From Arcobacter sp. FWKO B (lineage in GTDB: Bacteria > Campylobacterota > Campylobacteria > Campylobacterales > Arcobacteraceae): a DNA stretch of 64,000 bases. The stretch spans positions 806,001 through 870,000 of the forward strand of contig NZ_CP041403.1 in the NCBI RefSeq assembly GCF_014844135.1, given 5' to 3'. Both the position numbers and the translations under genes were made by a program. Numbering within the stretch: position 1 is the first letter of the stretch; every line of letters begins with the position of its first letter. Under the pieces are notes generated by a model that made no database searches, was not told where the DNA came from, and saw only the letters and a list, made by a program, of their open reading frames with translations. Positions 1 through 64,000 of the stretch are shown here, piece after piece.

Positions 1-141
1 ATCAAATATCTTATTTTTTGTTTGAGTATATGAATAAGAAGCATATGCAGATATAATTATAGCAACTACAACAACTATATTTACAGCGATTATTGTATAT
101 ATTGTATATAAAGAGTATTTATTTTTCAATACCAAGTACAT
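1..141 (-). CDS. Membrane sensor protein, N-terminal fragment (cut by window edge)
   Basis: This open frame begins at ATG 141-139, 23 bp inside the end of the upstream binding-protein gene, and runs off the window edge. The start is supported by an AAGGA ribosome site just before it. The 47 visible residues are a short charged N-terminus followed by one long hydrophobic helix rich in Ile and Val, then polar residues, which fits a membrane anchor facing the periplasm. Tight overlap with a periplasmic sugar-type binding protein suggests a partner sensor, as in the LuxP/LuxQ or TorT/TorS pairs; that is inference, because no kinase domain is visible here. A transporter subunit is the main alternative. 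Confidence 0.55.
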   Translation of the reverse strand, partial: MYLVLKNKYSLYTIYTIIAVNIVVVVAIIISAYASYSYTQTKNKIFD

Positions 142-1078
142 TTTTCCTTATTATTGGTAACATTTCTTCAATATTTTCACTAGAGACTGCAAGAATTGGA
201 AGCTGGATATTTTTTTGTACTTCTTTTCCATTAAGATGTAAATCCATCACTTTAACTGATTCTTGACCCATTAAATAAGGTTGTTGCATAGCTGATCCTA
301 CAAGTATGCCTTTTGGAATCAAGTCCAAAAACTCTAGTTCCGCATCAAATGTAATAAGTAGTATTTCATTCTTTTTACCACTATCTTTTATAGCATCCAA
401 TGCACCTTTGTATTTGTCAGAACCTTGTAACCATATTGCTTTTAAATCTGGATAATTATTTATTAACTCTTTGGAGTATTCATAAGTCTCTTCATATGAA
501 AATGTAACTTGTTGTTTTATATCAGCACTTTTAATACCAGCTTCATCTAAAGCTTTCATAAATCCAGCAGTTCTAGCTTTGCCATTTGCTCTTTGTTGAG
601 GAATTGCAATAATACCTACTTTTCCATCTTGCAAGTTTTTATTTATCATAGCTTTAGTAAGAACTTTGCCTATATCATAAGCTCCTTCTAGGTTATTGGA
701 TGAAATATAAGATACATATTCCCCACCATCTGTTCCAATATCAGAGATGACAACAGGGATACTTGCATTTTTAGCAAGTCTTAAAATAGTAACACAAGCT
801 AATGAGTTAGTTGGCGATACTATAATCCCATCTACTTTATTTTTAAGTGCCTTTACAGTATTTTCAATCTCTGTTTTTGAATCATTATTTGAGCTATATA
901 TTGCTACTTCATACCCCAATGACTCTGCACTACTTTTAACACCACTTGACATAATCTGCCAAAATGGAATACTCATATCAGAAACTATGTAGGCAAGCTG
1001 TTTTTTATTTAAATTTTCATTTGACAATAATGCAGTCATAAGTAATAACAGACCAAACAACACTCTTAAGAACTTCAT
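119..1078 (-). CDS. Periplasmic sugar-type substrate-binding protein (Peripla_BP, TorT/LuxP-like)
   Basis: 319 residues with an N-terminal hydrophobic signal segment (about residues 3-18) and then a type I periplasmic-binding fold: the first strand reads LAYIVSDMSIPFWQ, typical of the RbsB/LuxP group, with VDGIIVSPTNS and IPVVISDIGTD following. The family binds sugars, autoinducer or small ligands and hands them to an ABC transporter or a sensor. No ABC genes are adjacent; the next gene downstream overlaps it and begins as a membrane-anchored protein, so a sensory role is more likely than uptake. The start has AAGGA before ATG. A perfect palindrome lies 38 bp upstream. The ligand cannot be told from sequence. 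Confidence 0.8.
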   Translation of the reverse strand: MKFLRVLFGLLLLMTALLSNENLNKKQLAYIVSDMSIPFWQIMSSGVKSSAESLGYEVAIYSSNNDSKTEIENTVKALKNKVDGIIVSPTNSLACVTILRLAKNASIPVVISDIGTDGGEYVSYISSNNLEGAYDIGKVLTKAMINKNLQDGKVGIIAIPQQRANGKARTAGFMKALDEAGIKSADIKQQVTFSYEETYEYSKELINNYPDLKAIWLQGSDKYKGALDAIKDSGKKNEILLITFDAELEFLDLIPKGILVGSAMQQPYLMGQESVKVMDLHLNGKEVQKNIQLPILAVSSENIEEMLPIIRKNVLGIEK

Positions 1079-1115
1079 TTCAATTCCTTAAAGTTATAAC
1101 TTTATTAAACTATTT

Positions 1116-1133
1116 TGTTACAACATTGTAACA
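1116..1133. promoter_or_regulatory. Palindrome TGTTACAA-CA-TTGTAACA, possible operator
   Basis: An 18-bp perfect inverted repeat (8-bp arms, 2-bp centre) lies 38 bp upstream of the binding-protein start codon, between it and the PAS gene. Size and symmetry suit a dimeric repressor or activator site. No regulator for it is visible in the window. Confidence 0.45.
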
Positions 1134-1195
1134 TTTTAATTCAAATAAAACCTTAAGATTTTAAAAATAAACTTTACTTATATAAATTATGTACA

Positions 1196-1666
1196 TTATT
1201 GTAACTCAACATACTCTTCAAAAGGGATATATTTCACTACTCTTATCATATCTTTATTTTTAAGTTTCATTTCATCATATTTTCTTTGCATTTTGGTTAC
1301 AGTTTCTTTTGGAACAGGTGTTCTCATAGACTTATACTCTACTAACTCATCATCTTTGTATACCCCAGAAACCTCGGCAAATACCCAGTAGTATCCACCA
1401 TCTTTTCTCATATTTTTTACATAGCCTTGCCACATTTTTCCACTTTTAAGTGTTTGCCACATATGTTCAAAAGCTGCTCTTGGCATATCTGGATGTCTTA
1501 GTATATTATGAGATTTTCCAATAAGTTCATCCACACTATACCCAGATATATCTGCAAATGTTTCATTTGCATAAGTAATAACACCTTTTAAGTCTGTTCT
1601 AGATATTATCACCTCACCTTCTGGTACAATTGTTTCTATTAAGAAGTTACTATCATTATAAGTCAT
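1196..1666 (-). CDS. PAS-domain energy-taxis signal protein (CetB/Aer N-terminal type)
   Basis: 156 residues, essentially one PAS domain. It shows the Aer-type pattern: TDLKGVITYANETFADISGY, then GKSHNILRHPDMP, KSGKMWQGYVKN and DGGYYWV. In Aer and Campylobacter CetB this fold holds FAD and reports redox or energy state to the chemotaxis machinery. There is no membrane segment or output domain, as in CetB, which works with a separate signalling partner. It lies 11 bp downstream of napD and on the same strand, so it is probably transcribed with the nap operon, linking nitrate respiration to energy taxis. FAD binding is inferred from family resemblance. Confidence 0.8.
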   Translation of the reverse strand: MTYNDSNFLIETIVPEGEVIISRTDLKGVITYANETFADISGYSVDELIGKSHNILRHPDMPRAAFEHMWQTLKSGKMWQGYVKNMRKDGGYYWVFAEVSGVYKDDELVEYKSMRTPVPKETVTKMQRKYDEMKLKNKDMIRVVKYIPFEEYVELQ

Positions 1667-1677
1667 TTTATACCCTT

Positions 1678-2052
1678 TTATCCAAGATGTTTTGCAAATT
1701 CTTCTAAATCTTTTTTCTTCAAATCTCCATTATATACAATCTGAGTTGGATCCATATTCTCATCATTTAGTACAGCTGGAACCGCATCAGCATTTTCTAA
1801 AACTTTAATATTTTCTGACAACTCATCTTCACTATAAGACATTTGCATATCAGCAGTTACTACATGTGGTAATGTTTGGATTACTTTAAGTTTAGCTAAC
1901 TCTTCTTTGACTCCATCACCTTCTATTGTAACTATAATTCTCCCCTTTTCATCATGCATATGATAATCACATAAACCACAATCTTTTAAACTTTGTACAA
2001 CTTCTTCTACATATTTTGGTGTAGTTTGAACTACTATACTTGAAATATTCAT
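1678..2052 (-). CDS. napD: NapD, maturation chaperone for periplasmic nitrate reductase
   Basis: 124 residues beginning MNISSIVVQTTP, the usual NapD opening, followed by a ferredoxin-like small domain with CGLCDYHMHDEKGRIIVTIEG. NapD is a cytoplasmic chaperone that binds the twin-arginine signal peptide of NapA and holds back export until the molybdenum cofactor is loaded. The C-terminal 40 residues extend past the E. coli length, as in other Campylobacterota. It follows napL by 11 bp as the last classical gene of the nap operon. Confidence 0.88.
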   Translation of the reverse strand: MNISSIVVQTTPKYVEEVVQSLKDCGLCDYHMHDEKGRIIVTIEGDGVKEELAKLKVIQTLPHVVTADMQMSYSEDELSENIKVLENADAVPAVLNDENMDPTQIVYNGDLKKKDLEEFAKHLG

Positions 2053-2063
2053 CTTTATATCCT

Positions 2064-3011
2064 TTATTTTAATTTATAATAATTAATCTGTTTACTATCA
2101 CTACTTACTAATATTTCATTTTCGTTAATAAATAAAATATTTGTTATAGTTGCTCTAGCACCAGTAAGTGAATAAAGTCTATTTTTTGAATCAACTTCAT
2201 AAACTAACACATCATTTTCTATATTATAAGCAACAGCTACTAGTTTTGCACTAGGACTTAATGCACAACTATAAAGTAAAAAATCAAATTGTAAGTAGTA
2301 AGAACTATACGGCTTATATACTACTGCTCTTCTATCTTGACCAGCTGTTAAAATAACCCCTTGCTTATAATCTAACTGATATACCCTATCAACATTTTGT
2401 CCATCATAAGACTCTAGTACCCTACTACTTTTTGTATTTACTTTTCTTACTATTCCACTCTCATCGCTACTTACAAATGTAAGTTTGTCTTCACTTAATT
2501 TAAAATCAGAAAACGATGAAGTACTAAGCTGTGTTGTATATATAGCTTTTTTATTTTTCCAATCATATAAAATATGGTCATTTGTTAAAAGAGCTATTAA
2601 AATGTGAGAATTATCTACAAACTTTGCTTTTCTCATAAAATATTTACTTTGAATATTTATGATTTGACTAAGTTTTTCATCTGTATATATCCATAAATTT
2701 CTATATCCAGATTCACCCTCACTAACAAACATAACCATACCATCTAATACATCAACAGAATATATTTTTGCATTTATATCTTGCCCCATAAAGTCTTTGA
2801 TTTTTGGTATTTCAATATGCTTAATCATCTCATTTGTATTGATATTATAAATATCTACTTTACTAACATCAGTAGCAATATATAGTAGCTCACCATCTAA
2901 AACTATATCTTGAACATCACCACTTGCAATATATGTTTGTGTAGGTAACACCTCTTTTTGTGCAAATAAACAAACACTTAATGCAATGATTAGAACAATT
3001 ATTTTTTTCAT
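2064..3011 (-). CDS. napL: NapL, periplasmic WD40-like nitrate reductase accessory protein
   Basis: 315 residues with a signal peptide (MKKIIVLIIALSVCLFA) and repeated beta-propeller-like blades, for example IVLDGELLYIATD, VDVLDGMVMFVSEG and LSEDKLTFVSSDES. NapL is found in the nap operons of Campylobacter, Helicobacteraceae and Wolinella, between napF and napD as here. It is thought to help NapA maturation, but its exact role is unsettled. Its ATG overlaps the stop of the preceding small gene (ATGA), so the two are translationally coupled. Confidence 0.85.
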   Translation of the reverse strand: MKKIIVLIIALSVCLFAQKEVLPTQTYIASGDVQDIVLDGELLYIATDVSKVDIYNINTNEMIKHIEIPKIKDFMGQDINAKIYSVDVLDGMVMFVSEGESGYRNLWIYTDEKLSQIINIQSKYFMRKAKFVDNSHILIALLTNDHILYDWKNKKAIYTTQLSTSSFSDFKLSEDKLTFVSSDESGIVRKVNTKSSRVLESYDGQNVDRVYQLDYKQGVILTAGQDRRAVVYKPYSSYYLQFDFLLYSCALSPSAKLVAVAYNIENDVLVYEVDSKNRLYSLTGARATITNILFINENEILVSSDSKQINYYKLK

Positions 3012-3277
3012 GACTGTGCCATTTCATTCAATGACTTTTCCATCTCTTTTATACCAGATTCTACTTCATAGAAATGTCTTGGTGTTACATCTGGATCTTT
3101 TGACCATTTTACATTGATTGCTTGGTTATGTTTTTCACCTAATTTTGTAATTGCAAATGAAAACTCATTTACATTATCACAAATATACCCTTCTTTATCT
3201 GATGTATCTATGACTCTTATTAGCCAGCCATCATCTTCATTTAATTCTATATGTGCAAGTATTTCAGTATTTTCCAT
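3008..3277 (-). CDS. Small acidic protein of the nap operon, unknown function
   Basis: 89 residues counted from ATG 3277-3275, chosen because AGGAGGG sits 6 bases before it; an in-frame ATG further upstream has no such site. The protein is soluble and acidic, with no signal peptide, cysteine pair or membrane segment, and contains GWLIRVIDTSDKEGYICDNVNEF and a C-terminal helix. It lies between napF and napL and its stop overlaps the napL start, so expression with nap is near certain. I do not recognise the family. A cytoplasmic accessory role in Nap assembly is a guess from position. Confidence 0.75.
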   Translation of the reverse strand: MENTEILAHIELNEDDGWLIRVIDTSDKEGYICDNVNEFSFAITKLGEKHNQAINVKWSKDPDVTPRHFYEVESGIKEMEKSLNEMAQS

Positions 3278-3321
3278 TTCTTTCCCTCCTAAATTCATAA
3301 GTCATAATTTGTGGCTACTTT

Positions 3322-3361
3322 GGAACTTAAGACAAACCCAGATGATAAAATCTGAAGTTCC
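3322..3361. repeat. Dispersed GGAAC/GTTCC hairpin repeat, copy 1
   Basis: Bounded by GGAAC and GTTCC, with internal AAGACAA and the short stem CCAGAT/ATCTG. It occupies the gap between napF and the small nap gene, inside the operon, and could act as an mRNA processing or attenuation hairpin. Related copies occur at 9192, 22429, 26271, 34806, 35168, 35235, 47625 and 50082. Confidence 0.7.
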
Positions 3362-3380
3362 ATAATCTATCCACTAACAA

Positions 3381-3881
3381 CTAATCTCCACCAACTATAA
3401 TAGCATTTGTTGGACAAACTTTTACACAAAAACCACAATTTGTGCAAAGTTGACTATTTATTTCAGGTCTAAACATACCTAAAAATTTAATAGCATTCTC
3501 TAAACATGGGTCTTTACATGAAAAGCACATTGTTTGGTTCCAACTAATACATTTTAGTATATCTATTGTAAATTTCACATCAACCTTTTTCTTACTATCA
3601 AGTTTTAGAACACCTTTTGGGCAAGCTTTTGCACACTCATCACAATAAGTACACCCACTAACTGTAAAATCCAAATATGGAGTTTTATCATCACCAAAAA
3701 GAATTATATGTTCTTGACAAAAAGAGGCACACACTCCATCACAACTTGCACACTCTTTGTAAAAATCATCTTTATTTTCAAAATAAGGCGGTCTTACCAC
3801 TACCTTTTTGATCTCTTTTTTTTCTCTTCCTAAGGAAGCAAGAGAGCTAAAAAGCTCTCTTCTACTATTATTAGTATGCAA
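3381..3881 (-). CDS. napF: NapF, ferredoxin-type protein
   Basis: 166 residues with cysteine clusters for several [4Fe-4S] centres: CASCDGVCASFC, CTYCDECAKACP, CISWNQTMCFSCKDPC and CTNCGFCVKVCP. NapF is a cytoplasmic iron-sulfur protein that interacts with NapA before export. The N-terminus reads NNSRRELFSSL, which resembles a twin-arginine motif but is also normal for NapF, which stays inside the cell. The gene overlaps the end of napB by 11 bp. Confidence 0.87.
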   Translation of the reverse strand: MHTNNSRRELFSSLASLGREKKEIKKVVVRPPYFENKDDFYKECASCDGVCASFCQEHIILFGDDKTPYLDFTVSGCTYCDECAKACPKGVLKLDSKKKVDVKFTIDILKCISWNQTMCFSCKDPCLENAIKFLGMFRPEINSQLCTNCGFCVKVCPTNAIIVGGD

Positions 3882-4518
3882 CGGTATTTAAACCTTCCAA
3901 TAATCTATCACCAGTCCAGTTAGATTTTGCAGTACCATCTTTGTCTATGAAATCAGGTTCAAAAACATTAAGAGGTGCATCACCTTGGCTTTGTGGTGCA
4001 TGGCAAGCTGCACAGTTAAATCTAGCTGATGCTAAATCATCAAGCTTTTTAATAGAAACTTCATTTTTCATATTGTCAGCAACTTTTTTAAACTCACCAT
4101 TTACTAGCTGATGTCTAGGTCTAAAATCCATAAAATGTGAATCAGGAATTGGAGTAGCTCCCATAGACTCTGCAACAGCAGGAATATGACAACTAATACA
4201 TTGATTGTTATCTCTTGTAATTTCCATCATACCTTCCACATCATGTGGTATCATAGGTGGAGCATCTTGGTATGCTCTTTTAATTTTATTACCACTTCCA
4301 GGAACATCAGTTCTATAGTTAGTTTTATTTGAAACTGTTTTAGTTTCATCATAAACACTAGTATTTCTTAAACCTATATCTTCAGCTGCATATTTTGGTT
4401 TTACAGACTCAGCTACTTTTGATTTGTTTGTTGTATCTGCTGCATTTGAATATACTGCCACCAACATACCGACTACAGCTACACTTAGTCCTAGCTTTAA
4501 TGTTCTAAGCTTTAACAT
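3871..4518 (-). CDS. napB: NapB, dihaem cytochrome c subunit of periplasmic nitrate reductase
   Basis: 215 residues from ATG 4518, preferred over an in-frame ATG 15 bases upstream because AGGAG precedes it. It has a cleavable signal (LGLSVAVVGMLVAVYSNAA) and two haem sites, CISCH at about residue 107 and CAACH at about 169. NapB passes electrons from the NapGH quinol system to the NapA active site in the periplasm. It overlaps napH by 14 bp. Confidence 0.92.
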   Translation of the reverse strand: MLKLRTLKLGLSVAVVGMLVAVYSNAADTTNKSKVAESVKPKYAAEDIGLRNTSVYDETKTVSNKTNYRTDVPGSGNKIKRAYQDAPPMIPHDVEGMMEITRDNNQCISCHIPAVAESMGATPIPDSHFMDFRPRHQLVNGEFKKVADNMKNEVSIKKLDDLASARFNCAACHAPQSQGDAPLNVFEPDFIDKDGTAKSNWTGDRLLEGLNTVAY

Positions 4519-5335
4519 TTTTATTCTCCTCATAAAATCTTTTTAATGAAAAATTAAGAGCATCATCATCACATACTTCAACACATCTACCACAGTTTGT
4601 ACATTCGCCACTAAGTATTTGCTCACTTGATTTTCCAACCATAAATAATACTTGACTCTCTGGACACACTTCTTTACATTTCATGCAAAGGGTACACTTA
4701 TCTTCTTTATGATCTACTCTTATTAAACTATACTTGCCAACTAGTGAATAAAATCCACCCAAAGGACAAATATGACCACACCAACCATTTTTTAGAACGA
4801 ACAAATCAAATAAGAAAATTACAAGCATTGCTGCCCATCCAAAACCTAATCCAAAGATTATACCTCTATGAACCATACCAATTGGAGAAATAAACTCAAA
4901 CGCTGTAATTCCAAGCAAAAATGATATCACTAAAGTAAGCCCCAATACCCAATATCTTATATCTCTAGTAGCTGGCTGTCTTTTTTGGATTTTGTTAAGT
5001 CCAGTTTTTCTTCTAATATAATTACTCAAATCTGTAATCATATTAACTGGACAAACCCATGAACAAAAAACTCTACCACCAACAAGAAAATAAAAAGAGA
5101 GTATAATCAAAGCACCAATAATAATATCAATCGCTATAATTGCCCCAGCAGCTAACATTTGTAAAACTGCAAGTGGATCAGACAAAGGAACAACACCAAG
5201 TACTAATGATGAGCTTAGGTTTCCTACTAATATATTCCAACCCCAAATATTTGCACTTAGATACAAAAACAATATAGAAACTTGTGTAATTCTTCTTAAA
5301 AAGAGGAATCGATGCTTATATAAAAAATTAGTCAT
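4505..5335 (-). CDS. napH: NapH, membrane quinol-oxidising iron-sulfur protein
   Basis: 276 residues with about four membrane helices, two cytoplasmic CX3CP motifs (FCSWVCPVNM and WCGHICPLGG), and a C-terminal pair of [4Fe-4S] motifs (CTLCMKCKEVCP and CTNCGRCVEVC). NapH and NapG form the menaquinol dehydrogenase that feeds NapB when NapC is absent. No napC is present in this operon, which fits the Campylobacterota arrangement. The start overlaps the end of napG. Confidence 0.92.
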   Translation of the reverse strand: MTNFLYKHRFLFLRRITQVSILFLYLSANIWGWNILVGNLSSSLVLGVVPLSDPLAVLQMLAAGAIIAIDIIIGALIILSFYFLVGGRVFCSWVCPVNMITDLSNYIRRKTGLNKIQKRQPATRDIRYWVLGLTLVISFLLGITAFEFISPIGMVHRGIIFGLGFGWAAMLVIFLFDLFVLKNGWCGHICPLGGFYSLVGKYSLIRVDHKEDKCTLCMKCKEVCPESQVLFMVGKSSEQILSGECTNCGRCVEVCDDDALNFSLKRFYEENKNVKA

Positions 5336-6119
5336 CTAACAATCCTCCCATATCATTAAGTGAATCCACAGCCTTTTGTTTACTTATTTCAGTTTTTGTT
5401 GTTTGGCTTGTTGCACTTTCTAGCCTTGCTTCATCACCTTTATCCCAACCTTTGATATAATAATCACCAGCACGACCTAAAACAGTTTCTCTAGGGAGCA
5501 CAGTAATAGATGCTTTTTCTGTAACACAAGCTTTTTCACAAAGCCCACATCCAGTACAAATATCATAGTTAACAACAGGTTTTAAAAATGCATGTTTACC
5601 TGTTCTTTCGTTTTTACTATACTCTACAAATATAGCCTCTCCCAAAAGTGGACAAGCTCTATAGCAAGCATCACACTGTATGCCCCAAAAGGCAATACAA
5701 TTTAAACTATCAACTACTGCCACACCCATTTGTGCTTTGTTTATATCGAGTTTTCCATCAGTACTTACAAGATTTTCATCTAAAGCTTTTGTTGGACATA
5801 CTGGCACACAAGGAATGTCTGGACACATATAACAAGGTATATCTCTTGCTATAAAATATGGAGTTCCTAATGGACGGTTATCTCCAGGTTTTGCTAACTT
5901 TAGAGTATCAAAAGGACACGCTAAAACACACATTCCACACTTTATACAAGTTTTTAAAAAGTCATCCTCACTTATTGCTCCAGGAGGGCGAAGCAGTAAT
6001 GAGTTTGCTGTTGCTTCATCTACATAAGCACTCCACACAAGCCCACCTAAAGCTGCAAGTCCTGCCCCTCTAGTGATATTTAGTAAGAATTCTCTTCTTG
6101 AATTGTTTTGCTCATTCAT
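5328..6119 (-). CDS. napG: NapG, periplasmic ferredoxin of nitrate reductase
   Basis: 263 residues from ATG 6119; a longer frame would need TTG at 6170 and places the Tat motif too deep. The N-terminus SRREFLLNITRGAG is a twin-arginine signal, so NapG is exported folded. Four [4Fe-4S] motifs follow: CIKCGMCVLACP, CYMCPDIPCVPVCP, CDACYRACP and CTGCGLCEKACV. It moves electrons between NapH and NapB. It sits directly after napA, as usual for this phylum. Confidence 0.92.
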   Translation of the reverse strand: MNEQNNSRREFLLNITRGAGLAALGGLVWSAYVDEATANSLLLRPPGAISEDDFLKTCIKCGMCVLACPFDTLKLAKPGDNRPLGTPYFIARDIPCYMCPDIPCVPVCPTKALDENLVSTDGKLDINKAQMGVAVVDSLNCIAFWGIQCDACYRACPLLGEAIFVEYSKNERTGKHAFLKPVVNYDICTGCGLCEKACVTEKASITVLPRETVLGRAGDYYIKGWDKGDEARLESATSQTTKTEISKQKAVDSLNDMGGLLDD

Positions 6120-6184
6120 ATTATCTTCTTTTTTGTTTCCCAAGCTCTCTTTTGGATTAATATTGCTCAAGACAAGATACCCAA

Positions 6185-8995
6185 TTAAGCTTTATATACT
6201 TTAACTGCACATTTTTTAAAGTCAGTTTGGAAAGATAATGGGCAAGTTGCATCAAGACAAACTTTATTGATGAAAACTTTTTCATCAAACCAAGGCACAT
6301 ATACAAGACCTCTTGGTGGTCTATTTCTACCTCTTGTTTCAACTCTTGCTTTAACTTTTCCTCTTCTACTTTCTACCCAACAATGTTCACCTTGTTTTAC
6401 ACCAAATTTTTCTGCATCTTGTGGGTGCATATAACATAGTGCTTCTGGAACTGCACGATAAAGTTCAGGAACCCTCATAGTCATTGTACCACTATGCCAG
6501 TGTTCTAAAACCCTACCAGTACTTAACCAAACTGGGAAATCCTTATCTGGAGTTTCTGGATAATCCATATATGGTCTAGCAAATATTTTTGCTTTATTTT
6601 TAAGTGATTTAGGATCTTTTTCTGTTACACCTTTTAAATCACCAAATGGTAATGCTTTTGCAAGTTCACCATAATATGCAAATTCTGTGTGTCCTGTTTC
6701 TGCTCCATATTTTTTTGCATATGGGTCATATTTTGTATTAAATCTCCATTGTGTCTCTTTACCATCAACAACTGGCCATTTAAGTCCTCTAACTTTGTGG
6801 TAAGTGTCAAAGTCTGCAAGGTCATGAGCGTGTCCTCTTCCAAAGTATGCATACTCTTCAAATAGATATTTTTGAATAAAGAAACCATAACCTTTAAATA
6901 CTTGTCCATCACTTCCAATAACATTTCTGCTATCTCCGTAACCTTCAGAGTTATCATACCCTTTTTGAATAGGATCATTTTGATCTAACTTATAACTTCT
7001 AGCTTTTTTATTAGCAAAAAGGATGTCAAACATTGTTGTTTTTTCATTATATCCCATAGCTTTTGCTTTTTCAATAACACTTGGAAGTTTTGTTCCATCT
7101 CTAAGTGTCCATTCACCCCATAAATCACCAACAGTAAATCTTTTTGATAACTCTAGCCATTGCCATGTATCACTCATCGCATCACCTACAGGAACAACTT
7201 GTTGTCTCCATAGTTGCGTTCTTCTTTCAGCATTACCATATCCACCCCATTTTTCATAAATCATAGCTGATGGTAAGATAAGGTCAGATACTTTTGCACT
7301 AATTCCAGGATATCCATCTGATGTAACTATAAAGTTATCCATCTCTCTAGCTGCTTTTATCCAGTGAGTTGCACTTGCAGTATCTTGGTATGGGTTACAT
7401 ACATTTACCCAAGCAAATTTCATAAATCCATCTTCGATATCTCTGTGGATTTTCATGATATGTTGATTTCCAATAGGATTTAATGTTCCTTCTGGTACAC
7501 CCCAAACATCTTCAGTAATTTTTCTATGTTTTGGATTTTCACTCATCATATCTGCTGGAAGTCTATGTGTAAATGTGCCAACCTCTCTAGCTGTTCCACA
7601 AGCACTTGGTTGCCCTGTAAGAGAAAATGCTCCACTTCCTGGAACTGATTGTTTGTTTAATAAAAAGTGAACATTATATGATAAAGTATTACACCATGTT
7701 CCTCTTGTATGTTGGTTCATACCCATTGTCCAGAAACTTACTACTTTTCTACCTTTTTCGATATAAAGATTTGCTAACGCTTTTAATTTACCTTTAAATT
7801 GTTCCAAATCTTCATCTGGATCACCTTTAGATATTTTTGCAACATAGTCAAGTGTATAAGGAGCAAGAAATTTTTTATACTCTTCAAAAGAGATTTCCCA
7901 GTGTCTAAGACCTGCTGGAGTATGCTCCATAGTGTCACCTGCTTTATAACCAAACGGCTCAAGAGCTGGACCTTCTGTAGCTGAAACAGTAGTTTTCATC
8001 TCTTTGCTTACTGTTTGCATCTCTAAGGCACTATATTTGCCCTCTTTGATAGACTTATCAGTTGATCTTCTCATACCATAACCAATATTTACAGGTTGTG
8101 AACAAAATACTATATGTTTATTTACAAAGTCCCAATCTATTGCTTCTGGATGATTATAAACTATCTCATGAGCTATATAATTCCATAATGCAATATCTGT
8201 ATTTGGTGTAAAAATAATTTCAATATCCGCAATATCACTAGTTCTGTGTGTATAAGTTTGAATACTTACAATTTTTACACGATCTGGATCACTTAACTTT
8301 CTATCTGTTACCCTTGACCATAAAATCGGGTGCATTTCTGCCATATTTGAACCCCAAGCTACAACTGTATCTGTAAGCTCAATATCATCATAACATCCTG
8401 CTGGCTCATCTATACCAAATGTTTGGTAAAAACCAACAACGGCACTTGCCATACAGTGTCTTGCATTTGGATCAATTGCGTTTGATCTAAATCCACCTTT
8501 CATCATTTTTAATGCTGCATAACCTTCCATAATAGTATATTGCCCAGAAGCAAATACACCAACACCTTCAGGTCCGCTATGTTTAAGTGCAATTTTGATA
8601 TGTTTTTCCATCTCATCAAATGCTCTTTTCCAAGATACTGGAGCAAACTTACCATTTTTATCAAACTCACCTTTGTTATTTACTCTTAGAAGTGGTGTTT
8701 TTAATCTATCAGCACCATACATAATTTTTGCATTAAAATAACCCTTAATACAGTTAAGCCCTCTATTTACTGGAGCTGCTGGGTCACCTTTTACAGCAAC
8801 TATCTTACCATCTTTTGTAGCAAGCATGATCCCACACCCTGTACCACAAAATCTACAAGCTGCCTTATCCCATCTCCATCCAGCCTCTGCTGCACTAGCC
8901 TGAGCACTTAAACTGCTAGGAACTGTCATACCTACAGCTGCTGCTGCACTAGCGGCTGCTGAACTTTTCAAAAAATCTCTACGATTTAAAGACAT
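6185..8995 (-). CDS. napA: NapA, catalytic subunit of periplasmic nitrate reductase
   Basis: 936 residues, the long Campylobacterota form. It has a twin-arginine signal (NRRDFLK), then the [4Fe-4S] cysteines 47, 50, 54 and 82 (CRFCGTGC and GLNCIKG) and the molybdenum ligand Cys181 in ARHCMAS. It contains the bis-MGD-binding domains of the DMSO-reductase family and reduces nitrate to nitrite in the periplasm. AAGGAG precedes the ATG. The promoter region carries a TTGAC-N4-GTCAA box at 9088, so expression under low oxygen or nitrate is expected. First gene of the operon running to about 1196. Confidence 0.97.
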
Positions 8996-9087
8996 AGTTA
9001 TTCTCCTTTTTTATCGATTCATAATCAAAGAGTGAAAGTTTCTTAGATTAATTAAGTAATTGTATCTATAAGGGTAGATATAAGTCT

Positions 9088-9101
9088 TTGACCTGAGTCA
9101 A
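9088..9101 (-). promoter_or_regulatory. Fnr-type box upstream of napA
   Basis: TTGACCTGAGTCAA, a dyad matching the Crp/Fnr-family consensus. With its centre at -41.5, the start point is near 9053 and a -10 hexamer TACAAT falls at 9064-9059, close to the expected place. It probably drives the nap operon. Confidence 0.72.
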
Positions 9102-9191
9102 GAAAAATAAATTTAGGTGTTGTAGGTAATAGATAGCATCTAGTAATTTTAATCATTATGAGATTCGGAAATGACTTCATAATAACATCAA

Positions 9192-9243
9192 AAGCCCATA
9201 TTTAGGGCTTATCTTAAAGATTACCAGATGAATATGGTGTTCC
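9192..9243. repeat. Dispersed hairpin repeat, copy 2 (degenerate)
   Basis: Two small stems (AAGCCC/GGGCTT and ACCAGAT/ATGGT) with a terminal GTTCC, in the 309-bp gap between napA and the sensor gene. Apart from this repeat and the napA promoter, nothing else is visible in that gap. Confidence 0.6.
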
Positions 9244-9304
9244 AAATAAGTAATTTAATGGTACTAATCATGATGACTTTTGGTCATTTCACACCTGAGT
9301 CTTA

Positions 9305-10624
9305 CTACTTATTCAAACTATTGAAGTTTTGTTGTAGTTTTTTGAGCATATTTGCTGTATTTGCCAAATCTTGAAGAGATTGAATAGCTATATCTTCACT
9401 TGTATCAAGTGCTTTTTTGATATTTTTATCTTCTATATTTTCAAAATCTACTTCAGTTTGGGAAATATTTGCAAGTTTTTCTATTGCTTTTTTTGAATCT
9501 TCTAAAGCTTTATTTGCTTCAGCAATGATATCATTTATATTGTTTGCAAATGTATCAATATGTTTTGACGCAACACTTAATTCATCTGTTGGTTCATCTT
9601 CAGCAAACATTACAGGCTGATTTGGAGTTGTAATATTTGAAATATCTTTTGAATGTGATAAAAATTTATGAAATAATCTTTGAATATCATTAACAAGAAC
9701 AAAAGAGTATATTATAAATATTATTGCTAATATAGTAGCAATGTATTGAAAGTTTTGTAAAAAGTTTCTTTGTGCTTTTGAATAGTTTGAATATGAAGTT
9801 ACAATTTCATCCATACTATCTAATAACATTACATTTTTTAACGCTATTTTATCCAAGATTTTATCTAGTGCTAATTCATTATCTACAAATTGGTATGAAT
9901 CTTTTTTAAACTCCTCAAATAATGCTGAAATATCATTTACTATATCATATAACTCTACATTTGACTTTATAGTGCTATCTTGTGAAAATACCAGTAAAGT
10001 TTTTTCATAATTATCCATTGCTTCATAAAAACTTTTAAAATCAAAACTACTTCTATTTGAGATAAAACTACTTATGTGAAATGCCATTTTTTGTGTAAGC
10101 ATTCTTTGCTTACCACTTCTATCTATATATGAACCATCAAGATTTAAAGTAATCATTTTTCTAACTAACATATCCGATTTTTCTAATAACTCTTGATTTT
10201 TGTATATCAAATTTTCTTTATTTTTAGTGTAAAACTCTTTTTTCTCTCTGTAAATTTTGATATCTTCCATAAAATCTAACCAATTTTTTTGGATTAACAA
10301 CAAACTTGACTCAATATCCTCACTTGGAGGTGCATAAATCCCTTTTTTTTCATTACCTTTTATTAAGTCATTTAAAGAAGTTTCAAACTCATGTATTGCA
10401 TTTTCCAAATCCTTTGATGATGCTAAAAAAAACTTATCACACAAGAAAATATCTTTTGCTATTTTTTGTGTTAGCATTCTTTGTTTCCCAGCTATATTTA
10501 TCACATTTGAATCTTTTTGTGTTTTGTGGTTTAAATATATTGTAACTGCACCAACTACTATAATAATAACTGATAATACAGAGATTATAAATTTTATTTT
10601 TGATGTAATTTTAACCATTTTCAT
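9305..10624 (-). CDS. Membrane sensor with two PilJ/NIT-type modules and no output domain
   Basis: 439 residues. A membrane helix (about 10-30) is followed by a periplasmic region with two copies of GKQRMLTQK (residues 46-54 and 171-179), the signature of PilJ/NarX-type sensing bundles whose P-box binds nitrate or nitrite in NarX. A second helix lies near 298-318. The cytoplasmic tail of about 120 residues is helical and coiled-coil-like, but lacks a histidine kinase, a methyl-accepting hairpin or a cyclase. It lies 11 bp after the Crp/Fnr gene and next to nap, so nitrate or nitrite sensing is a fair inference. It may signal through a partner, perhaps the regulator itself. Confidence 0.72.
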   Translation of the reverse strand: MKMVKITSKIKFIISVLSVIIIVVGAVTIYLNHKTQKDSNVINIAGKQRMLTQKIAKDIFLCDKFFLASSKDLENAIHEFETSLNDLIKGNEKKGIYAPPSEDIESSLLLIQKNWLDFMEDIKIYREKKEFYTKNKENLIYKNQELLEKSDMLVRKMITLNLDGSYIDRSGKQRMLTQKMAFHISSFISNRSSFDFKSFYEAMDNYEKTLLVFSQDSTIKSNVELYDIVNDISALFEEFKKDSYQFVDNELALDKILDKIALKNVMLLDSMDEIVTSYSNYSKAQRNFLQNFQYIATILAIIFIIYSFVLVNDIQRLFHKFLSHSKDISNITTPNQPVMFAEDEPTDELSVASKHIDTFANNINDIIAEANKALEDSKKAIEKLANISQTEVDFENIEDKNIKKALDTSEDIAIQSLQDLANTANMLKKLQQNFNSLNK

Positions 10625-10635
10625 TCTTTTTTACC

Positions 10636-11289
10636 TTATTCATAGCAAGATTTCAACCCATCTAAATCTACTATTTTAATATTTTGTCCATCATTTTGTA
10701 TATAATTGTTTCTAAAAAGTTTGTTAAGTATCCTAGAGAGAGTTTCAGGCTGAATATTTAACATATATGCTATTTCACCTTTTTTTAGGCTATTAAAGCT
10801 TTCTAAGTCATGTGCTAGCATAAATGCAACTTTTGCAGTACCATCAAAAACTATTTCACGATTTATTATACACTGTAACATCTTAGTTTTTTTTGCAAAT
10901 TCTTTAATAAGATTTAATAAAAACTTATTATTAGTAGAAAAAATGTCTTTAAATGTAGAATAATCAAATACTAATACTTCACTATCTTTTGTAAATTCTG
11001 CATTTGCAAAACAACCTATATTACCATCTAAATCTGTTATTTCAGATATTAAGCTACCTTTGTTGATATTATACATAAAAATTTCATTATCAAGTCTATC
11101 AACTTTGTATATCTTCAAACTTCCACTTGCAAGGTAATATATACTATCTTGCTTATCTTTTTCATAATATAAAATATTGCCTGTATAAAACTTTTTTAAT
11201 GTAGTGACTTGAGCAAGTAGATCAATCTCTTCAGTACTTAAATCAAAAAATAGCTGATGATTTTCAAAATATTCACTTGAAATAGCCAA
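10636..11289 (-). CDS. Crp/Fnr-family transcription regulator (nitrosative/anaerobic type)
   Basis: 217 residues from TTG 11289, chosen because GGAGGG lies 7 bases before it; a GTG at 11304 overlaps that site. A cyclic-nucleotide-type beta roll (about 20-115) and a dimer helix are followed by a winged helix with IAYMLNIQPETLSRILNKL. Glu, Ser and Arg of ETLSR match Fnr residues that read TTGAT sites. The N-terminal iron-sulfur cysteines of true Fnr are absent, so a haem- or NO-sensing NssR/Dnr-like mode is more likely. A matching box at 11350 suggests autoregulation. It precedes the PilJ-type sensor in one operon. Confidence 0.85.
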   Translation of the reverse strand: MAISSEYFENHQLFFDLSTEEIDLLAQVTTLKKFYTGNILYYEKDKQDSIYYLASGSLKIYKVDRLDNEIFMYNINKGSLISEITDLDGNIGCFANAEFTKDSEVLVFDYSTFKDIFSTNNKFLLNLIKEFAKKTKMLQCIINREIVFDGTAKVAFMLAHDLESFNSLKKGEIAYMLNIQPETLSRILNKLFRNNYIQNDGQNIKIVDLDGLKSCYE

Positions 11290-11349
11290 AATAATACCCT
11301 CCACCTTAAAACATACATGTTAAGTTAGCACGATAAGTACGAAAAATCC

Positions 11350-11363
11350 TTGACCTAGATCAA
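11350..11363 (-). promoter_or_regulatory. Fnr-type box of the Crp/Fnr regulator gene
   Basis: TTGACCTAGATCAA. A centre at -41.5 gives a start near 11315 with TAACTT at 11327-11322 as -10, about 26 bp before the TTG start. It lies between the RNA element at 11408 and the gene. Confidence 0.65.
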
Positions 11364-11407
11364 AAAGTAACATAAAACAAGTTAAAAGGAGATTAAAATA
11401 GAGGTAA

Positions 11408-11500
11408 ACTGACAACTTAACAAATCATTTTTCTAGTACAAGGGAGGTGTTGTTGACTTATTGATAAGATGATTATATTTGTAGCGTTAAGCTATCAGTC
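11408..11500 (-). ncRNA. Candidate structured RNA A with anti-Shine-Dalgarno-like loop
   Basis: Read on the minus strand, 11499-11486 pairs with 11421-11408 (12 of 14 pairs) and 11474-11469 pairs with 11428-11423 (AAUCAU/AUGAUU), enclosing a small UUAUCAAUAA hairpin and a core AGUCAACAACACCUCC followed by CUUGUACUA. The same core and architecture occur at 23225-23336. An Fnr-type box centred at 11541.5 places transcription start at 11500, exactly at the base of the stem, with TATTCT at 11512-11507 as -10. It could be a free small RNA of about 95-110 nt or the 5' leader of the regulator gene. No strong U-tract follows, so the 3' end is uncertain. Confidence 0.6.
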
Positions 11501-11534
11501 TGTGAAAGAATATCAAATAAAAAAAAACTTTTCC

Positions 11535-11548
11535 TTGACACAAATCAA
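11535..11548 (-). promoter_or_regulatory. Fnr-type box driving RNA element A
   Basis: TTGACACAAATCAA. On the minus strand its centre is 41.5 bp from the start of the RNA A closing stem. It may also affect the divergent ygbA promoter, whose own box lies 38 bp away. Confidence 0.62.
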
Positions 11549-11572
11549 AAAAATGAGTTTTTTAAATTTTAT

Positions 11573-11586
11573 TTGACTAATATCAA
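11573..11586 (+). promoter_or_regulatory. Fnr-type box upstream of the YgbA_NO gene
   Basis: TTGACTAATATCAA. A centre at -41.5 on the plus strand gives a start near 11621 and puts TAGAAT (11609-11614, five of six matches to TATAAT) in the -10 position. Confidence 0.7.
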
Positions 11587-11654
11587 TGCAACTATCAATT
11601 TAATATATTAGAATTACTCAAATATAAAGATATTTTTAAATGAGGAGATTAGTT

Positions 11655-11996
11655 ATGACTGTAGAAAAATTCCATACAGAGGTAATGACTTTAAAAAGAT
11701 TTTTTGAAACTTATTGCACTAGTAAGCATCATAATAGCTCAAGCCACTATATACTAGTAGAGTATAAAGGACAAAAATTTAAATATGACTTTAATCTTTG
11801 TGATGACTCCTTTGAGCTTATAACATACGCTATAGAGAAGCTTTTAGAGTGTCCTCATGAAATAAAACCAAGATGTAGAAGCTGCCCATCTCCTTGCTAT
11901 GAAAAATCAAAATATAAAGATGTTGCTAAGATAATGAAATATAGTGGTATTAAACTAGGGCTTTCTAGAATCAAAAAAATTTTTGTTGATATTTAA
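11655..11996 (+). CDS. YgbA_NO family protein (nitrous oxide-stimulated promoter family)
   Basis: 113 residues from ATG 11655, preferred over ATG 11640 because AGGAG lies 7 bases before it. The C-terminal half has the family pattern ECPHEIKPRCRSCPSPCYE followed by AKIMKYSGIKL, matching E. coli YgbA, which is induced by nitric oxide through NsrR. The three clustered cysteines suggest metal or iron-sulfur binding. The biochemical role is unknown. It is preceded by an Fnr-type box, which fits expression under nitrosative or anaerobic conditions. Confidence 0.8.
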   Translation: MTVEKFHTEVMTLKRFFETYCTSKHHNSSSHYILVEYKGQKFKYDFNLCDDSFELITYAIEKLLECPHEIKPRCRSCPSPCYEKSKYKDVAKIMKYSGIKLGLSRIKKIFVDI

Positions 11997-12054
11997 CTTC
12001 TAACCTTATCATAATTTTTTAAATAGTAAAATAGTCTAAATAGGAGAGTGTATT

Positions 12055-12396
12055 ATGAAAAATATTTTATTAATATTGTTTTTATACTTAAATCTTTATA
12101 GTTCAGAATTCTCAAAAACACTGTTTGAGGGCAATTGTCTAGCTTGTCACAATATTAAAACTGAGCTATCTGCACCATCTGTGATAGAATTTAAAAGTGC
12201 ATATATGGATTTATTTCCTAAAAAAACTGACTTTATCGACTTTATGTCAATGTGGGTATATGAACCAGATGAACATACAGCTTTTATGCCTGATGCCATA
12301 AGAAGGTATGGACTTATGCCTGAACTTGGCTATGATTTGGAAATGTTAAGAGATATAGCTGAATATATCTATGATACTGACTTTAGCAATCAATAG
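12055..12396 (+). CDS. Periplasmic monohaem cytochrome c
   Basis: 113 residues with a signal peptide (MKNILLILFLYLNLYSSE) and one haem site, CLACH, at about residue 30. Met residues in FMPDAIRRYGLMP are candidates for the distal haem ligand. AGGAG stands before the start. It lies 58 bp after ygbA on the same strand and may be transcribed with it. Likely a small electron carrier; its partner is unknown. Confidence 0.8.
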   Translation: MKNILLILFLYLNLYSSEFSKTLFEGNCLACHNIKTELSAPSVIEFKSAYMDLFPKKTDFIDFMSMWVYEPDEHTAFMPDAIRRYGLMPELGYDLEMLRDIAEYIYDTDFSNQ

Positions 12397-12428
12397 CTAA
12401 AATAAATTGGTGAAGTTTTTTACTCTTT

Positions 12429-12442
12429 TTGATATAAATCAA
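12429..12442 (+). promoter_or_regulatory. Fnr-type promoter of the MOSC gene
   Basis: TTGATATAAATCAA with a perfect TATAAT at 12465-12470, exactly where a -41.5 site would put it. Start near 12477, 21 bp before the ATG. Confidence 0.8.
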
Positions 12443-12497
12443 AGATATTTATAAAACTTTTGCTTATAATAAAAAATCTTTTTTATTAGGTTATATT

Positions 12498-13187
12498 ATG
12501 GATGCAAAAGTAGTTTCTCTTCAAGTTGGTAAAGTCAAAAATTATGGTTCTAAAGAAAGTAAAGATTTTATCTCAAAATATTGGGAAAGTGGTTCTTTTA
12601 AAGAACCAACACAAGATGATATATGGGCTAGTAAATTGGGATTGTTGGGTGATGAAGTAGCTGATAAAATTCATCATGGTGGCGTAGACAAAGCAATATT
12701 TGCAAATAGTTACGAAAACTATCCTACTTGGGCTAAGTTTTTAGGAGAAGAGTCACTCCCTTTTGGAGCTCTTGCTGAAAATCTTACAATCTCTTATTTA
12801 CATGAAAGTAGCGTATGTATAGGTGATATTCACAAAATAGGCTCAGCAATACTACAAGTATCACAGCCAAGAAAACCTTGCTGGAAAATCTCTCGTAAAT
12901 GGAAAAATCAAGATTTCACAAATGAAATTTATATTAGTGGACTAACTGGATGGTATTATAGAGTTTTAGAAGAAGGTGCCATATCAGCTAATAATGAAGT
13001 ATGCGTACTTGAACAAGATCCACAAAGAATATCTATTTTAACATCAAATATCGCATATACAAATCCAATAAAATACCAAGAAATACTAGAAAATATCCTA
13101 AAGATAAAATCTTTGGCTCTTTCTTATGAAGCAAGTATCCATAAAAGGCTCAATGGAAGTGCTAATCTTGATTATATGAAACTTTAA
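12498..13187 (+). CDS. MOSC-domain protein, YiiM-like
   Basis: 229 residues with the MOSC core: GLLGDEVADKIHHGGVDKAIF, LAENLTISYL, and the conserved cysteine motif SQPRKPCWKIS. MOSC proteins of the YiiM group use molybdenum cofactor to reduce N-hydroxylated bases and related compounds; the closing helical domain here fits YiiM. Such a reductase would help against hydroxylamine-type products of nitrogen metabolism. An Fnr-type promoter with perfect -10 lies upstream, consistent with the nitrosative theme of the neighbours. It converges with the helicase gene. Confidence 0.82.
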   Translation: MDAKVVSLQVGKVKNYGSKESKDFISKYWESGSFKEPTQDDIWASKLGLLGDEVADKIHHGGVDKAIFANSYENYPTWAKFLGEESLPFGALAENLTISYLHESSVCIGDIHKIGSAILQVSQPRKPCWKISRKWKNQDFTNEIYISGLTGWYYRVLEEGAISANNEVCVLEQDPQRISILTSNIAYTNPIKYQEILENILKIKSLALSYEASIHKRLNGSANLDYMKL

Positions 13188-13202
13188 AAATCTTATGGGT
13201 GC

Positions 13203-14435
13203 TTATTTTAAAGCACTCTCTCTTAGCTTATCTTTCTTGCTTTTTCTTTTCCCTTTGACTGGGGCTTTCCCTTTTTCTTTGGCTAGGGGAGTGCCTACTA
13301 GCTCAAACCCCTCTATTTGTTTTGGTTCTATATCTAGTTTGCACTGTTTTTTTATAGTCTTGAAATGCTCCGTATCTTCAAGTGTGACAAAAGACAAAGC
13401 AAATCCACTTTTACCTGCCCTTGCTGTCCGCCCTATTCTATGGATATAATCACTTGAACTTCTAGGCAAATCATAATTTACCACACAATCAATCCCATCT
13501 ATATCAAGTCCCCTTGCAGCTATGTCTGTAGCAAATAAGATTTTGATTTTCTTAGCTTTAAACTCATCTAGTGTAAAGTTTCTATCCTCTTGTGTCAAAT
13601 CACCATGAAAAGACTCCGCACTAAAGCCATATTTACGAAACTTCGCAGCGATATTATCCGTAGCTCTTTTGTTTGCCATAAATACCAAGACTTGCCCCCA
13701 TGAAGGGTTATTTGAGAGAAGATGACGCAGAAGTGGTCCACGATTTTCACTATTTACCGATATTGCTTCTTGTGTCACCGTATCAACAGTCGGCACATCT
13801 TCATCTATAGTGACTTCTAGTGCATTTGTAGTGATTTTTAATGCAATATCTAATATTTTTTGGGGATAAGTTGCTGAAAAAAGTAGGTTTTGTCTTTTTG
13901 GTGGAAGTTGTAAGAGTATAGAATCTAGCTCTTCACTAAATCCAAGATTGAGCATCTTATCAGCCTCATCAAGTACAAAAAACTCAATGTGAGCCAGATT
14001 TAACTGCCCCTTATCTAGTATATCAACCAACCGCCCAGAAGTAGCCACTAATATATCACACCCTCTTTGGATAGCATAAAGCTGCTCACTTATCCCCTCT
14101 CCTCCTATGATGCTCACCACTTTTGGCTTTTTGGTAAGCTCACCACCAAACATCTCAAAAGCCTTTGCCACTTGGATAGTCAAGTCCCTTGTAGGAGTTA
14201 GTACAAGAGCTCTTACCTTGGATTTCCCTTCATAACTTTTTCTTGAATAAAGCTCCAAAATAGGCAAAATAAAACTAGCACTTTTACCACTTCCAGTTTT
14301 TGCCCTTGCCAAAATATCATTTTTTTCCAAAACCAAAGGGATAACTTTGGTTTGTATGGGAGTAGGCGTAGAAAAGCCGATATTTGCCAAAGTTTGTTGA
14401 AGTTGTGAGCAAAGATTGAAAGAAGAAAAAGACAT
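13203..14435 (-). CDS. DEAD-box ATP-dependent RNA helicase
   Basis: 410 residues with the full motif set: Q motif (FSTPTPIQTKVIP), ARAKTGSGKSASF (motif I), LTPTRDL (Ia), VLDEADKM (II), LFSATYP (III), LFATDIAARGLDIDGID (V) and HRIGRTARAG (VI). It ends in a short basic tail rich in Lys. It resembles RhlE/DeaD-type enzymes that unwind RNA in ribosome assembly or mRNA decay, especially in the cold. It marks the left border of the accessory island. Confidence 0.92.
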   Translation of the reverse strand: MSFSSFNLCSQLQQTLANIGFSTPTPIQTKVIPLVLEKNDILARAKTGSGKSASFILPILELYSRKSYEGKSKVRALVLTPTRDLTIQVAKAFEMFGGELTKKPKVVSIIGGEGISEQLYAIQRGCDILVATSGRLVDILDKGQLNLAHIEFFVLDEADKMLNLGFSEELDSILLQLPPKRQNLLFSATYPQKILDIALKITTNALEVTIDEDVPTVDTVTQEAISVNSENRGPLLRHLLSNNPSWGQVLVFMANKRATDNIAAKFRKYGFSAESFHGDLTQEDRNFTLDEFKAKKIKILFATDIAARGLDIDGIDCVVNYDLPRSSSDYIHRIGRTARAGKSGFALSFVTLEDTEHFKTIKKQCKLDIEPKQIEGFELVGTPLAKEKGKAPVKGKRKSKKDKLRESALK

Positions 14436-14566
14436 ATTTGAAAATCCTAGTGTTTTAATTTATAAGATATTTTACGCTGTTTTGACTTAAAATCATCATA
14501 TTAGGGGAATAGTCATATAAATATAAGCTTTTTATAGGTATGACAAATTCTTTGTTTTATTCAAGG

Positions 14567-14599
14567 ATATATAAAGAAAATAGTCAATTTTTTACATAT
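14567..14599. repeat. 33-bp palindromic repeat, copy 1
   Basis: ATATATAAA-N15-TTTACATAT. First of four equal-length copies ahead of the KilA-N gene; it starts exactly 41 bp before copy 2. Confidence 0.75.
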
Positions 14600-14607
14600 G
14601 GTGCTTG

Positions 14608-14640
14608 ATATGTAAAAAAAACAGCAAAATCTTTACATAT
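14608..14640. repeat. 33-bp palindromic repeat, copy 2 (best match)
   Basis: ATATGTAAA-N15-TTTACATAT with perfect 9-bp arms. The spacer reads AAAAACAGCAAAATC, nearly the same as in copy 3. Confidence 0.78.
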
Positions 14641-14742
14641 AAAATCAAGCTATAGATGATATATTTATTTATGTTTTTTTCGATACAATAAGCAAGTAAA
14701 AAATTATTATATAATTTAAAGTGAAAAGATGAATTTGAAAAA

Positions 14743-14761
14743 GTGCCACTATCGGTGGCAC
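14743..14761. promoter_or_regulatory. GTGCCAC-TATCG-GTGGCAC hairpin
   Basis: A perfect 7-bp G+C-rich stem with a 5-base loop between the two pairs of 33-bp repeats. It has no T-run, so it could be an mRNA leader structure or an operator rather than a terminator. It stands out in a very A+T-rich region. Confidence 0.5.
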
Positions 14762-14787
14762 AATTAGAAAATATAAAATATTCGAGG

Positions 14788-14820
14788 ATATGTAAAGAAA
14801 ATGGCAAAATCTTTACATGT
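14788..14820. repeat. 33-bp palindromic repeat, copy 3
   Basis: ATATGTAAA-N15-TTTACATGT, 8 of 9 arm bases paired. It starts exactly 41 bp before copy 4. Confidence 0.76.
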
Positions 14821-14828
14821 AGTGGCTA

Positions 14829-14861
14829 TTATGTTAAAAAAAGTGAAAAATTTTGACATAT
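14829..14861. repeat. 33-bp palindromic repeat, copy 4
   Basis: TTATGTTAA-N15-TTGACATAT, the most degenerate upstream copy but of the same 33-bp length. It lies 62 bp before the KilA-N start and could overlap promoter elements. Confidence 0.65.
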
Positions 14862-14893
14862 TGGATTATAAAAATAGGGAGGGGATTTTATAG

Positions 14894-14923
14894 ATGACTA
14901 AAAGTATTGAAAGAGCAAACTGA
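14894..14923 (+). other. Nine-codon upstream ORF overlapping the KilA-N start
   Basis: ATG at 14894 is preceded by a strong GGGAGGGG ribosome site and encodes MTKSIERAN; its TGA shares bases with the KilA-N ATG (TGATG). The KilA-N gene itself has only a weak ribosome site, so translation may depend on reinitiation after this leader. Confidence 0.5.
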
Positions 14924-15744
14924 TGGCAAAAATAAGTGTACTTTCAAGTGAAATAACAACACTCAAATTTAATGAAAATGATTATATATCTATTACTGAT
15001 ATTGCAAAATATAAAGACTCAATAGATGCAAATGACATCATAAGAAATTGGCTTCGTAATCGAAATACAATAGAGTTTTTAGGTATTTGGGAGCAGTTAA
15101 ATAATTCAGATTTTAAACCCGTCGAATTCGAGGGGTTTAAAAAAGAAGCTGGACTTAATAGTTTTACTATGAGTCCTACAAAATGGATAAACAGTACAAA
15201 TGCAATAGGAATTATTGCAAAATCAGGCAGATACGGTGGAACTTATGCTCATAAAGATATAGCTTTTGAATTTGCATCTTGGGTATCTGTAGAGTTTAAA
15301 CTCTATCTTATCAAAGAGTTTCAAAGACTCAAAGATGAAGAGCTAAAACAATTTGGTTGGGATATAAGAAGAAATCTCACAAAACTAAACTACAAAATCC
15401 ACACCGACGCCATTAAAGAAAATCTTATCCCAAAAGAACTTACTCCTCAACAAATAAATTTTGTTTATGCCAATGAAGCAGATATACTCAATGTAGCATT
15501 ATTTGGTATGACAGCCAAAGAGTGGAGAGACCAAAACAAAGACAAAAATGGAAATATTCGTGATGAAGCAGATGTGAATCAGCTCATATGTCTAGCAAAT
15601 ATGGAGTCTTTAAATGCCCATCTAATAAATGAAGGCTTTTCAAAAAGCCAAAGAGTTGAGAAGCTTAATAAAATTGCTATTAGTCAAATGAAAATTTTGA
15701 GTGGTGGGGATGTTAAAGAGTTGGAAATAAAGGGAACATTATAA
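14923..15744 (+). CDS. KilA-N domain DNA-binding protein
   Basis: 273 residues. The N-terminal 115 or so form a KilA-N domain: YISITDIAKYKD, NDIIRNWLRNRNTIEFLGIWE, then SPTKWINSTNAIGIIAKSGRYGGTYAHKDIAFEFASW and VEFKLYLIKEFQRLKDEE. KilA-N domains bind DNA and occur in phage, mobile-element and defence genes. The C-terminal half is helical and unrecognised. The stop codon is directly followed by the ATG of the STAND gene, so the two are coupled. It may be the regulator that binds the 33-bp palindromes upstream, or a DNA-binding partner of the effector; both are inference. Confidence 0.85.
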   Translation: MAKISVLSSEITTLKFNENDYISITDIAKYKDSIDANDIIRNWLRNRNTIEFLGIWEQLNNSDFKPVEFEGFKKEAGLNSFTMSPTKWINSTNAIGIIAKSGRYGGTYAHKDIAFEFASWVSVEFKLYLIKEFQRLKDEELKQFGWDIRRNLTKLNYKIHTDAIKENLIPKELTPQQINFVYANEADILNVALFGMTAKEWRDQNKDKNGNIRDEADVNQLICLANMESLNAHLINEGFSKSQRVEKLNKIAISQMKILSGGDVKELEIKGTL

Positions 15745-18700
15745 ATGATTATTAAGCCGAACTGGGAACAATTTAAATCTAAATTTAATGATAGTCCAAC
15801 ATACTATTTTGAATATTTTTGTTATTTGCTTTTTTGTCTTGAGTACAATAAACCACAAGGTATTTTTCGTTATAAAAATCAGTCAGGTATTGAATGGAAT
15901 CCTATTGAAGTAGATGGCAGAATAATAGTAGCTCAATGTAAGTTTTATGACACATCACTAGGTAGTCATAAAGATGAAATCATTGAAATGCTTACTACTA
16001 TACAAAAAAATTACACGACACCATGTGAATTAAAATTTTATACCAATCAAGACTGGGGTCAAGGTAAAAAGCGAGGAACAAATGATTCTCAGCCAAAAAT
16101 AGAGATAGAAACAAAAGCCAAAGAATACAATATAACGATTGACTGGCGTACTAATGAGACTTATTTTTTATCACCTGATGTAGCTTTCAATCAAGAATTA
16201 ATGAAACACTTTTTTACTGATTCAAGTATTTATGATTTAGTTAATGAAAAGCAGACCCATACAGAAAGGGTGTTAAGTAATATTCACACACAAATTAATT
16301 TCAATTCAAGAATTATTGAAATTGATAAAACAAAAGAAATCAATGAGATAAAAAACCAACTAATATTTAATCAAGCATTAATTTTAAGTGGAACTGGTGG
16401 AACTGGAAAGACAGCTATTATAAAAAAACTTTATGAAGATATTAAAAATGATATGCCTTTTTATCTTTTTAAAGCGAGTGAGTTTGAAACTAATCAAATT
16501 GATAACTTATTTGGTCAATACAGTTTTAAAAAATTCATTGATATACACGAACAAGACCAAGAAAAAATTATTATAGTTGACTCAGCTGAAAAAATATTAG
16601 ATTTAAACAATAATGAACCGTTTAAAGAGTTTTTCCAAACATTAATTAAATATAAATGGAAAGTAGTTTTTACTACTCGACATACTTATTTGAATGATTT
16701 ATATTATCATTTTTCTCAACTTGAAATTATTCCATTTACTGTAAATATTGAAAACTTAAATATTGAAGAACTAAATATACTATCTAGTGGCTATGAATTT
16801 AATTTACCTCAAGACGAAAAGTTATTAGATTTAGTCAAAAATCCATTTTATCTTAATGAGTATTTGTCTAATTACTCAAATGATGAAATCGACTATCAAG
16901 ACTTTAAGAACAGACTATGGAATCAAAATATTGGTACACAAGATATGGCAAAATGCTTTTTTGAAATTGCTTTTAAAAGGGCCAATGAAGGGCAATTTTA
17001 TGTGGATATTGATTGTGTTAACGATAGATTAAAGCAATTGCAAAAAAAGGGAATTTTAGGTTATGAAAAAAATTTAGGTTATTTTATTACTCATGATATT
17101 TATGAGGAATGGGCATTAGAGGGAATTGTAAATAAAGAATTTATTACTAAGAGTGATATAAAAAGCTTTTTTGAAAAGATTGGTAGTTCTTTGCCTATGC
17201 GAAGAGCTTTTAGATGTTGGGTATCTGAAAAACTACTTCTTGATGATGAAAATATTAAAACTTTCATTGAAGAAATCATAGCTAGTGTAGATATAGAAAT
17301 ATTTTGGAAAGATGAAATATTTATATCAATATTATTATCTGAATATTCAGATACTTTTTTTAAGAACTTTAAAAGAGAGCTTTTAGACAATGATTATGAA
17401 CTATTGAGCCGAATATCTTTTTTATTGAGACTAGCTTGTAAAGAAGTTGATAATAGCTTTTGGGAAAGTCTTGGATTGAAAAATCAACAACTACAAGAAG
17501 CAAAATATATTTTTACTAAGCCCAAAGGTACTGGTTGGAAGAGCTTTATCAATTTTGTTTATGAAAATATTGAAATTATAGGTCTTGCTAAAATAGACTT
17601 ATTATTGCCTATATTACAAGATTGGAATTCTAAATTTCAAGAAGGAAGTACTACAAGAAATGCTTCATTAACTGCACTAAAATATTATGACTTAATAAAT
17701 CAAAAAGAATATAAATACAGTTATGATGAATCTATTAAAACTATTTGTAAAGTTATTTCCAGTGGTTCATTTGAAATCAAAGATGAACTGTCTGCTATAT
17801 TTGATGAGATAGTTGAGAAAAAATTAAAAAATCATAATGATACTTATTATGAGCTCTCAAAAATGATTTTAACAAGTTGGGAAGGACTTTTAATATCTAA
17901 TAATTTGCCTGAACAAGTATTGAAGTTGGCAGATTTATTTTGGACGAAGACGCCTAGAAAAGTTAAAAATGGTGGAACATTTCCTCACTATGAAAGAAAA
18001 AAAGTTGAAGATGCTTTTAATCTGTCAAGCAAATATGAATTCAAATATTTCCCAGCAAGTGCATTGCAAACTCCTATATATTTTCTTTTGAAAAATCATT
18101 TTAGTATCACTATTGATTTTATTCTTGATTTTATCAATAAATCGGTTGAATACTATTCTAAATCTGGATGGGAATATAAAGAAGAAATTCAAATGATTGA
18201 TGTTTTTGTAGATGAAAACATTACAATACAACAATGTCACAGTAAATCATTATGGAATATATATAGAGGGAATAGCTCTCCTGTTATGCCTAACTTAATG
18301 CAGTCAATTCATATGGCACTTGAAAAGTATCTTTTAGAAATAAGTAAGATATTAAAAACAGAAGATTTAGAGTTTTGGCTTTTGTATTTGCTCCAAAAGT
18401 CCAAATCTTCATCACTATCAGCAATTGTTGCTAGTGTAGTTTTGGCTAATTCAGATAAAGCATTTAATATTGCCGTGATACTTTTCAAGACAAAAGAGTT
18501 TATTCAAGCTGATTTTCATAGGCAAATTCACGAACATAGTATTAAGAATTTGTACGGTATTGGATATGGACTAAATTGGCAAACACAAATTTTTCAGGAT
18601 GAAAGATTAAAAACATGTGAAGATAAGCATAGAAATTCTAGTTTAGAAAGTTTGTTTTTAAACTATCAAATGTTTAGAACAAGTGAAATAAGCGAAGAAG

Positions 18701-20436
18701 AATCAGAAAAACGACAAAAAATATTATGGGATATTTTGGATAACTACTATAAACAACTACCTAATGAAGAGAGTCAATCCGAAGAAGATAGAATTTGGAG
18801 AATGGCATTAGCAAGAATGGATAAAAGAAAAATGGATATAGAAATTAAAAAAGTAGATGATGGAGTTCAAATTACTTTTAATCCAAAACTATCGCCAGAA
18901 CTTAAAAAGTATAGTCAAGAAGCACAGGAAAACTCTCAAAATACGATAAAGTACACTACACTCTATCTTTGGTCAGTAAATAAAATAGACAATAATAAAG
19001 ATTATAAAAAATATACAATTTATGAGGAAAATCCTCTTTTAGTATTAGAACAAATTAAAGAAGTTATAGCAATACCTCATGACAAAAGAGACTTTATTTT
19101 TCAAGATAAAATCTTTCCACATGTAAGCATTATTTTATTAAGAGATTATATTGAGTTGCTTTCAAGCGAAGATAAAGAACTTTGTAGAGATATAATTTTT
19201 GAATTTGCTCGTTTACCACTAGCAGAAAACTATCATTATCAAGTTTCAGATGGAGTTGATAAAGCTATTAAGTATTTACCTATATTACTAATTTATTTCC
19301 CAGAACTCAAAAACGATATAAAAATACTTTTATTGTTAAATCTTTTTGATGACTATCAAATAGGAATGGGTGGAAAACATTTTTATGATTTTGCAATTGA
19401 GGCTATTGATACTTACCTTAACAAGGAAAGTAATTCTTTTATAGTGGCATATTTACTTTTAAAACCTAAATATGATGAGCTAATTAAATCTAATTATTAT
19501 GGACAAAAACGAGTGAGTAAACAAGACTTGCTTAAAAACTTTTTTCAATCAAATGAAGAGATTTTTGAGAAGTTTGCTTCTAATGAATTAAGATTATCTG
19601 ATAATGAAATTAAAACAACTCAATTGGATGTTTTAATTGTTGCTTTTAAAATGATAGTTACCTTTAAATCTACTGTAGAAAAAAAGTTCACTCAAAAGAT
19701 TATTGAGATGTTATGCATAAATATTTTTAATAAAACAGACGACAAAGTGGACTATGATGTAAAACAACAGTTTATAAATAATTTTGCACTCTTTATATTA
19801 GAAGTAGATAAAGATGTTATTCAGTTTTATTTACAACCTTTGATTAATTCATTTAAGCCAACAGAAGAGATGGCTAGTTTGCTGACTCAGTTAATTTATA
19901 CTCAAGACAGAATAAATAGATACGATAACTTTTGGCATGTGTGGGAGCTTTTTGAGAATAAAATAATAGAGATTTGTAAGGATGGAGATAAGTATAGTTA
20001 TATTGACCAAATCATAAAGGCTTATTTATTGGCTTCTGGACAATATGGTTCTTTGTGGACAGAGACCGCAAAAGAATGGCATTCATTTAAAGAGAAAGAT
20101 AAAAGATTTATCAAAAGGATTTCAGAGAAAATCGGGCATTGTCCTTCATCCATTTATTCTTTGTCAAAATTTTTAACAAGCATTGGTTCTACATATCATA
20201 ATGATGGTATAAGTTGGATTGCAAATATGCTTAGAAACAATAATAGTTTATCAACTGATAAATTAGAACCAGACACGGTGTTTCATCTAGAAAACTTAAT
20301 CAGAAAATATGTATTTCTTCAAAGTGAAAAGATAAAAAAAGAAAGAAAAACCAAAGATGATGTTTTGATTATTTTAAACTTTTTAGTTGAAAAAGGCTCT
20401 GCAGTAGCATATATGTTAAGAGAGAAAGTTTTATGA
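15745..20436 (+). CDS. Large STAND-type NTPase with N-terminal PD-(D/E)XK nuclease domain (Avs-like defence effector)
   Basis: 1563 residues. The first 150 or so resemble restriction-type nucleases: GIEWNPIEVDGRIIVAQCKF gives Glu50/Glu55 and the QxK element Q64-C-K66, followed by KFYTNQDWGQGKK. Next is a P-loop GTGGTGKT (216-223), Walker B IIIVDSAE (275-282), a sensor strand VVFTTR (307-312) and the NPF motif (366-368) typical of STAND ATPases. The remaining 1100 residues are alpha-helical and probably sense a trigger. The order nuclease-STAND-helical repeats is that of Avs anti-phage proteins, where phage recognition drives oligomerisation and DNA cutting. Coupled to the KilA-N gene; the stop overlaps the start of a dead fic gene. 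Function inferred, not shown. Confidence 0.78.
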   Translation: MIIKPNWEQFKSKFNDSPTYYFEYFCYLLFCLEYNKPQGIFRYKNQSGIEWNPIEVDGRIIVAQCKFYDTSLGSHKDEIIEMLTTIQKNYTTPCELKFYTNQDWGQGKKRGTNDSQPKIEIETKAKEYNITIDWRTNETYFLSPDVAFNQELMKHFFTDSSIYDLVNEKQTHTERVLSNIHTQINFNSRIIEIDKTKEINEIKNQLIFNQALILSGTGGTGKTAIIKKLYEDIKNDMPFYLFKASEFETNQIDNLFGQYSFKKFIDIHEQDQEKIIIVDSAEKILDLNNNEPFKEFFQTLIKYKWKVVFTTRHTYLNDLYYHFSQLEIIPFTVNIENLNIEELNILSSGYEFNLPQDEKLLDLVKNPFYLNEYLSNYSNDEIDYQDFKNRLWNQNIGTQDMAKCFFEIAFKRANEGQFYVDIDCVNDRLKQLQKKGILGYEKNLGYFITHDIYEEWALEGIVNKEFITKSDIKSFFEKIGSSLPMRRAFRCWVSEKLLLDDENIKTFIEEIIASVDIEIFWKDEIFISILLSEYSDTFFKNFKRELLDNDYELLSRISFLLRLACKEVDNSFWESLGLKNQQLQEAKYIFTKPKGTGWKSFINFVYENIEIIGLAKIDLLLPILQDWNSKFQEGSTTRNASLTALKYYDLINQKEYKYSYDESIKTICKVISSGSFEIKDELSAIFDEIVEKKLKNHNDTYYELSKMILTSWEGLLISNNLPEQVLKLADLFWTKTPRKVKNGGTFPHYERKKVEDAFNLSSKYEFKYFPASALQTPIYFLLKNHFSITIDFILDFINKSVEYYSKSGWEYKEEIQMIDVFVDENITIQQCHSKSLWNIYRGNSSPVMPNLMQSIHMALEKYLLEISKILKTEDLEFWLLYLLQKSKSSSLSAIVASVVLANSDKAFNIAVILFKTKEFIQADFHRQIHEHSIKNLYGIGYGLNWQTQIFQDERLKTCEDKHRNSSLESLFLNYQMFRTSEISEEESEKRQKILWDILDNYYKQLPNEESQSEEDRIWRMALARMDKRKMDIEIKKVDDGVQITFNPKLSPELKKYSQEAQENSQNTIKYTTLYLWSVNKIDNNKDYKKYTIYEENPLLVLEQIKEVIAIPHDKRDFIFQDKIFPHVSIILLRDYIELLSSEDKELCRDIIFEFARLPLAENYHYQVSDGVDKAIKYLPILLIYFPELKNDIKILLLLNLFDDYQIGMGGKHFYDFAIEAIDTYLNKESNSFIVAYLLLKPKYDELIKSNYYGQKRVSKQDLLKNFFQSNEEIFEKFASNELRLSDNEIKTTQLDVLIVAFKMIVTFKSTVEKKFTQKIIEMLCINIFNKTDDKVDYDVKQQFINNFALFILEVDKDVIQFYLQPLINSFKPTEEMASLLTQLIYTQDRINRYDNFWHVWELFENKIIEICKDGDKYSYIDQIIKAYLLASGQYGSLWTETAKEWHSFKEKDKRFIKRISEKIGHCPSSIYSLSKFLTSIGSTYHNDGISWIANMLRNNNSLSTDKLEPDTVFHLENLIRKYVFLQSEKIKKERKTKDDVLIILNFLVEKGSAVAYMLREKVL

Positions 20437-20606
20437 AAAATATAAATATTAGCTTTCTGCCATTGTCTTACCAAATAGAAACCCAAAAAGTCCTCAAAAA
20501 AGCCATATAAGTAAACCGTGCTTTAGCAAACTAAAACGGTATGGCTAAAATCATCCCAAATATAGCTATTTTTAATCTCTTTGGTACTTCATGAATTTAG
20601 ATAATA
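20433..20606 (+). pseudogene. Decayed N-terminus of a Fic/Doc-family gene
   Basis: ATG 20433 overlaps the STAND stop (ATGA), the layout of a coupled third gene. The frame reads FLPLSYQIETQKVLKKAI, stop, VNRALAN, stop, NGMAKIIPN, and then TS-stop-I-stop where Fic proteins have SSEIEN. This follows the start of Fic adenylyltransferases (LETKAVLKK, NRALAEL, AKTIPN) with four in-frame stops and a small deletion, all in one frame. The catalytic HPFxxGNGR part is absent. It shows that the operon once had a Fic gene. Confidence 0.7.
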
Positions 20607-20643
20607 TACCGAGAAAATTAAAAAATTTATGTATATTTTTTTG

Positions 20644-20674
20644 ATATGTTAAAAAAACACAAAATTTTACCCAT
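20644..20674. repeat. 33-bp palindromic repeat, copy 5 (downstream, degenerate)
   Basis: ATATGTTAA-N13-TTTACCCAT. It matches the upstream repeats but is 2 bp shorter and lies after the Fic remnant, so the repeat family brackets the KilA-N operon. Confidence 0.5.
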
Positions 20675-20731
20675 AGCTCAAAACTAATGTCAAAAAAATA
20701 CCAAAATCCTAACATTCACCAATTCCAACAT

Positions 20732-20923
20732 CTACCTCACTCTTCGCCTTTCCACCCACTTATAATCCATATCATCTTTGATATAGCTAAAGAACATTTT
20801 GCCAGAATTTCTCCATGCGTCAAGGACGATGCCCTCATCAAATGGTCTTCCTTTGGCGGTGATGCTTATGGCGTGGTGTTCATAGAAGTAGCTTCCTTGG
20901 TTAGGTAATCTTGTGTTTTGGGA
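20732..20923 (-). pseudogene. C-terminal remnant of an unrecognised gene, G+C-richer than neighbours
   Basis: A 63-codon frame on the minus strand, open from a stop at 20926-20924 to TAG at 20734-20732, with no start codon. It reads as a real protein end: GSYFYEHHAISITAKGRPF, then DEGIVLDAWRNSGKMFFSYI and KDDMDYKWVERR. Codon choice is visibly richer in G and C than flanking genes. I do not know the family; a secreted-toxin or hydrolase tail is possible. It looks like a leftover of a transferred gene at the island edge. The opposite-strand 73-codon frame looks less protein-like. Confidence 0.5.
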
Positions 20924-20934
20924 TTAAAATTTCG

Positions 20935-20948
20935 TTGATTCATATCAA
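20935..20948 (+). promoter_or_regulatory. Fnr-type promoter box of hcp
   Basis: TTGATTCATATCAA. With the centre at -41.5 the start is near 20983, and TAAACT at 20971-20976 occupies the -10 position. Confidence 0.72.
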
Positions 20949-21010
20949 TGACTCAAACTCTTTCATTTGTTAAACTTCGCCCCAATTTAATATTTAAGGA
21001 GTTTTACAAA

Positions 21011-22330
21011 ATGAGTATGTTTTGTTATCAATGTGAAATGAGTACGCCAAATGGCTGTGGCTCAACTGGGGCAACTGTTGGAACTTGCGGAAAAGATGAA
21101 AATTTATCTCGTCTTCAAGATACTATGATATTTGGACTAAAAGGATTAAGTGCTTATAGAGAACACTTAAATGAACTAAATCCTACACTTACAAAAAATG
21201 TAGATGATATAATGAGTGAAACACTATATTTTACTTTGACAAATGTAAATTTCAATTTTGATGACCATATCAAACAACTTTTAAAAGTTGGAAGTGCAGG
21301 GATAGAGGTGATGGACTTGCTTTCAAATGCACATACCAATAAATTTGGAGTTCCAACTCCTGTAAATGTATCACAAAACAAAGTGGAAGGAAAGGCTATC
21401 TTAGTAAGTGGACACAATCTTGATATGCTAGAAAAACTTTTAATTGCTACACAAGATAAGGGGATAAATATCTATACACACTCAGAAATGCTTCCAGCTC
21501 ATGGCTATCCTGAACTTAGAAAATTTGACCATTTAAAAGGCAATATTGGTAAAGCTTGGTTTGATCAGGCTAAACTTATGGAAAACTTCCAAGGTACTTT
21601 TGTGGTAAATACAAACTGTATTGTTCCACCAAAAAAAGATTGTTCATATCTTGATAGACTTTTTACTTACAAAATAGTAGGTGTTGAAGGTGCTACAAAA
21701 ATAGAAAATGATGATTTTAGTGAGCTTATAGAAAAAACTCTTCAATGTAGTGAAAATCACACACTAGAATCTCCAACTATCCTAAATACTGGACATCACT
21801 ACAAAAGCATATTGACCCTTGCACCACAAATAATAGATGCTATTCAAACTGGTAAAATAAAACAATTTTTTGTAATAGCAGGTTGTGATGCACCAGGAAA
21901 AGCTGGAGATTATTATAGACAAATGGCACAAAATATGCCAAAAGATTGTGTAATCATAACTTCAAGTTGTGGGAAGTTTAGATTTAATGATATAGATTTT
22001 GGGAATATCAAAGGTACTGATATACCAAGATACATTGACCTTGGACAGTGTAATGACAGCAATGGAGCAGTAGAAATTGCAAAAGCACTAAGTGGAGCAT
22101 TAAACACACCAATTAATGACCTTCCTATTTCTATAGTACTTTCTTGGATGGAACAAAAAGCAGTTATTATCCTTTTAGGACTTTTTAGTCTAGGTATCCA
22201 AAACATCTACCTTGGACCAAAACCTCCACAGTTTGTAAACGAAAATATTTTTAACTTTTTAAGTGAGCATTTCAACCTTCATCTTACAGGTGATGCAAAA
22301 GAAGATTTAGCAAATCTTTTGATAGCTTGA
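21011..22330 (+). CDS. hcp: Hybrid cluster protein (hydroxylamine/NO reductase), short form
   Basis: 439 residues from ATG 21011, which has AAGGAG before it; the frame stays open further upstream, but that part overlaps the promoter box. The N-terminal cysteines (FCYQCEMSTPNGC and GTCGKDENLSRLQD) bind a cubane cluster; later HSEMLPAHGYPEL, NTNCIVPP, VIAGCDAPGKAGDYY and SSCGKFRFN hold the hybrid Fe-S-O cluster, and LSWMEQKAV completes the family pattern. It is about 100 residues shorter than E. coli Hcp, like other short forms lacking part of the first helical domain. Hcp reduces NO or hydroxylamine under anaerobic nitrosative stress, in line with its Fnr-type promoter. Confidence 0.93.
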   Translation: MSMFCYQCEMSTPNGCGSTGATVGTCGKDENLSRLQDTMIFGLKGLSAYREHLNELNPTLTKNVDDIMSETLYFTLTNVNFNFDDHIKQLLKVGSAGIEVMDLLSNAHTNKFGVPTPVNVSQNKVEGKAILVSGHNLDMLEKLLIATQDKGINIYTHSEMLPAHGYPELRKFDHLKGNIGKAWFDQAKLMENFQGTFVVNTNCIVPPKKDCSYLDRLFTYKIVGVEGATKIENDDFSELIEKTLQCSENHTLESPTILNTGHHYKSILTLAPQIIDAIQTGKIKQFFVIAGCDAPGKAGDYYRQMAQNMPKDCVIITSSCGKFRFNDIDFGNIKGTDIPRYIDLGQCNDSNGAVEIAKALSGALNTPINDLPISIVLSWMEQKAVIILLGLFSLGIQNIYLGPKPPQFVNENIFNFLSEHFNLHLTGDAKEDLANLLIA

Positions 22331-22428
22331 TACAAAAATAGACGGGTTAACTCCAATGTCATTAAGTTAAGAGTTCAAAATGCCAGATGTCTAACAAAGA
22401 GTAAAAGCACAAAATCTAGTGCATCTTT

Positions 22429-22481
22429 AAGACAAGCCCAGATGCTTGTGAGAAGCACTCTCTGTGAGTCATCTGGGGTTC
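22429..22481. repeat. Dispersed hairpin repeat, copy 3
   Basis: AAGACAAGCCCAGAT ... ATCTGGGGTTC with an inner GTGAGAAGCAC hairpin. It lies in the 202-bp space between convergent hcp and the FmdE-like gene; a decayed second copy may occupy 22344-22428. It could serve as a terminator for either gene. Confidence 0.68.
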
Positions 22482-22532
22482 AGATAGATAAAATTTATTA
22501 ACTTAACTGAATAACATTACTTGCTACCTCAT

Positions 22533-23126
22533 CTATCTTATTATCCTAATAGCATTTTGCTTATGATTTAATAAAATCTCTTTTACTCTTCTTTGCCATT
22601 GCTGACCAAAAAGTTGAGCTTCTTCTTCTGTAGCTCTATTTGAAATAACTTTTTGCATAAGATTAAAGTTGATATCACTTATAGCTAGATTTGATATATC
22701 ATAGCTTACCTCTACGCTTTGGTTGTTATCAAGTCTTGTAAATTTCATTTCACCATTGATTTTTTTGTCATAAAACAATCTATTATTTCTTGCAAAATTG
22801 CCATTTAAACCTTTGAAACCATCTTCTTCTTTTGCCCCTGTTATAAAAGATGCTACATTAGCCATAACACCTATAACTCCATCAGCTTTTTTACCTTTCA
22901 TTTCTATCTTTACATTACCTCTTGTTGGAAGCTCATCTTTATGCAAAGCCTTAAGTGCAGCCAATGTCATAAGATATGCACCAGCTACTGTAGGGCAAGA
23001 GTGTCCACTAAGCTTTACAACATCTTCATAAGAAAAAACAACTGTTTTTGGAAGTCCCAGTACAAAGCCAAGAGGCTCAAACATCTCTATTTTTTCTACA
23101 TTATTAAAAAAATCCAAATATTCCAT
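22533..23126 (-). CDS. FmdE family protein
   Basis: 197 residues with the FmdE signature SYEDVVKLSGHSCPTVAGAYL near residues 32-52, giving the conserved His and Cys of the putative metal site. FmdE was named from the molybdenum formylmethanofuran dehydrogenase operon; in non-methanogens its role is unknown, though it is often near molybdenum or iron-sulfur genes. AGGAG precedes the ATG. It has an Fnr-type promoter at 23175 and, further upstream, RNA element B with a second box, the same order as at the Crp/Fnr gene. Confidence 0.82.
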   Translation of the reverse strand: MEYLDFFNNVEKIEMFEPLGFVLGLPKTVVFSYEDVVKLSGHSCPTVAGAYLMTLAALKALHKDELPTRGNVKIEMKGKKADGVIGVMANVASFITGAKEEDGFKGLNGNFARNNRLFYDKKINGEMKFTRLDNNQSVEVSYDISNLAISDINFNLMQKVISNRATEEEAQLFGQQWQRRVKEILLNHKQNAIRIIR

Positions 23127-23174
23127 TTTTTCTCCTATTTTTGAAAAGTTTATTATAAAAAAGGATTTTTTACA

Positions 23175-23188
23175 TTGATTTGTATCAA
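23175..23188 (-). promoter_or_regulatory. Fnr-type box of the FmdE-like gene
   Basis: TTGATTTGTATCAA. A centre at -41.5 gives a start near 23140 with TAAACT at 23152-23147 as -10, leaving a 14-base leader. Confidence 0.7.
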
Positions 23189-23224
23189 GTGGGGTATTTA
23201 ATCAGTTAGTATCTTGAAGTTTAA

Positions 23225-23336
23225 TATAACCAGCCAATTTGTTTACTCGTATCTTTAAAGTAGTACAAAGGAGGTGTTGTTGACTATTAAGTAAGGTTAT
23301 ATGAAAAATCACATATTTACAAAGTAGCTGGCTATA
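23225..23336 (-). ncRNA. Candidate structured RNA B, homologue of element A
   Basis: On the minus strand 23336-23320 pairs with 23241-23225 in 14 of 17 positions, and 23294-23290 with 23247-23243 (UUACU/AGUAA), enclosing AGUCAACAACACCUCC followed by UUUGUACUA. The core is nearly identical to element A, while stem sequences differ but still pair, which supports a conserved structure. An Fnr-type box centred at 23377.5 places transcription start at 23336, the first base of the stem, with TAATAT at 23348-23343 as -10. CACCUCCUUU equals the tail of 16S rRNA that pairs with ribosome sites. It may be a free small RNA or a leader of the FmdE-like gene. Confidence 0.62.
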
Positions 23337-23370
23337 AGTAGAATATTATCAAATTTATAAACTTAATTCT

Positions 23371-23384
23371 TTGATGTTTGTCAA
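23371..23384 (-). promoter_or_regulatory. Fnr-type box driving RNA element B
   Basis: TTGATGTTTGTCAA, centred 41.5 bp from the first base of the RNA B stem on the minus strand. No protein gene starts within 200 bp on that side, so an RNA target is the simplest reading. Confidence 0.62.
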
Positions 23385-23410
23385 AAAAATAGTATTTCTT
23401 AAACTTTTTT

Positions 23411-23890
23411 TTATTTCTTTCTAAAAGTTTTGATAAATATAGATAGTCTTAGCATTATAGCCTGAAAAAAGGAGTTTTTATCACTATCTAAACTTTGAAG
23501 ATAACTCACTATTTCACTCCTACCAAACATAGAAGCAAAGACTATTGGAGACTTTGAAAATCTATTGTCTATTATAACCCCATTTTCTACCAAAAGTTTG
23601 CAAATATCAAGATAACCTTTAAATGCCACACCAGCGATGATACTATGCCCATGGTCATTTACACTATTTACATCTGCTCCCATTTCTACAAGCATCTTAG
23701 ATGTTTCATAGTTTCCATTATATGCACTAAGCATAAGCAATGTATTACCCCTTGAATCTTTGAGCTCTATAGGAAGTCCAGATTTTATCATACTTTGCAA
23801 GGTGGATGTTTCACCACTTCTTGCAAAATCAAGTGCCATTTGTTGAAGCTCTATATATCTTTTTTCTTCATCAGCACTCAAAGTAATCAT
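23411..23890 (-). CDS. Ankyrin-repeat protein paired with catalase
   Basis: 159 residues with three or so ankyrin repeats (GNTLLMLSAYNGNYETSKML, GADVNSVNDHGHSIIAGVAF, KGYLDICKLLVENG), no signal peptide, and a basic C-terminal tail. It starts 1 bp after the katA stop, so it is transcribed with katA. In Campylobacter jejuni the equivalent gene next to katA (Cj1386) helps deliver haem to catalase; the same job is likely here by position and family. Confidence 0.82.
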   Translation of the reverse strand: MITLSADEEKRYIELQQMALDFARSGETSTLQSMIKSGLPIELKDSRGNTLLMLSAYNGNYETSKMLVEMGADVNSVNDHGHSIIAGVAFKGYLDICKLLVENGVIIDNRFSKSPIVFASMFGRSEIVSYLQSLDSDKNSFFQAIMLRLSIFIKTFRKK

Positions 23891-23891
23891 T

Positions 23892-25319
23892 TTATTTCCC
23901 CAAAGCTTTTCTTACGCCATTTGCATATTCAATATGAACTTGCTCAAAAAGGGCAATTTGTCTATTTCTTATCTCATCAGGCACTCCATCCATAGCATCA
24001 GCAATATTGCTAAATAGCTGTGCCTTTTGACTATCGCTCATAAGCATAAACAAAGCTCTTGGTTGGCTAAAATCATCATTGCCCTCACGGTGATCATATC
24101 TATATCCATCACCATTTACACCAAATGGAGGCTCTACATATGACTTATCTTCCACCGCTCCACCAAAACTGTTTGGTTCATAATATGCATCTGTTGATTT
24201 AGGCTCAGCAAAATTCATACTACCATCCATATGATATGTATTTACTTCTACTATTGGTTTATTTATAGGAAGCATCTCATAATGAGTCCCTACTCTATAT
24301 CTATGAGCATCAGCATAAGAAAAAATCCTAGCTTGAAGCATCTTATCAGGACTCCAACTAATCCCTGGCACTACATTTGATGGGCTAAATGAAGCTTGTT
24401 CTACTTGTGCGAAGTAATTAGCTGGATTTTCATTAAGCTCCATCACACCCACATCAATCATAGGATAATCAGCATGCGGCCAAACTTTTGTCAAATCAAA
24501 TGGATTAAAAGGGCAATTTTTTGCCTGTTCATCACTCATCACTTGGATTTGAAAATCCCACTTTGGAAAATCCCCTTTTTCTATAGATTCATAAAGGTCT
24601 CTTTGTGAACTCTCTCTACACTTACCTACCACTTCAGAAGCCTGTGCATTTGTATAGTTTTTTATCCCTTGCTTTGTCTTAAAGTGAAATTTCACCCATG
24701 TTCTCTCCCCTTTATCATTGATAAGACTATAAGTATGAGAACCATAGCCATTGATATTTCTATATCCTACAGGAAGTCCTCTATCAGACATCAAAATAGT
24801 TACTTGATGGAGTGATTCAGGAGATAAACTCCAAAAATCCCAAGCAGCTGTATTACTTCTTAAGTTTGTTCTAGGGTGTCTTTTTTGTGTATGGATAAAA
24901 TCAGGAAACTTTTGTGGGTCACGGATGAAAAATACAGGTGTATTATTTCCCACCAAATCCCAGTTCCCTTCTTTTGTATAAAACTTCATTGCAAACCCTC
25001 TTACATCTCTTTCTGCATCAGCAGCTCCCCTCTCACCTGCAACTGTAGAAAATCTCAAAAACATTCTTGTTTGTTCCCCTTTTTGAAGAACCTTTGCTTT
25101 TGTGTATTTTGAAATATCATGGTTTATTGTAAGTGTACCAAATGCAGCACTCCCTTTTGCATGAACTACTCTTTCAGGTACTCTTTCTCTATTTTGATGA
25201 GCAAGTTTTTCCAAAAGTTGATAATCTTGCATTAAAAGTGGTCCACGACTCCCTGCACTTAGAGAGTTTTGGTTATCTCCTACTATATTACCTGCTGTTG
25301 TTGTCATAATCTTAGCCAT
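23892..25319 (-). CDS. katA: Catalase KatA, haem-dependent clade 3 type
   Basis: 475 residues. Catalytic His lies in [12 protein letters not shown] (about residue 48), Asn in [14 protein letters not shown], and the proximal haem Tyr in [14 protein letters not shown]. The length fits small-subunit monofunctional catalases. It removes hydrogen peroxide in the cytoplasm. AAGGAG precedes the ATG. An AT-rich dyad upstream could be a PerR site. The ankyrin gene follows directly. Confidence 0.96.
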
Positions 25320-25358
25320 AAATACTCCTTATAAAATATTATGTGTTAATCTTATCTG

Positions 25359-25372
25359 TATAATCATTAATT
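25359..25372 (-). promoter_or_regulatory. Possible PerR-like dyad upstream of katA
   Basis: TATAATCATTAATT contains the dyad TAAT-C-ATTA about 40 bp before the katA start. PerR sites in Campylobacterota are A+T-rich dyads of this kind, but such sequences arise by chance in this DNA. Confidence 0.3.
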
Positions 25373-25421
25373 GTTTATTAAAGGAAAATATTTATTATCT
25401 AATAATCTAAATAACTGGTAG

Positions 25422-26147
25422 TTATAAGTAGTTTCTAAATTTGATTTTGAATTTATCTGATGTCAATAAATTTGTATCTATTTGATTATAAGATTTTTGA
25501 AGATTTGCAAAGTTAGTTTTACTTTCTAAAAAGTTTTGTATAAAATAGCTCCCTTTAAAATATAAATTTTCAAGTGTTTTTATCATATTTGTAATATCAT
25601 CTATATTCAATAAATTATCATGTACTGTTGTTCTAATTTCAAATTCTATTTTGCTTTCAATAAGTAAATTTATAGAATTAAGTACATATTCATAATAAAA
25701 GTTCGGATTTTGTGTAACAAGATTAAATTTTTCTTTTGTAGACTTAAAATCAAGTGCCACATAATCTAGTAAATTTAAATCAATTAATTCTTTTAACCCT
25801 TTAAAATTTACACCATTAGTATCAAGTTTTACCAAAAAACCCATCTCTTTTATTTTCTTTATAAATTCTAACATATATTCATCATAGCTAAAAAGAGGCT
25901 CTCCCCCACATAAAACTACCCCTTGCAAAAGCCCTTGTCGTTTATATAAAAAAGATAAAACCTCAAAATAGCTATAATTCCCATCACTTGTTACAATTTC
26001 AGTATTATAACAATATCCACACCTCATCCCACATCCACTAAACCATACAATACATGCAGATTTAGCTGGATAATCAAGAAGTGTAAAAGGAGTTATATTA
26101 TAAACTCTTTTTTTCTTGGAAATATGTTCTTTGTCTATGCTCACCAA
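25422..26147 (-). CDS. nrdG: Anaerobic ribonucleotide reductase activase, radical SAM (NrdG)
   Basis: 241 residues. ITPFTLLDYPAKSACIVWF leads to the radical-SAM cluster motif CGMRCGYC (CX3CX2C) and GGEPLF. It uses S-adenosylmethionine to place the glycyl radical on NrdD. The start at 26147 overlaps the end of the glycyl-radical gene by 50 bp. No closer ATG exists before the conserved region, so the overlap is probably real. Confidence 0.88.
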   Translation of the reverse strand: MVSIDKEHISKKKRVYNITPFTLLDYPAKSACIVWFSGCGMRCGYCYNTEIVTSDGNYSYFEVLSFLYKRQGLLQGVVLCGGEPLFSYDEYMLEFIKKIKEMGFLVKLDTNGVNFKGLKELIDLNLLDYVALDFKSTKEKFNLVTQNPNFYYEYVLNSINLLIESKIEFEIRTTVHDNLLNIDDITNMIKTLENLYFKGSYFIQNFLESKTNFANLQKSYNQIDTNLLTSDKFKIKFRNYL

Positions 26148-26259
26148 TTTTTCCTATATTAAAACTCTCTACAGGTCTATGATATCCCATAACTCTAGTG
26201 TATACCATACATTTTGTTCTTTTACCTTTATTTTTCTCTAAAACTTCATTTTTACTCAT
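26098..26259 (-). CDS. Separate glycyl-radical domain of anaerobic ribonucleotide reductase
   Basis: 53 residues from ATG 26259, with AAGGAG before it. TRVMGYHRPVESFNIGKIGE matches the C-terminal end of class III reductases (RVxGYxxPVxxWNxGKxxEF), with the radical glycine at position 25. The large NrdD gene upstream ends just after its zinc-binding cysteines and lacks this part, so the enzyme is encoded as two polypeptides. The two genes are separated by a dispersed hairpin repeat, and nrdG overlaps the 3' end. Confidence 0.85.
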   Translation of the reverse strand: MSKNEVLEKNKGKRTKCMVYTRVMGYHRPVESFNIGKIGEHRQRTYFQEKKSL

Positions 26260-26270
26260 TTTATCTCCTT

Positions 26271-26300
26271 GGAATCCCAGAGTCATCTGGGCTTGTCTTA
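26271..26300. repeat. Dispersed hairpin repeat, copy 4
   Basis: GGAATCCCAGAGTCATCTGG followed by GCTTGTCTTA. It lies between the two NrdD-encoding genes, where a fused gene would have been interrupted. Confidence 0.7.
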
Positions 26301-26317
26301 ATTTGGTATATTAGTTA

Positions 26318-28420
26318 TTAGTAAGAAATATCATTATCCGTCCTATCAACTATCAATTCATCACACTTCGGACAATACTCATACTCACCACTAATATATC
26401 CATGAATTGGGCATACACTAAAAAGTGGTGTGATAGTCACATATGGAAGTTGAAAGTTTGTTATTACGGTTCTTAAAAACTCCCTACAACTATCTCCACT
26501 TTCTAGTTTTTCATTCATATATAAGTGAAGTACCGTTCCACCTGTATATTTGCATTGTAACTCATCTTGATGAATAAGAGCCTCAAAAGGATCAGCTGTA
26601 AAATCAACTTGAAGCTGAGATGAGTTTGTATAGTATATATTATCACCCATTCCAGCTTGTAAAATATTAGGGTATCTTTTGATATCCTCTTTAGCGAAAC
26701 GATAAGTTGTCCCTTCAGCTGGTGTTGCTTCAAGATTATATAGGTTTCCACTCTCTTCTTGATATTGTGTCATCAATTCTCTAATAAAATCAAGAACTTC
26801 TAAAGAGAATTTTTTACCAAATTCACTTGAAATATCGTGCTTGTCATTTGTATAGTTTCTTATCATTTCATTCATACCATTTACCCCTATAGTTGAAAAA
26901 TGGTTATTAAAATTTCTTAGATACCTTTTTGTATAAGGATAAAGTCCCCTATCAAACATCTTATTAATAAAAGCTCTTTTTTTCTCTAGCGTTGATTTTG
27001 CAATATCACAAAGCTCTTTTATCTTAGCAAGAAGTCCTTCTTTATCATCTTTATAAAGATATCCAAGTCTTGCCATATTAAGTGTCACCACCCCAATACT
27101 TCCAGTCATCTCAGCACTACCAAAAAGTCCACCACCTCGCTTTAGAAGTTCTCTTAAATCAAGTTGTAATCTACAACACATACTTCTTACATGCCCTGGC
27201 TTATATGCATTTGGATTTTCGCAAAGATTACCGTTTTCATCTTTTATATATTGACTTCCTATAAAGTTTTGGAAATAACTAGAACCAATTTTTGCACTAT
27301 TTTCAAACAACACATCAGTATTTTCACCATACCAATCAAAATCTTCAGTAATATTTACCGTTGGTATTGGGAAAGTAAAAGGTTGTCCTGTTTTATCACC
27401 TTCAGTCATTACCTCATAATAAGCTCTATTTATCAAATTCATCTCTTTTTGAAAATACTTATAAGTCATATCAGATAAATTCTTTGCTCCTCTATGTTTT
27501 GCTTCTAACAGCAAGTCAAAATCATTAAGCCCTTCAAATAAATGCCTTTGATTTTTTGTAGGAATTTGGTCTTTAAGATCACTTGGAACTGTCCAGTCTA
27601 TTGTTACATTTGTAAAAGGACTTTGCCCCCAACGAGCAGGAACATTTAAGTTGTAAACAAAACTTCTAACCGCCTTTTTGACATCATTATATTCAAGCTT
27701 ATCTTTGAAAACATAAGGGGCTAAATATGTATCAAAAGAGCTAAAGGCTTGTGCTCCAGCCCATTCACTTTGAAGTATCCCCAAAAAGTTTGCCATCTGA
27801 CCAAGAGCTTCTCTAAAATGGCTAGGAGCTGAGCTTTCTACCCGTCCTCTAATACCATTAAAACCCTCATCAAGAAGTACTCTAAGACTCCATCCAGCAC
27901 AATATCCTGTCAAACAATCAAGGTCATGTATATGAATATCTCCATTTCTATGAGCATATCCTTCTGCTTTGGTATATATCTTATCAAGCCAATAATTTGC
28001 TATAAGTTTACCAGCAAGGTTATTTACAAGCCCAGCATTGGAATACCCAGTATTAGCATTTGCATTTATTCTCCAATCAGCTTTATTTATATACTCTTCT
28101 ATTGAGCTAGTAGAGTTTACATATGTTGTATCTTCATTAAGACCTAGTATATGTTCTCTTTGCATTTTATGTAAAAATCTATAAGTTATAAATGATTTTG
28201 CAACATCAAAATATTTTGCTTCAAAAAGTCTTTTTTCTATAACATCTTGTATCTCTTCAACTGTTTGAATATTGTATTCTTTTATATCTGATAAAACTTG
28301 TTTAAATATTTGTTCGTCACACTTAACCACAACACTATCAAAGGCTTTTTTTATAGCATCTTCTATCTTAAATGGTCTAAATTCTTCCTGACTTCCGTCC
28401 CTTTTGTATATGTATTGCAT
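26318..28420 (-). CDS. nrdD: Anaerobic ribonucleoside-triphosphate reductase large part, lacking the glycyl-radical tail
   Basis: 700 residues from ATG 28420, with AGGAC before it; the longer frame has no ribosome site. An ATP-cone (MQYIYKRDGSQEEFRPFKIEDAI, about 1-95) leads into the class III catalytic barrel with SMCCRLQLDLRELLKRGGGLFG and NYTNDKHDISSEFG. The C-terminus holds the zinc site, CPIHGY and CPKC, and stops there. It makes dNTPs under anaerobic conditions. The radical glycine is encoded by the next gene. An Fnr-type box upstream fits anaerobic expression. Confidence 0.93.
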   Translation of the reverse strand: MQYIYKRDGSQEEFRPFKIEDAIKKAFDSVVVKCDEQIFKQVLSDIKEYNIQTVEEIQDVIEKRLFEAKYFDVAKSFITYRFLHKMQREHILGLNEDTTYVNSTSSIEEYINKADWRINANANTGYSNAGLVNNLAGKLIANYWLDKIYTKAEGYAHRNGDIHIHDLDCLTGYCAGWSLRVLLDEGFNGIRGRVESSAPSHFREALGQMANFLGILQSEWAGAQAFSSFDTYLAPYVFKDKLEYNDVKKAVRSFVYNLNVPARWGQSPFTNVTIDWTVPSDLKDQIPTKNQRHLFEGLNDFDLLLEAKHRGAKNLSDMTYKYFQKEMNLINRAYYEVMTEGDKTGQPFTFPIPTVNITEDFDWYGENTDVLFENSAKIGSSYFQNFIGSQYIKDENGNLCENPNAYKPGHVRSMCCRLQLDLRELLKRGGGLFGSAEMTGSIGVVTLNMARLGYLYKDDKEGLLAKIKELCDIAKSTLEKKRAFINKMFDRGLYPYTKRYLRNFNNHFSTIGVNGMNEMIRNYTNDKHDISSEFGKKFSLEVLDFIRELMTQYQEESGNLYNLEATPAEGTTYRFAKEDIKRYPNILQAGMGDNIYYTNSSQLQVDFTADPFEALIHQDELQCKYTGGTVLHLYMNEKLESGDSCREFLRTVITNFQLPYVTITPLFSVCPIHGYISGEYEYCPKCDELIVDRTDNDISY

Positions 28421-28481
28421 TATATGTCCTAGATGATTGTTTTGTGATTGTGTATGGTAGCAAAAAGTTAAGACTTTTATT

Positions 28482-28495
28482 TTGATGTATGTCAA
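28482..28495 (-). promoter_or_regulatory. Fnr-type box of nrdD
   Basis: TTGATGTATGTCAA. Centre at -41.5 gives a start near 28447 with TACCAT at 28459-28454 as -10. Confidence 0.65.
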
Positions 28496-28501
28496 ATTTA
28501 A

Positions 28502-28525
28502 TAAGCCCAAGCGATTACTTGGGCT
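28502..28525 (-). terminator. Hairpin terminator after the tsdA-like gene
   Basis: AAGCCCAAG and CTTGGGCTT form a perfect 9-bp stem with a 6-base loop, 13 bp after the stop codon. An A/T-rich but imperfect T-run follows on the minus strand. Confidence 0.65.
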
Positions 28526-28537
28526 TTAAAAAAGAGA

Positions 28538-29536
28538 TTATTTTTGAGCAGGTATTATAATACCTTTGTACGGTCCAAATTTATGTTGAGTTGTAGATTT
28601 ATCATCTAAGTATGGTCCGATATCACTATCTGGAACTTTTACTTTAACATCTGGGAAATCTTTCGCTCTATCTTTTTTTACAGGTCTTTTTTTATCATAG
28701 TCATTTATATATGCAGCCACATCATAAGCTTCTGCATCTGTTAAGATTCTATGGTCATTACTAGCACCCAAAGGCATATTTGCTACTATCCAATCAGCTG
28801 CACGAATTACCCTATACATTCCAGCCCCTGTATTATATGTATCATCTCCCCAAAGTGCTGGATAAAGATAACCATTAGCTTTTCCTTCATTTTTGATACC
28901 TTCACCATTATTACCATGACAAGATGCACAATGAACTTGATATACTTTCTCACCAGCTTTTGGATCAGCTGCTCTACTCATTACCATTTTTCTATCAACT
29001 TGAGGAAACTCAGCCCCTTTTACCTTTGCACCTACTGGAATACCTTGACTTAGCCAATGAAAATAACTAACTATTGCTCTCATTTCTTTGCCATTTTCTG
29101 GTAATTCTTTACCATTCATACTTCTTTCCATACAGCCATTTACTCTTTCTTCTATAGAACCGATATTATTATCTCTGTTTCTATATTGTGGAAAGCTAAT
29201 TGCAGTAGTCATAAATGGAGCTGAGTATTTTTTAGTACCAGCTTCTTGGTGACAGCTTGCACATGCGAAGTTATTTCCAGCATATCTCATGCTTGGATCA
29301 TCCACCTCAGGTCCTATATATTTGTAAGTATGTTCTATCAATTCTTTTCCATATTTTACAGACTCACCAAAAAGGTTATCAGGTACATTATTAAAATCTG
29401 GTGCTTCCCAATTTTCAATCACCACTTGGTTTTTGAAACCTTTATCCGCTCTTTTATTAAGCTCTGCAACATCAAGTGCAAAAAGTGTAGTTACACACAC
29501 CGCAGCTGCACTTGATAGTAATATTACTTTCTTCAT
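28538..29536 (-). CDS. tsdA: TsdA-like dihaem cytochrome c (thiosulfate dehydrogenase / tetrathionate reductase)
   Basis: 332 residues with a signal peptide and two haem sites, CASCH (92-96) and CASCHG (203-208). Between them RVNGCMERSMNG carries Cys135, matching the cysteine haem ligand of TsdA, and the SAPFMTTAISFPQYRNRD segment is also TsdA-like. TsdA joins two thiosulfates into tetrathionate or, in Campylobacter jejuni, mainly does the reverse during respiration. It lies downstream of a Cache/response-regulator/kinase trio and has three 11-bp direct repeats before its promoter. A SoxA-like role is less likely. Confidence 0.78.
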   Translation of the reverse strand: MKKVILLSSAAAVCVTTLFALDVAELNKRADKGFKNQVVIENWEAPDFNNVPDNLFGESVKYGKELIEHTYKYIGPEVDDPSMRYAGNNFACASCHQEAGTKKYSAPFMTTAISFPQYRNRDNNIGSIEERVNGCMERSMNGKELPENGKEMRAIVSYFHWLSQGIPVGAKVKGAEFPQVDRKMVMSRAADPKAGEKVYQVHCASCHGNNGEGIKNEGKANGYLYPALWGDDTYNTGAGMYRVIRAADWIVANMPLGASNDHRILTDAEAYDVAAYINDYDKKRPVKKDRAKDFPDVKVKVPDSDIGPYLDDKSTTQHKFGPYKGIIIPAQK

Positions 29537-29564
29537 TTTCGACTCCTCTTTTATGATTTGTCAA

Positions 29565-29570
29565 ATTATA
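29565..29570 (-). promoter_or_regulatory. -10 element of the tsdA-like gene
   Basis: A perfect TATAAT on the minus strand, 29 bp before the start codon, with a predicted transcription start near 29558. Confidence 0.6.
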
Positions 29571-29595
29571 CAAGTACAAAGTAAATTGAATGTAA

Positions 29596-29628
29596 TTTTT
29601 AAGAAGTTTATTTTAAGTAGTATTTAAG
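29596..29628 (-). promoter_or_regulatory. Three 11-bp tandem direct repeats, likely response-regulator site
   Basis: On the minus strand CTTAAATACTA, CTTAAAATAAA and CTTCTTAAAAA follow one another without gaps, ending about 38 bp before the inferred start. OmpR/PhoB-family regulators bind head-to-tail repeats of 11 bp at this position. The adjacent response regulator is of that family. Confidence 0.5.
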
Positions 29629-30769
29629 ATTTGAAGCTATATAAAAAAATAGAGCCTTTTGATACTTGTGTATGTACATTAATCTCTACACTATTTTTAT
29701 CACATATAGCTTTTACTATACTAAGCCCTAGCCCAAAACCCCCTTTTATTGAATCTTCTTTCACATATCTTCTAAAAATAGCTTTGATGTCTTTTATCCC
29801 TATTCCAAAATCTTCAACACTAAATACTATTTTATTTTCTATCTGAGTAAGCTTGATGATTACTCTTTCTTTTTTGTGGGAGTATTTTATAGCATTTGAT
29901 ATTGTATTATCAACAATCCGTTGTAATTCTATTTTATTAAAATTAATAAAAATATCATTTGAAATATCAGTTATAAGTACTATTTCTTTAGTAAGTGCCA
30001 TATCTTCAAAAAACTCTATTCTTTGAGATAAAAACAAAGAAAAATCAATTTGTTCTTTTAAGTATTCTACCCTTTTATGCTTTATTAAATATTCTATATC
30101 ATCATAAATAGTATTTAATCCCTTTACACCATTTAATGCCCTTGTAATCTCTTTTGTTTTACCTATCTTTTCTTCAAGCAATTCAAGATTTATACTTATT
30201 ACTCCAAGAGGAGTTTTTAACTCATGCATAGCATCATTAAAAAACCTATCAAGATATTTATTAGCCCTTTGAAGTGGCTCAATAGTCGCTTTAAATACAA
30301 AATACAAAGAGGTAAATATAAAAAGTGCAAGAGTCAAACAAATAATAGAAATCTTAAGCCATATCTCCTTGTTGTCAAATTGACTCGATACCACTAAATA
30401 TGCTGCGTGTAGTTTATTATTTGGTAAATGAGTAATTTTATAATACTTACCATCCATATAATATTCAAACCTATCAAAACTTATTTTTGCATTTTTATTT
30501 GAAAGATATATTGGTTTTTTATTATTATCATAAAGATAAAAATCATAGCTAAATGAAATAGGTAAAGAATTTAATTCTTCAATATTAAGCGACATTATAT
30601 TTTTTTCAAGTACTAAGATATGATTTAAAAGCTCAATTTGTTGCCTATTTTTATATTTATCATACTCACTTTGAAGATAAAAATATGTAGGAACTCCCAC
30701 TAATAAAAGAATAAAAACAGAATAAAGTAAAGTTGTTTTTAGTATATAAGTGCTATTACCCCTTATCAA
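29624..30769 (-). CDS. Membrane sensor histidine kinase
   Basis: 381 residues with two membrane helices (about 13-30 and 143-162) flanking a small periplasmic domain of some 110 residues. The H-box is DAMHELKTPLGVIS, with an N-box NTISNAIKYSHK, D-box EDFGIGI and G-box GFGLGLSIV. No clear HAMP domain is seen. It overlaps the response regulator gene by 14 bp, so the pair is coupled. Its signal is unknown; tetrathionate or thiosulfate is plausible from the neighbouring tsdA-like gene. Confidence 0.88.
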   Translation of the reverse strand: MIRGNSTYILKTTLLYSVFILLLVGVPTYFYLQSEYDKYKNRQQIELLNHILVLEKNIMSLNIEELNSLPISFSYDFYLYDNNKKPIYLSNKNAKISFDRFEYYMDGKYYKITHLPNNKLHAAYLVVSSQFDNKEIWLKISIICLTLALFIFTSLYFVFKATIEPLQRANKYLDRFFNDAMHELKTPLGVISINLELLEEKIGKTKEITRALNGVKGLNTIYDDIEYLIKHKRVEYLKEQIDFSLFLSQRIEFFEDMALTKEIVLITDISNDIFINFNKIELQRIVDNTISNAIKYSHKKERVIIKLTQIENKIVFSVEDFGIGIKDIKAIFRRYVKEDSIKGGFGLGLSIVKAICDKNSVEINVHTQVSKGSIFLYSFKS

Positions 30770-31418
30770 TTTTATATCCTAGTCCACGCATAGATGTAAT
30801 AAAATCTTTATCACTTTTTTTTCTTATATTTTTGATACACATCCTTACATCCACATCATTTATATAACTATCTTGCCAAACTTCATCTTTTATTCTTTCT
30901 ATAGGAACATAATTATTAAGATTTGAAACCAATAAAAAAACTACAGATTTTTCCTTATTTGTTAGCCCTATAATTTCATTGTTTTTATACAATATCTCAT
31001 TTTTAATATCATAACTATAACCATAATTTAGCATCACTTTATCACTATTGGAATGAAAATAATAGAGTTTTAAGATTTGTTCTACTCTATATTTTAGTTC
31101 TTTTAGTGCAAAAGGTTTTTTGATATAGTCACTACATCCTAGCTCATACCCAATGCTAAGATTGTTTATATCTGTCAATGATGTCACAAAAATTACAGGT
31201 ACATCCTTACCATCAGATTTGAGTTTTTTAACCAACTCATATCCATTTAAAGTAGGTACTCTTATATCCAAAAGCAATAAATGGTAACTTTTTTCATAAA
31301 CAGCATAATATGCCTCTTGTCCATCTTCAAATACATCTACTTCATATCCAAGTGATACTAAATACTCTTTTATACTTTGCTGATAGTCTAAATCATCTTC
31401 TAAAACTAATATCTTCAT
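30756..31418 (-). CDS. OmpR-family response regulator
   Basis: 220 residues. The receiver domain has LLLLDIRVPTLNGYEL with the phospho-acceptor Asp near residue 51, FVTSL (Thr) and DYIKKPF (Lys). A winged-helix DNA-binding domain of the trans_reg_C type follows (IKDEVWQDSYINDVDVRMCIKNIRKK). It sits between the Cache gene (1 bp away) and the kinase. Likely target: the 11-bp repeats ahead of tsdA. Confidence 0.9.
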   Translation of the reverse strand: MKILVLEDDLDYQQSIKEYLVSLGYEVDVFEDGQEAYYAVYEKSYHLLLLDIRVPTLNGYELVKKLKSDGKDVPVIFVTSLTDINNLSIGYELGCSDYIKKPFALKELKYRVEQILKLYYFHSNSDKVMLNYGYSYDIKNEILYKNNEIIGLTNKEKSVVFLLVSNLNNYVPIERIKDEVWQDSYINDVDVRMCIKNIRKKSDKDFITSMRGLGYKIDKG

Positions 31419-31419
31419 C

Positions 31420-32253
31420 TTATCTCTTCTTTAAAGCAATTAATATATAGCCCAAATTTGTATTATTCAAATCATATATACTAAAATAACCAAAAGATAC
31501 ATCACCAATCTCATACCCATAATCTTTGAGATTTAAAAACTCAATATTTTCTAAACTATTTAATAATGAAATATTCTCTACATTATTGCATACTATATAA
31601 TTTTTGATTTTTCTGTTCTTTTGTACAATATTACTGTTATCTACATATTTTGAATCAAGCAAAACAACAAAATCATACCCTCTTTGTTTCATCATATCTG
31701 ATACACTTTCAAACTCAGTAATAACCTCTATTGAACCTATAAACTCATCATCTATAAATATAGGAGCAATTGCTTTTATATTTAATCTTAACCCAAGCTC
31801 TACTGAAACAAAAGGAGTTTTATTTTCTTTTGCATACACAAGCCCTTTTCTAAAACTATCTAGTCTAACCCCAGATGTTTCATAATCCCAACTTCTTAAA
31901 TATGCTTTTAACTCTTTATCATGTACTTGGATTTTAAACTTATCTGGCTGTACTATAGAAATACTTTTTAACTTTTTTTGTATCGTATCAAAAACTTTTT
32001 TTCTATCATTAGATATAAAATATTCTAAGAATTCCTTATCTTCACTCAGTAAAATTGCCAAAGAAAGAGCTTGCTTTTTCTCTTCTTCAAGAAAGTTTTT
32101 TGTAGTTATTAGTGCACTTTCAATATTACTTATCAAAAAATTCTCTTTTTCGATATTATTAAGACTATAGAAAAGATAGCTTAAAAAAGCCACAACTACA
32201 ACTATTATTAAAAGTGTTAAGTGTTTTAAATTGACCATTTTGAATTGTAACAT
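31420..32253 (-). CDS. Single-span Cache-domain sensor protein without output domain
   Basis: 277 residues. One N-terminal membrane helix (LTLLIIVVVVAFLSYLFYSL) precedes a periplasmic double-Cache-like region with QVHDKELKAYLRSWDYETSG and PIFIDDEFIGSIEVITEF, typical of ligand-binding sensor domains. The protein ends outside the membrane, with no kinase or chemotaxis module. Because it is the first gene of an operon with a response regulator and kinase, it probably serves as a ligand-binding partner for that kinase. Confidence 0.75.
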   Translation of the reverse strand: MLQFKMVNLKHLTLLIIVVVVAFLSYLFYSLNNIEKENFLISNIESALITTKNFLEEEKKQALSLAILLSEDKEFLEYFISNDRKKVFDTIQKKLKSISIVQPDKFKIQVHDKELKAYLRSWDYETSGVRLDSFRKGLVYAKENKTPFVSVELGLRLNIKAIAPIFIDDEFIGSIEVITEFESVSDMMKQRGYDFVVLLDSKYVDNSNIVQKNRKIKNYIVCNNVENISLLNSLENIEFLNLKDYGYEIGDVSFGYFSIYDLNNTNLGYILIALKKR

Positions 32254-32261
32254 ATAAATAC

Positions 32262-32275
32262 TTGACCTTAGTCAA
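32262..32275 (+). promoter_or_regulatory. Fnr-type promoter of the cytochrome c gene
   Basis: TTGACCTTAGTCAA with an exact TATAAT at 32298-32303 in the -41.5 geometry; start near 32310, 21 bp before the ATG. The box is also 9 bp upstream of the divergent Cache gene, which it might repress. Confidence 0.78.
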
Positions 32276-32330
32276 TTACAAATCAAAAAAAATGTTTTAT
32301 AATTGTATAAATAAAACTTAGGAGATAATT

Positions 32331-32618
32331 ATGAAAACAAAAATTTTAACATTAGCTTTACTACTTGGTTTATCAAGTTCTTTGTATGCAGTTGATTCAT
32401 ACAAGAAGTGTGCAGCATGTCATGGTGCAAACGGAGAAAAGGTTGCGTTAGGTAAAAGTAAAATCATCAAAGACATGACAAAAGAAGATTTCGTAGCTGC
32501 TATGAAAGGTTACCAAGATGGAACTTATGGTGGACCTATGAAAGGTGTTATGGCTGGACAAGTAAAAGGTTTAACTGAAGCAGATATTCAAGCTATGGCT
32601 GATTTTTTAATTAAATAA
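32331..32618 (+). CDS. Small monohaem cytochrome c (c-553 type)
   Basis: 95 residues: signal peptide ending SSLYA, haem site CAACHG near residue 27, and GGPMKGVMAGQVKGLTEADIQAMADFL, where a Met serves as distal ligand. The size and the closing helix are typical of cytochrome c-553. It shuttles electrons in the periplasm, probably to oxidases or peroxidase. The Fnr-type promoter with perfect -10 and AGGAG before the ATG point to strong expression. Confidence 0.9.
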   Translation: MKTKILTLALLLGLSSSLYAVDSYKKCAACHGANGEKVALGKSKIIKDMTKEDFVAAMKGYQDGTYGGPMKGVMAGQVKGLTEADIQAMADFLIK

Positions 32619-32640
32619 ATACAAATTAAGCTAATTGTGA

Positions 32641-32669
32641 CCTTTTAGATTTGCATAAAATCTAAAAGG
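32641..32669 (+). terminator. Hairpin after the cytochrome c gene
   Basis: CCTTTTAGATTT and AAATCTAAAAGG make a perfect 12-bp stem with a 5-base loop, 22 bp after the stop. No clean T-run follows, so it may be a stabilising rather than a terminating hairpin. Confidence 0.6.
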
Positions 32670-32802
32670 TTCGTCCAATCGTCCTTCTTAGTGCTACTTT
32701 TTTTAACAATTACATATTTGTTATCTAACTTAATCAAATTTATAAAATACTTTAAAAATATTTTTGCTATCATAAGAAAAAATTATCTTAAGAGAATATA
32801 TT

Positions 32803-33639
32803 ATGAGTAAAGAACATCTAAAAAATTTTATAGGCTTTGGAATAGCTGGAAATTTTGCACATCACCTAGACCAAGCTGGAGAGGCAATAGATTTTATTAA
32901 TGTCAAAACAGATGAAGAGAATGCTCCAAAGGGGATATTTCCATTTTATTTACCTAAAAGCTCATCATTTTTAGGCACATATCCTCTTTCATCACAAACA
33001 ATTATAGCACCAAAAGGCATTGATGGGAATTTGCAGTTAGAACCAGAAATGGCACTAATTGGAGAAATTATTTATGATGATAAAATGGCAGTTAGTGACT
33101 TAAAATTTAATTTTTTTACAGCATATAATGATTGCTCTATACGAAAAGAGGGAGCAAAAAAAATAAGTGAAAAGAAAAACTGGGGAGAAAATACAAAAGG
33201 TATTTCAAATCAAATTATACAACTTGATAAATTTGAAAAAGGAAGTAAACTTGATACATATCATATAGCATCGTTTCTAAAACGAGATGGTGTAGTACAC
33301 CAATATGGTGAAGATAGCCCTGTTATAACCTACAACTATTTTTATGACAAACTCAAAAGTTGGATAATTAATAAATTAAATACACAGCAAAATGAAGGTC
33401 CCCTAGAAGATTTGAGTTTGCATATCAAAAACTCATCTTATCCAAATGGATTTGTGATAAGTGTTGGAGCTACTAGCTATACAAGCTTTGGAGAAACTAC
33501 ATTTTTACAAAGTGGCGATGAAGTTTTTGTATATGTTTATGATGCAAATTTTTATACACCAAGTGATATATTTTATCTTGCAAAAAACTCTATTACAGAT
33601 ATCCCAAATAGTTCAACACTTCATCAAACGATAATCTAA
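32803..33639 (+). CDS. DUF5718 family protein (FAH-like fold suspected)
   Basis: 278 residues starting MSKEHLKNFIGFGIAGNFAHHLDQAGEA, followed by APKGIFPFYLP and NLQLEPEMALIGEI. This matches the uncharacterised DUF5718 family. The LQLEPEMALIGEI and GDEVFVYVYD stretches recall fumarylacetoacetase-type hydrolases, with acidic residues that could bind a metal. No signal peptide. Its substrate is unknown, and its neighbours on both sides are regulators and electron carriers of no clear link. Confidence 0.68.
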   Translation: MSKEHLKNFIGFGIAGNFAHHLDQAGEAIDFINVKTDEENAPKGIFPFYLPKSSSFLGTYPLSSQTIIAPKGIDGNLQLEPEMALIGEIIYDDKMAVSDLKFNFFTAYNDCSIRKEGAKKISEKKNWGENTKGISNQIIQLDKFEKGSKLDTYHIASFLKRDGVVHQYGEDSPVITYNYFYDKLKSWIINKLNTQQNEGPLEDLSLHIKNSSYPNGFVISVGATSYTSFGETTFLQSGDEVFVYVYDANFYTPSDIFYLAKNSITDIPNSSTLHQTII

Positions 33640-33644
33640 CACTT

Positions 33645-33671
33645 CCTTTGGTATAATGCAAATACCAAAGG
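33645..33671 (+). promoter_or_regulatory. Perfect palindrome CCTTTGGTAT-N7-ATACCAAAGG overlapping TATAAT
   Basis: Ten-bp perfect arms around AATGCAA, 17 bp before the second Crp/Fnr gene. The left arm and loop contain TATAAT, so a protein bound here would block a promoter. It could alternatively be the terminator of the DUF5718 gene, but there is no T-run. Confidence 0.5.
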
Positions 33672-33687
33672 GATTATAAGGATTATT

Positions 33688-34314
33688 ATGTATAAAATAC
33701 TCAAACAAATAGATTTTTTTGCCAACTTTAGTGATGAAGACTTTGCAAAACTAGACCAACATATATCTTTCAAAAAATACAATAAAGACAATATCATATT
33801 TTATGAGTCAGATATACCAAAATATTTTTATATACTAATAAGTGGCAATGTCCATGCCACAAAATCAAACTTCAAAAATAATCCAGTTTTAATAAACACA
33901 TTTAGACCAATATCATTTATAGCAGAAATGGCAGTAATAGAAAACATCCCTTTCCCTGCAACTGCAACATGTGCTGATGAGTGTGAAATCATCCAAATCA
34001 CAAAAGAACCATTGCTTAATCTAATAAAATCAGACACAAACATAGCCTTTGGTATCATAAAATCCCTCACTAAAAAAATAAAAACTCTAGAACACACTAT
34101 TAATATAAATATTTTATTTGATGCCAACCAAAAAGTAATGTCACATATCTTACACAACCCAGACTCACTAAAAACATCAAAACACAACCACATAGCAAAA
34201 ATTCTAAATCTAACTCCAGAGACCCTTTCAAGAACAGTAAAAAAACTAAAAGACCAAGATATCATAGATGAAGATTATAATATTGATATAGAAAAATTGA
34301 AATCGTTGATATAA
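33688..34314 (+). CDS. Crp/Fnr-family regulator, second copy
   Basis: 208 residues. A cyclic-nucleotide-type sensor roll (about 15-115, with KYFYILISGNVHATK) is followed by a dimer helix and a short winged helix with HIAKILNLTPETLSRTVKKL. The recognition helix again contains ETLSR, suited to TTGAT sites. No Fnr-type cysteine cluster. It precedes a hemerythrin gene whose promoter has a TTGAT-N4-ATCAA box, so it may control that operon or compete with the first regulator for the same sites. Confidence 0.86.
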   Translation: MYKILKQIDFFANFSDEDFAKLDQHISFKKYNKDNIIFYESDIPKYFYILISGNVHATKSNFKNNPVLINTFRPISFIAEMAVIENIPFPATATCADECEIIQITKEPLLNLIKSDTNIAFGIIKSLTKKIKTLEHTININILFDANQKVMSHILHNPDSLKTSKHNHIAKILNLTPETLSRTVKKLKDQDIIDEDYNIDIEKLKSLI

Positions 34315-34319
34315 ATCAA
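34306..34319 (+). promoter_or_regulatory. Fnr-type promoter of the hemerythrin operon
   Basis: TTGATATAAATCAA overlapping the last codons of the regulator gene. TACAAT at 34342-34347 fits the -10 position, with a start near 34354. Confidence 0.75.
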
Positions 34320-34371
34320 TGACAATGAATTAAAAAAAATATACAATATCATAAAAAACGCGGAGAACAAT

Positions 34372-34800
34372 ATGACAATCAATAGTTTTATGACAAATGA
34401 ACACAGAAAGTGTGATGATGTATTTGCAGAGCTAGAAAGTGCAATAGATAGTGGTAATTTTCAAGCAAGCAAAGAGTTATTTGAAAAATTCCACAACGAT
34501 ATGTTAAAACATTTTAGACAAGAAGAAACTGTAATGTTTGCAGAGTTCAACTCATGTAGCGGTGGTGGATGTAACCCTACTAGTGTAATGCTTGCAGAAC
34601 ATGATCAAATGAGAGTAACTATGGATCAAATAAAAACAGCACTTGATAATAGTGACAAAAATAGAGCCTTAGGACTTTCTGAAAACTTGCTATTTATTAT
34701 GCAACAACACAATATGAAAGAAGAGCAAATTATGTATAATCTTGCTGATAATACACTTAATAGTGATGATATCATTGAGAAAATGAAACTAGTTTCATAA
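34372..34800 (+). CDS. Hemerythrin-domain protein
   Basis: 142 residues forming a four-helix bundle with the expected di-iron ligands: EHRKCDDVFAELE, KFHNDMLKHFRQEETVMF, AEHDQMRVTMD and QQHNMKEEQIMYNLAD. Such proteins bind O2 or NO or act in iron-sulfur repair. GGAG stands before the start. It leads an operon with a DUF2249 protein and a polytopic membrane protein, a grouping seen in denitrifiers and nitrosative-stress loci. Confidence 0.88.
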   Translation: MTINSFMTNEHRKCDDVFAELESAIDSGNFQASKELFEKFHNDMLKHFRQEETVMFAEFNSCSGGGCNPTSVMLAEHDQMRVTMDQIKTALDNSDKNRALGLSENLLFIMQQHNMKEEQIMYNLADNTLNSDDIIEKMKLVS

Positions 34801-34805
34801 TAAAT

Positions 34806-34889
34806 GGAACCCCAGCTTCAGCTGGGCTTGTCTTACAAGAATAACCAGATCTTGTGCGAAGCACTCTCTTTGAGTCAATCTGGCGTTCC
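34806..34889. repeat. Dispersed hairpin repeat, copy 5
   Basis: GGAACCCCAGC-TTCA-GCTGGG, CTTGTCTT, then ACCAGAT ... ATCTGG and GTTCC at the end, with an inner GTGCGAAGCAC stem. It is a near-complete element in inverse orientation, in the gap between the hemerythrin and DUF2249 genes. Confidence 0.75.
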
Positions 34890-34908
34890 ATTAAGAAAAA
34901 GGGAAAAA

Positions 34909-35139
34909 ATGTTTAAAAATATGACCCAAATAATAGTAGATGTAAGTGAAGATGAAGCACCAATACCACTACAAAAGGCTATCAATTCACTCTCATCTAT
35001 CAATCCATCAACATATGTGAAATTTATCCACCGTATGAGACCATGTTTATTGTTTGATGTACTAGACAAGGGTGGATATTCATACGAAATAGATGATAGT
35101 GGTGAGCAGTATATAGTTTATATTTATAAGAAATATTAA
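34909..35139 (+). CDS. DUF2249 family protein
   Basis: 76 residues from ATG 34909, downstream of the repeat; the longer frame would translate the repeat and is unlikely. The family pattern is visible in PLQKAINSLSSINPSTYVKF, RMRPCLLFDVLDKGGYSYEI and QYIVYIYK. DUF2249 domains often neighbour hemerythrins and NO-related genes and share a TusA-like small fold; the function is unproven. Confidence 0.75.
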   Translation: MFKNMTQIIVDVSEDEAPIPLQKAINSLSSINPSTYVKFIHRMRPCLLFDVLDKGGYSYEIDDSGEQYIVYIYKKY

Positions 35140-35167
35140 TTGTAAATGGTATTTAACCTATTATTTT

Positions 35168-35227
35168 GGAACACCAGTCTATGACTGGTAATCCTTCAAA
35201 GACAAGCCCAGTTAAAACTGGGGTTCC
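35168..35227. repeat. Dispersed hairpin repeat, copy 6 (complete)
   Basis: GGAAC-ACCAGT/ACTGGT hairpin, a linker with AGACAAG, then CCCAGTT/AACTGGG hairpin and GTTCC. The clearest two-hairpin copy with inverted GGAAC/GTTCC ends. Confidence 0.8.
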
Positions 35228-35234
35228 GCAATAT

Positions 35235-35279
35235 GGAACGCCAGTCTATGACTGGTGATTCTTCTAAGACTGGGGTTCC
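35235..35279. repeat. Dispersed hairpin repeat, copy 7 (internally deleted)
   Basis: GGAACGCCAGT/ACTGG hairpin followed at once by AAGACTGGGGTTCC. A shortened tandem neighbour of copy 6, separated by only 7 bp. Confidence 0.72.
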
Positions 35280-35301
35280 ATCAAATTACCAAAGGATTTT
35301 A

Positions 35302-36531
35302 ATGAATTTTTCAGGACTAAGCCTAGACCAAGCACCTCCTATATATGTACCTTTTAGCTTTTTTATCACAGCTTCTATTTTAGGAATATTTGGGAGTTTA
35401 CATATTGCTCTTTTTGATTATAACTATGTTTATTTTCATCTTATCTCAATAGGTTTTGTGGGTTTTGTAATTATTGGGGCATTATTCCAAATGTTTCCAG
35501 TTATGATAGGTGTTAGTGTCAAAAAAGTACTTCCCACATTTTATACCATCTTTTTTTCTCTACTTTTAGGGCTAATTTGCTTTTACTTAGGATACACTCT
35601 AGATAACCATACTTTTATGGTACTTAGCACACTACTTTTAATAAGTGGTTTTTTGACATTTTGTACCGTTTTTCTATACTCACTTTTTACATCATCCACA
35701 CATCACGATGCCACCAGCATAGCCATGTCAATATCACTAATTTTCTTAACCCTTGGCACACTTTTTGGAGCGAGTATTCTACTTCAATACTATCTACCAT
35801 CTACTATCTACCATCTACCAACTAATATCCATATCAACACCATCTTTTTTGGTACTATATTTATACTTATTATGGGAATAAGTTTTAAGATAATTCCAAT
35901 GTTTTGGGTTGCAAAAAATTACCCAACATATTGCAAAAAATTTATCCTTCCATTAACTACCACACTAGTTTTAGGATTTATAATACTCAAACTTTTTGAT
36001 ATAGATTTTAATGAAAATATATTCTATGCTTTAATAGCATTACCACTTATGGCGTTTTATTCTATTACTATCAGAAGACTAAAAAATAGAAAAAGAAAAC
36101 TAAAAGACTATAGTGTTTATTTCCTATATTTGGGACTAAGTCTTGGTTTTATAGCATCTATATCTCTTATCTTACAACTATTTATACCTATTGATAAAAC
36201 TATTTTTGGACTATTATTTGGATTTGGTTGTGTATTATCTTTTATATTTGGATTATTATACAAAATAGTGCCTTTTTTATGTTGGTTTCACTTAAGCGCA
36301 AAGGGGCTTTTTGATATTCCCACTATTAAGGATTTTATTAAAGAAAAAACAATAAAACTACACTTTTACTTGCACATTATTTTAACTTGTGGGATTTTTT
36401 TGTATATTGTTGATGTAGTTGTAATCAATATTTTATTAGCTGTTTTATTTTTGGAATTTATTGTATTATTGTACAACATATCTAGTGCATTTAAAACTTA
36501 TCTAAGTATTACTCAAAAAGTGATACAATAG
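35302..36531 (+). CDS. Polytopic membrane protein, about 12 helices, NnrS-like or haem-copper-like
   Basis: 409 residues from ATG 35302, with AAAGGA before it. About twelve hydrophobic helices are visible. Conserved-looking polar spots include HIALFDYNYVYFHLISIG, GALFQMFPVMIG, ISFKIIPMFWVAKNYP and LLYKIVPFLCWFHLSAKG; the histidines in helices could bind haem or copper. Size and helix count resemble NnrS, a membrane protein linked to NO resistance, but the match is loose. Operon position after hemerythrin and DUF2249 supports a nitrosative-stress role. Confidence 0.6.
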   Translation: MNFSGLSLDQAPPIYVPFSFFITASILGIFGSLHIALFDYNYVYFHLISIGFVGFVIIGALFQMFPVMIGVSVKKVLPTFYTIFFSLLLGLICFYLGYTLDNHTFMVLSTLLLISGFLTFCTVFLYSLFTSSTHHDATSIAMSISLIFLTLGTLFGASILLQYYLPSTIYHLPTNIHINTIFFGTIFILIMGISFKIIPMFWVAKNYPTYCKKFILPLTTTLVLGFIILKLFDIDFNENIFYALIALPLMAFYSITIRRLKNRKRKLKDYSVYFLYLGLSLGFIASISLILQLFIPIDKTIFGLLFGFGCVLSFIFGLLYKIVPFLCWFHLSAKGLFDIPTIKDFIKEKTIKLHFYLHIILTCGIFLYIVDVVVINILLAVLFLEFIVLLYNISSAFKTYLSITQKVIQ

Positions 36532-36534
36532 CGT

Positions 36535-37302
36535 ATGAATTTAAAAGAACTAATAATATCAAATATAAAACAAAACAGCAAAAGTAGAACCTTTAATTTA
36601 GTGTATGAAGGTGAAAAAATATGGATAAAACTCCCTGCACTTGGTGAAGCTAATATATGGCATAAGGTTTTATCTTTATTTTATAAAATAACAAAAAATC
36701 CTCTCTTAGCACCAACAGTTGTAACAAATCCAAAAGAATCTTTGGCATATGAAGCATCAAAACTTCAAAAACTTACAACTTTAAATATAAATGTACCAAA
36801 AGTAATATTAGCAGATGAAGAGTTTTTAGCACTTAGTGATTGTGGAACACCACTTAGTTTGATAATCAATTCTGAAAAATACTCTTTTGAAGAAAAAGCT
36901 ACAATAATGCGAAAGCTCTCATTATCTCTTGCAAATATGCACAATCTTGGTATATATCACTCCCGCCCAGCTCTTCGTGATATTACATACCACAATGGTG
37001 AGATATACTTTATGGATTTTGAGGAAAATTTAGAAAAAGTTTTAGATACACAAAATGCTATAAATAGAGATGTTTTGATATATATCCACTCACTATATAG
37101 AAAAGTTTCAGATCAAAAACTAATATATATTGCACTTGATACTTACAAAAAAAATATATCTTCTATAATTTGGACTGAAATATCAAAAGAAGCTCAAAAA
37201 TATAATATATTGCATTTTATATTAAAAATAATATACACATTCAGTGGCAAGGATGCTAGAGCAATATTTCAAACACTAAATTACTTAAGAGACATTAAAT
37301 AG
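36535..37302 (+). CDS. Protein-kinase-fold protein (Kdo-kinase/InaA-like)
   Basis: 255 residues. The kinase-like core is seen in SLANMHNLGIYHSRPALRDITYHNGEIYFMDFEE, where HSRPALRD corresponds to the catalytic loop and DFEE to the metal-binding DFG position. LPS core kinases and BUD32-like proteins share this pattern. It starts 3 bp after the membrane-protein stop and ends in basic helices. Substrate unknown; a lipid or sugar kinase acting at the inner membrane is plausible. Confidence 0.65.
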   Translation: MNLKELIISNIKQNSKSRTFNLVYEGEKIWIKLPALGEANIWHKVLSLFYKITKNPLLAPTVVTNPKESLAYEASKLQKLTTLNINVPKVILADEEFLALSDCGTPLSLIINSEKYSFEEKATIMRKLSLSLANMHNLGIYHSRPALRDITYHNGEIYFMDFEENLEKVLDTQNAINRDVLIYIHSLYRKVSDQKLIYIALDTYKKNISSIIWTEISKEAQKYNILHFILKIIYTFSGKDARAIFQTLNYLRDIK

Positions 37303-37465
37303 TTATTTTAATTGCTAACTACCTTGATATCGTTCTTTAAATACATTATTTTTTCTTTAGTTTATAAAGAAAAATTATAAATTATTTATATTGTTTTCTT
37401 TATTAAGTACAATATAATATGTATAAATATATAATAACAAAAAACAATAGTAAAAAAGGGTATGA

Positions 37466-39346
37466 ATGTTAAAATCTCTTACAGTAAAAAGTAAGTTACA
37501 ATTAATTGGTGCGTTTGTGGTTATGGGTTTTATAATTGTTGCAATATTTACTTATATTAGGTTAGATACTTTAAATAAAGAATATAAATCAACTGTAATT
37601 ATAGGTCAAATTAAGCAATTAGTTAGTGATTCACTTATAAATAACATAGAAGGTGCCTCAGCTGTTAGAATGATGATTTTAGCTCCAAATGATGAGCAAG
37701 CTCCAAAAACTTTGCTAAAAAATATTGAAACAGTTGAAAAAAATATCACAACATTACAAGAACCAAAATATGCTAATGCTTCACAAGGCTTTAACAAATT
37801 TAACATTGGTGAATTACATAATAACTATTCAAAAGTTTTAAAACAACTAGTAGTAAAACAAGCCTCTGGTGAAGCTCTTACACCAGCTGATAATAAAATT
37901 GTAGCACAAAATTTAAGACCATATAAAGCTGCACTAGCACAATGGCTTGAAGCAAATGAGTCAAAACAAACTCAAATTGCATTAGATTTTGAAAAAACAA
38001 TATCTTCAACAATTATGATTTCAATCTTAACATCAATGATAGTTGTTATTTTGATTTTTGGATTAATCTTCTTTATAGGTTCTTCAATTATCAACTCTTT
38101 AGAAATTTTTTCAAATGGATTAAAAAGTTTCTTCTCATTTTTAAACAGAACTTCAAAATCAACACATACTATTGACATAGATGGTCAAGATGAATTTGCA
38201 GTTATGGCAAATATGACAAATGATAATATAAAAATCATTCAAAACCAAATCCAACAAGATGATATATTTGTAAAAGATGTAAGTAGATTTGCAAGTGAAA
38301 TAGGTTCTGGCAATATGCTTGCTAAAATTGAAAAAGATACAAATACTCCAAACTTAGTGGAGTTAAAAAATATATTATCTAAAATGCAATATGACCTAGA
38401 GCACACTATAGCAAGAAGTATTCCTATGCTTATAGAAGTGTTAGATAAATTTAAAAATCAAGATTTTACAGCAAGATTTCCAGATCCTTATGCAAAAGTA
38501 GCAATTGCAATAAATGAACTGGGAGATGTAATATCTGTACTTTTAAAACAATCTTTAACTACTGGTATAGAACTACAAAATTCTGCTGATGAGTTATTAA
38601 AAAATGTTGATACACTTAGTCATAGCTCAAATGCAGCAGCAGCAAGCCTAGAAGAAACAGCAGCAGCACTTGAAGAGATAACTGCTACTGTTGTAAGTAA
38701 TTCTACTCATGTATCTGAGATGTCACAATATTCTGCACAAGTTAGTTCTTCTGCTAAAAAAGGACAAGAACTTGCTAGAAGTACAACTACTGCTATGGAT
38801 GATATTACTAATCAAGTAAATCTTATTACTGAAGCTATTACAGTAATAGATCAAATTGCATTCCAAACAAATATCTTATCTTTAAATGCAGCTGTTGAAG
38901 CTGCAACTGCAGGAGAAGCTGGAAAAGGATTTGCTGTTGTTGCTGGAGAAGTAAGAAACCTTGCTTCAAGAAGTGCTGAAGCAGCAAAAGAAATTAAAGC
39001 TATAGTAGAAAACGCAACAGCTAAAGCAAACCAAGGTAAAGCTATAAGTAATGAGATGATAAAAGGATATGAAGAACTTCTTGCTAATATAAATAAAACA
39101 ACCCAAACTATCTCTGAAATAGCAAGTGCAAGCAAAGAACAAGAAGCTGGTATTACTCAGATTAATGATGCAGTAACTGGACTAGATAGACAAACACAAC
39201 AAAATGCTTCTATTGCATTAAACACAAAAGAAATAGCTCTAAAAACTGATACAATAGCAAAAGCAATAGTATCAGATTCTATGAAAAAAGAATTTATTGG
39301 TAAAAATAAAGTAATTAAAGATACACCAAATGATACAAAAAGCTAA
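37466..39346 (+). CDS. Methyl-accepting chemotaxis protein
   Basis: 626 residues. Membrane helices near 15-32 and 180-202 flank a periplasmic four-helix-type domain. After a HAMP-like linker and a second helical segment comes the signalling domain with the hairpin tip [19 protein letters not shown] and [15 protein letters not shown]. The C-terminus lacks a CheR-binding pentapeptide. Its signalling half is almost identical in DNA to that of the chemoreceptor at 48101. It converges on dnaX with a 4-bp overlap of stop codons. Confidence 0.93.
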   Translation: MLKSLTVKSKLQLIGAFVVMGFIIVAIFTYIRLDTLNKEYKSTVIIGQIKQLVSDSLINNIEGASAVRMMILAPNDEQAPKTLLKNIETVEKNITTLQEPKYANASQGFNKFNIGELHNNYSKVLKQLVVKQASGEALTPADNKIVAQNLRPYKAALAQWLEANESKQTQIALDFEKTISSTIMISILTSMIVVILIFGLIFFIGSSIINSLEIFSNGLKSFFSFLNRTSKSTHTIDIDGQDEFAVMANMTNDNIKIIQNQIQQDDIFVKDVSRFASEIGSGNMLAKIEKDTNTPNLVELKNILSKMQYDLEHTIARSIPMLIEVLDKFKNQDFTARFPDPYAKVAIAINELGDVISVLLKQSLTTGIELQNSADELLKNVDTLSHSSNAAAASLEETAAALEEITATVVSNSTHVSEMSQYSAQVSSSAKKGQELARSTTTAMDDITNQVNLITEAITVIDQIAFQTNILSLNAAVEAATAGEAGKGFAVVAGEVRNLASRSAEAAKEIKAIVENATAKANQGKAISNEMIKGYEELLANINKTTQTISEIASASKEQEAGITQINDAVTGLDRQTQQNASIALNTKEIALKTDTIAKAIVSDSMKKEFIGKNKVIKDTPNDTKS

Positions 39347-41121
39347 ATCTTACTCCTAACAATTATTTTTTTAGGATCAAAAAGTTCTTTTGCTTTATTT
39401 ACAAAGTTGGAATTTAAAATATCTTCTATTTGCAACTCTTTTGAAGCTGGATTATTTGGCTGTGCTGGTATCATATCAGCCACACAGCCACTATTAGTTA
39501 CCTCATCACCCAAAACTTCTTCTTCAATCATTGAAGAAACCTCATCAAAGTCAGTTTGATTATCTGATGATAAAGTTGTATCAGAAATTAGTTTTTTTTT
39601 TAACTCTTCTTGATTATCTTCTTGCAGTGGAGTTTGTTTATGAAACTCTATTTCTAAATGGGCATCAAAACACTCTTCAAGTGTCATTCTTACATAAGCA
39701 AACTGCTTCCATAAAAGCTTTTTACACTCACCCTCAGCTATACTGATAATATGAAGTTTATTTGTAGTACTGTCAAAATCTTTATATATGAAATTTTTCT
39801 CAAAACACTCACCTAAATCATAGCTTCTTTCTGCAAGTTTTTGACTAGCAAGTTTAAAAGTATCTTCACCTTTTCTTTGAGCTGGTTGTGTTTCTTGTTC
39901 TATACTAGATGGTTCTATATTTATAGGTTCATTTTGCATAGTATTATGTAACAGCTCTTGTGTTAATGGTTGCTTGTATACTTCTTCTTGAACTTTTTGT
40001 TGTGGTTCATTTGTAGTGCTAGATGTTGCCGTATTTATATTAGAAAGGGTCAAACCTGCTGTATTTTTCTCTATTTCACTAATCAAATCATCAATAGTTT
40101 TTAATTTAGTTGCTTCAACCATTTTTGAAATCATCAATACAAGTACAAAGTCACTATCACTATTTAAACTCAAAAGTTGTTTACTATCACCTAAAATTCT
40201 ATACAATCTATCTATCAAAACAGAACTAAATTTTGTATTTTTTGTTATTAGCTTTTGTTTTAGAAAAATTGCCATTTCATCTATAATCACATCTGTTTCA
40301 TACTCTTGAAGCTTATTTGTAATATCTAAGATATCTTGATTTTTAAGTATCATATCAAAAATATTATCCATCAAATCAGGATCTATAAGCCCTAGCATAT
40401 CAGTAACACAACTTGCAGTTATATGCCCTTTTGAGTATATTATAGCTTGATCAAGTAGTGTCAAAGTATCTCTAAGTGACCCATGTCCACTTCGTGCAAT
40501 AAGCTCTATTGCTTTTGGCTCATACGAAATATGTTCTATATTTAAGATATGTTCCAAATGGTGAATAATATCTTTTAATGCAATAGCCTTAAATCTAAAG
40601 TGTTGAGTACGACTTAGTATTGTTGCTGGAAGTTTTAGTGGATCAGTAGTAGCAAGAATAAACTTTACAAACGCTGGAGGTTCTTCTAGAGTTTTTAAAA
40701 GTGCATTAAATGCTTGTGTTGTAAGCATATGAACTTCATCTATAATAAAAACCTTATATCTACCAGAACTTGGCTGATATTTTGTATGTTCTATCAACTC
40801 TTTGATATCTTCAATACCACGATTACTCGCTGCATCCATTTCTATTACATCAAGATGGCGTCCATTATTTGAGCTTAAACAATTTTGGCAAGTTTCACAA
40901 GGTCTTGATGTAGGACCTTGTTCACATAGCATTGATTTAGCCATTATTCTAGCTGTACTTGTTTTACCACTTCCTCTTAGTCCACTAAAAAGATATGCAT
41001 GAGGAAGCCTCTTCATATCAAGAGCTAAAGAGAGCGTTTGAGATACAGTTTGTTGTCCAACAAGATCTTCAAATCTTTTTGGGCGATATTTAAGTGCTAA
41101 AACTCTATCACTGCTATTCAT
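39343..41121 (-). CDS. dnaX: DNA polymerase III subunit gamma/tau
   Basis: 592 residues. AAA+ clamp-loader motifs include YRPKRFEDLVGQ, SGLRGSGKTSTARI (P-loop), a zinc module (CEQGPTSRPCETCQNC), IIDEVHMLTTQAFNALLKTLEEPP and ILSRTQHFRF. A long charged tail follows, as in tau. It loads the sliding clamp at the replication fork. It overlaps murI by 8 bp. Confidence 0.96.
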   Translation of the reverse strand: MNSSDRVLALKYRPKRFEDLVGQQTVSQTLSLALDMKRLPHAYLFSGLRGSGKTSTARIMAKSMLCEQGPTSRPCETCQNCLSSNNGRHLDVIEMDAASNRGIEDIKELIEHTKYQPSSGRYKVFIIDEVHMLTTQAFNALLKTLEEPPAFVKFILATTDPLKLPATILSRTQHFRFKAIALKDIIHHLEHILNIEHISYEPKAIELIARSGHGSLRDTLTLLDQAIIYSKGHITASCVTDMLGLIDPDLMDNIFDMILKNQDILDITNKLQEYETDVIIDEMAIFLKQKLITKNTKFSSVLIDRLYRILGDSKQLLSLNSDSDFVLVLMISKMVEATKLKTIDDLISEIEKNTAGLTLSNINTATSSTTNEPQQKVQEEVYKQPLTQELLHNTMQNEPINIEPSSIEQETQPAQRKGEDTFKLASQKLAERSYDLGECFEKNFIYKDFDSTTNKLHIISIAEGECKKLLWKQFAYVRMTLEECFDAHLEIEFHKQTPLQEDNQEELKKKLISDTTLSSDNQTDFDEVSSMIEEEVLGDEVTNSGCVADMIPAQPNNPASKELQIEDILNSNFVNKAKELFDPKKIIVRSKI

Positions 41122-41866
41122 GCAATAAATCTCCTAACCACTCTTTGGCTACACTTTTTAATCCATCTGGATTGTCTGAAGCAAAAAACTGAACTGATGT
41201 TTTGTCAAAATTTTTATCACAATTATAGTTTTTTTGCAAATACTCTACAATAGCATCCCCACTATGAATACACTTAGCACCACCAAAATATTCACTTATT
41301 TTCTTTTCTATTAAAGGAAAATGTGTACATCCTAGTATGATAGCATCTATATTGTTTATATCTTTAAAGTAATATCTCATGGTTGAATCCAATACTTCAC
41401 CATCAAAAATACCCTCTTCAACAATTGGGACAAAAAGCCCTGTTTGAATCGATATTATATTAGTATATCCATCACTTTTTAACTGAGTTTCGTATGAGCC
41501 TGATCTAATAGTAGCTTTTGTTCCTATTACAAGTATATTGATATCTTTTTTTATAAAAGAATTTTTCAAAGCAATAACACCAGGGTTGATAACACCAACA
41601 ACAGGAATATCAGCTTCTTGCACAAGTCTATCAAGAGCATAGGCACTTACAGTGTTACAAGCTATTACAAATATATCTATTTCAAAGTTCTTAAAAAACT
41701 CTAAAGCTTCAACAGCATATCTGATAATAGTGTTTTTATCTTTTACTCCATATGGAACCCTTGCAGTATCTCCATAATAGATAATTTCTTTAAATAGCTT
41801 ATGTTCAAGAAGTGATTTTACAACTGTAAGTCCACCAACCCCACTATCAAATACACCAACTCTCAA
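41114..41866 (-). CDS. murI: Glutamate racemase
   Basis: 250 residues. MRVGVFDSGVGGLTVV opens the protein; the catalytic cysteines lie in IACNTVSA and LGCTHFPLI. It converts L- to D-glutamate for peptidoglycan. It follows rho by 12 bp and overlaps dnaX, forming a minus-strand housekeeping run. Confidence 0.96.
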   Translation of the reverse strand: MRVGVFDSGVGGLTVVKSLLEHKLFKEIIYYGDTARVPYGVKDKNTIIRYAVEALEFFKNFEIDIFVIACNTVSAYALDRLVQEADIPVVGVINPGVIALKNSFIKKDINILVIGTKATIRSGSYETQLKSDGYTNIISIQTGLFVPIVEEGIFDGEVLDSTMRYYFKDINNIDAIILGCTHFPLIEKKISEYFGGAKCIHSGDAIVEYLQKNYNCDKNFDKTSVQFFASDNPDGLKSVAKEWLGDLLHE

Positions 41867-41878
41867 AATTGCCCTTTT

Positions 41879-43243
41879 TTATTCATTCATAGAATTAAAA
41901 AACTCTGCGTTGTTTGCTGTTTTTTGTAATTTAGAATATAAAAATTTCAACGCTTCAACTTCATCCATAGTAGCAATAGCATTTCTAAGTATCCAAGTTT
42001 TTTGTAATTGTTCAGTACTAATTAAAAGTTCTTCTTTTCTAGTACCAGATTTAATAATATCAAGTGCAGGATATACTCTTCTATCTGCAGCATTTCTACT
42101 TAGTACAACTTCAGCATTACCAGTACCTTTAAACTCTTCAAAAATTACCTCATCCATTCTACTACCAGTATCTACAAGTGCTGTTGATATAATAGTAAGG
42201 CTTCCACCTTCTTCTATATTTCTAGCAGCTCCAAAAAATCTTTTTGGTTTATGAAGTGCATTTGCATCAACACCACCGCTTAATACTTTTCCACTACTTG
42301 GAGTAACTGTATTATAAGCCCTTGCAAGTCTTGTAATAGAATCAAGTAATATTACTACATCTTTACCCATCTCTACCATTCTTTTTGCTTTTTCGATGAC
42401 AAGCTCTGCAACTCTTACATGGTTTTGAGCAGGAAGGTCAAAAGTCGAACTATATACTTCACCTTTTACTGATCTTTGCATATCAGTCACTTCTTCAGGT
42501 CTTTCATCTATTAAAAGTACCATTAATACAGCTTCTGGATGATTTGTACTTATACCATGAGCTAGTTCTTTTAATAACTCAGTTTTACCACTTCTAGGAG
42601 GTGCAACGATAAGTCCCCTTTGTCCTTTACCCATTGGTGTAAATATATCTATTACTCTACCTGTAAGCTTTGTTGGCTGATATTCAAACTTAAATTTTTT
42701 AGTAGAATATAAAGGTGTAAGATTATCAAACAATGGTCTATGTTTAGATTCATTTACTGGAAGGTAATTAACAGCTTCTACTTTTAATAATGCATGATAT
42801 TTTTCTTGTTCTTTATTAGGTGGTCTTACTTGACCTGTTACTATATCACCAGTTCTAAGGGCAAATCTTCTTATTTGCGTTGAACTAACATAAGAATCAC
42901 TAGATGAATCACTAAAATTACCATCAAGTGCTCTTAAAAACCCAAATCCACCCTCTTTTATCTCTAAAATACCTGTAAAAAGTATGTATCCACCTTGGTC
43001 TATTTGTGATTTCAAAATAGAAAACATCAAGTCTTGTCTTTTAAGCTCTTGTGGATTTTCAATATCCAAGTCATCAGCTATTTTTAATAGCTCTTCTAAT
43101 GGCAAAGTTCTTAATTGCTCTATTGTAAAGCCTTCTACTGGTACATGTGTTCTTGATTTTGATTTTGCATCTTTTGAAGTTTTTGTCTTTTTATCTGTCA
43201 TCACATTGTCATGACTAAGTTCTTGAGTGTTAGTTTCTTCCAT
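41879..43243 (-). CDS. rho: Transcription termination factor Rho
   Basis: 454 residues. An N-terminal acidic/basic extension of about 40 residues is followed by Rho_N helices ([19 protein letters not shown]), the RNA-binding cold-shock domain ([22 protein letters not shown]), the P-loop [13 protein letters not shown], and the ring ATPase with [15 protein letters not shown] and [16 protein letters not shown]. Typical length for the phylum. Confidence 0.97.
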
Positions 43244-43327
43244 TTATTGATTTACCCTTTTGTAGATGTAGTAGTTTTGTAGAATTTTATGTTGAAGTAT
43301 TTTAGTATTTTTTAGATTATATATTGC

Positions 43328-43355
43328 TTAGACAAGGTTTTTAGACCTTGTCTAA
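43328..43355 (-). terminator. Hairpin terminator of the envelope operon
   Basis: TTAGACAAGG and CCTTGTCTAA form a perfect 10-bp stem with an 8-base loop, 12 bp after the last gene of the three-gene operon at 43368-47247. Confidence 0.65.
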
Positions 43356-43367
43356 ATATTTACACAA

Positions 43368-44186
43368 TTATCTAACTGGTTGCTTTAAAGCTGGCTGACC
43401 CATTTCAATCAAGTTTGCATTTGATTGTTGGAAATATTCTTCCCAAAAGTTTTTTAATGAAGCCAATATTTTAGGGTCCCTATAAGTTCCTGCTTTTAAA
43501 TTTGTTGGAACTATTCCAGCTCCTATAATATATACTTTTGCACCACCAAAATCACTAAATAAATTCTCTTTGTCAACTTTTTGTAATTCTATAGAAGGAT
43601 TAATCAACCTTGCTGTACCCTTGCTATAAAAAGATGAAATTGTGGAGTTTTCCAGCATATCAGACACTAATATTACAATTTTCTCACTTGCTTCAGTCTG
43701 AGAAATTACATTTATTCCAAAATCCTGTAAAGCATATAAAATATCAGATTTAGCTATATCATTGCCTGGCACTAAAAAAGAATTCATAATCGAAGCATTA
43801 ACTTGATTAAACACATACCTTCCTTGATCTTTAAGACATTTATCTACTCTTCCTAATACATCTTTTCTTTCATAATGTCTTTGTTCATTAGTCAATGGTA
43901 CATCTAGTAAAAAATCAAAAACTTTCTCATTATAATGACCATCAATAAAAGCTGAAAACTTAGCAATATATACATAATTTGCTGGTGCTATTTTAGAAAC
44001 AACATTTGATATAACTTGTTGCTTAAGCTTATCGTCAAACAATGTTGTTTCATCTATCAACACAAATACTGCAGTATTTATTTCACTACTTGGCTTAACT
44101 GAAGTTTTATAGATTTGATAGCAACTACTACTAGCAAATAAATGCGAAAAAAACAATAATAAAAAAACACCTACTAACTTCTTCAT
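43368..44186 (-). CDS. Exported von Willebrand A-like protein, unknown role
   Basis: 272 residues from ATG 44186, whose ATGA overlaps the stop of the previous gene; GGAG lies before it. A signal peptide (MKKLVGVFLLLFFSHLFASS) leads to a domain resembling a VWA fold: TAVFVLIDETTLFDD near the start, then KIVILVSDMLENSTISSFYS and AKVYIIGAGIVP. The metal-site DxSxS motif is not clear, so binding ability is uncertain. Third gene of a coupled operon with a membrane zinc-ribbon protein and an OmpA-type lipoprotein. Confidence 0.62.
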   Translation of the reverse strand: MKKLVGVFLLLFFSHLFASSSCYQIYKTSVKPSSEINTAVFVLIDETTLFDDKLKQQVISNVVSKIAPANYVYIAKFSAFIDGHYNEKVFDFLLDVPLTNEQRHYERKDVLGRVDKCLKDQGRYVFNQVNASIMNSFLVPGNDIAKSDILYALQDFGINVISQTEASEKIVILVSDMLENSTISSFYSKGTARLINPSIELQKVDKENLFSDFGGAKVYIIGAGIVPTNLKAGTYRDPKILASLKNFWEEYFQQSNANLIEMGQPALKQPVR

Positions 44187-45694
44187 GCTAACTCCAACTT
44201 GGCACCATCTTTTGGACAAAATTTCAATCCATCTTCATAAACTGTATTACACTCAGGGCAAGTAGGGACTTTTACTTTTGTCTCAACTTTATTGCCACAA
44301 TTTGGACAAAACTTTGAATCAACACCAAGTTCACTACCACATTCACTACAAAAGACTTTGATAGATTTTTCTTCAATAATGAGCTTAATATCATCTACTT
44401 TTTTTTGCACGCTTGATGATGTAACTTTTGTAATTTCAATATTATGGTTTTCACTTTCTTGATGTTGCATTACAACATAATTTAAAAATGTCCTATGCTC
44501 CTTATTTCTTATCAATTCAGACTGTTTAGAAGATGTTCCTGTTAAAGAAGCATTTTGAAACATTCTTTGTTGTAAGTTTTGTAATTTTTGTTGAGCAATT
44601 TTAGCAATTTTTTCTTTTTCTTTTTTAAAATAACTAATAAAATCTTGCTTAGTCCTAAAATTATGGTAGTCTAGATATGAATTTAAGCTTTCTTTTCCAA
44701 CAAATCCCCACTTAAAACCAAATAATATTCCTAATAATTGTATAAATACAAATAATACTGCTAGTACAATAAAAGTTGCCCAACCACCTTTTCTATCTGA
44801 ATCTTGTCTATCTTCCAATGCTTTAGTATCAGCTTTTTCTTGATTTCCAACTAATTCCATTGGAAATGCAGAATATACATCTGTTTGAATGTTAGATACT
44901 TCTTCTATTAATTGTTTTTCAAGAACTTGTCCTCTTACATAAGTTGCCCCAACTGCAATTACAACAACAAAAATAGCTGTAATAATAGATATCATCCAAC
45001 TTGGTGTTACTGTAGCATTTGTATTAACTCTATTTAACACTTTTATATAATTAGGGGCATTGTCATCTAAATTATTAGTTTCCAATGTAATCCTGTCATC
45101 TCTTTCTAAGTTTGGTTTATCATCTCTTCTATCATTTATATACCATACTCTTATTTTCTTTATCAAAGAGTTTTTATATATTTCATGACCAGTCCAATGT
45201 GTAAAACCAACTAATATAATTGATATAATTATAGCTATACCAAATGCACCATATTGCTGAACAGCTTCACTAGCTCCTGGTATTGTAAAACCAGCCAGTA
45301 CATAGGCAAACCCAGCTGCTTCAAGTAATACAAGTACAAATACAATAAGCCACATAAATGAAGGAAAAGGTTTTCTCCCTAACTCATCCACTTTTGATAA
45401 ATATGATTTACATCTATCATAATGCTCAGCATCCTTATCATATCTATCATAATGTGCATAAAAATCTGAGCATAAAGAAGTTTCACTACTAAACCAATTA
45501 TTACCTTCCATACTTTCAGTATCTTTAGATAATTTACTTATTTTACCTATGACTGGAAAACTTGCCCATGTACACAACCACCAAAACTTAACCTTATCCC
45601 AATATTTCATCACTAGTACTGCAACAACTAGTGTGAATAAAATTGTGTATAAAATAGTCCTATATGCCGATAAAAACTCTTGTATTGACTCCAT
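44183..45694 (-). CDS. Polytopic membrane protein with C-terminal double zinc ribbon
   Basis: 503 residues with about five membrane helices (near 15-33, 112-135, 147-167, 233-253 and 303-325), long polar loops, a coiled-coil segment after the last helix, and two four-cysteine ribbons at the end: CSECGSELGVDSKFCPNCG and CPECNTVYEDGLKFCPKDG. I do not recognise a family for the membrane part. It lies between an OmpA-type lipoprotein and a VWA-like exported protein, so an envelope-spanning assembly is plausible. Confidence 0.62.
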   Translation of the reverse strand: MESIQEFLSAYRTILYTILFTLVVAVLVMKYWDKVKFWWLCTWASFPVIGKISKLSKDTESMEGNNWFSSETSLCSDFYAHYDRYDKDAEHYDRCKSYLSKVDELGRKPFPSFMWLIVFVLVLLEAAGFAYVLAGFTIPGASEAVQQYGAFGIAIIISIILVGFTHWTGHEIYKNSLIKKIRVWYINDRRDDKPNLERDDRITLETNNLDDNAPNYIKVLNRVNTNATVTPSWMISIITAIFVVVIAVGATYVRGQVLEKQLIEEVSNIQTDVYSAFPMELVGNQEKADTKALEDRQDSDRKGGWATFIVLAVLFVFIQLLGILFGFKWGFVGKESLNSYLDYHNFRTKQDFISYFKKEKEKIAKIAQQKLQNLQQRMFQNASLTGTSSKQSELIRNKEHRTFLNYVVMQHQESENHNIEITKVTSSSVQKKVDDIKLIIEEKSIKVFCSECGSELGVDSKFCPNCGNKVETKVKVPTCPECNTVYEDGLKFCPKDGAKLELA

Positions 45695-45705
45695 TAAATA
45701 TCTCC

Positions 45706-47247
45706 TTAATTTTTTTGTAATTGTTTGATTTGAAATTCTCTTTGATACATATCATTATTATTTGCATAATAAAGTTTTCCAACTGATTGTTGATTTGTAT
45801 TTTTCTCATCAAAAACTATATCAACACATTTAATTTGACTAGAGTCATCATCAACAAAAACTCTATATATCATCCCTTGTGTGCCTTGATATGTATTGAC
45901 ATGTGTTTTTAGTTTTACATCAGCGTTTTTTGGATTTATAGGATCATAGTTTTTATACACATAAACATCAGGATTTTGTGTTACCTTTGCACCATCTTTC
46001 AGCACACCTACAGGTGTAAACCCTATTAAATGATCATCTATATTAGAAGTCCAAGAAGTTTCATTTAACCCTTTTTTAAAGTCCTTTGTTGAGTAACTAA
46101 CTTTTTCACCCGTTGCTAAAGATTTAGTTTCACCACCAAATCTTGGCTTATCATATACACAACTTACATATGCGTTAGAAAAGTCACTACTTGCAACTGC
46201 TTTTGTTGTGAACAAACCTTTAGAACTATTATTATGTACTGGCTCACCAAACTTAGAAACCAATGTAAATTCATTGTTTATTATAGGCTCACCTTTAAAA
46301 TCGATGTAGTTTTTTGTATTTTTGTCAAATACAACTTTTGTTTTTGTAGGAATTGGTTGTTTTGTCTGAGTAAATGTATTATCAATAGTTTGTGAAGAAT
46401 CTTTTTGAACTTCAGCTACTATTTTTTCTTTTTTTGGTGCTTTAACAACATATGTAGGAGCTACTTCTCTAAAGAATTTTGGATTTGCTACCCTTGATGA
46501 TGCATACTTTATGATTTCTGCCTCATCATTTAATTCTATAATTTCAACCCTTCTATTTTTAGAAGCACCATCATTAGTATTATTATCTGCAATTGGTTGG
46601 GTTTCACCTGCACCCAAATAATAAATATTTTCTTGTTTTATCCCACTGCCAGCAAAAATTTCACTTACATACTTTGCTCTATCTTCAGATAACTTTTGAT
46701 TAAAAGATGAATCACCACTATCATCTGTATGTCCAATAATTAATATTTTTCTATTACTTGCTGCATATTGTTGTGCAAATTTATTATACGCTACAGCTGC
46801 ATTTGCATTTAACTTACTTGAACCTATATCAAATTGGTTTTCATCAGAAATAATAGTAAATACATCACCAACTACATTTGAATTTTGTCCTTTTTTATCA
46901 TTATTTGATAATGCACTATCAGAAACATTATCATCTATTATCATATCTGTTGCTACTATATCATAAGAATATATTTCTATTTTTTCTTCTTGAGCAATTT
47001 TAGCTAATTCAGCTCTTCTTTTGTCAATACCATCACCGACCATGTAGCCTAAGAGACCACCAACTGCAGCACCTAATAATGCTCCATTTCTTCCACCAAA
47101 CTGTTTACCAATTGCTGCACCAATTCCTGCACCTATTGCTGTACCACCAATTTTACCAGCATTTTGATTTAATGATGTTGCACTCGGTGCACACCCTCCC
47201 AAAAAAAGTGCTGTACAAACAGCTAGCGATATGGTTGTTTTGTTCAT
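45706..47247 (-). CDS. OmpA-family lipoprotein with glycine zipper
   Basis: 513 residues. A lipoprotein signal ends at LGGC (Cys19). Next comes a glycine-zipper segment (GGTAIGAGIGAAIGKQFGG and GALLGAAVGGLLGYMVGDG), then an OmpA peptidoglycan-binding domain (FDIGSSKLNANAAVAYNKFA, IIGHTDDSGDSSFNQKLSEDRA, GASKNRRVEI). The last 250 residues form an unrecognised beta-rich domain, unusual because OmpA domains normally end the protein. It is the first gene of the three-gene envelope operon. Confidence 0.75.
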   Translation of the reverse strand: MNKTTISLAVCTALFLGGCAPSATSLNQNAGKIGGTAIGAGIGAAIGKQFGGRNGALLGAAVGGLLGYMVGDGIDKRRAELAKIAQEEKIEIYSYDIVATDMIIDDNVSDSALSNNDKKGQNSNVVGDVFTIISDENQFDIGSSKLNANAAVAYNKFAQQYAASNRKILIIGHTDDSGDSSFNQKLSEDRAKYVSEIFAGSGIKQENIYYLGAGETQPIADNNTNDGASKNRRVEIIELNDEAEIIKYASSRVANPKFFREVAPTYVVKAPKKEKIVAEVQKDSSQTIDNTFTQTKQPIPTKTKVVFDKNTKNYIDFKGEPIINNEFTLVSKFGEPVHNNSSKGLFTTKAVASSDFSNAYVSCVYDKPRFGGETKSLATGEKVSYSTKDFKKGLNETSWTSNIDDHLIGFTPVGVLKDGAKVTQNPDVYVYKNYDPINPKNADVKLKTHVNTYQGTQGMIYRVFVDDDSSQIKCVDIVFDEKNTNQQSVGKLYYANNNDMYQREFQIKQLQKN

Positions 47248-47501
47248 TTAAATCCCCATTGTCAATATATATAATAAGCGTGTATTTTAATGAATCAATC
47301 ATAAATATTAACTTAAACTTATATATTTTAACTAGAATATATATATAATTATACATAAAGAATACAGCTATGAATAAAATATGTTATTTTATAAACAGTA
47401 TATTATTTTGTCTAATAAATGTATAATAACTTATAATGTACTACTGATATATTTTATATATGATTTAGTTTCTATAAGTATTAATTTTTATATCTTGAAA
47501 A

Positions 47502-47768
47502 ACAAATATCCTTTCACTAAATGCTACTACTGAAGCTGAAAAAGAATTTGCTGGTAAAAATGAGGTAAAAGGTTTACCAATGAACCAACCAAAAAATCAT
47601 ATGAAAGTACCAGAAGTAAAGAAAAAGACAAGCTCAGTTAAATCTGGAGTTTCAAAAAGTAAAACGGAACACCGACTTCAGTCGGTTTCTTCAAAAACAA
47701 GCCCAGATAAATCTGGGGTTCCTAAAATAACACCAAATCCATCTTCTGATGAGTGGGAATCCTTTTAA
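47502..47768 (+). pseudogene. Remnant of a third chemoreceptor gene, keeping hairpin tip and CheR tether
   Basis: The open frame starts TNILSLNA, the exact tip motif of the two intact receptors, then jumps to EAEKEFAGKNEV, equivalent to their C-terminal KKEFIGKN, and ends DEWESF, a WxxF-type CheR/CheB-binding pentapeptide. About 150 codons between tip and tail are deleted, and everything upstream is gone. The linker contains two copies of the dispersed hairpin repeat read in frame (KTSSVKSGVSK and KTSPDKSGVPK). An ATG-started 62-codon frame lies within it but is not a convincing gene. Confidence 0.72.
47625..47722. repeat. Dispersed hairpin repeat, copy 8 (inside the chemoreceptor remnant)
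   Basis: One partial unit (AAGACAAGCTCAG ... CTGGAGTTTC) and one full unit (GGAAC, CCGACT/AGTCGG, ACAAGCCCAGAT/ATCTGGGGTTCC) separated by 12 bp. Both keep the reading frame open. Confidence 0.75.
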
Positions 47769-47788
47769 GAATTAGTCAATGGTTGATG

Positions 47789-47819
47789 GTTGATAGTCGA
47801 TAGACTATTGACTATCAAC
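47789..47819 (+). other. Perfect hairpin GTTGATAGTC/GACTATCAAC
   Basis: Ten-bp stem with an 11-base loop, just upstream of the -10 element of the candidate RNA at 47832. Possible terminator of the remnant frame or an operator. Confidence 0.45.
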
Positions 47820-47831
47820 TATAATCAAGAC

Positions 47832-47956
47832 AGGTTTAGGCTTGATAGCTATATTTTCACCTTTTTTCATTTTCTACACATAGCTATCAATCGTAAATCC
47901 TAGCAAGTTACACTCCCTCCTCCCTCCTTTGTTGTTCTTGCTAGCTTTACTTTTTT
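47832..47956 (+). ncRNA. Candidate small RNA with two 29-nt pyrimidine-rich loops
   Basis: A perfect TATAAT (47820-47825) predicts a start near 47832. The transcript would hold two hairpins: TTGATAGCTA/TAGCTATCAA (47842-47851 with 47881-47890) and CTAGCAAG/CTTGCTAG (47900-47907 with 47937-47944). Each loop is exactly 29 nt. Loop 1 has no G; loop 2 contains CCUCCUCCC followed by CUCCUUUG, strong complements of ribosome-binding sites. A T6 run at 47951-47956 could end transcription. The layout resembles the anti-Shine-Dalgarno cuckoo RNAs of alphaproteobacteria. No protein gene occupies this 332-bp gap. Confidence 0.5.
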
Positions 47957-48100
47957 ACAACTTCTAAACAAATTGTTTATTTTTTATCAACATTTATAAA
48001 TTATTAGTGAATTATTTAAGGTTGAATTAATATAAATTATGATAAAAATTCATAACTACTACTTATAAAGTAGCATAAAATTTATTTATAGGGTTAGATA

Positions 48101-50023
48101 ATGTTTTCTAATAACAAAAGTGTTAAAACACAAATCACCGTACCTGTAGTGATAGGTGGAATTATTGTTATTCTTGCTGTTTTAGCTATATCCATATATG
48201 CAAAAAATGTAATAATGACACAAAGTGGCATACAAGTAGCAGATGTAATGGCAAAACAAGCCTCTGAAGCAAGAAAAATATATGCTGGACAAATAATGCC
48301 AAAGATTCAAGGTCTTGGTGGATATGACCATGCTGATTGGAAAGATATGGATGGTGCTGTACCAGCAGCTGCAACACTTGTAAATATGATAGGACATAAT
48401 GTAGCTAATGTAATGCCAGGAGTTAATCTAAGACTTTATAGTGAGCTTCCTTTTACTAATAGAAAACTAGAATTAGATGATTTTGAGAGAAGATCACTAA
48501 AAGCACTAGAAAAAAATCCTACACAACCATACTATGAACTTATAGATAATAATGGACAATCAATGCTAAGATATGCTATTTCTGATGTTATGGCTCAAGG
48601 ATGTGTAAATTGTCATAATAACCATGGGTTGTCACCAAAAACTGACTGGAAAGTTGGAGATTTTAGAGGTGCTGTTGGAGTAAGTGTTCCGTTAAACGAA
48701 CTAGAAGGAAGTATATCAAAACAATTTAATATAGTACAATTTAGCTTGGCAATAGCTATGATTTTATTAGTAGTCGCATTGTTATTTGTTGCTAATAGTA
48801 TAGTAAATAGTACAGTAGCTATAAAAGATGGCTTACTCACATTCTTTTCATTTTTAAATAAAGAAACTACTAAAGCTGAACTAATTTCTCTTGATAGTAA
48901 AGATGAATTTGGTCAGATGGCTAAAGTTATTAATCAAAATATTACTACTATTGAGCAAGATTTAATTAAAGATACAAAAACTGTTTTAGCTACTATTAAG
49001 GTGGTTGATAGTGTTAAAAACGGTGATTTAAGTCACAATGTATCTGTAGTTCCTGCTAATCCACAGTTACTTGAGCTTACTAAAACACTAAATGAAATGC
49101 TTGAAATACTAAGAAGTAAAGTTGGAACTGACCTAAATGCTATTTCAAAAGTCTTATCAGATTTTGCTCAATACAACTTTACTACAAAAGTACCAAATAG
49201 CAAGGGTGAAATTGAAAAAGCAATTAATGATTTAGGAGAAGAGATATCACAGCTATTAAAACAATCACTTACAATTGGAAAAACATTAGATGATGTTTCA
49301 GATCAGTTAATAGGAAATGTTGAAGTATTAAACCGTAATTCTAACCATGCAGCTGCAAGTTTAGAAGAAACAGCTGCTGCACTTGAAGAAATTACAAGTA
49401 CTATTACAAACAACTCTAACAGTGTATCACAAATGGCAACTTACTCAAATCAAGTAAGCTCTTCAGCAAAAAAAGGACAAGAACTTGCTAAAAACACTAC
49501 AACTGCTATGGACGAGATTACATCACAAGTTAGTCTAATAAATGAAGCAATAGCAGTAATTGATCAAATTGCATTCCAAACAAATATCTTATCTTTAAAT
49601 GCTGCTGTTGAAGCTGCAACTGCAGGAGAAGCTGGAAAAGGATTTGCTGTTGTTGCTGGAGAGGTAAGAAATCTTGCTTCAAGAAGTGCTGAAGCTGCTA
49701 AAGAGATAAAGCATATTGTAGAAAATGCAACTCAAAAAGCTGACCAAGGTAAAGCTATAAGTAATGAAATGATAAAAGGGTATGAAGAATTACTAGAAAA
49801 CATAAATAAAACAACACAAATGATTGATGAGATTTCTACAGCCTCTAAAGAACAAGAAGCTGGAATAATCCAAATCAATGATGCAATAACTCAACTTGAC
49901 CAACAAACTCAAGCAAATGCATCTATTGCTAATCAAACCAAACAAGTAGCACTTCAAACTGACACTATCGCAAAAGAAATTGTGGCTGATGCTATGAAAA
50001 AAGATTTTATTGGGAAGAAATGA
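48101..50023 (+). CDS. Methyl-accepting chemotaxis protein with haem-c (DUF3365-type) sensor domain
   Basis: 640 residues. A membrane helix (about 15-34) and a second (about 210-232) flank a periplasmic domain with [28 protein letters not shown] and a covalent haem site CVNCH (168-172), as in Tll0287/DUF3365 sensors. This suits sensing of redox state, oxygen or NO. The signalling tip [19 protein letters not shown] is nearly identical in DNA to the receptor at 37466. No CheR pentapeptide. A strong hairpin terminator follows. Confidence 0.93.
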
Positions 50024-50026
50024 TAT

Positions 50027-50062
50027 TAGTACACTACGCTGATATATCAGTGTAGTGTACTA
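50027..50062 (+). terminator. Strong hairpin after the haem chemoreceptor
   Basis: TAGTACACTAC ... GTAGTGTACTA with an inner CTGATATATCAG, a long near-perfect stem starting 4 bp after the stop codon. It can also serve the convergent TRAP operon. Confidence 0.75.
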
Positions 50063-50081
50063 TTAAAACATTAAGATACTT

Positions 50082-50102
50082 ACCAGATAAATCTGGTGTT
50101 CC
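50082..50102. repeat. Dispersed hairpin repeat, copy 9 (fragment)
   Basis: ACCAGAT/ATCTGGT stem followed by GTTCC, between convergent genes. Confidence 0.55.
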
Positions 50103-50118
50103 ATTCTCAATTCTCAAC

Positions 50119-51201
50119 TCACGATTCCAAACTATTCAAATATGCAAGATCTGATATTTTCGTCCATTCTCTTGTTTTTGTCATATAAGCTTTTTGACTT
50201 TCATATACTTTTTTAAATAACGCATTTTTTGCAGACTCTTCTTTGTATGCTTCTTGTGTAGCATTTTTAAGAGCAGTTATTACCTCTTTTGGGAATGTTT
50301 TGATTTGGATATTTGGGTATTCTTTTTTCATACTATCCCACATCATGGCATTTTCATGTTGAGATTGGGAAAGCATCATAAACGATGAGCTTAGCATCGC
50401 TGATTTCATGATTTCTTGAAGCTCTTTTGGTAATGTATCAAATTTTTTTCTATTTATCAAAAATTGCATTTCACTAGCTGGTTCATGCCATCCTGTATAG
50501 TAATAAGGGGCAACTTTGTGAAAGCCCATTTTTACATCAAGTGCAGGACCTACCCACTCTAGGGCATCTATTGTACCTCTCTCTAACGCAGTATAAAGCT
50601 CACCTGGAGCGATATTAACAGGACTAGCCCCCACACGAGCAAGTACTTCTCCAGCAAACCCTGGGATTCTCATTTTTAGACCCTTAAGGTCAGCTATGGA
50701 TTTGATCTCTTTTTTGAACCATCCACCCATTTGGTTGGTAGTATTTCCACCGTTAAAAGAATAAAGCCCATGTTTAGAATAAACCTCATCCATAAGCTCC
50801 ACACCACCACCAAAATAAAACCATCCATTTTGCTCTTGTGCAGTCATACCAAAAGGAACAGAAGTAAAAAACACCGTAGAAGGCTCTTTTCCTTTCCAAT
50901 AATAGCTTGCCGTATGAGCCATCTCATATTGCCCGCCACGAACCAAATCAAACACATTTAATGGAGCTTTATGCCTTTCAGCAGCATCAACCCTTATACT
51001 CATAGCCCCACCACTCATCAACTCTACATTTTTTGCAAAATTATTTGCACTATCGACAAATATTGGCATATTTTGTGGCCAAGTAAGAGCTATCTTCCAA
51101 TTATATTTTGCTTTTTGATTAGCTGTTAGGATATTTGGAAAAGCAATAGCACCAGCACCTGCTACAATAGCACCTTTTTTTATAAAATCACGTCTAAGCA
51201 T
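50119..51201 (-). CDS. TRAP transporter substrate-binding protein, TakP-like (2-oxo acid type)
   Basis: 360 residues with a twin-arginine signal (LRRDFIKKGAIVAG). The DctP fold has the TakP features KEIKSIADLKGLKMRIPGFAGEVLARVG, GELYTALERGTIDALEWVGP and YYYTGWHEPASE. The conserved Arg in KMRIPG binds the carboxylate of the ligand. TakP relatives take up pyruvate and other 2-oxo acids, often with a metal ion. Permease genes follow at once. Confidence 0.87.
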   Translation of the reverse strand: MLRRDFIKKGAIVAGAGAIAFPNILTANQKAKYNWKIALTWPQNMPIFVDSANNFAKNVELMSGGAMSIRVDAAERHKAPLNVFDLVRGGQYEMAHTASYYWKGKEPSTVFFTSVPFGMTAQEQNGWFYFGGGVELMDEVYSKHGLYSFNGGNTTNQMGGWFKKEIKSIADLKGLKMRIPGFAGEVLARVGASPVNIAPGELYTALERGTIDALEWVGPALDVKMGFHKVAPYYYTGWHEPASEMQFLINRKKFDTLPKELQEIMKSAMLSSSFMMLSQSQHENAMMWDSMKKEYPNIQIKTFPKEVITALKNATQEAYKEESAKNALFKKVYESQKAYMTKTREWTKISDLAYLNSLES

Positions 51202-51224
51202 TTTATGACTCCTTTAAAAATATA

Positions 51225-52499
51225 TTAACCTATCAAAATACTAGGAAATGCCAAAACAATCCCCAATACAAAAAGCTGTATCACAATAAAAGGAACTACA
51301 CCTTTATAAATATCAGTTGTTTTGATTCCTTGTGGTGCTACGCCTTTGAGATAAAACAGACTAAATCCAAATGGAGGTGTCAAAAATGATGTTTGAAGAT
51401 TTATAGCTATCAAAATAGCAAACCAAATAGGATCAACCCCCAAAGTCAAAGCAATAGCACCCAATATCGGAACTACAATAAAACAAATCTCCACAAAATC
51501 CAAGAAAAAACCAAGTAAAAATACAATAAGCATACTAGCTATCAAAAACCCAAGCTCACCAGCAGGAAGTGATGTCATAAACTCTTCTACCACCATATCA
51601 CCACCAGTATATGTAAAAACCATACTAAAAGCAGTAGCCCCTATGAGTATAGCAAATACCATAGCTGTGATTTTGACAGTTTGAAGGGAAGCTTCTTTGA
51701 TGATAGAAAAACTTAGTTTTTTGTACATCAAAGCTAGTAATATAGCACCAACAGCCCCAAGTGATGATGACTCTGTTGGTGTTGCAATACCAGCAAAAAT
51801 TGATCCAAGTACAAAAACAATAAGCATCAAAGGGGGAATAACTGCCCAAAGAGCTTCAAAAATCTGTTTTTTTGTTGGATTTTCACCAATAGCTGGTGCA
51901 ACATCTCCTTTTATCATAGAAAATATCACAATATATGCTAAATATGCTAATACTAAAATAACCCCAGGGACAATAGCGGCTTTAAACAAATCCCCAACAG
52001 GCACTTGCATCACATCACCAAGAATTATAAGAATAATAGATGGTGGGATAATTTGTCCTAAAGTACCACTAGTACATACCACACCACAAGCAAATGCCTT
52101 GTCATAGTTGTATTTTAGCATTACAGGTAGTGAGATGATACCCATAGCCACTACACTAGCTCCCACTACTCCTGTTGTTGCAGCAAGAAGCATCCCTACC
52201 AAAATAGTAGAAAGTGCAAGCCCTCCACGGAGTCTTCCAAAAAGTGTCCCCATAGATACTAAAAGCTTACTTGCAAGTCCAGCTTTTTCCAAAACTATCC
52301 CCATAAATATAAACATAGGAATAGACATCAAGACTGTATTTGTCATAATAGAAGTAATTCGAAAACTCATCATAGAAAACATATCTAGCCCATCTATAAA
52401 AAGTCCAAATATAAGTGCAACCCCACCAAAAGTAAAAGCTACTGGAAAACCAAAAAAAAGTAGCAACATAGCTACAATAAAAAGTATAATTCCAGTCAT
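51225..52499 (-). CDS. dctM: TRAP transporter large permease DctM
   Basis: 424 residues, about twelve membrane helices. Family motifs: LLFFGFPVAFTFGG, SIPMFIFMGIVLEKAG, GVVGASVVAMGIISLPVML and TPTESSSLGAVGA. It moves substrate with sodium or proton flow. It overlaps the dctQ end by 4 bp and lies 23 bp before the binding-protein gene. Confidence 0.93.
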   Translation of the reverse strand: MTGIILFIVAMLLLFFGFPVAFTFGGVALIFGLFIDGLDMFSMMSFRITSIMTNTVLMSIPMFIFMGIVLEKAGLASKLLVSMGTLFGRLRGGLALSTILVGMLLAATTGVVGASVVAMGIISLPVMLKYNYDKAFACGVVCTSGTLGQIIPPSIILIILGDVMQVPVGDLFKAAIVPGVILVLAYLAYIVIFSMIKGDVAPAIGENPTKKQIFEALWAVIPPLMLIVFVLGSIFAGIATPTESSSLGAVGAILLALMYKKLSFSIIKEASLQTVKITAMVFAILIGATAFSMVFTYTGGDMVVEEFMTSLPAGELGFLIASMLIVFLLGFFLDFVEICFIVVPILGAIALTLGVDPIWFAILIAINLQTSFLTPPFGFSLFYLKGVAPQGIKTTDIYKGVVPFIVIQLFVLGIVLAFPSILIG

Positions 52500-53041
52500 A
52501 GTTTATCCTCTATGGAATGTTTACTTTGTCTGTGAAGTACCATATTTTCAACTTGCTTGATAATAAATGCAAGACTTGAAAGAATTAGTAAAGCAAAACT
52601 AAGAGGTATTAGGGCTTTTATGATAAATCTATATGGCAATCCACCAGGATCTGGACTTCCTTCTTTTATCTCATAAGCATACATTACAGGTTCTATAGAA
52701 GTATATATTATCACCACACTCAAAGGAATAAGTAACAATACAACACCTATTATATTGACCATACCTTGCCAAAAAGGGGAGAATTTCTCATAAAAAATAT
52801 CAACTCTTACATGAGCATCACTATATAAAGTATAGCTAAGTCCTAGCATAAAAATAATAGAAAACAAATGCCACTCTAGCTCTTGAAGATATATAAAAGA
52901 TGAGCTAAAAAGATACCTTGAGATTACATTGTAAAGTATTAAAAAAGCTAATGCTACCACAAGCACTGCACCAATAGCACCAAGTGCTTTTGATATGGAA
53001 TCTAAAATAGTTTTGATTTTATTAAGTATTTTCATAAACAC
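52496..53041 (-). CDS. dctQ: TRAP transporter small permease DctQ
   Basis: 181 residues, four membrane helices. The family motif ELEWHLFSIIFMLGLSYTLYSDAHVRVDIFYE is clear. It partners DctM in the membrane and is the first gene of the operon dctQ-dctM-binding protein. Confidence 0.9.
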   Translation of the reverse strand: MFMKILNKIKTILDSISKALGAIGAVLVVALAFLILYNVISRYLFSSSFIYLQELEWHLFSIIFMLGLSYTLYSDAHVRVDIFYEKFSPFWQGMVNIIGVVLLLIPLSVVIIYTSIEPVMYAYEIKEGSPDPGGLPYRFIIKALIPLSFALLILSSLAFIIKQVENMVLHRQSKHSIEDKL

Positions 53042-53111
53042 AAATGTATATGATAATTACTTAAATTACTATAAAAACTCTTTTTAATTATGCTACTTTT
53101 ACAAAAATGTA

Positions 53112-55583
53112 TCAAATAGTAGTTACTTTTTTATACGGCTTTAACCATATCAACATTTTTGGTAATAGCAACAATGCTGATGTAAGCATTGTAATCATAA
53201 CCAAAACAGTTAAGAGTCCAAAATAAATAGTAGGTACTAGATTTGAAAGTATCAAAATAGAAAAACCACAAACAACTACTAAGGTCGTATAATACATTGC
53301 ATAACCTATACTCGCATGGGATCTTATCATAGCATTTGTATAGTTGTGATCCTTTTTAAACTCCTCTTTAAATCTATGAATATAATGTATTGTATCATCT
53401 ACGCCAATCCCTATAGAAATAGCTGCAATAGTAATAGTCATAATATCAAGAGGAATTGAAAATACACCCATAATCCCAAAAACTATCCCTATTGGTATAA
53501 GATTTACTGTTATTGCAATAAAGGCTATTAAAATACTTCTAAATAATACTATAAACATAAAGAACAAAGTCAAGAGGACAAATCCAAGTGTTTTGATTTG
53601 TGACTCATAAAGTGACTGCAACATATTATTATATAGTACCATTAAATTTGTCACTCTATATGTTGCTTCATCTGGTGAAATAATTTGTGCCAAATCACTG
53701 TTTATTTTTTTGATAAGTTCATCTCTTCTAAGCTCTACATTAGAGTCAATAACTCTTGTAAAAAACCTCACTTCATTTTCTTCTATATTAATAAAAGGAG
53801 TAACTACAATATCTCGATACTCTTTTGGAAGTTTTGTGTAAATAAGAGCTAATTTAAATCCATCCAAATCTACACCATTGTTAAGAGTATTGCCAACTTT
53901 TAGCATAGTTGCAAAAGATTGTACACTGCCAATATGTTCTATATTTTGTAAATAATCATGAACTTTTACAATCAAATCCATTTTTTGTTTGGTAAACCAA
54001 TATTGTTCTTCAGAACTACTTGCTTCAAACTCATCTTCAAAATCACTAAACTCATCATCTATATCATTACTTGACTCAAAACTATGAATATCTTTAAATT
54101 TTATTACAATATCTAATGGTGTTGTACCGCCTAAGTCCCTATCAATTATTTCCATCCCTTTATATATTTCAGTTGATTTTTTGAAATAATTAATAAAGCT
54201 GTTTTCAACCTCAAGCTTTGAAGTACCAATAAATGCAAATATCATAACAGCAACTGTTGTAATGAAAATATATTTTGGTTTATTTTCTACAAATGTAGCA
54301 CAAGATTTTGTAAGAGAAAATGAGTCTTCAAACTTTGTATTTGGTTGTAATTTTGAAAGTTTTATCAAAACTGCTGGAAATATAATAAAAGTTATAATCA
54401 AAGACATTAAAATTGAGCTACTTATCATCCAACCAAGGTCAATAACTGGTCTAATATTTGATAATACCAAAGAACCAAAACCTGCTATTGTTGTCACTAC
54501 TGCAAAAAGAGATGGATTTGCTTTTGATAAGACTGTATTAAGGACTAGTTTATATTGACTTGAATATGTATATTTTTTTGCAAGTTCTCTATATCTTACT
54601 ATTAAATGTAGCACAATTGAGATAGTCAATATAAGCTGTAATGCTATGAAATTTGATGATAATACAGTAATTTCCCAGCCAAAAAACCCCAATATCCCTG
54701 TACTTGCAACAACTGCAACAAAACATATAAAAATAGGAAACACTATCCATCTAATCTGTCTAAAAATAACCCATAAAATAAATATAAACATAAAAACCAA
54801 GGTAGAGCCATAAACAACCAAGTCACTTCTAATAAAGCCAATAACATCACTTGCTATCATACTAGGTCCACCTAGAAACAACTCTCCACTATCTTTATAT
54901 TTATTGACTATATTTCTAATATTTTGGATATTTTGACTCTCTAAATCTCTTACTAAATCCCTATATTCTTTAAATTCTATTTGAATCTTTTTAAGTCTAT
55001 CATTTTCTTCAGAAGTTCTATTGTCATTAAATAAAAGTTCATTTCTTTTATTTAAAAGTTCAAAATACTTTTCATCTTTTTTTATATTTATAATAATAGC
55101 TGTTGTGCTAAAGTCTTTACTTACCATAATGCCACTGTATAATGGACTTGTCTTTAACTCTTCTTTGACTAATGTTTTATCAACTCCACCATTACCAAGG
55201 GTTTGAACATCATCGACCAACTCTGTGATCTCTCTTACTGGACTTTGAAGCAATGGAACATTTAAAATATTAACTACATTTTCAACCAAATCAAGTTCAG
55301 ATATCTCTTTACTAATACTAGATATTACATCTAAACTTTTATCATCTAATAACTCTACTTTTGGTTTATAGGTAAGTAAAAGCATATCTGTAGTTTGGAA
55401 TTTTTTACTAACTTCTCGAAAATAGTTTAAATCATCATCATCTTCAAGTAATAGTGTTTGAGCAGATGCATCTATTTCTAGTTTACTTGAATAACTACCC
55501 AATAAAAGGATAAATGCACCAAATAATATAATAGTTAAAATAGGAAATTTTAATATTATATATTTATAAAGATTTTTCATCAC
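53112..55583 (-). CDS. RND/MMPL-family exporter, HpnN-like
   Basis: 823 residues with the RND layout: a first membrane helix, a large periplasmic loop (about 35-240), a bundle of five or so helices, a second periplasmic loop and a final bundle. The second bundle contains IAAISIGIGVDDTIHYIHRF, the usual MMPL/SSD signature. The next genes are MlaC- and MlaA-like with a shared stop/start, so it probably moves phospholipid or hopanoid-type lipids across the periplasm. Confidence 0.85.
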   Translation of the reverse strand: MMKNLYKYIILKFPILTIILFGAFILLLGSYSSKLEIDASAQTLLLEDDDDLNYFREVSKKFQTTDMLLLTYKPKVELLDDKSLDVISSISKEISELDLVENVVNILNVPLLQSPVREITELVDDVQTLGNGGVDKTLVKEELKTSPLYSGIMVSKDFSTTAIIINIKKDEKYFELLNKRNELLFNDNRTSEENDRLKKIQIEFKEYRDLVRDLESQNIQNIRNIVNKYKDSGELFLGGPSMIASDVIGFIRSDLVVYGSTLVFMFIFILWVIFRQIRWIVFPIFICFVAVVASTGILGFFGWEITVLSSNFIALQLILTISIVLHLIVRYRELAKKYTYSSQYKLVLNTVLSKANPSLFAVVTTIAGFGSLVLSNIRPVIDLGWMISSSILMSLIITFIIFPAVLIKLSKLQPNTKFEDSFSLTKSCATFVENKPKYIFITTVAVMIFAFIGTSKLEVENSFINYFKKSTEIYKGMEIIDRDLGGTTPLDIVIKFKDIHSFESSNDIDDEFSDFEDEFEASSSEEQYWFTKQKMDLIVKVHDYLQNIEHIGSVQSFATMLKVGNTLNNGVDLDGFKLALIYTKLPKEYRDIVVTPFINIEENEVRFFTRVIDSNVELRRDELIKKINSDLAQIISPDEATYRVTNLMVLYNNMLQSLYESQIKTLGFVLLTLFFMFIVLFRSILIAFIAITVNLIPIGIVFGIMGVFSIPLDIMTITIAAISIGIGVDDTIHYIHRFKEEFKKDHNYTNAMIRSHASIGYAMYYTTLVVVCGFSILILSNLVPTIYFGLLTVLVMITMLTSALLLLPKMLIWLKPYKKVTTI

Positions 55584-56149
55584 TATTTATTGCTTTTTAA
55601 ATCATTGATTAAATCTTTTGTACTCTTTGTTGCTAAAAACTCACTAAATTGCTTTCTATAAGTTTGAACTATACTAACACCTATAATATCAATATCATAT
55701 ATTAACCAATCATTCTCTTTTGAATAAAATTTATAAACAATATCGTAATTTTCATTTACACCAACAACTTGAGTAAGCAATGTAATTCTATCAGCCTTTA
55801 CTTTTGTAAGTTCTCGTACAAAGATCTCTTCACCGTTGTATAAATCAATTTTATCAAGATATGAATTCTTTAGTCTATGAACAAATACTTTTATAAATTC
55901 ATCTTGTTCTGATTTTGACATATTATTAAAAGCTCTTCCTAATGACAACCTAGCCATTAGTTCAAAGTCAAATACATCATCTAAAAGATGAAAAAGCTTT
56001 GTTCTTTTATCCTCTTTAGGCAACTCTTTATTTTTTAAGATTGTTGTAATGTCATCTATCTTAATCTGCATATGGTTTGTTATATTTGCTTCATCTATAC
56101 CAAAAACAAATGATAATATCAAACCCAATCCCAATAATATTTTTTTCAT
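55583..56149 (-). CDS. MlaC-like periplasmic phospholipid-binding protein
   Basis: 188 residues with a signal peptide (LGLGLILSFVFG) and the Tol_Tol_Ttg2 pattern: DDVFDFELMARLSLGRAFNNMSKSEQDEF, RLKNSYLDKIDLY and WLIYDIDIIGVSIVQTYRKQF. MlaC carries phospholipid between membranes. It is placed between mlaA-like and RND genes, 2 bp after the former and sharing a base with the latter. Confidence 0.88.
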   Translation of the reverse strand: MKKILLGLGLILSFVFGIDEANITNHMQIKIDDITTILKNKELPKEDKRTKLFHLLDDVFDFELMARLSLGRAFNNMSKSEQDEFIKVFVHRLKNSYLDKIDLYNGEEIFVRELTKVKADRITLLTQVVGVNENYDIVYKFYSKENDWLIYDIDIIGVSIVQTYRKQFSEFLATKSTKDLINDLKSNK

Positions 56150-56151
56150 AA

Positions 56152-56931
56152 CTATTCCTCAATCAGTTTTTGTCTTCTTTGCTCATAAGTATCTCTTAAA
56201 AAAGTATATAAATCTATAGAATCTTTTTTGATACTTTCATATAACTCTGGATTATGAGATATCTCATTTAAGGCACTATAAGCTCTCAAAGCTATAGTTT
56301 CCTCTCCACTATTTGGTATTCTAATATCTTCTTGAGCATTATTTGATATAGGTGTGATATAACTATCACCAACTAACCCAAACATATCTCTAAGATTTGA
56401 AGGTCCTAAAAAAGGTAAAACTATATGTGGTCCACTACCTATTCCCCAGTGCCCAAGAGTCTGCCCCAAATCTTCATTTTTTGGTTCTATTCCAAAGTGA
56501 TGTTTTGCTGGATCCATAAATCCGAGTAAACCAAATGTTGAATTTATAATAAAACGACTTAATTCATCCATACTATTTTGAAACTTAAACTGTAATACAT
56601 TATTTACAAATCTTACTGGAAAAAGAAGATTGTGAAAAAAGTTTGAAATTCCAGTTCTTGCCTCTTCTGGCACAACATTTTTGTACCCTTTGGCTGCTGG
56701 TATTGCTAAGTATATATAAAACTTATCATTAAATCCAGTCATCAATCTATTATATCCACTAAAAGGATCACTTACTTTTTGTTCACTTTCATTAAATTCA
56801 TCCTCAAATGAATCAAAAAAACTACCCTGTTTATGGATATTTTCATATCCAATATTATTATTAAAGTCTATTGAAAAAAGGGTTGTACTATTTAAAAATA
56901 TAAATAGTACAACCATAAATGATTTTAACAT
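56152..56931 (-). CDS. MlaA/VacJ-like outer-membrane lipid protein
   Basis: 259 residues. DPFSGYNRLMTGFNDKFYIYLAIPAAKGY and ARTGISNFFHNLLFPVRFVNNVLQ match MlaA, which removes misplaced phospholipid from the outer leaflet. The signal peptide has no lipobox cysteine, unlike E. coli MlaA, so it may not be lipidated. First gene of the mlaA-mlaC-RND set, starting 1 bp after hemC. Confidence 0.88.
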   Translation of the reverse strand: MLKSFMVVLFIFLNSTTLFSIDFNNNIGYENIHKQGSFFDSFEDEFNESEQKVSDPFSGYNRLMTGFNDKFYIYLAIPAAKGYKNVVPEEARTGISNFFHNLLFPVRFVNNVLQFKFQNSMDELSRFIINSTFGLLGFMDPAKHHFGIEPKNEDLGQTLGHWGIGSGPHIVLPFLGPSNLRDMFGLVGDSYITPISNNAQEDIRIPNSGEETIALRAYSALNEISHNPELYESIKKDSIDLYTFLRDTYEQRRQKLIEE

Positions 56932-56932
56932 T

Positions 56933-57892
56933 TTATAACCTCTGTGGTCTAGTTTCTTTAAATGATACAGCCTCAGAAGCCTTTAATAACTCTAAAGCAC
57001 CTTGTGAAATCATATCATTTGCTAATTTAATCCCTAAGTCATCACAATCTTGTCTACTTGCACTTAATGAATGTTTTAATATATTTGTACCATCACTAAA
57101 ACCTATCATTGCTCTAATAGTTACTTCATCATTTTCTATTGTTGCATTTACAGCAACTGGTGCAGAACATCCAGCTCCTATTTTGGATACAAAATCTCTT
57201 TCTAGTTTTGCAAACAAAAAACTATCGTTGTCATTTAATACACTTGCAATCTCTCTTAATTTTGGGTTATTTGATACTATCTCAATCCCTAAACTAGCTT
57301 GACCCATAGGAGGTATCATGAATTCAAGTGGAAGTTTTTGAGAATATGGTACATCCTTTATCAAATCAAGCCTTGCAAGTCCTATATAAGCCAAAATAAT
57401 AGCATCATACTCACCATCACTAAGCTTTCTAAGTCTTGTATTAACATTACCTCTTAAATCCTTAACTTGCAAATCAGGTCTTATACTTAGAAGTTGCATT
57501 CTTCTTCTTAAGCTTGTAGTTCCAACAACAGCACCCATTGGCAATTCATCCAATGATTTATACTTATGCGAAAGAAATACATCACTTTGATCAGCTCTTT
57601 TTGTAATAGCAACAAGTTCAAGTCCATCAGGGATATATGAAGGGACATCTTTTAGACTATGTACAGCCAAATCAGCATTTCCAGCTAACATCTCATCTTC
57701 AAGCTCTTTTGTAAAATGCCCTTTTCCACCAATAAGTGCTAGTGGACGATCAAGTATTTTATCACCCTTACTTGTAATCTCAAGAAGTTCAATTTCTAAA
57801 GATGGATAATGTTTTTTTATTTCATCCCTTACAAAGTATGCCTGCCACAAAGCCAAAGCACTTGCTCTTGTTGTTATTACCAATTTATCCAC
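56933..57892 (-). CDS. hemC: Porphobilinogen deaminase (hydroxymethylbilane synthase)
   Basis: 319 residues. ITTRASALALWQAYFV opens the protein; SKGDKI, KDLRGNVNTRLRKL and the cofactor-bearing cysteine in GAGCSAPVAV are all present. It joins four porphobilinogens in haem synthesis. Its start overlaps the previous stop by one base. Confidence 0.96.
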   Translation of the reverse strand: MDKLVITTRASALALWQAYFVRDEIKKHYPSLEIELLEITSKGDKILDRPLALIGGKGHFTKELEDEMLAGNADLAVHSLKDVPSYIPDGLELVAITKRADQSDVFLSHKYKSLDELPMGAVVGTTSLRRRMQLLSIRPDLQVKDLRGNVNTRLRKLSDGEYDAIILAYIGLARLDLIKDVPYSQKLPLEFMIPPMGQASLGIEIVSNNPKLREIASVLNDNDSFLFAKLERDFVSKIGAGCSAPVAVNATIENDEVTIRAMIGFSDGTNILKHSLSASRQDCDDLGIKLANDMISQGALELLKASEAVSFKETRPQRL

Positions 57893-58728
57893 TACTTAAC
57901 CAACCCTTCAAATATTTGTCTATTTCTATCCATAATTCCATTTACAAAAACTGTAGGCGTACCTTGTATCATCATATTATCAGCTTTTTTCATATCATCT
58001 TCAAGTTCTTGTTTCACTTTAGCATCATTTATTTGAGCTAGTGTAATTTTAGTTTGTAATACTTTATTTACAGTATCAAGTATCACTTGTTCATTGCTCT
58101 CTTTTGTAGATATCATATCTAGTAAATCAGCTTCATATATTTTTTTCTCTACATCTTTGATACCTTGTTTTTTTGCCACTATCATAGCTCTTGTTACCAC
58201 ATCAGCAGCAGGATGTATTCTAAGAAGAGGAAAATGATAGTAATAAAGTGCTATATCTTTGCTCTTAGCAACATCTCTTAACATCATAGGAATGTACTCT
58301 ACACAAAATTTACAAAGAGGATCACTAAAAACTACAACTTTATTTTTTGCATTTTTATTCCCAACTATTAGGTGACTATCATTGTAATAATCATTTGTCA
58401 TTGTAGGAGTAAGCATATCTTTAAAACTTCTACCTGTTTTAATATCTAATAACTCAGGAGCAACCAAAACACCATCACTAAAAATAGTATCTTTTGCTTC
58501 TACTATTTGTCCATTTAGGTTTGCTTTTATATCAAATACATAGCCATACCATCCCTTTTGAGGTAGCTCTTTTTTTATAAATATTGACAAATTCTCAAGT
58601 TTTATTTGTGGATTTGCATTTAACCTTTTTGTTTGAAACTCTGTTACTGTTTTGTCTACATTGGGTGTAGCAAATAGACTACTTGCTAGTAGAGCTGTTA
58701 TGCTCAATGACTTCAACATCGATGACAT
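57892..58728 (-). CDS. Periplasmic thiol:disulfide interchange protein, DsbC/DsbG-like
   Basis: 278 residues from ATG 58728, with AAGGAG before it. A signal peptide ending SLFA leads to an N-terminal dimer-type domain and a thioredoxin fold with the active site DPLCKFCVEY (CKFC rather than the usual CGYC) and cis-Pro in GTPTVFVNG. It reshuffles or reduces disulfides of exported proteins, possibly cytochromes. The start overlaps the fxsA-like gene by 50 bp. Confidence 0.8.
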   Translation of the reverse strand: MSSMLKSLSITALLASSLFATPNVDKTVTEFQTKRLNANPQIKLENLSIFIKKELPQKGWYGYVFDIKANLNGQIVEAKDTIFSDGVLVAPELLDIKTGRSFKDMLTPTMTNDYYNDSHLIVGNKNAKNKVVVFSDPLCKFCVEYIPMMLRDVAKSKDIALYYYHFPLLRIHPAADVVTRAMIVAKKQGIKDVEKKIYEADLLDMISTKESNEQVILDTVNKVLQTKITLAQINDAKVKQELEDDMKKADNMMIQGTPTVFVNGIMDRNRQIFEGLVK

Positions 58729-59119
58729 TATCTTCTCCTTGTTTTTGTGTATATGATGTTTTTGAGTAAAAACTATTATTACTTTTTACTATAAATTTAC
58801 TAAAAACTAGTTTAGCAATAAAACTAATTTGAAATAATAATCCAATAATATCTGTAAAAAATCCTGGAATTATAAGTAAAATAGCCCCTATAACAGAAGC
58901 TAAATTAAGCTTTGTAAACTCATCTTCATTTATCTCTCTTTTTGATAATTTTTGTAAATTTTGTGCAATAGAATATCTAAAGTTTTTAAAAATCATTACA
59001 CCAACTATGGCACTAGTAATTATCTCAAAAAAAGTCCAAAGTCCACCAATACTACCAGCTATGGCAGTAGTAATCATTACTTCAGCAAAAAGATAAATAA
59101 AAAAATATATTAAAACCAT
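58679..59119 (-). CDS. fxsA: FxsA family membrane protein
   Basis: 146 residues with the FxsA pattern: several helices, EVMITTAIAGSIGGLWTFFE, ASVIGAILLIIPGFFTDIIGLLFQI, and a polar tail. FxsA relieves phage T7 exclusion by the F plasmid in E. coli; its normal role is unclear. It begins at the last base of proS. Confidence 0.82.
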   Translation of the reverse strand: MVLIYFFIYLFAEVMITTAIAGSIGGLWTFFEIITSAIVGVMIFKNFRYSIAQNLQKLSKREINEDEFTKLNLASVIGAILLIIPGFFTDIIGLLFQISFIAKLVFSKFIVKSNNSFYSKTSYTQKQGEDNVIDVEVIEHNSSTSK

Positions 59120-60825
59120 TAGTCAATTAACTCCAATAATTTTGATACAACATCTTCTTTTTTTACCTCAGTTTTTGTATTTGTTTTTCTATCAACAATT
59201 TCAACTATCCCATCACTAAGTTTTTTACCAATAATTACACCATATGGAAAACCAATAAGTTCAAAATCACCCATTTTAAAACCATACCTAGCATCAACTC
59301 TATCATCTAATATTGTATCTATTTTATATTTTGATAAACCATTATATAACTTTTCCGCAAAACTCAACTCATCACTATTTTTTGCGTTACTTACTATAAT
59401 ATCTACCATAAAAGGGGCTGTTTCTTTCGTCCAAAGCATCCCTTTTTCATCATGATGTTGCTCTATAACTGCAGCAATCAATCTACTAACCCCTATACCA
59501 TATGTTCCCATAACAAAAGGTTTTGCTTTACCATTTCTATCTAGGAAATTTGCATTCATAGCCGCAGAATATTTTGTACCTAATTGAAAAATATGTCCTA
59601 CTTCTATCCCTTTAGTATGTATTAACTCTCCACCACAACACTTACATTTATCACCTGCTTGAACAGCTACCAAATCATCATATTTTGCATTTTCAAGCTC
59701 TTTTAAATCTACACCTGTTAAATGGTAATTTTCTTCATTTGAACCACAGATTAGGTTGTCTTCATTTTGAAGTTCATTATCTATTACGAAAACTACCTCT
59801 TTTGGCAAATCAAACACCCCAACATACCCAGCAACCAAACCAGCGTCTTTTATATCATCCTCACTAGCATCAATAAGCTCCAAAGCATTTACAGCATTAG
59901 TAGCTTTTGTTTCTTCAAGCTCATCATCGCCTCTTACAAAAAACACAACTACCTTTTGAGTTTCTTCATAAACAGCCTTCTTAATCACAGCCTTGATAGT
60001 CTGAGAAGCTTCAACATCCAAAAACTTAGCAACATCTTCAATAGATGTCACATCAGGAGTTAAAACCTTCTCTTTTGTCTTTTCCTTTTTACCTTTTACC
60101 TCTTTAGGTTGTCTTGATGCTGCTTCAATATTTGCCCCATATTCACATGATTTACACACTACTATAGTATCTTCGCCACTATTAGCAAGTACATGAAACT
60201 CTTTACTTCCAGTTCCACCAATAGCACCACTATCAGCTTCAACTACTCTAAAATCAAGTCCAAGTTTTGTGAATATTTTTTTATATGTTTCTTCCATCAG
60301 ATGAAATTCTCTTATCATATCTTCTTCATTTTCATGGAAAGAATATCCATCTTTCATCAAAAATTCTCGACCTCTTAATAATCCAAATCTAGGTCTTCCT
60401 TCATCACGAAATTTTGTATTTATTTGGTACAAATTTATTGGTAAATCTTTATAGCTTGTAACTCTATTTTTTACAAGTTCAACCATTGCTTCTTCATTTG
60501 TAGGACTTAAGACAAATTCACCATTTTTTCTGTCTTTTATTCTTAACATTTCTAAGCCCATTTTTGAGGCTCTTCCACTTTGCTCCCAAAGCTCTATTGG
60601 AGTCACAAAACCTAGTTGAACTTCATTGCATCCAGCTTCATCTAGCTCACTTTTTACTATATTTCTAATCTTTTCTAATACTATTTTTCCAAGTGGCATA
60701 AAATTATAAATTCCAGCTCCTACTTGATTAATAAATCCTGCTCTTACCAAATACTGATGACTTGGTAATGTAGCATCTTTTGGCATCTCTTTTGTTGTTG
60801 GTATAAACATTTTGCTAAATTTCAT
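59119..60825 (-). CDS. proS: Prolyl-tRNA synthetase, bacterial type with editing insert
   Basis: 568 residues. Class II motifs: [48 protein letters not shown] and [18 protein letters not shown]. The insertion domain (about 225-385) with [17 protein letters not shown] edits misacylated Ala-tRNA(Pro). Typical length. Confidence 0.96.
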
Positions 60826-60863
60826 TCTATTTTTCCTTTAAGCCTGTGGTACTTATTGTCCCA

Positions 60864-62153
60864 TTAGCTATTATTACATTTATAATTTGTTTCTTCTATA
60901 TCTTGGTCTACTTTTACATTAAAAACATTTTGTATAGTTTCAAAAACCATATCACTATTTTCTACTGTAGCAAGATTTCTTAATTCTTTACTTACATCAA
61001 AAAGATATTTTGAAATAATACTATGACATAGCTTATTAATATTTTCTTTTTGAGTATTTTCTATAAATCCTTTTTTTAAAGCATCTTCTATTTTTTGCTC
61101 AACTATACAATTGCCCTTTTCAAATAAAGCTTTTATAAGTGGTTCAACGCCCAGTGTATTTAACCATTTAAAATACCCAGATGTCATATCTTTTACTATT
61201 TTATAAGCTTGTTTAGCCATTTTAGCTCTTTGAGCCATATTTTCATCAACTATTTCTTTCAAATCATCAACACTATAAACTTCTACACCATCAAAATCAA
61301 ACTCTTCTATATCCCTAGGTATTGCTATATCAAACCAAAATCTTTCAAACTCACAATACTCAATCATCTCTTTTTTTATAATAGGATATGGTGCACTTGT
61401 AGCTGTAAATAAAAGTGGCACACTATTTAAAATATCATTCAATTGACTATAAGGAGCCACTTCTATATCTCCACCTATGCTCTCAGCTAATATAGATGCT
61501 TTTTTAATATCACGACTTACTAAAACTACTTTAAAACTATTTTTTAAAAGATGTCTTGCACAAAGTTCACTCATCTCTCCAGCACCAACAACAATAGCTT
61601 TTATACCACTTAGATTTTTAAAAATTTGTTTAGCTTTTGCAACAGCAGTTGATGCTACTGATACACTACCACTTCCAAGTGTAGTTTCATTTCGAACAGC
61701 ACTAGCACATTTAAAAGAGTAATTTATAGCACGAGATAATTTAGTAGAACAATATCCTCTTTCTAAAGCAAATTTATAAGCATCTTTTAATTGCCCTACA
61801 ATTTGCGTTTCTCCTACAACTAAACTATCTATAGAAGAAGCTACACTAAAAAGATGGAATATTGCATTTTCATCCTCATAAATATCAGCTATTTTTACAA
61901 GTTCATCACAATAAAAGCTACTTTTTTTACAAAAATTATTTAGTATAGTTTCCCTTGCTTTTGAAGTATCTTTTACTGAAGCTATCACTTCAACTCTATT
62001 ACAAGTAGATAAAACAACAGCCTCATTTATATACATACAATCAACTGTCTTTTTTAAAAAACTCTCTTTTTCTAACTCACTATTAAATGCCAGTCTTTCT
62101 CTTAGTGCAATTTCAGTATTTTTATGTGTAAAACTTACTATTAAATAATGCAT
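60864..62153 (-). CDS. hemA: Glutamyl-tRNA reductase
   Basis: 429 residues. The active-site cysteine lies in VLSTCNRVEV; GETQIVGQLKDAYKFA and the nucleotide-binding IKAIVVGAGEMSELCARHL follow. It makes glutamate-1-semialdehyde, the first step of haem synthesis from Glu-tRNA. It overlaps the prenyl synthase stop by one base. Confidence 0.96.
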   Translation of the reverse strand: MHYLIVSFTHKNTEIALRERLAFNSELEKESFLKKTVDCMYINEAVVLSTCNRVEVIASVKDTSKARETILNNFCKKSSFYCDELVKIADIYEDENAIFHLFSVASSIDSLVVGETQIVGQLKDAYKFALERGYCSTKLSRAINYSFKCASAVRNETTLGSGSVSVASTAVAKAKQIFKNLSGIKAIVVGAGEMSELCARHLLKNSFKVVLVSRDIKKASILAESIGGDIEVAPYSQLNDILNSVPLLFTATSAPYPIIKKEMIEYCEFERFWFDIAIPRDIEEFDFDGVEVYSVDDLKEIVDENMAQRAKMAKQAYKIVKDMTSGYFKWLNTLGVEPLIKALFEKGNCIVEQKIEDALKKGFIENTQKENINKLCHSIISKYLFDVSKELRNLATVENSDMVFETIQNVFNVKVDQDIEETNYKCNNS

Positions 62154-63055
62154 TAAAATTCCCTATCACACATTTGTTGCATTATATCTATTAATGATGG
62201 GTTATTTTCATCTTTTATAGCTTCTATTGCCTCAAAGCCAAGTTGTTTCGTAAGTTCTATAGATGATTTTAGTGTATTAGTAGAATAGAAACTATTTTTT
62301 AACCAAACACTTTCTTCACTATTTAGCTCTTTTTTAAATATTGATTTTAACTTTTCTTTTCCACTATCATCTAACTCATTGTATAATTTCAGATAAGGAA
62401 TTGTTACTTTTCCTTCTTTAAAATCAGCCATAGCAGGCTTCCCAAGTGTTGCCTCATCAGCCGTAATATCAAGAATATCATCTACCATCTGAAAAGCAAT
62501 CCCTAGATTTCTTCCATAAATAGCATATTTGCTCTCATCAAGTCCAGCTAAAATAGCAGCACTTGCTGCACTTGCTTCTATCAAAGAACCTGTTTTTTTA
62601 TAAATCATATCAAGGTATAAGTCATAATTAGTATTAAACGATTTACCCAAATCCACATCTATCATCTCACCGATACTAAGAAGGGTCACGGCATTTGAGA
62701 TATTATAAGCAATTTTTGGATTCATAAAAGTAAGCTTTGTAAAAGCAATAGAATATAAAATATCTCCAAACATTATAGATGTTTTATTGTCATACATTGC
62801 ATTTATAGATGGTTTACCTCTTCTTGTAAGTGCATCATCTATTACATCATCATGAAGTAATGAAGCAGCATGAATCATCTCAACAACTGCACAAAGCTTT
62901 ATTGACTCTTCATTGACCCCTGCAATTTTGAGTATTAGCTTACTTCTAAGCATCTTACCAGTAGGTAACAACTCAAGAAGTTCCAAACTTTTTGAGTGAC
63001 CACATTCAGCCGTAAACTCTTTTATTTTTGCTTTTACTTTTAATAAATCTTCCAT
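62153..63055 (-). CDS. Long-chain polyprenyl diphosphate synthase
   Basis: 300 residues with both aspartate-rich motifs: LLHDDVIDDALTRRGKPS (first) and FQMVDDILDITAD (second). It lengthens isoprenoid chains, probably for the menaquinone side chain (IspB type). It starts the hemA-proS-hemC-type run on the minus strand. Confidence 0.9.
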   Translation of the reverse strand: MEDLLKVKAKIKEFTAECGHSKSLELLELLPTGKMLRSKLILKIAGVNEESIKLCAVVEMIHAASLLHDDVIDDALTRRGKPSINAMYDNKTSIMFGDILYSIAFTKLTFMNPKIAYNISNAVTLLSIGEMIDVDLGKSFNTNYDLYLDMIYKKTGSLIEASAASAAILAGLDESKYAIYGRNLGIAFQMVDDILDITADEATLGKPAMADFKEGKVTIPYLKLYNELDDSGKEKLKSIFKKELNSEESVWLKNSFYSTNTLKSSIELTKQLGFEAIEAIKDENNPSLIDIMQQMCDREF

Positions 63056-63070
63056 AAAACTCCGTTTTGT

Positions 63071-63189
63071 AATTAATAACTAATAGCTAATAATTAATAA
63101 CTATGGTATCACTTAGTGATAATTTTAATTGTTGCGAAGCAACACCTAAATTATTAATTATTAATTATTCATTATTAACTATTAATTAA
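63071..63189. repeat. MITE-like repeat, copy A
   Basis: AT-rich inverted ends (AATTAATAACTAATA ... TATTAACTATTAATT) around a core CTATGGTATCACTTAGTGAT and hairpin GTTGCGAAGCAAC. The core is about 90% or more identical to copy B at 63501. It lies between the DUF2018 and prenyl-synthase genes. Confidence 0.75.
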
Positions 63190-63486
63190 TTAGCTATCTA
63201 ACCTACAAACAATATCACCCGTAAAAGCTATATATAAGCTCTTTTTATGGTCTTCCAACTCATCGCTTCCACTTAATACATGTGATCTTATCATTTTTTC
63301 CAAAGTCTCATCATCATAGTGATTTGCCAGTATTTTTTCCATTGCTGCAAACTTTGCAAATATATCATCAAAAGCATCTTGGACTAGTTCATCATTTGCT
63401 TGATTTGCTATATCCCAAAATTTACTTCTTGGCGTTCCACCAAATATATCGTTTTCATCTTCAAATAGTGCTTCATACTTATTCAT
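63190..63486 (-). CDS. DUF2018 family protein
   Basis: 98 residues, all-helical: NKYEALFEDENDIFGGTPRSKFWDIA then KFAAMEKILANHYDDETLEKMI and SLYIAFTGDIVCRLD. This is the small DUF2018 family restricted mainly to Campylobacterota (HP0242 of Helicobacter pylori is a structural example). Function unknown. It is bracketed by two copies of a MITE-like repeat. Confidence 0.85.
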   Translation of the reverse strand: MNKYEALFEDENDIFGGTPRSKFWDIANQANDELVQDAFDDIFAKFAAMEKILANHYDDETLEKMIRSHVLSGSDELEDHKKSLYIAFTGDIVCRLDS

Positions 63487-63500
63487 ATTTTCCCCTTTAT

Positions 63501-63609
63501 AATTAATAACTAATAATTAATAGTTAATAACTATGGTATCACTTCGTGACAATTTTAATTGTTGCGAAGCAAATCCACAGTTATTAGTTATTCGTTATTA
63601 ATTATTCAT
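63501..63609. repeat. MITE-like repeat, copy B
   Basis: Same structure as copy A with AATTAATAACTAATAATTAA at the left and TTATTAGTTATTCGTTATTA at the right. Its right end contains the hisD stop codon, so insertion was at the very end of hisD. Confidence 0.75.
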
Positions 63610-64000
63610 TGAATTCTAACTTTTATTGACTCTTCATGAGCCGTAAGCCCTTCTGTGTGTGCTAGTAATGCACACTCGTTTCCAACTTCTTGTATAGCTT
63701 TATGACTAAAGCTAACAATAGAGCTTTTTTTCATAAAATGCTCCACATTTAATGGGCTATAAAATTTAGCCGTACTTCCTGTTGGAAGTGTATGATTTGG
63801 ACCAGCTAGGTAGTCACCTATTGGCTCAGGTGTATTTTCACCTAAGAAAATAGCCCCTGCGTGTTTGATAAAAGGAAGCAACTCAAAAGGATTTTTTGTC
63901 ATCACTTCTAGGTGTTCTGGTGCTATTTCATTCATAAGGGCTAGTGCTTCATCCATATCAGTTGCTACTATTATAGCACCTCTTTCATTTATAGATTTTG
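63606..64000 (-). CDS. hisD: Histidinol dehydrogenase, C-terminal part (cut by window edge)
   Basis: 131 codons plus stop are visible; the frame stays open through the window edge (RGAIIVATDMDEAL). NEIAPEHLEVMTKNP, GAIFLGENTPEPIGDYLAGPNHTLPTGSTAKFYSPL and the HTEGLTAHEESI close match the end of HisD, including zinc-site residues. It catalyses the last two steps of histidine synthesis. Confidence 0.95.
   Translation of the reverse strand, partial: KSINERGAIIVATDMDEALALMNEIAPEHLEVMTKNPFELLPFIKHAGAIFLGENTPEPIGDYLAGPNHTLPTGSTAKFYSPLNVEHFMKKSSIVSFSHKAIQEVGNECALLAHTEGLTAHEESIKVRIQ

Follow-up and report, generated by a model that had tools for sequence, protein, structure and literature searches.

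Structured RNAs with an anti-Shine–Dalgarno loop downstream of FNR/Nss-type boxes in Arcobacter sp. FWKO B: candidate trans-acting small RNAs

Does the intergenic region upstream of the FmdE-family gene of Arcobacter sp. FWKO B encode an RNA and, if so, what might that RNA do? An earlier note on this DNA, a stretch of 64,000 nucleotides (contig NZ_CP041403.1, positions 806,001 to 870,000; here called the window), described the locus as the second copy of a structured RNA that shares its core, fold, promoter spacing and gene order with a first copy, element A, and regarded the pair as strong evidence for a real RNA family.

Element B, its paralogue and their promoters

The region under study, element B, comprises a long closing stem and a small core hairpin, preceded by a box of the FNR/Nss type. 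Its features are:

23225..23336, minus strand: RNA element B, 112 nt, with its putative 3′ end placed at the end of the closing stem
23325..23336, minus strand: 5′ arm of the 12-bp closing stem, beginning at the predicted +1 and pairing with 23225–23236
23225..23236, minus strand: 3′ arm of the closing stem, aligned column by column with those of element A and of the congeneric genomes G001 and G002
23262..23285, minus strand: core hairpin, AGU(CA)ACAA, loop CACCUCCU (23269–23276), UUGUACU
23371..23384, minus strand: FNR/Nss-type box TTGACAAACATCAA, centred on 23377.5, at −41.5
23343..23348, minus strand: −10-like TAATAT, at −12 to −7
23175..23188, minus strand: second box, TTGATACAAATCAA, putative promoter of the downstream fmdE-like gene
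22533..23126, minus strand: FmdE-family gene downstream of B (197 aa; Pfam PF02663)

The predicted fold of element B is more stable than that of any of 200 shuffled sequences (z value of −4.26), and the minimum-free-energy structure contains the ACAA/UUGU portion of the core hairpin. The 16-nt core AGUCAACAACACCUCC is part of minus-strand element B. As the earlier note had it, element A carries the same core: the window contains AGTCAACAACACCTCC at two places and no more (11443–11458 and 23270–23285, both on the minus strand), and these are the only perfect occurrences in the whole 2.24-Mb genome. The block common to A and B is longer than the core given there, extending over 25 nt (AGTCAACAACACCTCCYTTGTACTA) with one difference. 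Other GGAGGTGTTG sites in the genome lie within open reading frames and were set aside. A tandem-repeat region at G000:C1:192935–199606 (L003–L009), probably within a large repetitive gene, contains ATCAACAACAGCTCC in nearly identical form at seven sites, six of which follow a spacing of 663 bases.

Element A is organized in the same way:

11407..11500, minus strand: RNA element A, 94 nt, a paralogue found in the window species only
11435..11458, minus strand: core hairpin, loop CACCUCCC
11535..11548, minus strand: box TTGATTTGTGTCAA, centred at −41.5 from 11500
11507..11512, minus strand: −10-like sequence TATTCT
11350..11363, minus strand: second box, putative promoter of the downstream regulator gene
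10636..11304, minus strand: CRP/FNR-superfamily regulator gene downstream of A (Pfam cNMP_binding and HTH_Crp_2), a candidate activator

The fold of element A is moderately stable (z value of −2.15; 6 of 200 shuffles equally stable). Both closing stems pair despite their different bases, over 12 bp in B and 16 bp in A; both sides have changed in 4 of 11 pairs compared, and shifting the partner by 1–3 columns abolishes the pairing. At both loci the distance from box to stem places the predicted start on the first stem base, 23336 for B and 11500 for A, given a box centred at −41.5. This coincidence is not ascribable to chance, since a stem of at least 12 bp starting from a given base, with its partner 80–130 nt away, is found at only 0.12% of window positions, and one of at least 16 bp in the same geometry at 0.004%. 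No intrinsic terminator was found in searches after elements A and B; the 3′ end of the RNA is therefore a guess, and transcription could continue into the next gene.

The surroundings of the two copies hint at the conditions under which they may be expressed. Matches to the FNR-type box TTGAYNNNNRTCAA number 12 in the window against 0.8 expected, and these palindromes (window positions 9088–34319) appear to mark a nitrate/NO/anaerobic regulon, as they precede or flank napA, the regulator gene, ygbA, hcp, fmdE, a MOSC gene, nrdD, a cytochrome c gene and a hemerythrin gene. The box before hcp (20935–20948) overlaps the first listed ATG of that gene (20948), so that the true hcp start probably lies further downstream. 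Locus A is situated between ygbA (PF11756, NO-linked by annotation) and the regulator gene, which is followed by a gene for a PilJ-domain sensor-like protein, and locus B is flanked by fmdE and an ankyrin-repeat/catalase pair. The proximity of ygbA, hcp, hemerythrin and FNR/Nss-type boxes suggests NO-induced expression of the RNA. Inspection of the regulator sequence (10636–11304) revealed no N-terminal Cys cluster, and for that reason the protein probably resembles regulators of the Nss/DNR type rather than the classical oxygen-sensing FNR; three CRP/FNR proteins are detectable in the genome, and another regulator gene of the window occupies 33688–34314.

Conservation of the RNA within one genus

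A covariance model, R1, was built from elements A and B, the latter scoring 132 bits as one of its own training sequences. The earlier note would have taken a lack of further genomic copies, coupled with transcriptional silence of both regions, as refutation, and the first half of this applies: R1 yields no third copy in the own genome, where it finds A and B only and the weak additional matches (18 bits) are attributable to chance. Its search of 104 family genomes returns two further convincing matches, both in the same genus, in G001 (41.5 bits, E value of 3.6e-6) and G002 (36.2 bits, E value of 6e-5). An orthologous RNA with intact fold and other stem bases is thus present at the fmdE-like locus in two of three congeneric genomes, and the order box, RNA, box, gene, common to loci A and B, recurs in both. 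The ends of the G002 RNA were set by the box-defined start, the placement by the model being wrong, and the resulting stem is the same as that of G001.

In all four RNAs the 12 closing-stem columns pair one-to-one, the sole failure being the terminal pair of G002. Several pairs show double changes; the variation is, for example, between C-G and U-A (pair 3), U-A and A-U (pair 4), A-U and C-G (pair 6), A-U and G-C (pair 8), and U-A, U-G and A-U (pair 11). The four stems contain 3, 2, 1 and 1 wobble pairs, which would become A-C mismatches on the plus strand, identifying minus as the functional strand. The core hairpin shows a compensatory change as well: its third pair, U-A, is replaced by C-G in G001 and G002 (AGC(A)ACAA-CACCUCCU-UUGUGCU) with the loop unchanged. 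The loop, CACCUCCY, is invariant in all four copies and is formed in the minimum-free-energy folds of both A and B. The promoter geometry is equally constant, with a box at −41.5 and TAnTnT at −12 to −7 in all four copies, and a second box lies between RNA and gene at all four loci.

The orthologous intergenic region at the regulator (crp) locus of G001 and G003 lacks RNA A; in these genomes the locus consists of ygbA, a single box and the regulator gene. On this basis A looks like an extra copy acquired in the window species and B like the conserved copy. What the earlier note calls the second copy is thus better seen as the conserved one, and A as the species-specific addition. G003 yielded neither the RNA in the R1 search nor an fmdE-like gene, an absence left unproven by its draft state. 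Orthologues of fmdE are found in 76 of the 104 family genomes.

No homologues outside the genus were detected by R1 with fast filters among the 104 family genomes, and a sample of 399 genomes of the order, searched likewise with fast filters, returned the window genome only. None of the remaining family matches to the model (E values of 0.0017–0.5) has an FNR box upstream. Matches to the core with at most one mismatch in 60 relatives, outside the window genome, have neither box nor matching element and apparently lie in coding regions; those to a 20-nt pattern (five in genome contigs and one in viral contigs) are scattered over unrelated phyla at about chance level. Rfam contains no match to the window RNA at any relevant score. 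The family is narrow, comprising one genus and four sequences, and, as the recovery of the G001 and G002 orthologues by the two-sequence model argues, the RNA is very probably real.

Two observations concern the neighbourhood of the orthologous RNAs. The fmdE-like gene of G002 (L037:105–652) is split into two frames, either as a pseudogene or through an assembly error, and the RNA upstream of it keeps its core. Between the RNA and the second box of G001 and G002, an inverted repeat AGGATAA...TTATCCT and a GTCCTC segment (L036:1620–1680 and the same region of L037) form a possible extension of the RNA.

The anti-Shine–Dalgarno loop and competing explanations

The three 16S rRNA genes of the genome end with TTGGATCACCTCCTTTCA, and the loop of B, extended by two bases, reproduces the 16S rRNA 3′ end of its own genome, CACCTCCTTT. 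In B-type RNAs the loop and the bases after it, CACCUCCUUU, match the 16S tail without a difference over 10 nt; the corresponding stretch in A is CACCUCCCUU. Potential targets were scored among 63 start regions in total, namely those with GGAGGU upstream of an ATG in the genome together with the window genes. The best of the 63 is that of cydA, which encodes cytochrome bd oxidase subunit I (PF01654) and has the Shine–Dalgarno (SD) sequence UACAAGGGAGGU. This site is predicted to form 12 continuous, perfect base pairs with ACCUCCCUUGUA of A, and 12 bp including one G-U with B. Shuffles of the 3′ flank of the RNA match the cydA pairing energy in 0.15% of cases for A and in 1% for B, values that carry no correction for the choice of cydA as the best of 63. 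In G001 and G002, which are related to each other and for which the tests were fixed in advance, the orthologous cydA pairs with the RNA of its own genome over 6+8 bp (0.55% of shuffles in G002 and 6% in G001). The cydA start region of G003, where no RNA was detected, is nearly identical to that of G002, and an upstream reading frame has its end in the start region, so that the match may be partly coincidental. We regard cydA as a good candidate target, predicted from complementarity. The loop pairs weakly, and without conservation, with the SDs of the fmdE genes (UAGGAG, AAAGGC and AAAGGG).

These features are best explained, and with reasonable though not high confidence, by a trans-acting small RNA that is activated by an FNR/Nss-type regulator and blocks SD sites with its loop. 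Element B, with its paralogue A, would be the gene for a small regulatory RNA of about 94–117 nt. Its transcription would be switched on by a class II activator of the CRP/FNR superfamily that resembles FNR or Nss, senses nitrate, NO or low oxygen and binds TTGAY-N4-RTCAA at −41.5. The RNA would begin at the first base of the 12–16-bp closing stem, which would shield both ends, and its 3′ end may be formed by RNase III trimming, as for CJnc190 of Campylobacter jejuni. The small inner hairpin would display CACCUCCY, the copy of the ribosomal anti-SD tail, as a loop, which together with its 3′ side would pair with the strong SDs of selected mRNAs and block ribosome binding. Translation of these mRNAs, with cydA as the best predicted target, would then be lowered under inducing conditions. 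What the sequences themselves show is the covarying fold, the promoter geometry, the orthologues, the identity of the loop with the 16S tail and the complementarity to cydA; transcription, inducer, 3′ end formation and repression are what we infer for the window RNA.

Action in trans is favoured because pairing with the fmdE SDs is unconserved while the loop is invariant, because the genes downstream of A and B are unrelated to each other, and because each of these genes has its own box. The same observations weigh against the reading of the element as a cis-acting 5′ leader, in which a transcript from the distal box would run through it into fmdE or the regulator gene, with control by attenuation or masking of the ribosome-binding site and the second box serving as an internal promoter. 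The main point in favour of such a leader is the missing terminator after the element, and in three species it is the same gene that immediately follows the element. A parallel exists in the genus g10, where another covarying RNA, likewise with a C-rich loop and beginning behind an FNR-type box, lies in front of fmdE; as g10 has no second box, that RNA should belong to the fmdE leader. However, copy A precedes an unrelated gene, the dedicated second box at all four loci argues against sole dependence on the distal one, and the pairing of the loop with its own SD is weak, which together make a cis leader unlikely. Less probable still is an RNA directed at a protein or at the ribosome, whose closed stem and mimicry of the 16S tail would constitute a decoy or a general brake on translation without choice of mRNAs. 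The 10-nt identity with the 16S 3′ end and the invariance of the loop would suit this role, as would the unrelated functions spanned by the best-pairing start regions sampled, but most SDs seen in the genome are short (AGGA/GGAG) and pair poorly with the loop, and the best targets need pairing beyond the SD. Equally doubtful is a related and broader proposal, that a closed, protected mimic of the 16S 3′ end, switched on under nitrate, NO or low oxygen, might compete for strong SDs genome-wide and so bias translation towards mRNAs with weak SDs.

Two further explanations dispense with a functional RNA. The elements could owe their likeness to chance, or A and B could be functionless recent duplicates, as might be expected from the narrow distribution and from the confinement of copy A to the window species. 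This is very improbable in view of stems that have diverged with compensatory changes, the invariant loop and the −41.5 spacing, seen across species with no more than 71% identity between their fmdE proteins. Finally, the conserved block might be no RNA but the perfect SD and start codon (AAAGGAGGTGTTG) of a small plus-strand gene. The plus strand does read AAGGAGGTGTTGTTG, an ideal ribosome-binding site, but in both A and B the frames that follow are only a few codons long, and on that strand the wobbles of the closing stem are A-C mismatches; of all the readings, we give this one the least credence.

Relation to known small RNAs and significance

The likely trans-acting RNA has several counterparts of similar function. 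FnrS of E. coli and an FNR-activated small RNA of N. gonorrhoeae are driven from a site of the FNR type whose centre is at −41.5 (PMC3032703), as is the case here for a putative short non-coding transcript, and cydDC is among the aerobic-respiration functions that FnrS represses in E. coli (PMC8139620). The window RNA differs from FnrS in lacking a sequence match and a Rho-independent terminator, and in its closed-stem architecture and anti-SD loop. RoxS/RsaE of Firmicutes are NO-linked or NO-induced and have C-rich target-binding regions (PMC8216469); they share with the window RNA the C-rich target binding and the NO link, both predicted here, but differ in fold, promoter type (ResDE/Rex) and phylum, and no Rfam match to them was obtained.

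Within the same phylum, CJnc190 uses a C/U-rich loop to block a G-rich ribosome-binding site, and RNase III cuts the mature RNA from an intramolecular duplex (PMC8687705). It has no relation in sequence or locus to the window RNA and, unlike it, has an antisense partner (CJnc180) and is not known behind an FNR-type box; it may nevertheless serve, by analogy, as a precedent for an RBS-blocking C/U-rich loop and for a mature end made by RNase III. RepG of Helicobacter pylori, also of this phylum, likewise acts through a C/U-rich loop (PMC8295292, PMC8687705), but targets a G-repeat leader and is unrelated in sequence. Short anti-SD motifs are found in AbcR1/2 and NfeR1 of Sinorhizobium meliloti, those of AbcR1/2 being located in part within a hairpin loop (PMC8844928); AbcR1 and AbcR2 are sibling RNAs, as A and B are, whereas their motif (CUCCUCCC), fold and regulators differ from those of the window RNA. 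Unnamed, genus-restricted motifs have been reported from a search of a single Arcobacter genome (PMC6429828). As none of the systems compared matches it by sequence, fold or terminator, the window RNA would appear to represent a new family, though one of a functional kind already known.

The RNA of genus g10 deserves separate description. In ten species (L060–L069) it lies between the FNR-type box and fmdE (for example, L064:2114–2195, minus strand) and consists of a 5′ hairpin followed by a long stem with the loop GCCCCURAAUCUCUCC, with double changes in 9 of 18 predicted pairs. Its model, R2, matches 11 genomes, all of g10 and none of the window genus, so that it was rejected as a homologue of element B; three of its loci scanned against Rfam gave no match. 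Position, box and C-rich loop are common to both RNAs, but fold and core differ, and the g10 RNA is best treated as a related finding, not as an established homologue. In L060 the g10 leader RNA is preceded, at a distance of about 1.3 kb, by an abiF RNA (L060:3469–3505; RF03085; 45.2 bits, above the gathering score).

Taken with the unrelated g10 RNA before fmdE, the window RNA suggests that this family has repeatedly evolved RNAs with C-rich loops downstream of FNR-type boxes. With its loop a letter-for-letter copy of the ribosomal anti-SD tail, the window RNA offers in its predicted target cydA a clear and cheap test. If the proposed mode of action is correct, elements A and B would represent an undescribed RNA family that ties an FNR/Nss-type regulator, and hence nitrate, NO or oxygen, to post-transcriptional control in a genus of Campylobacterota.
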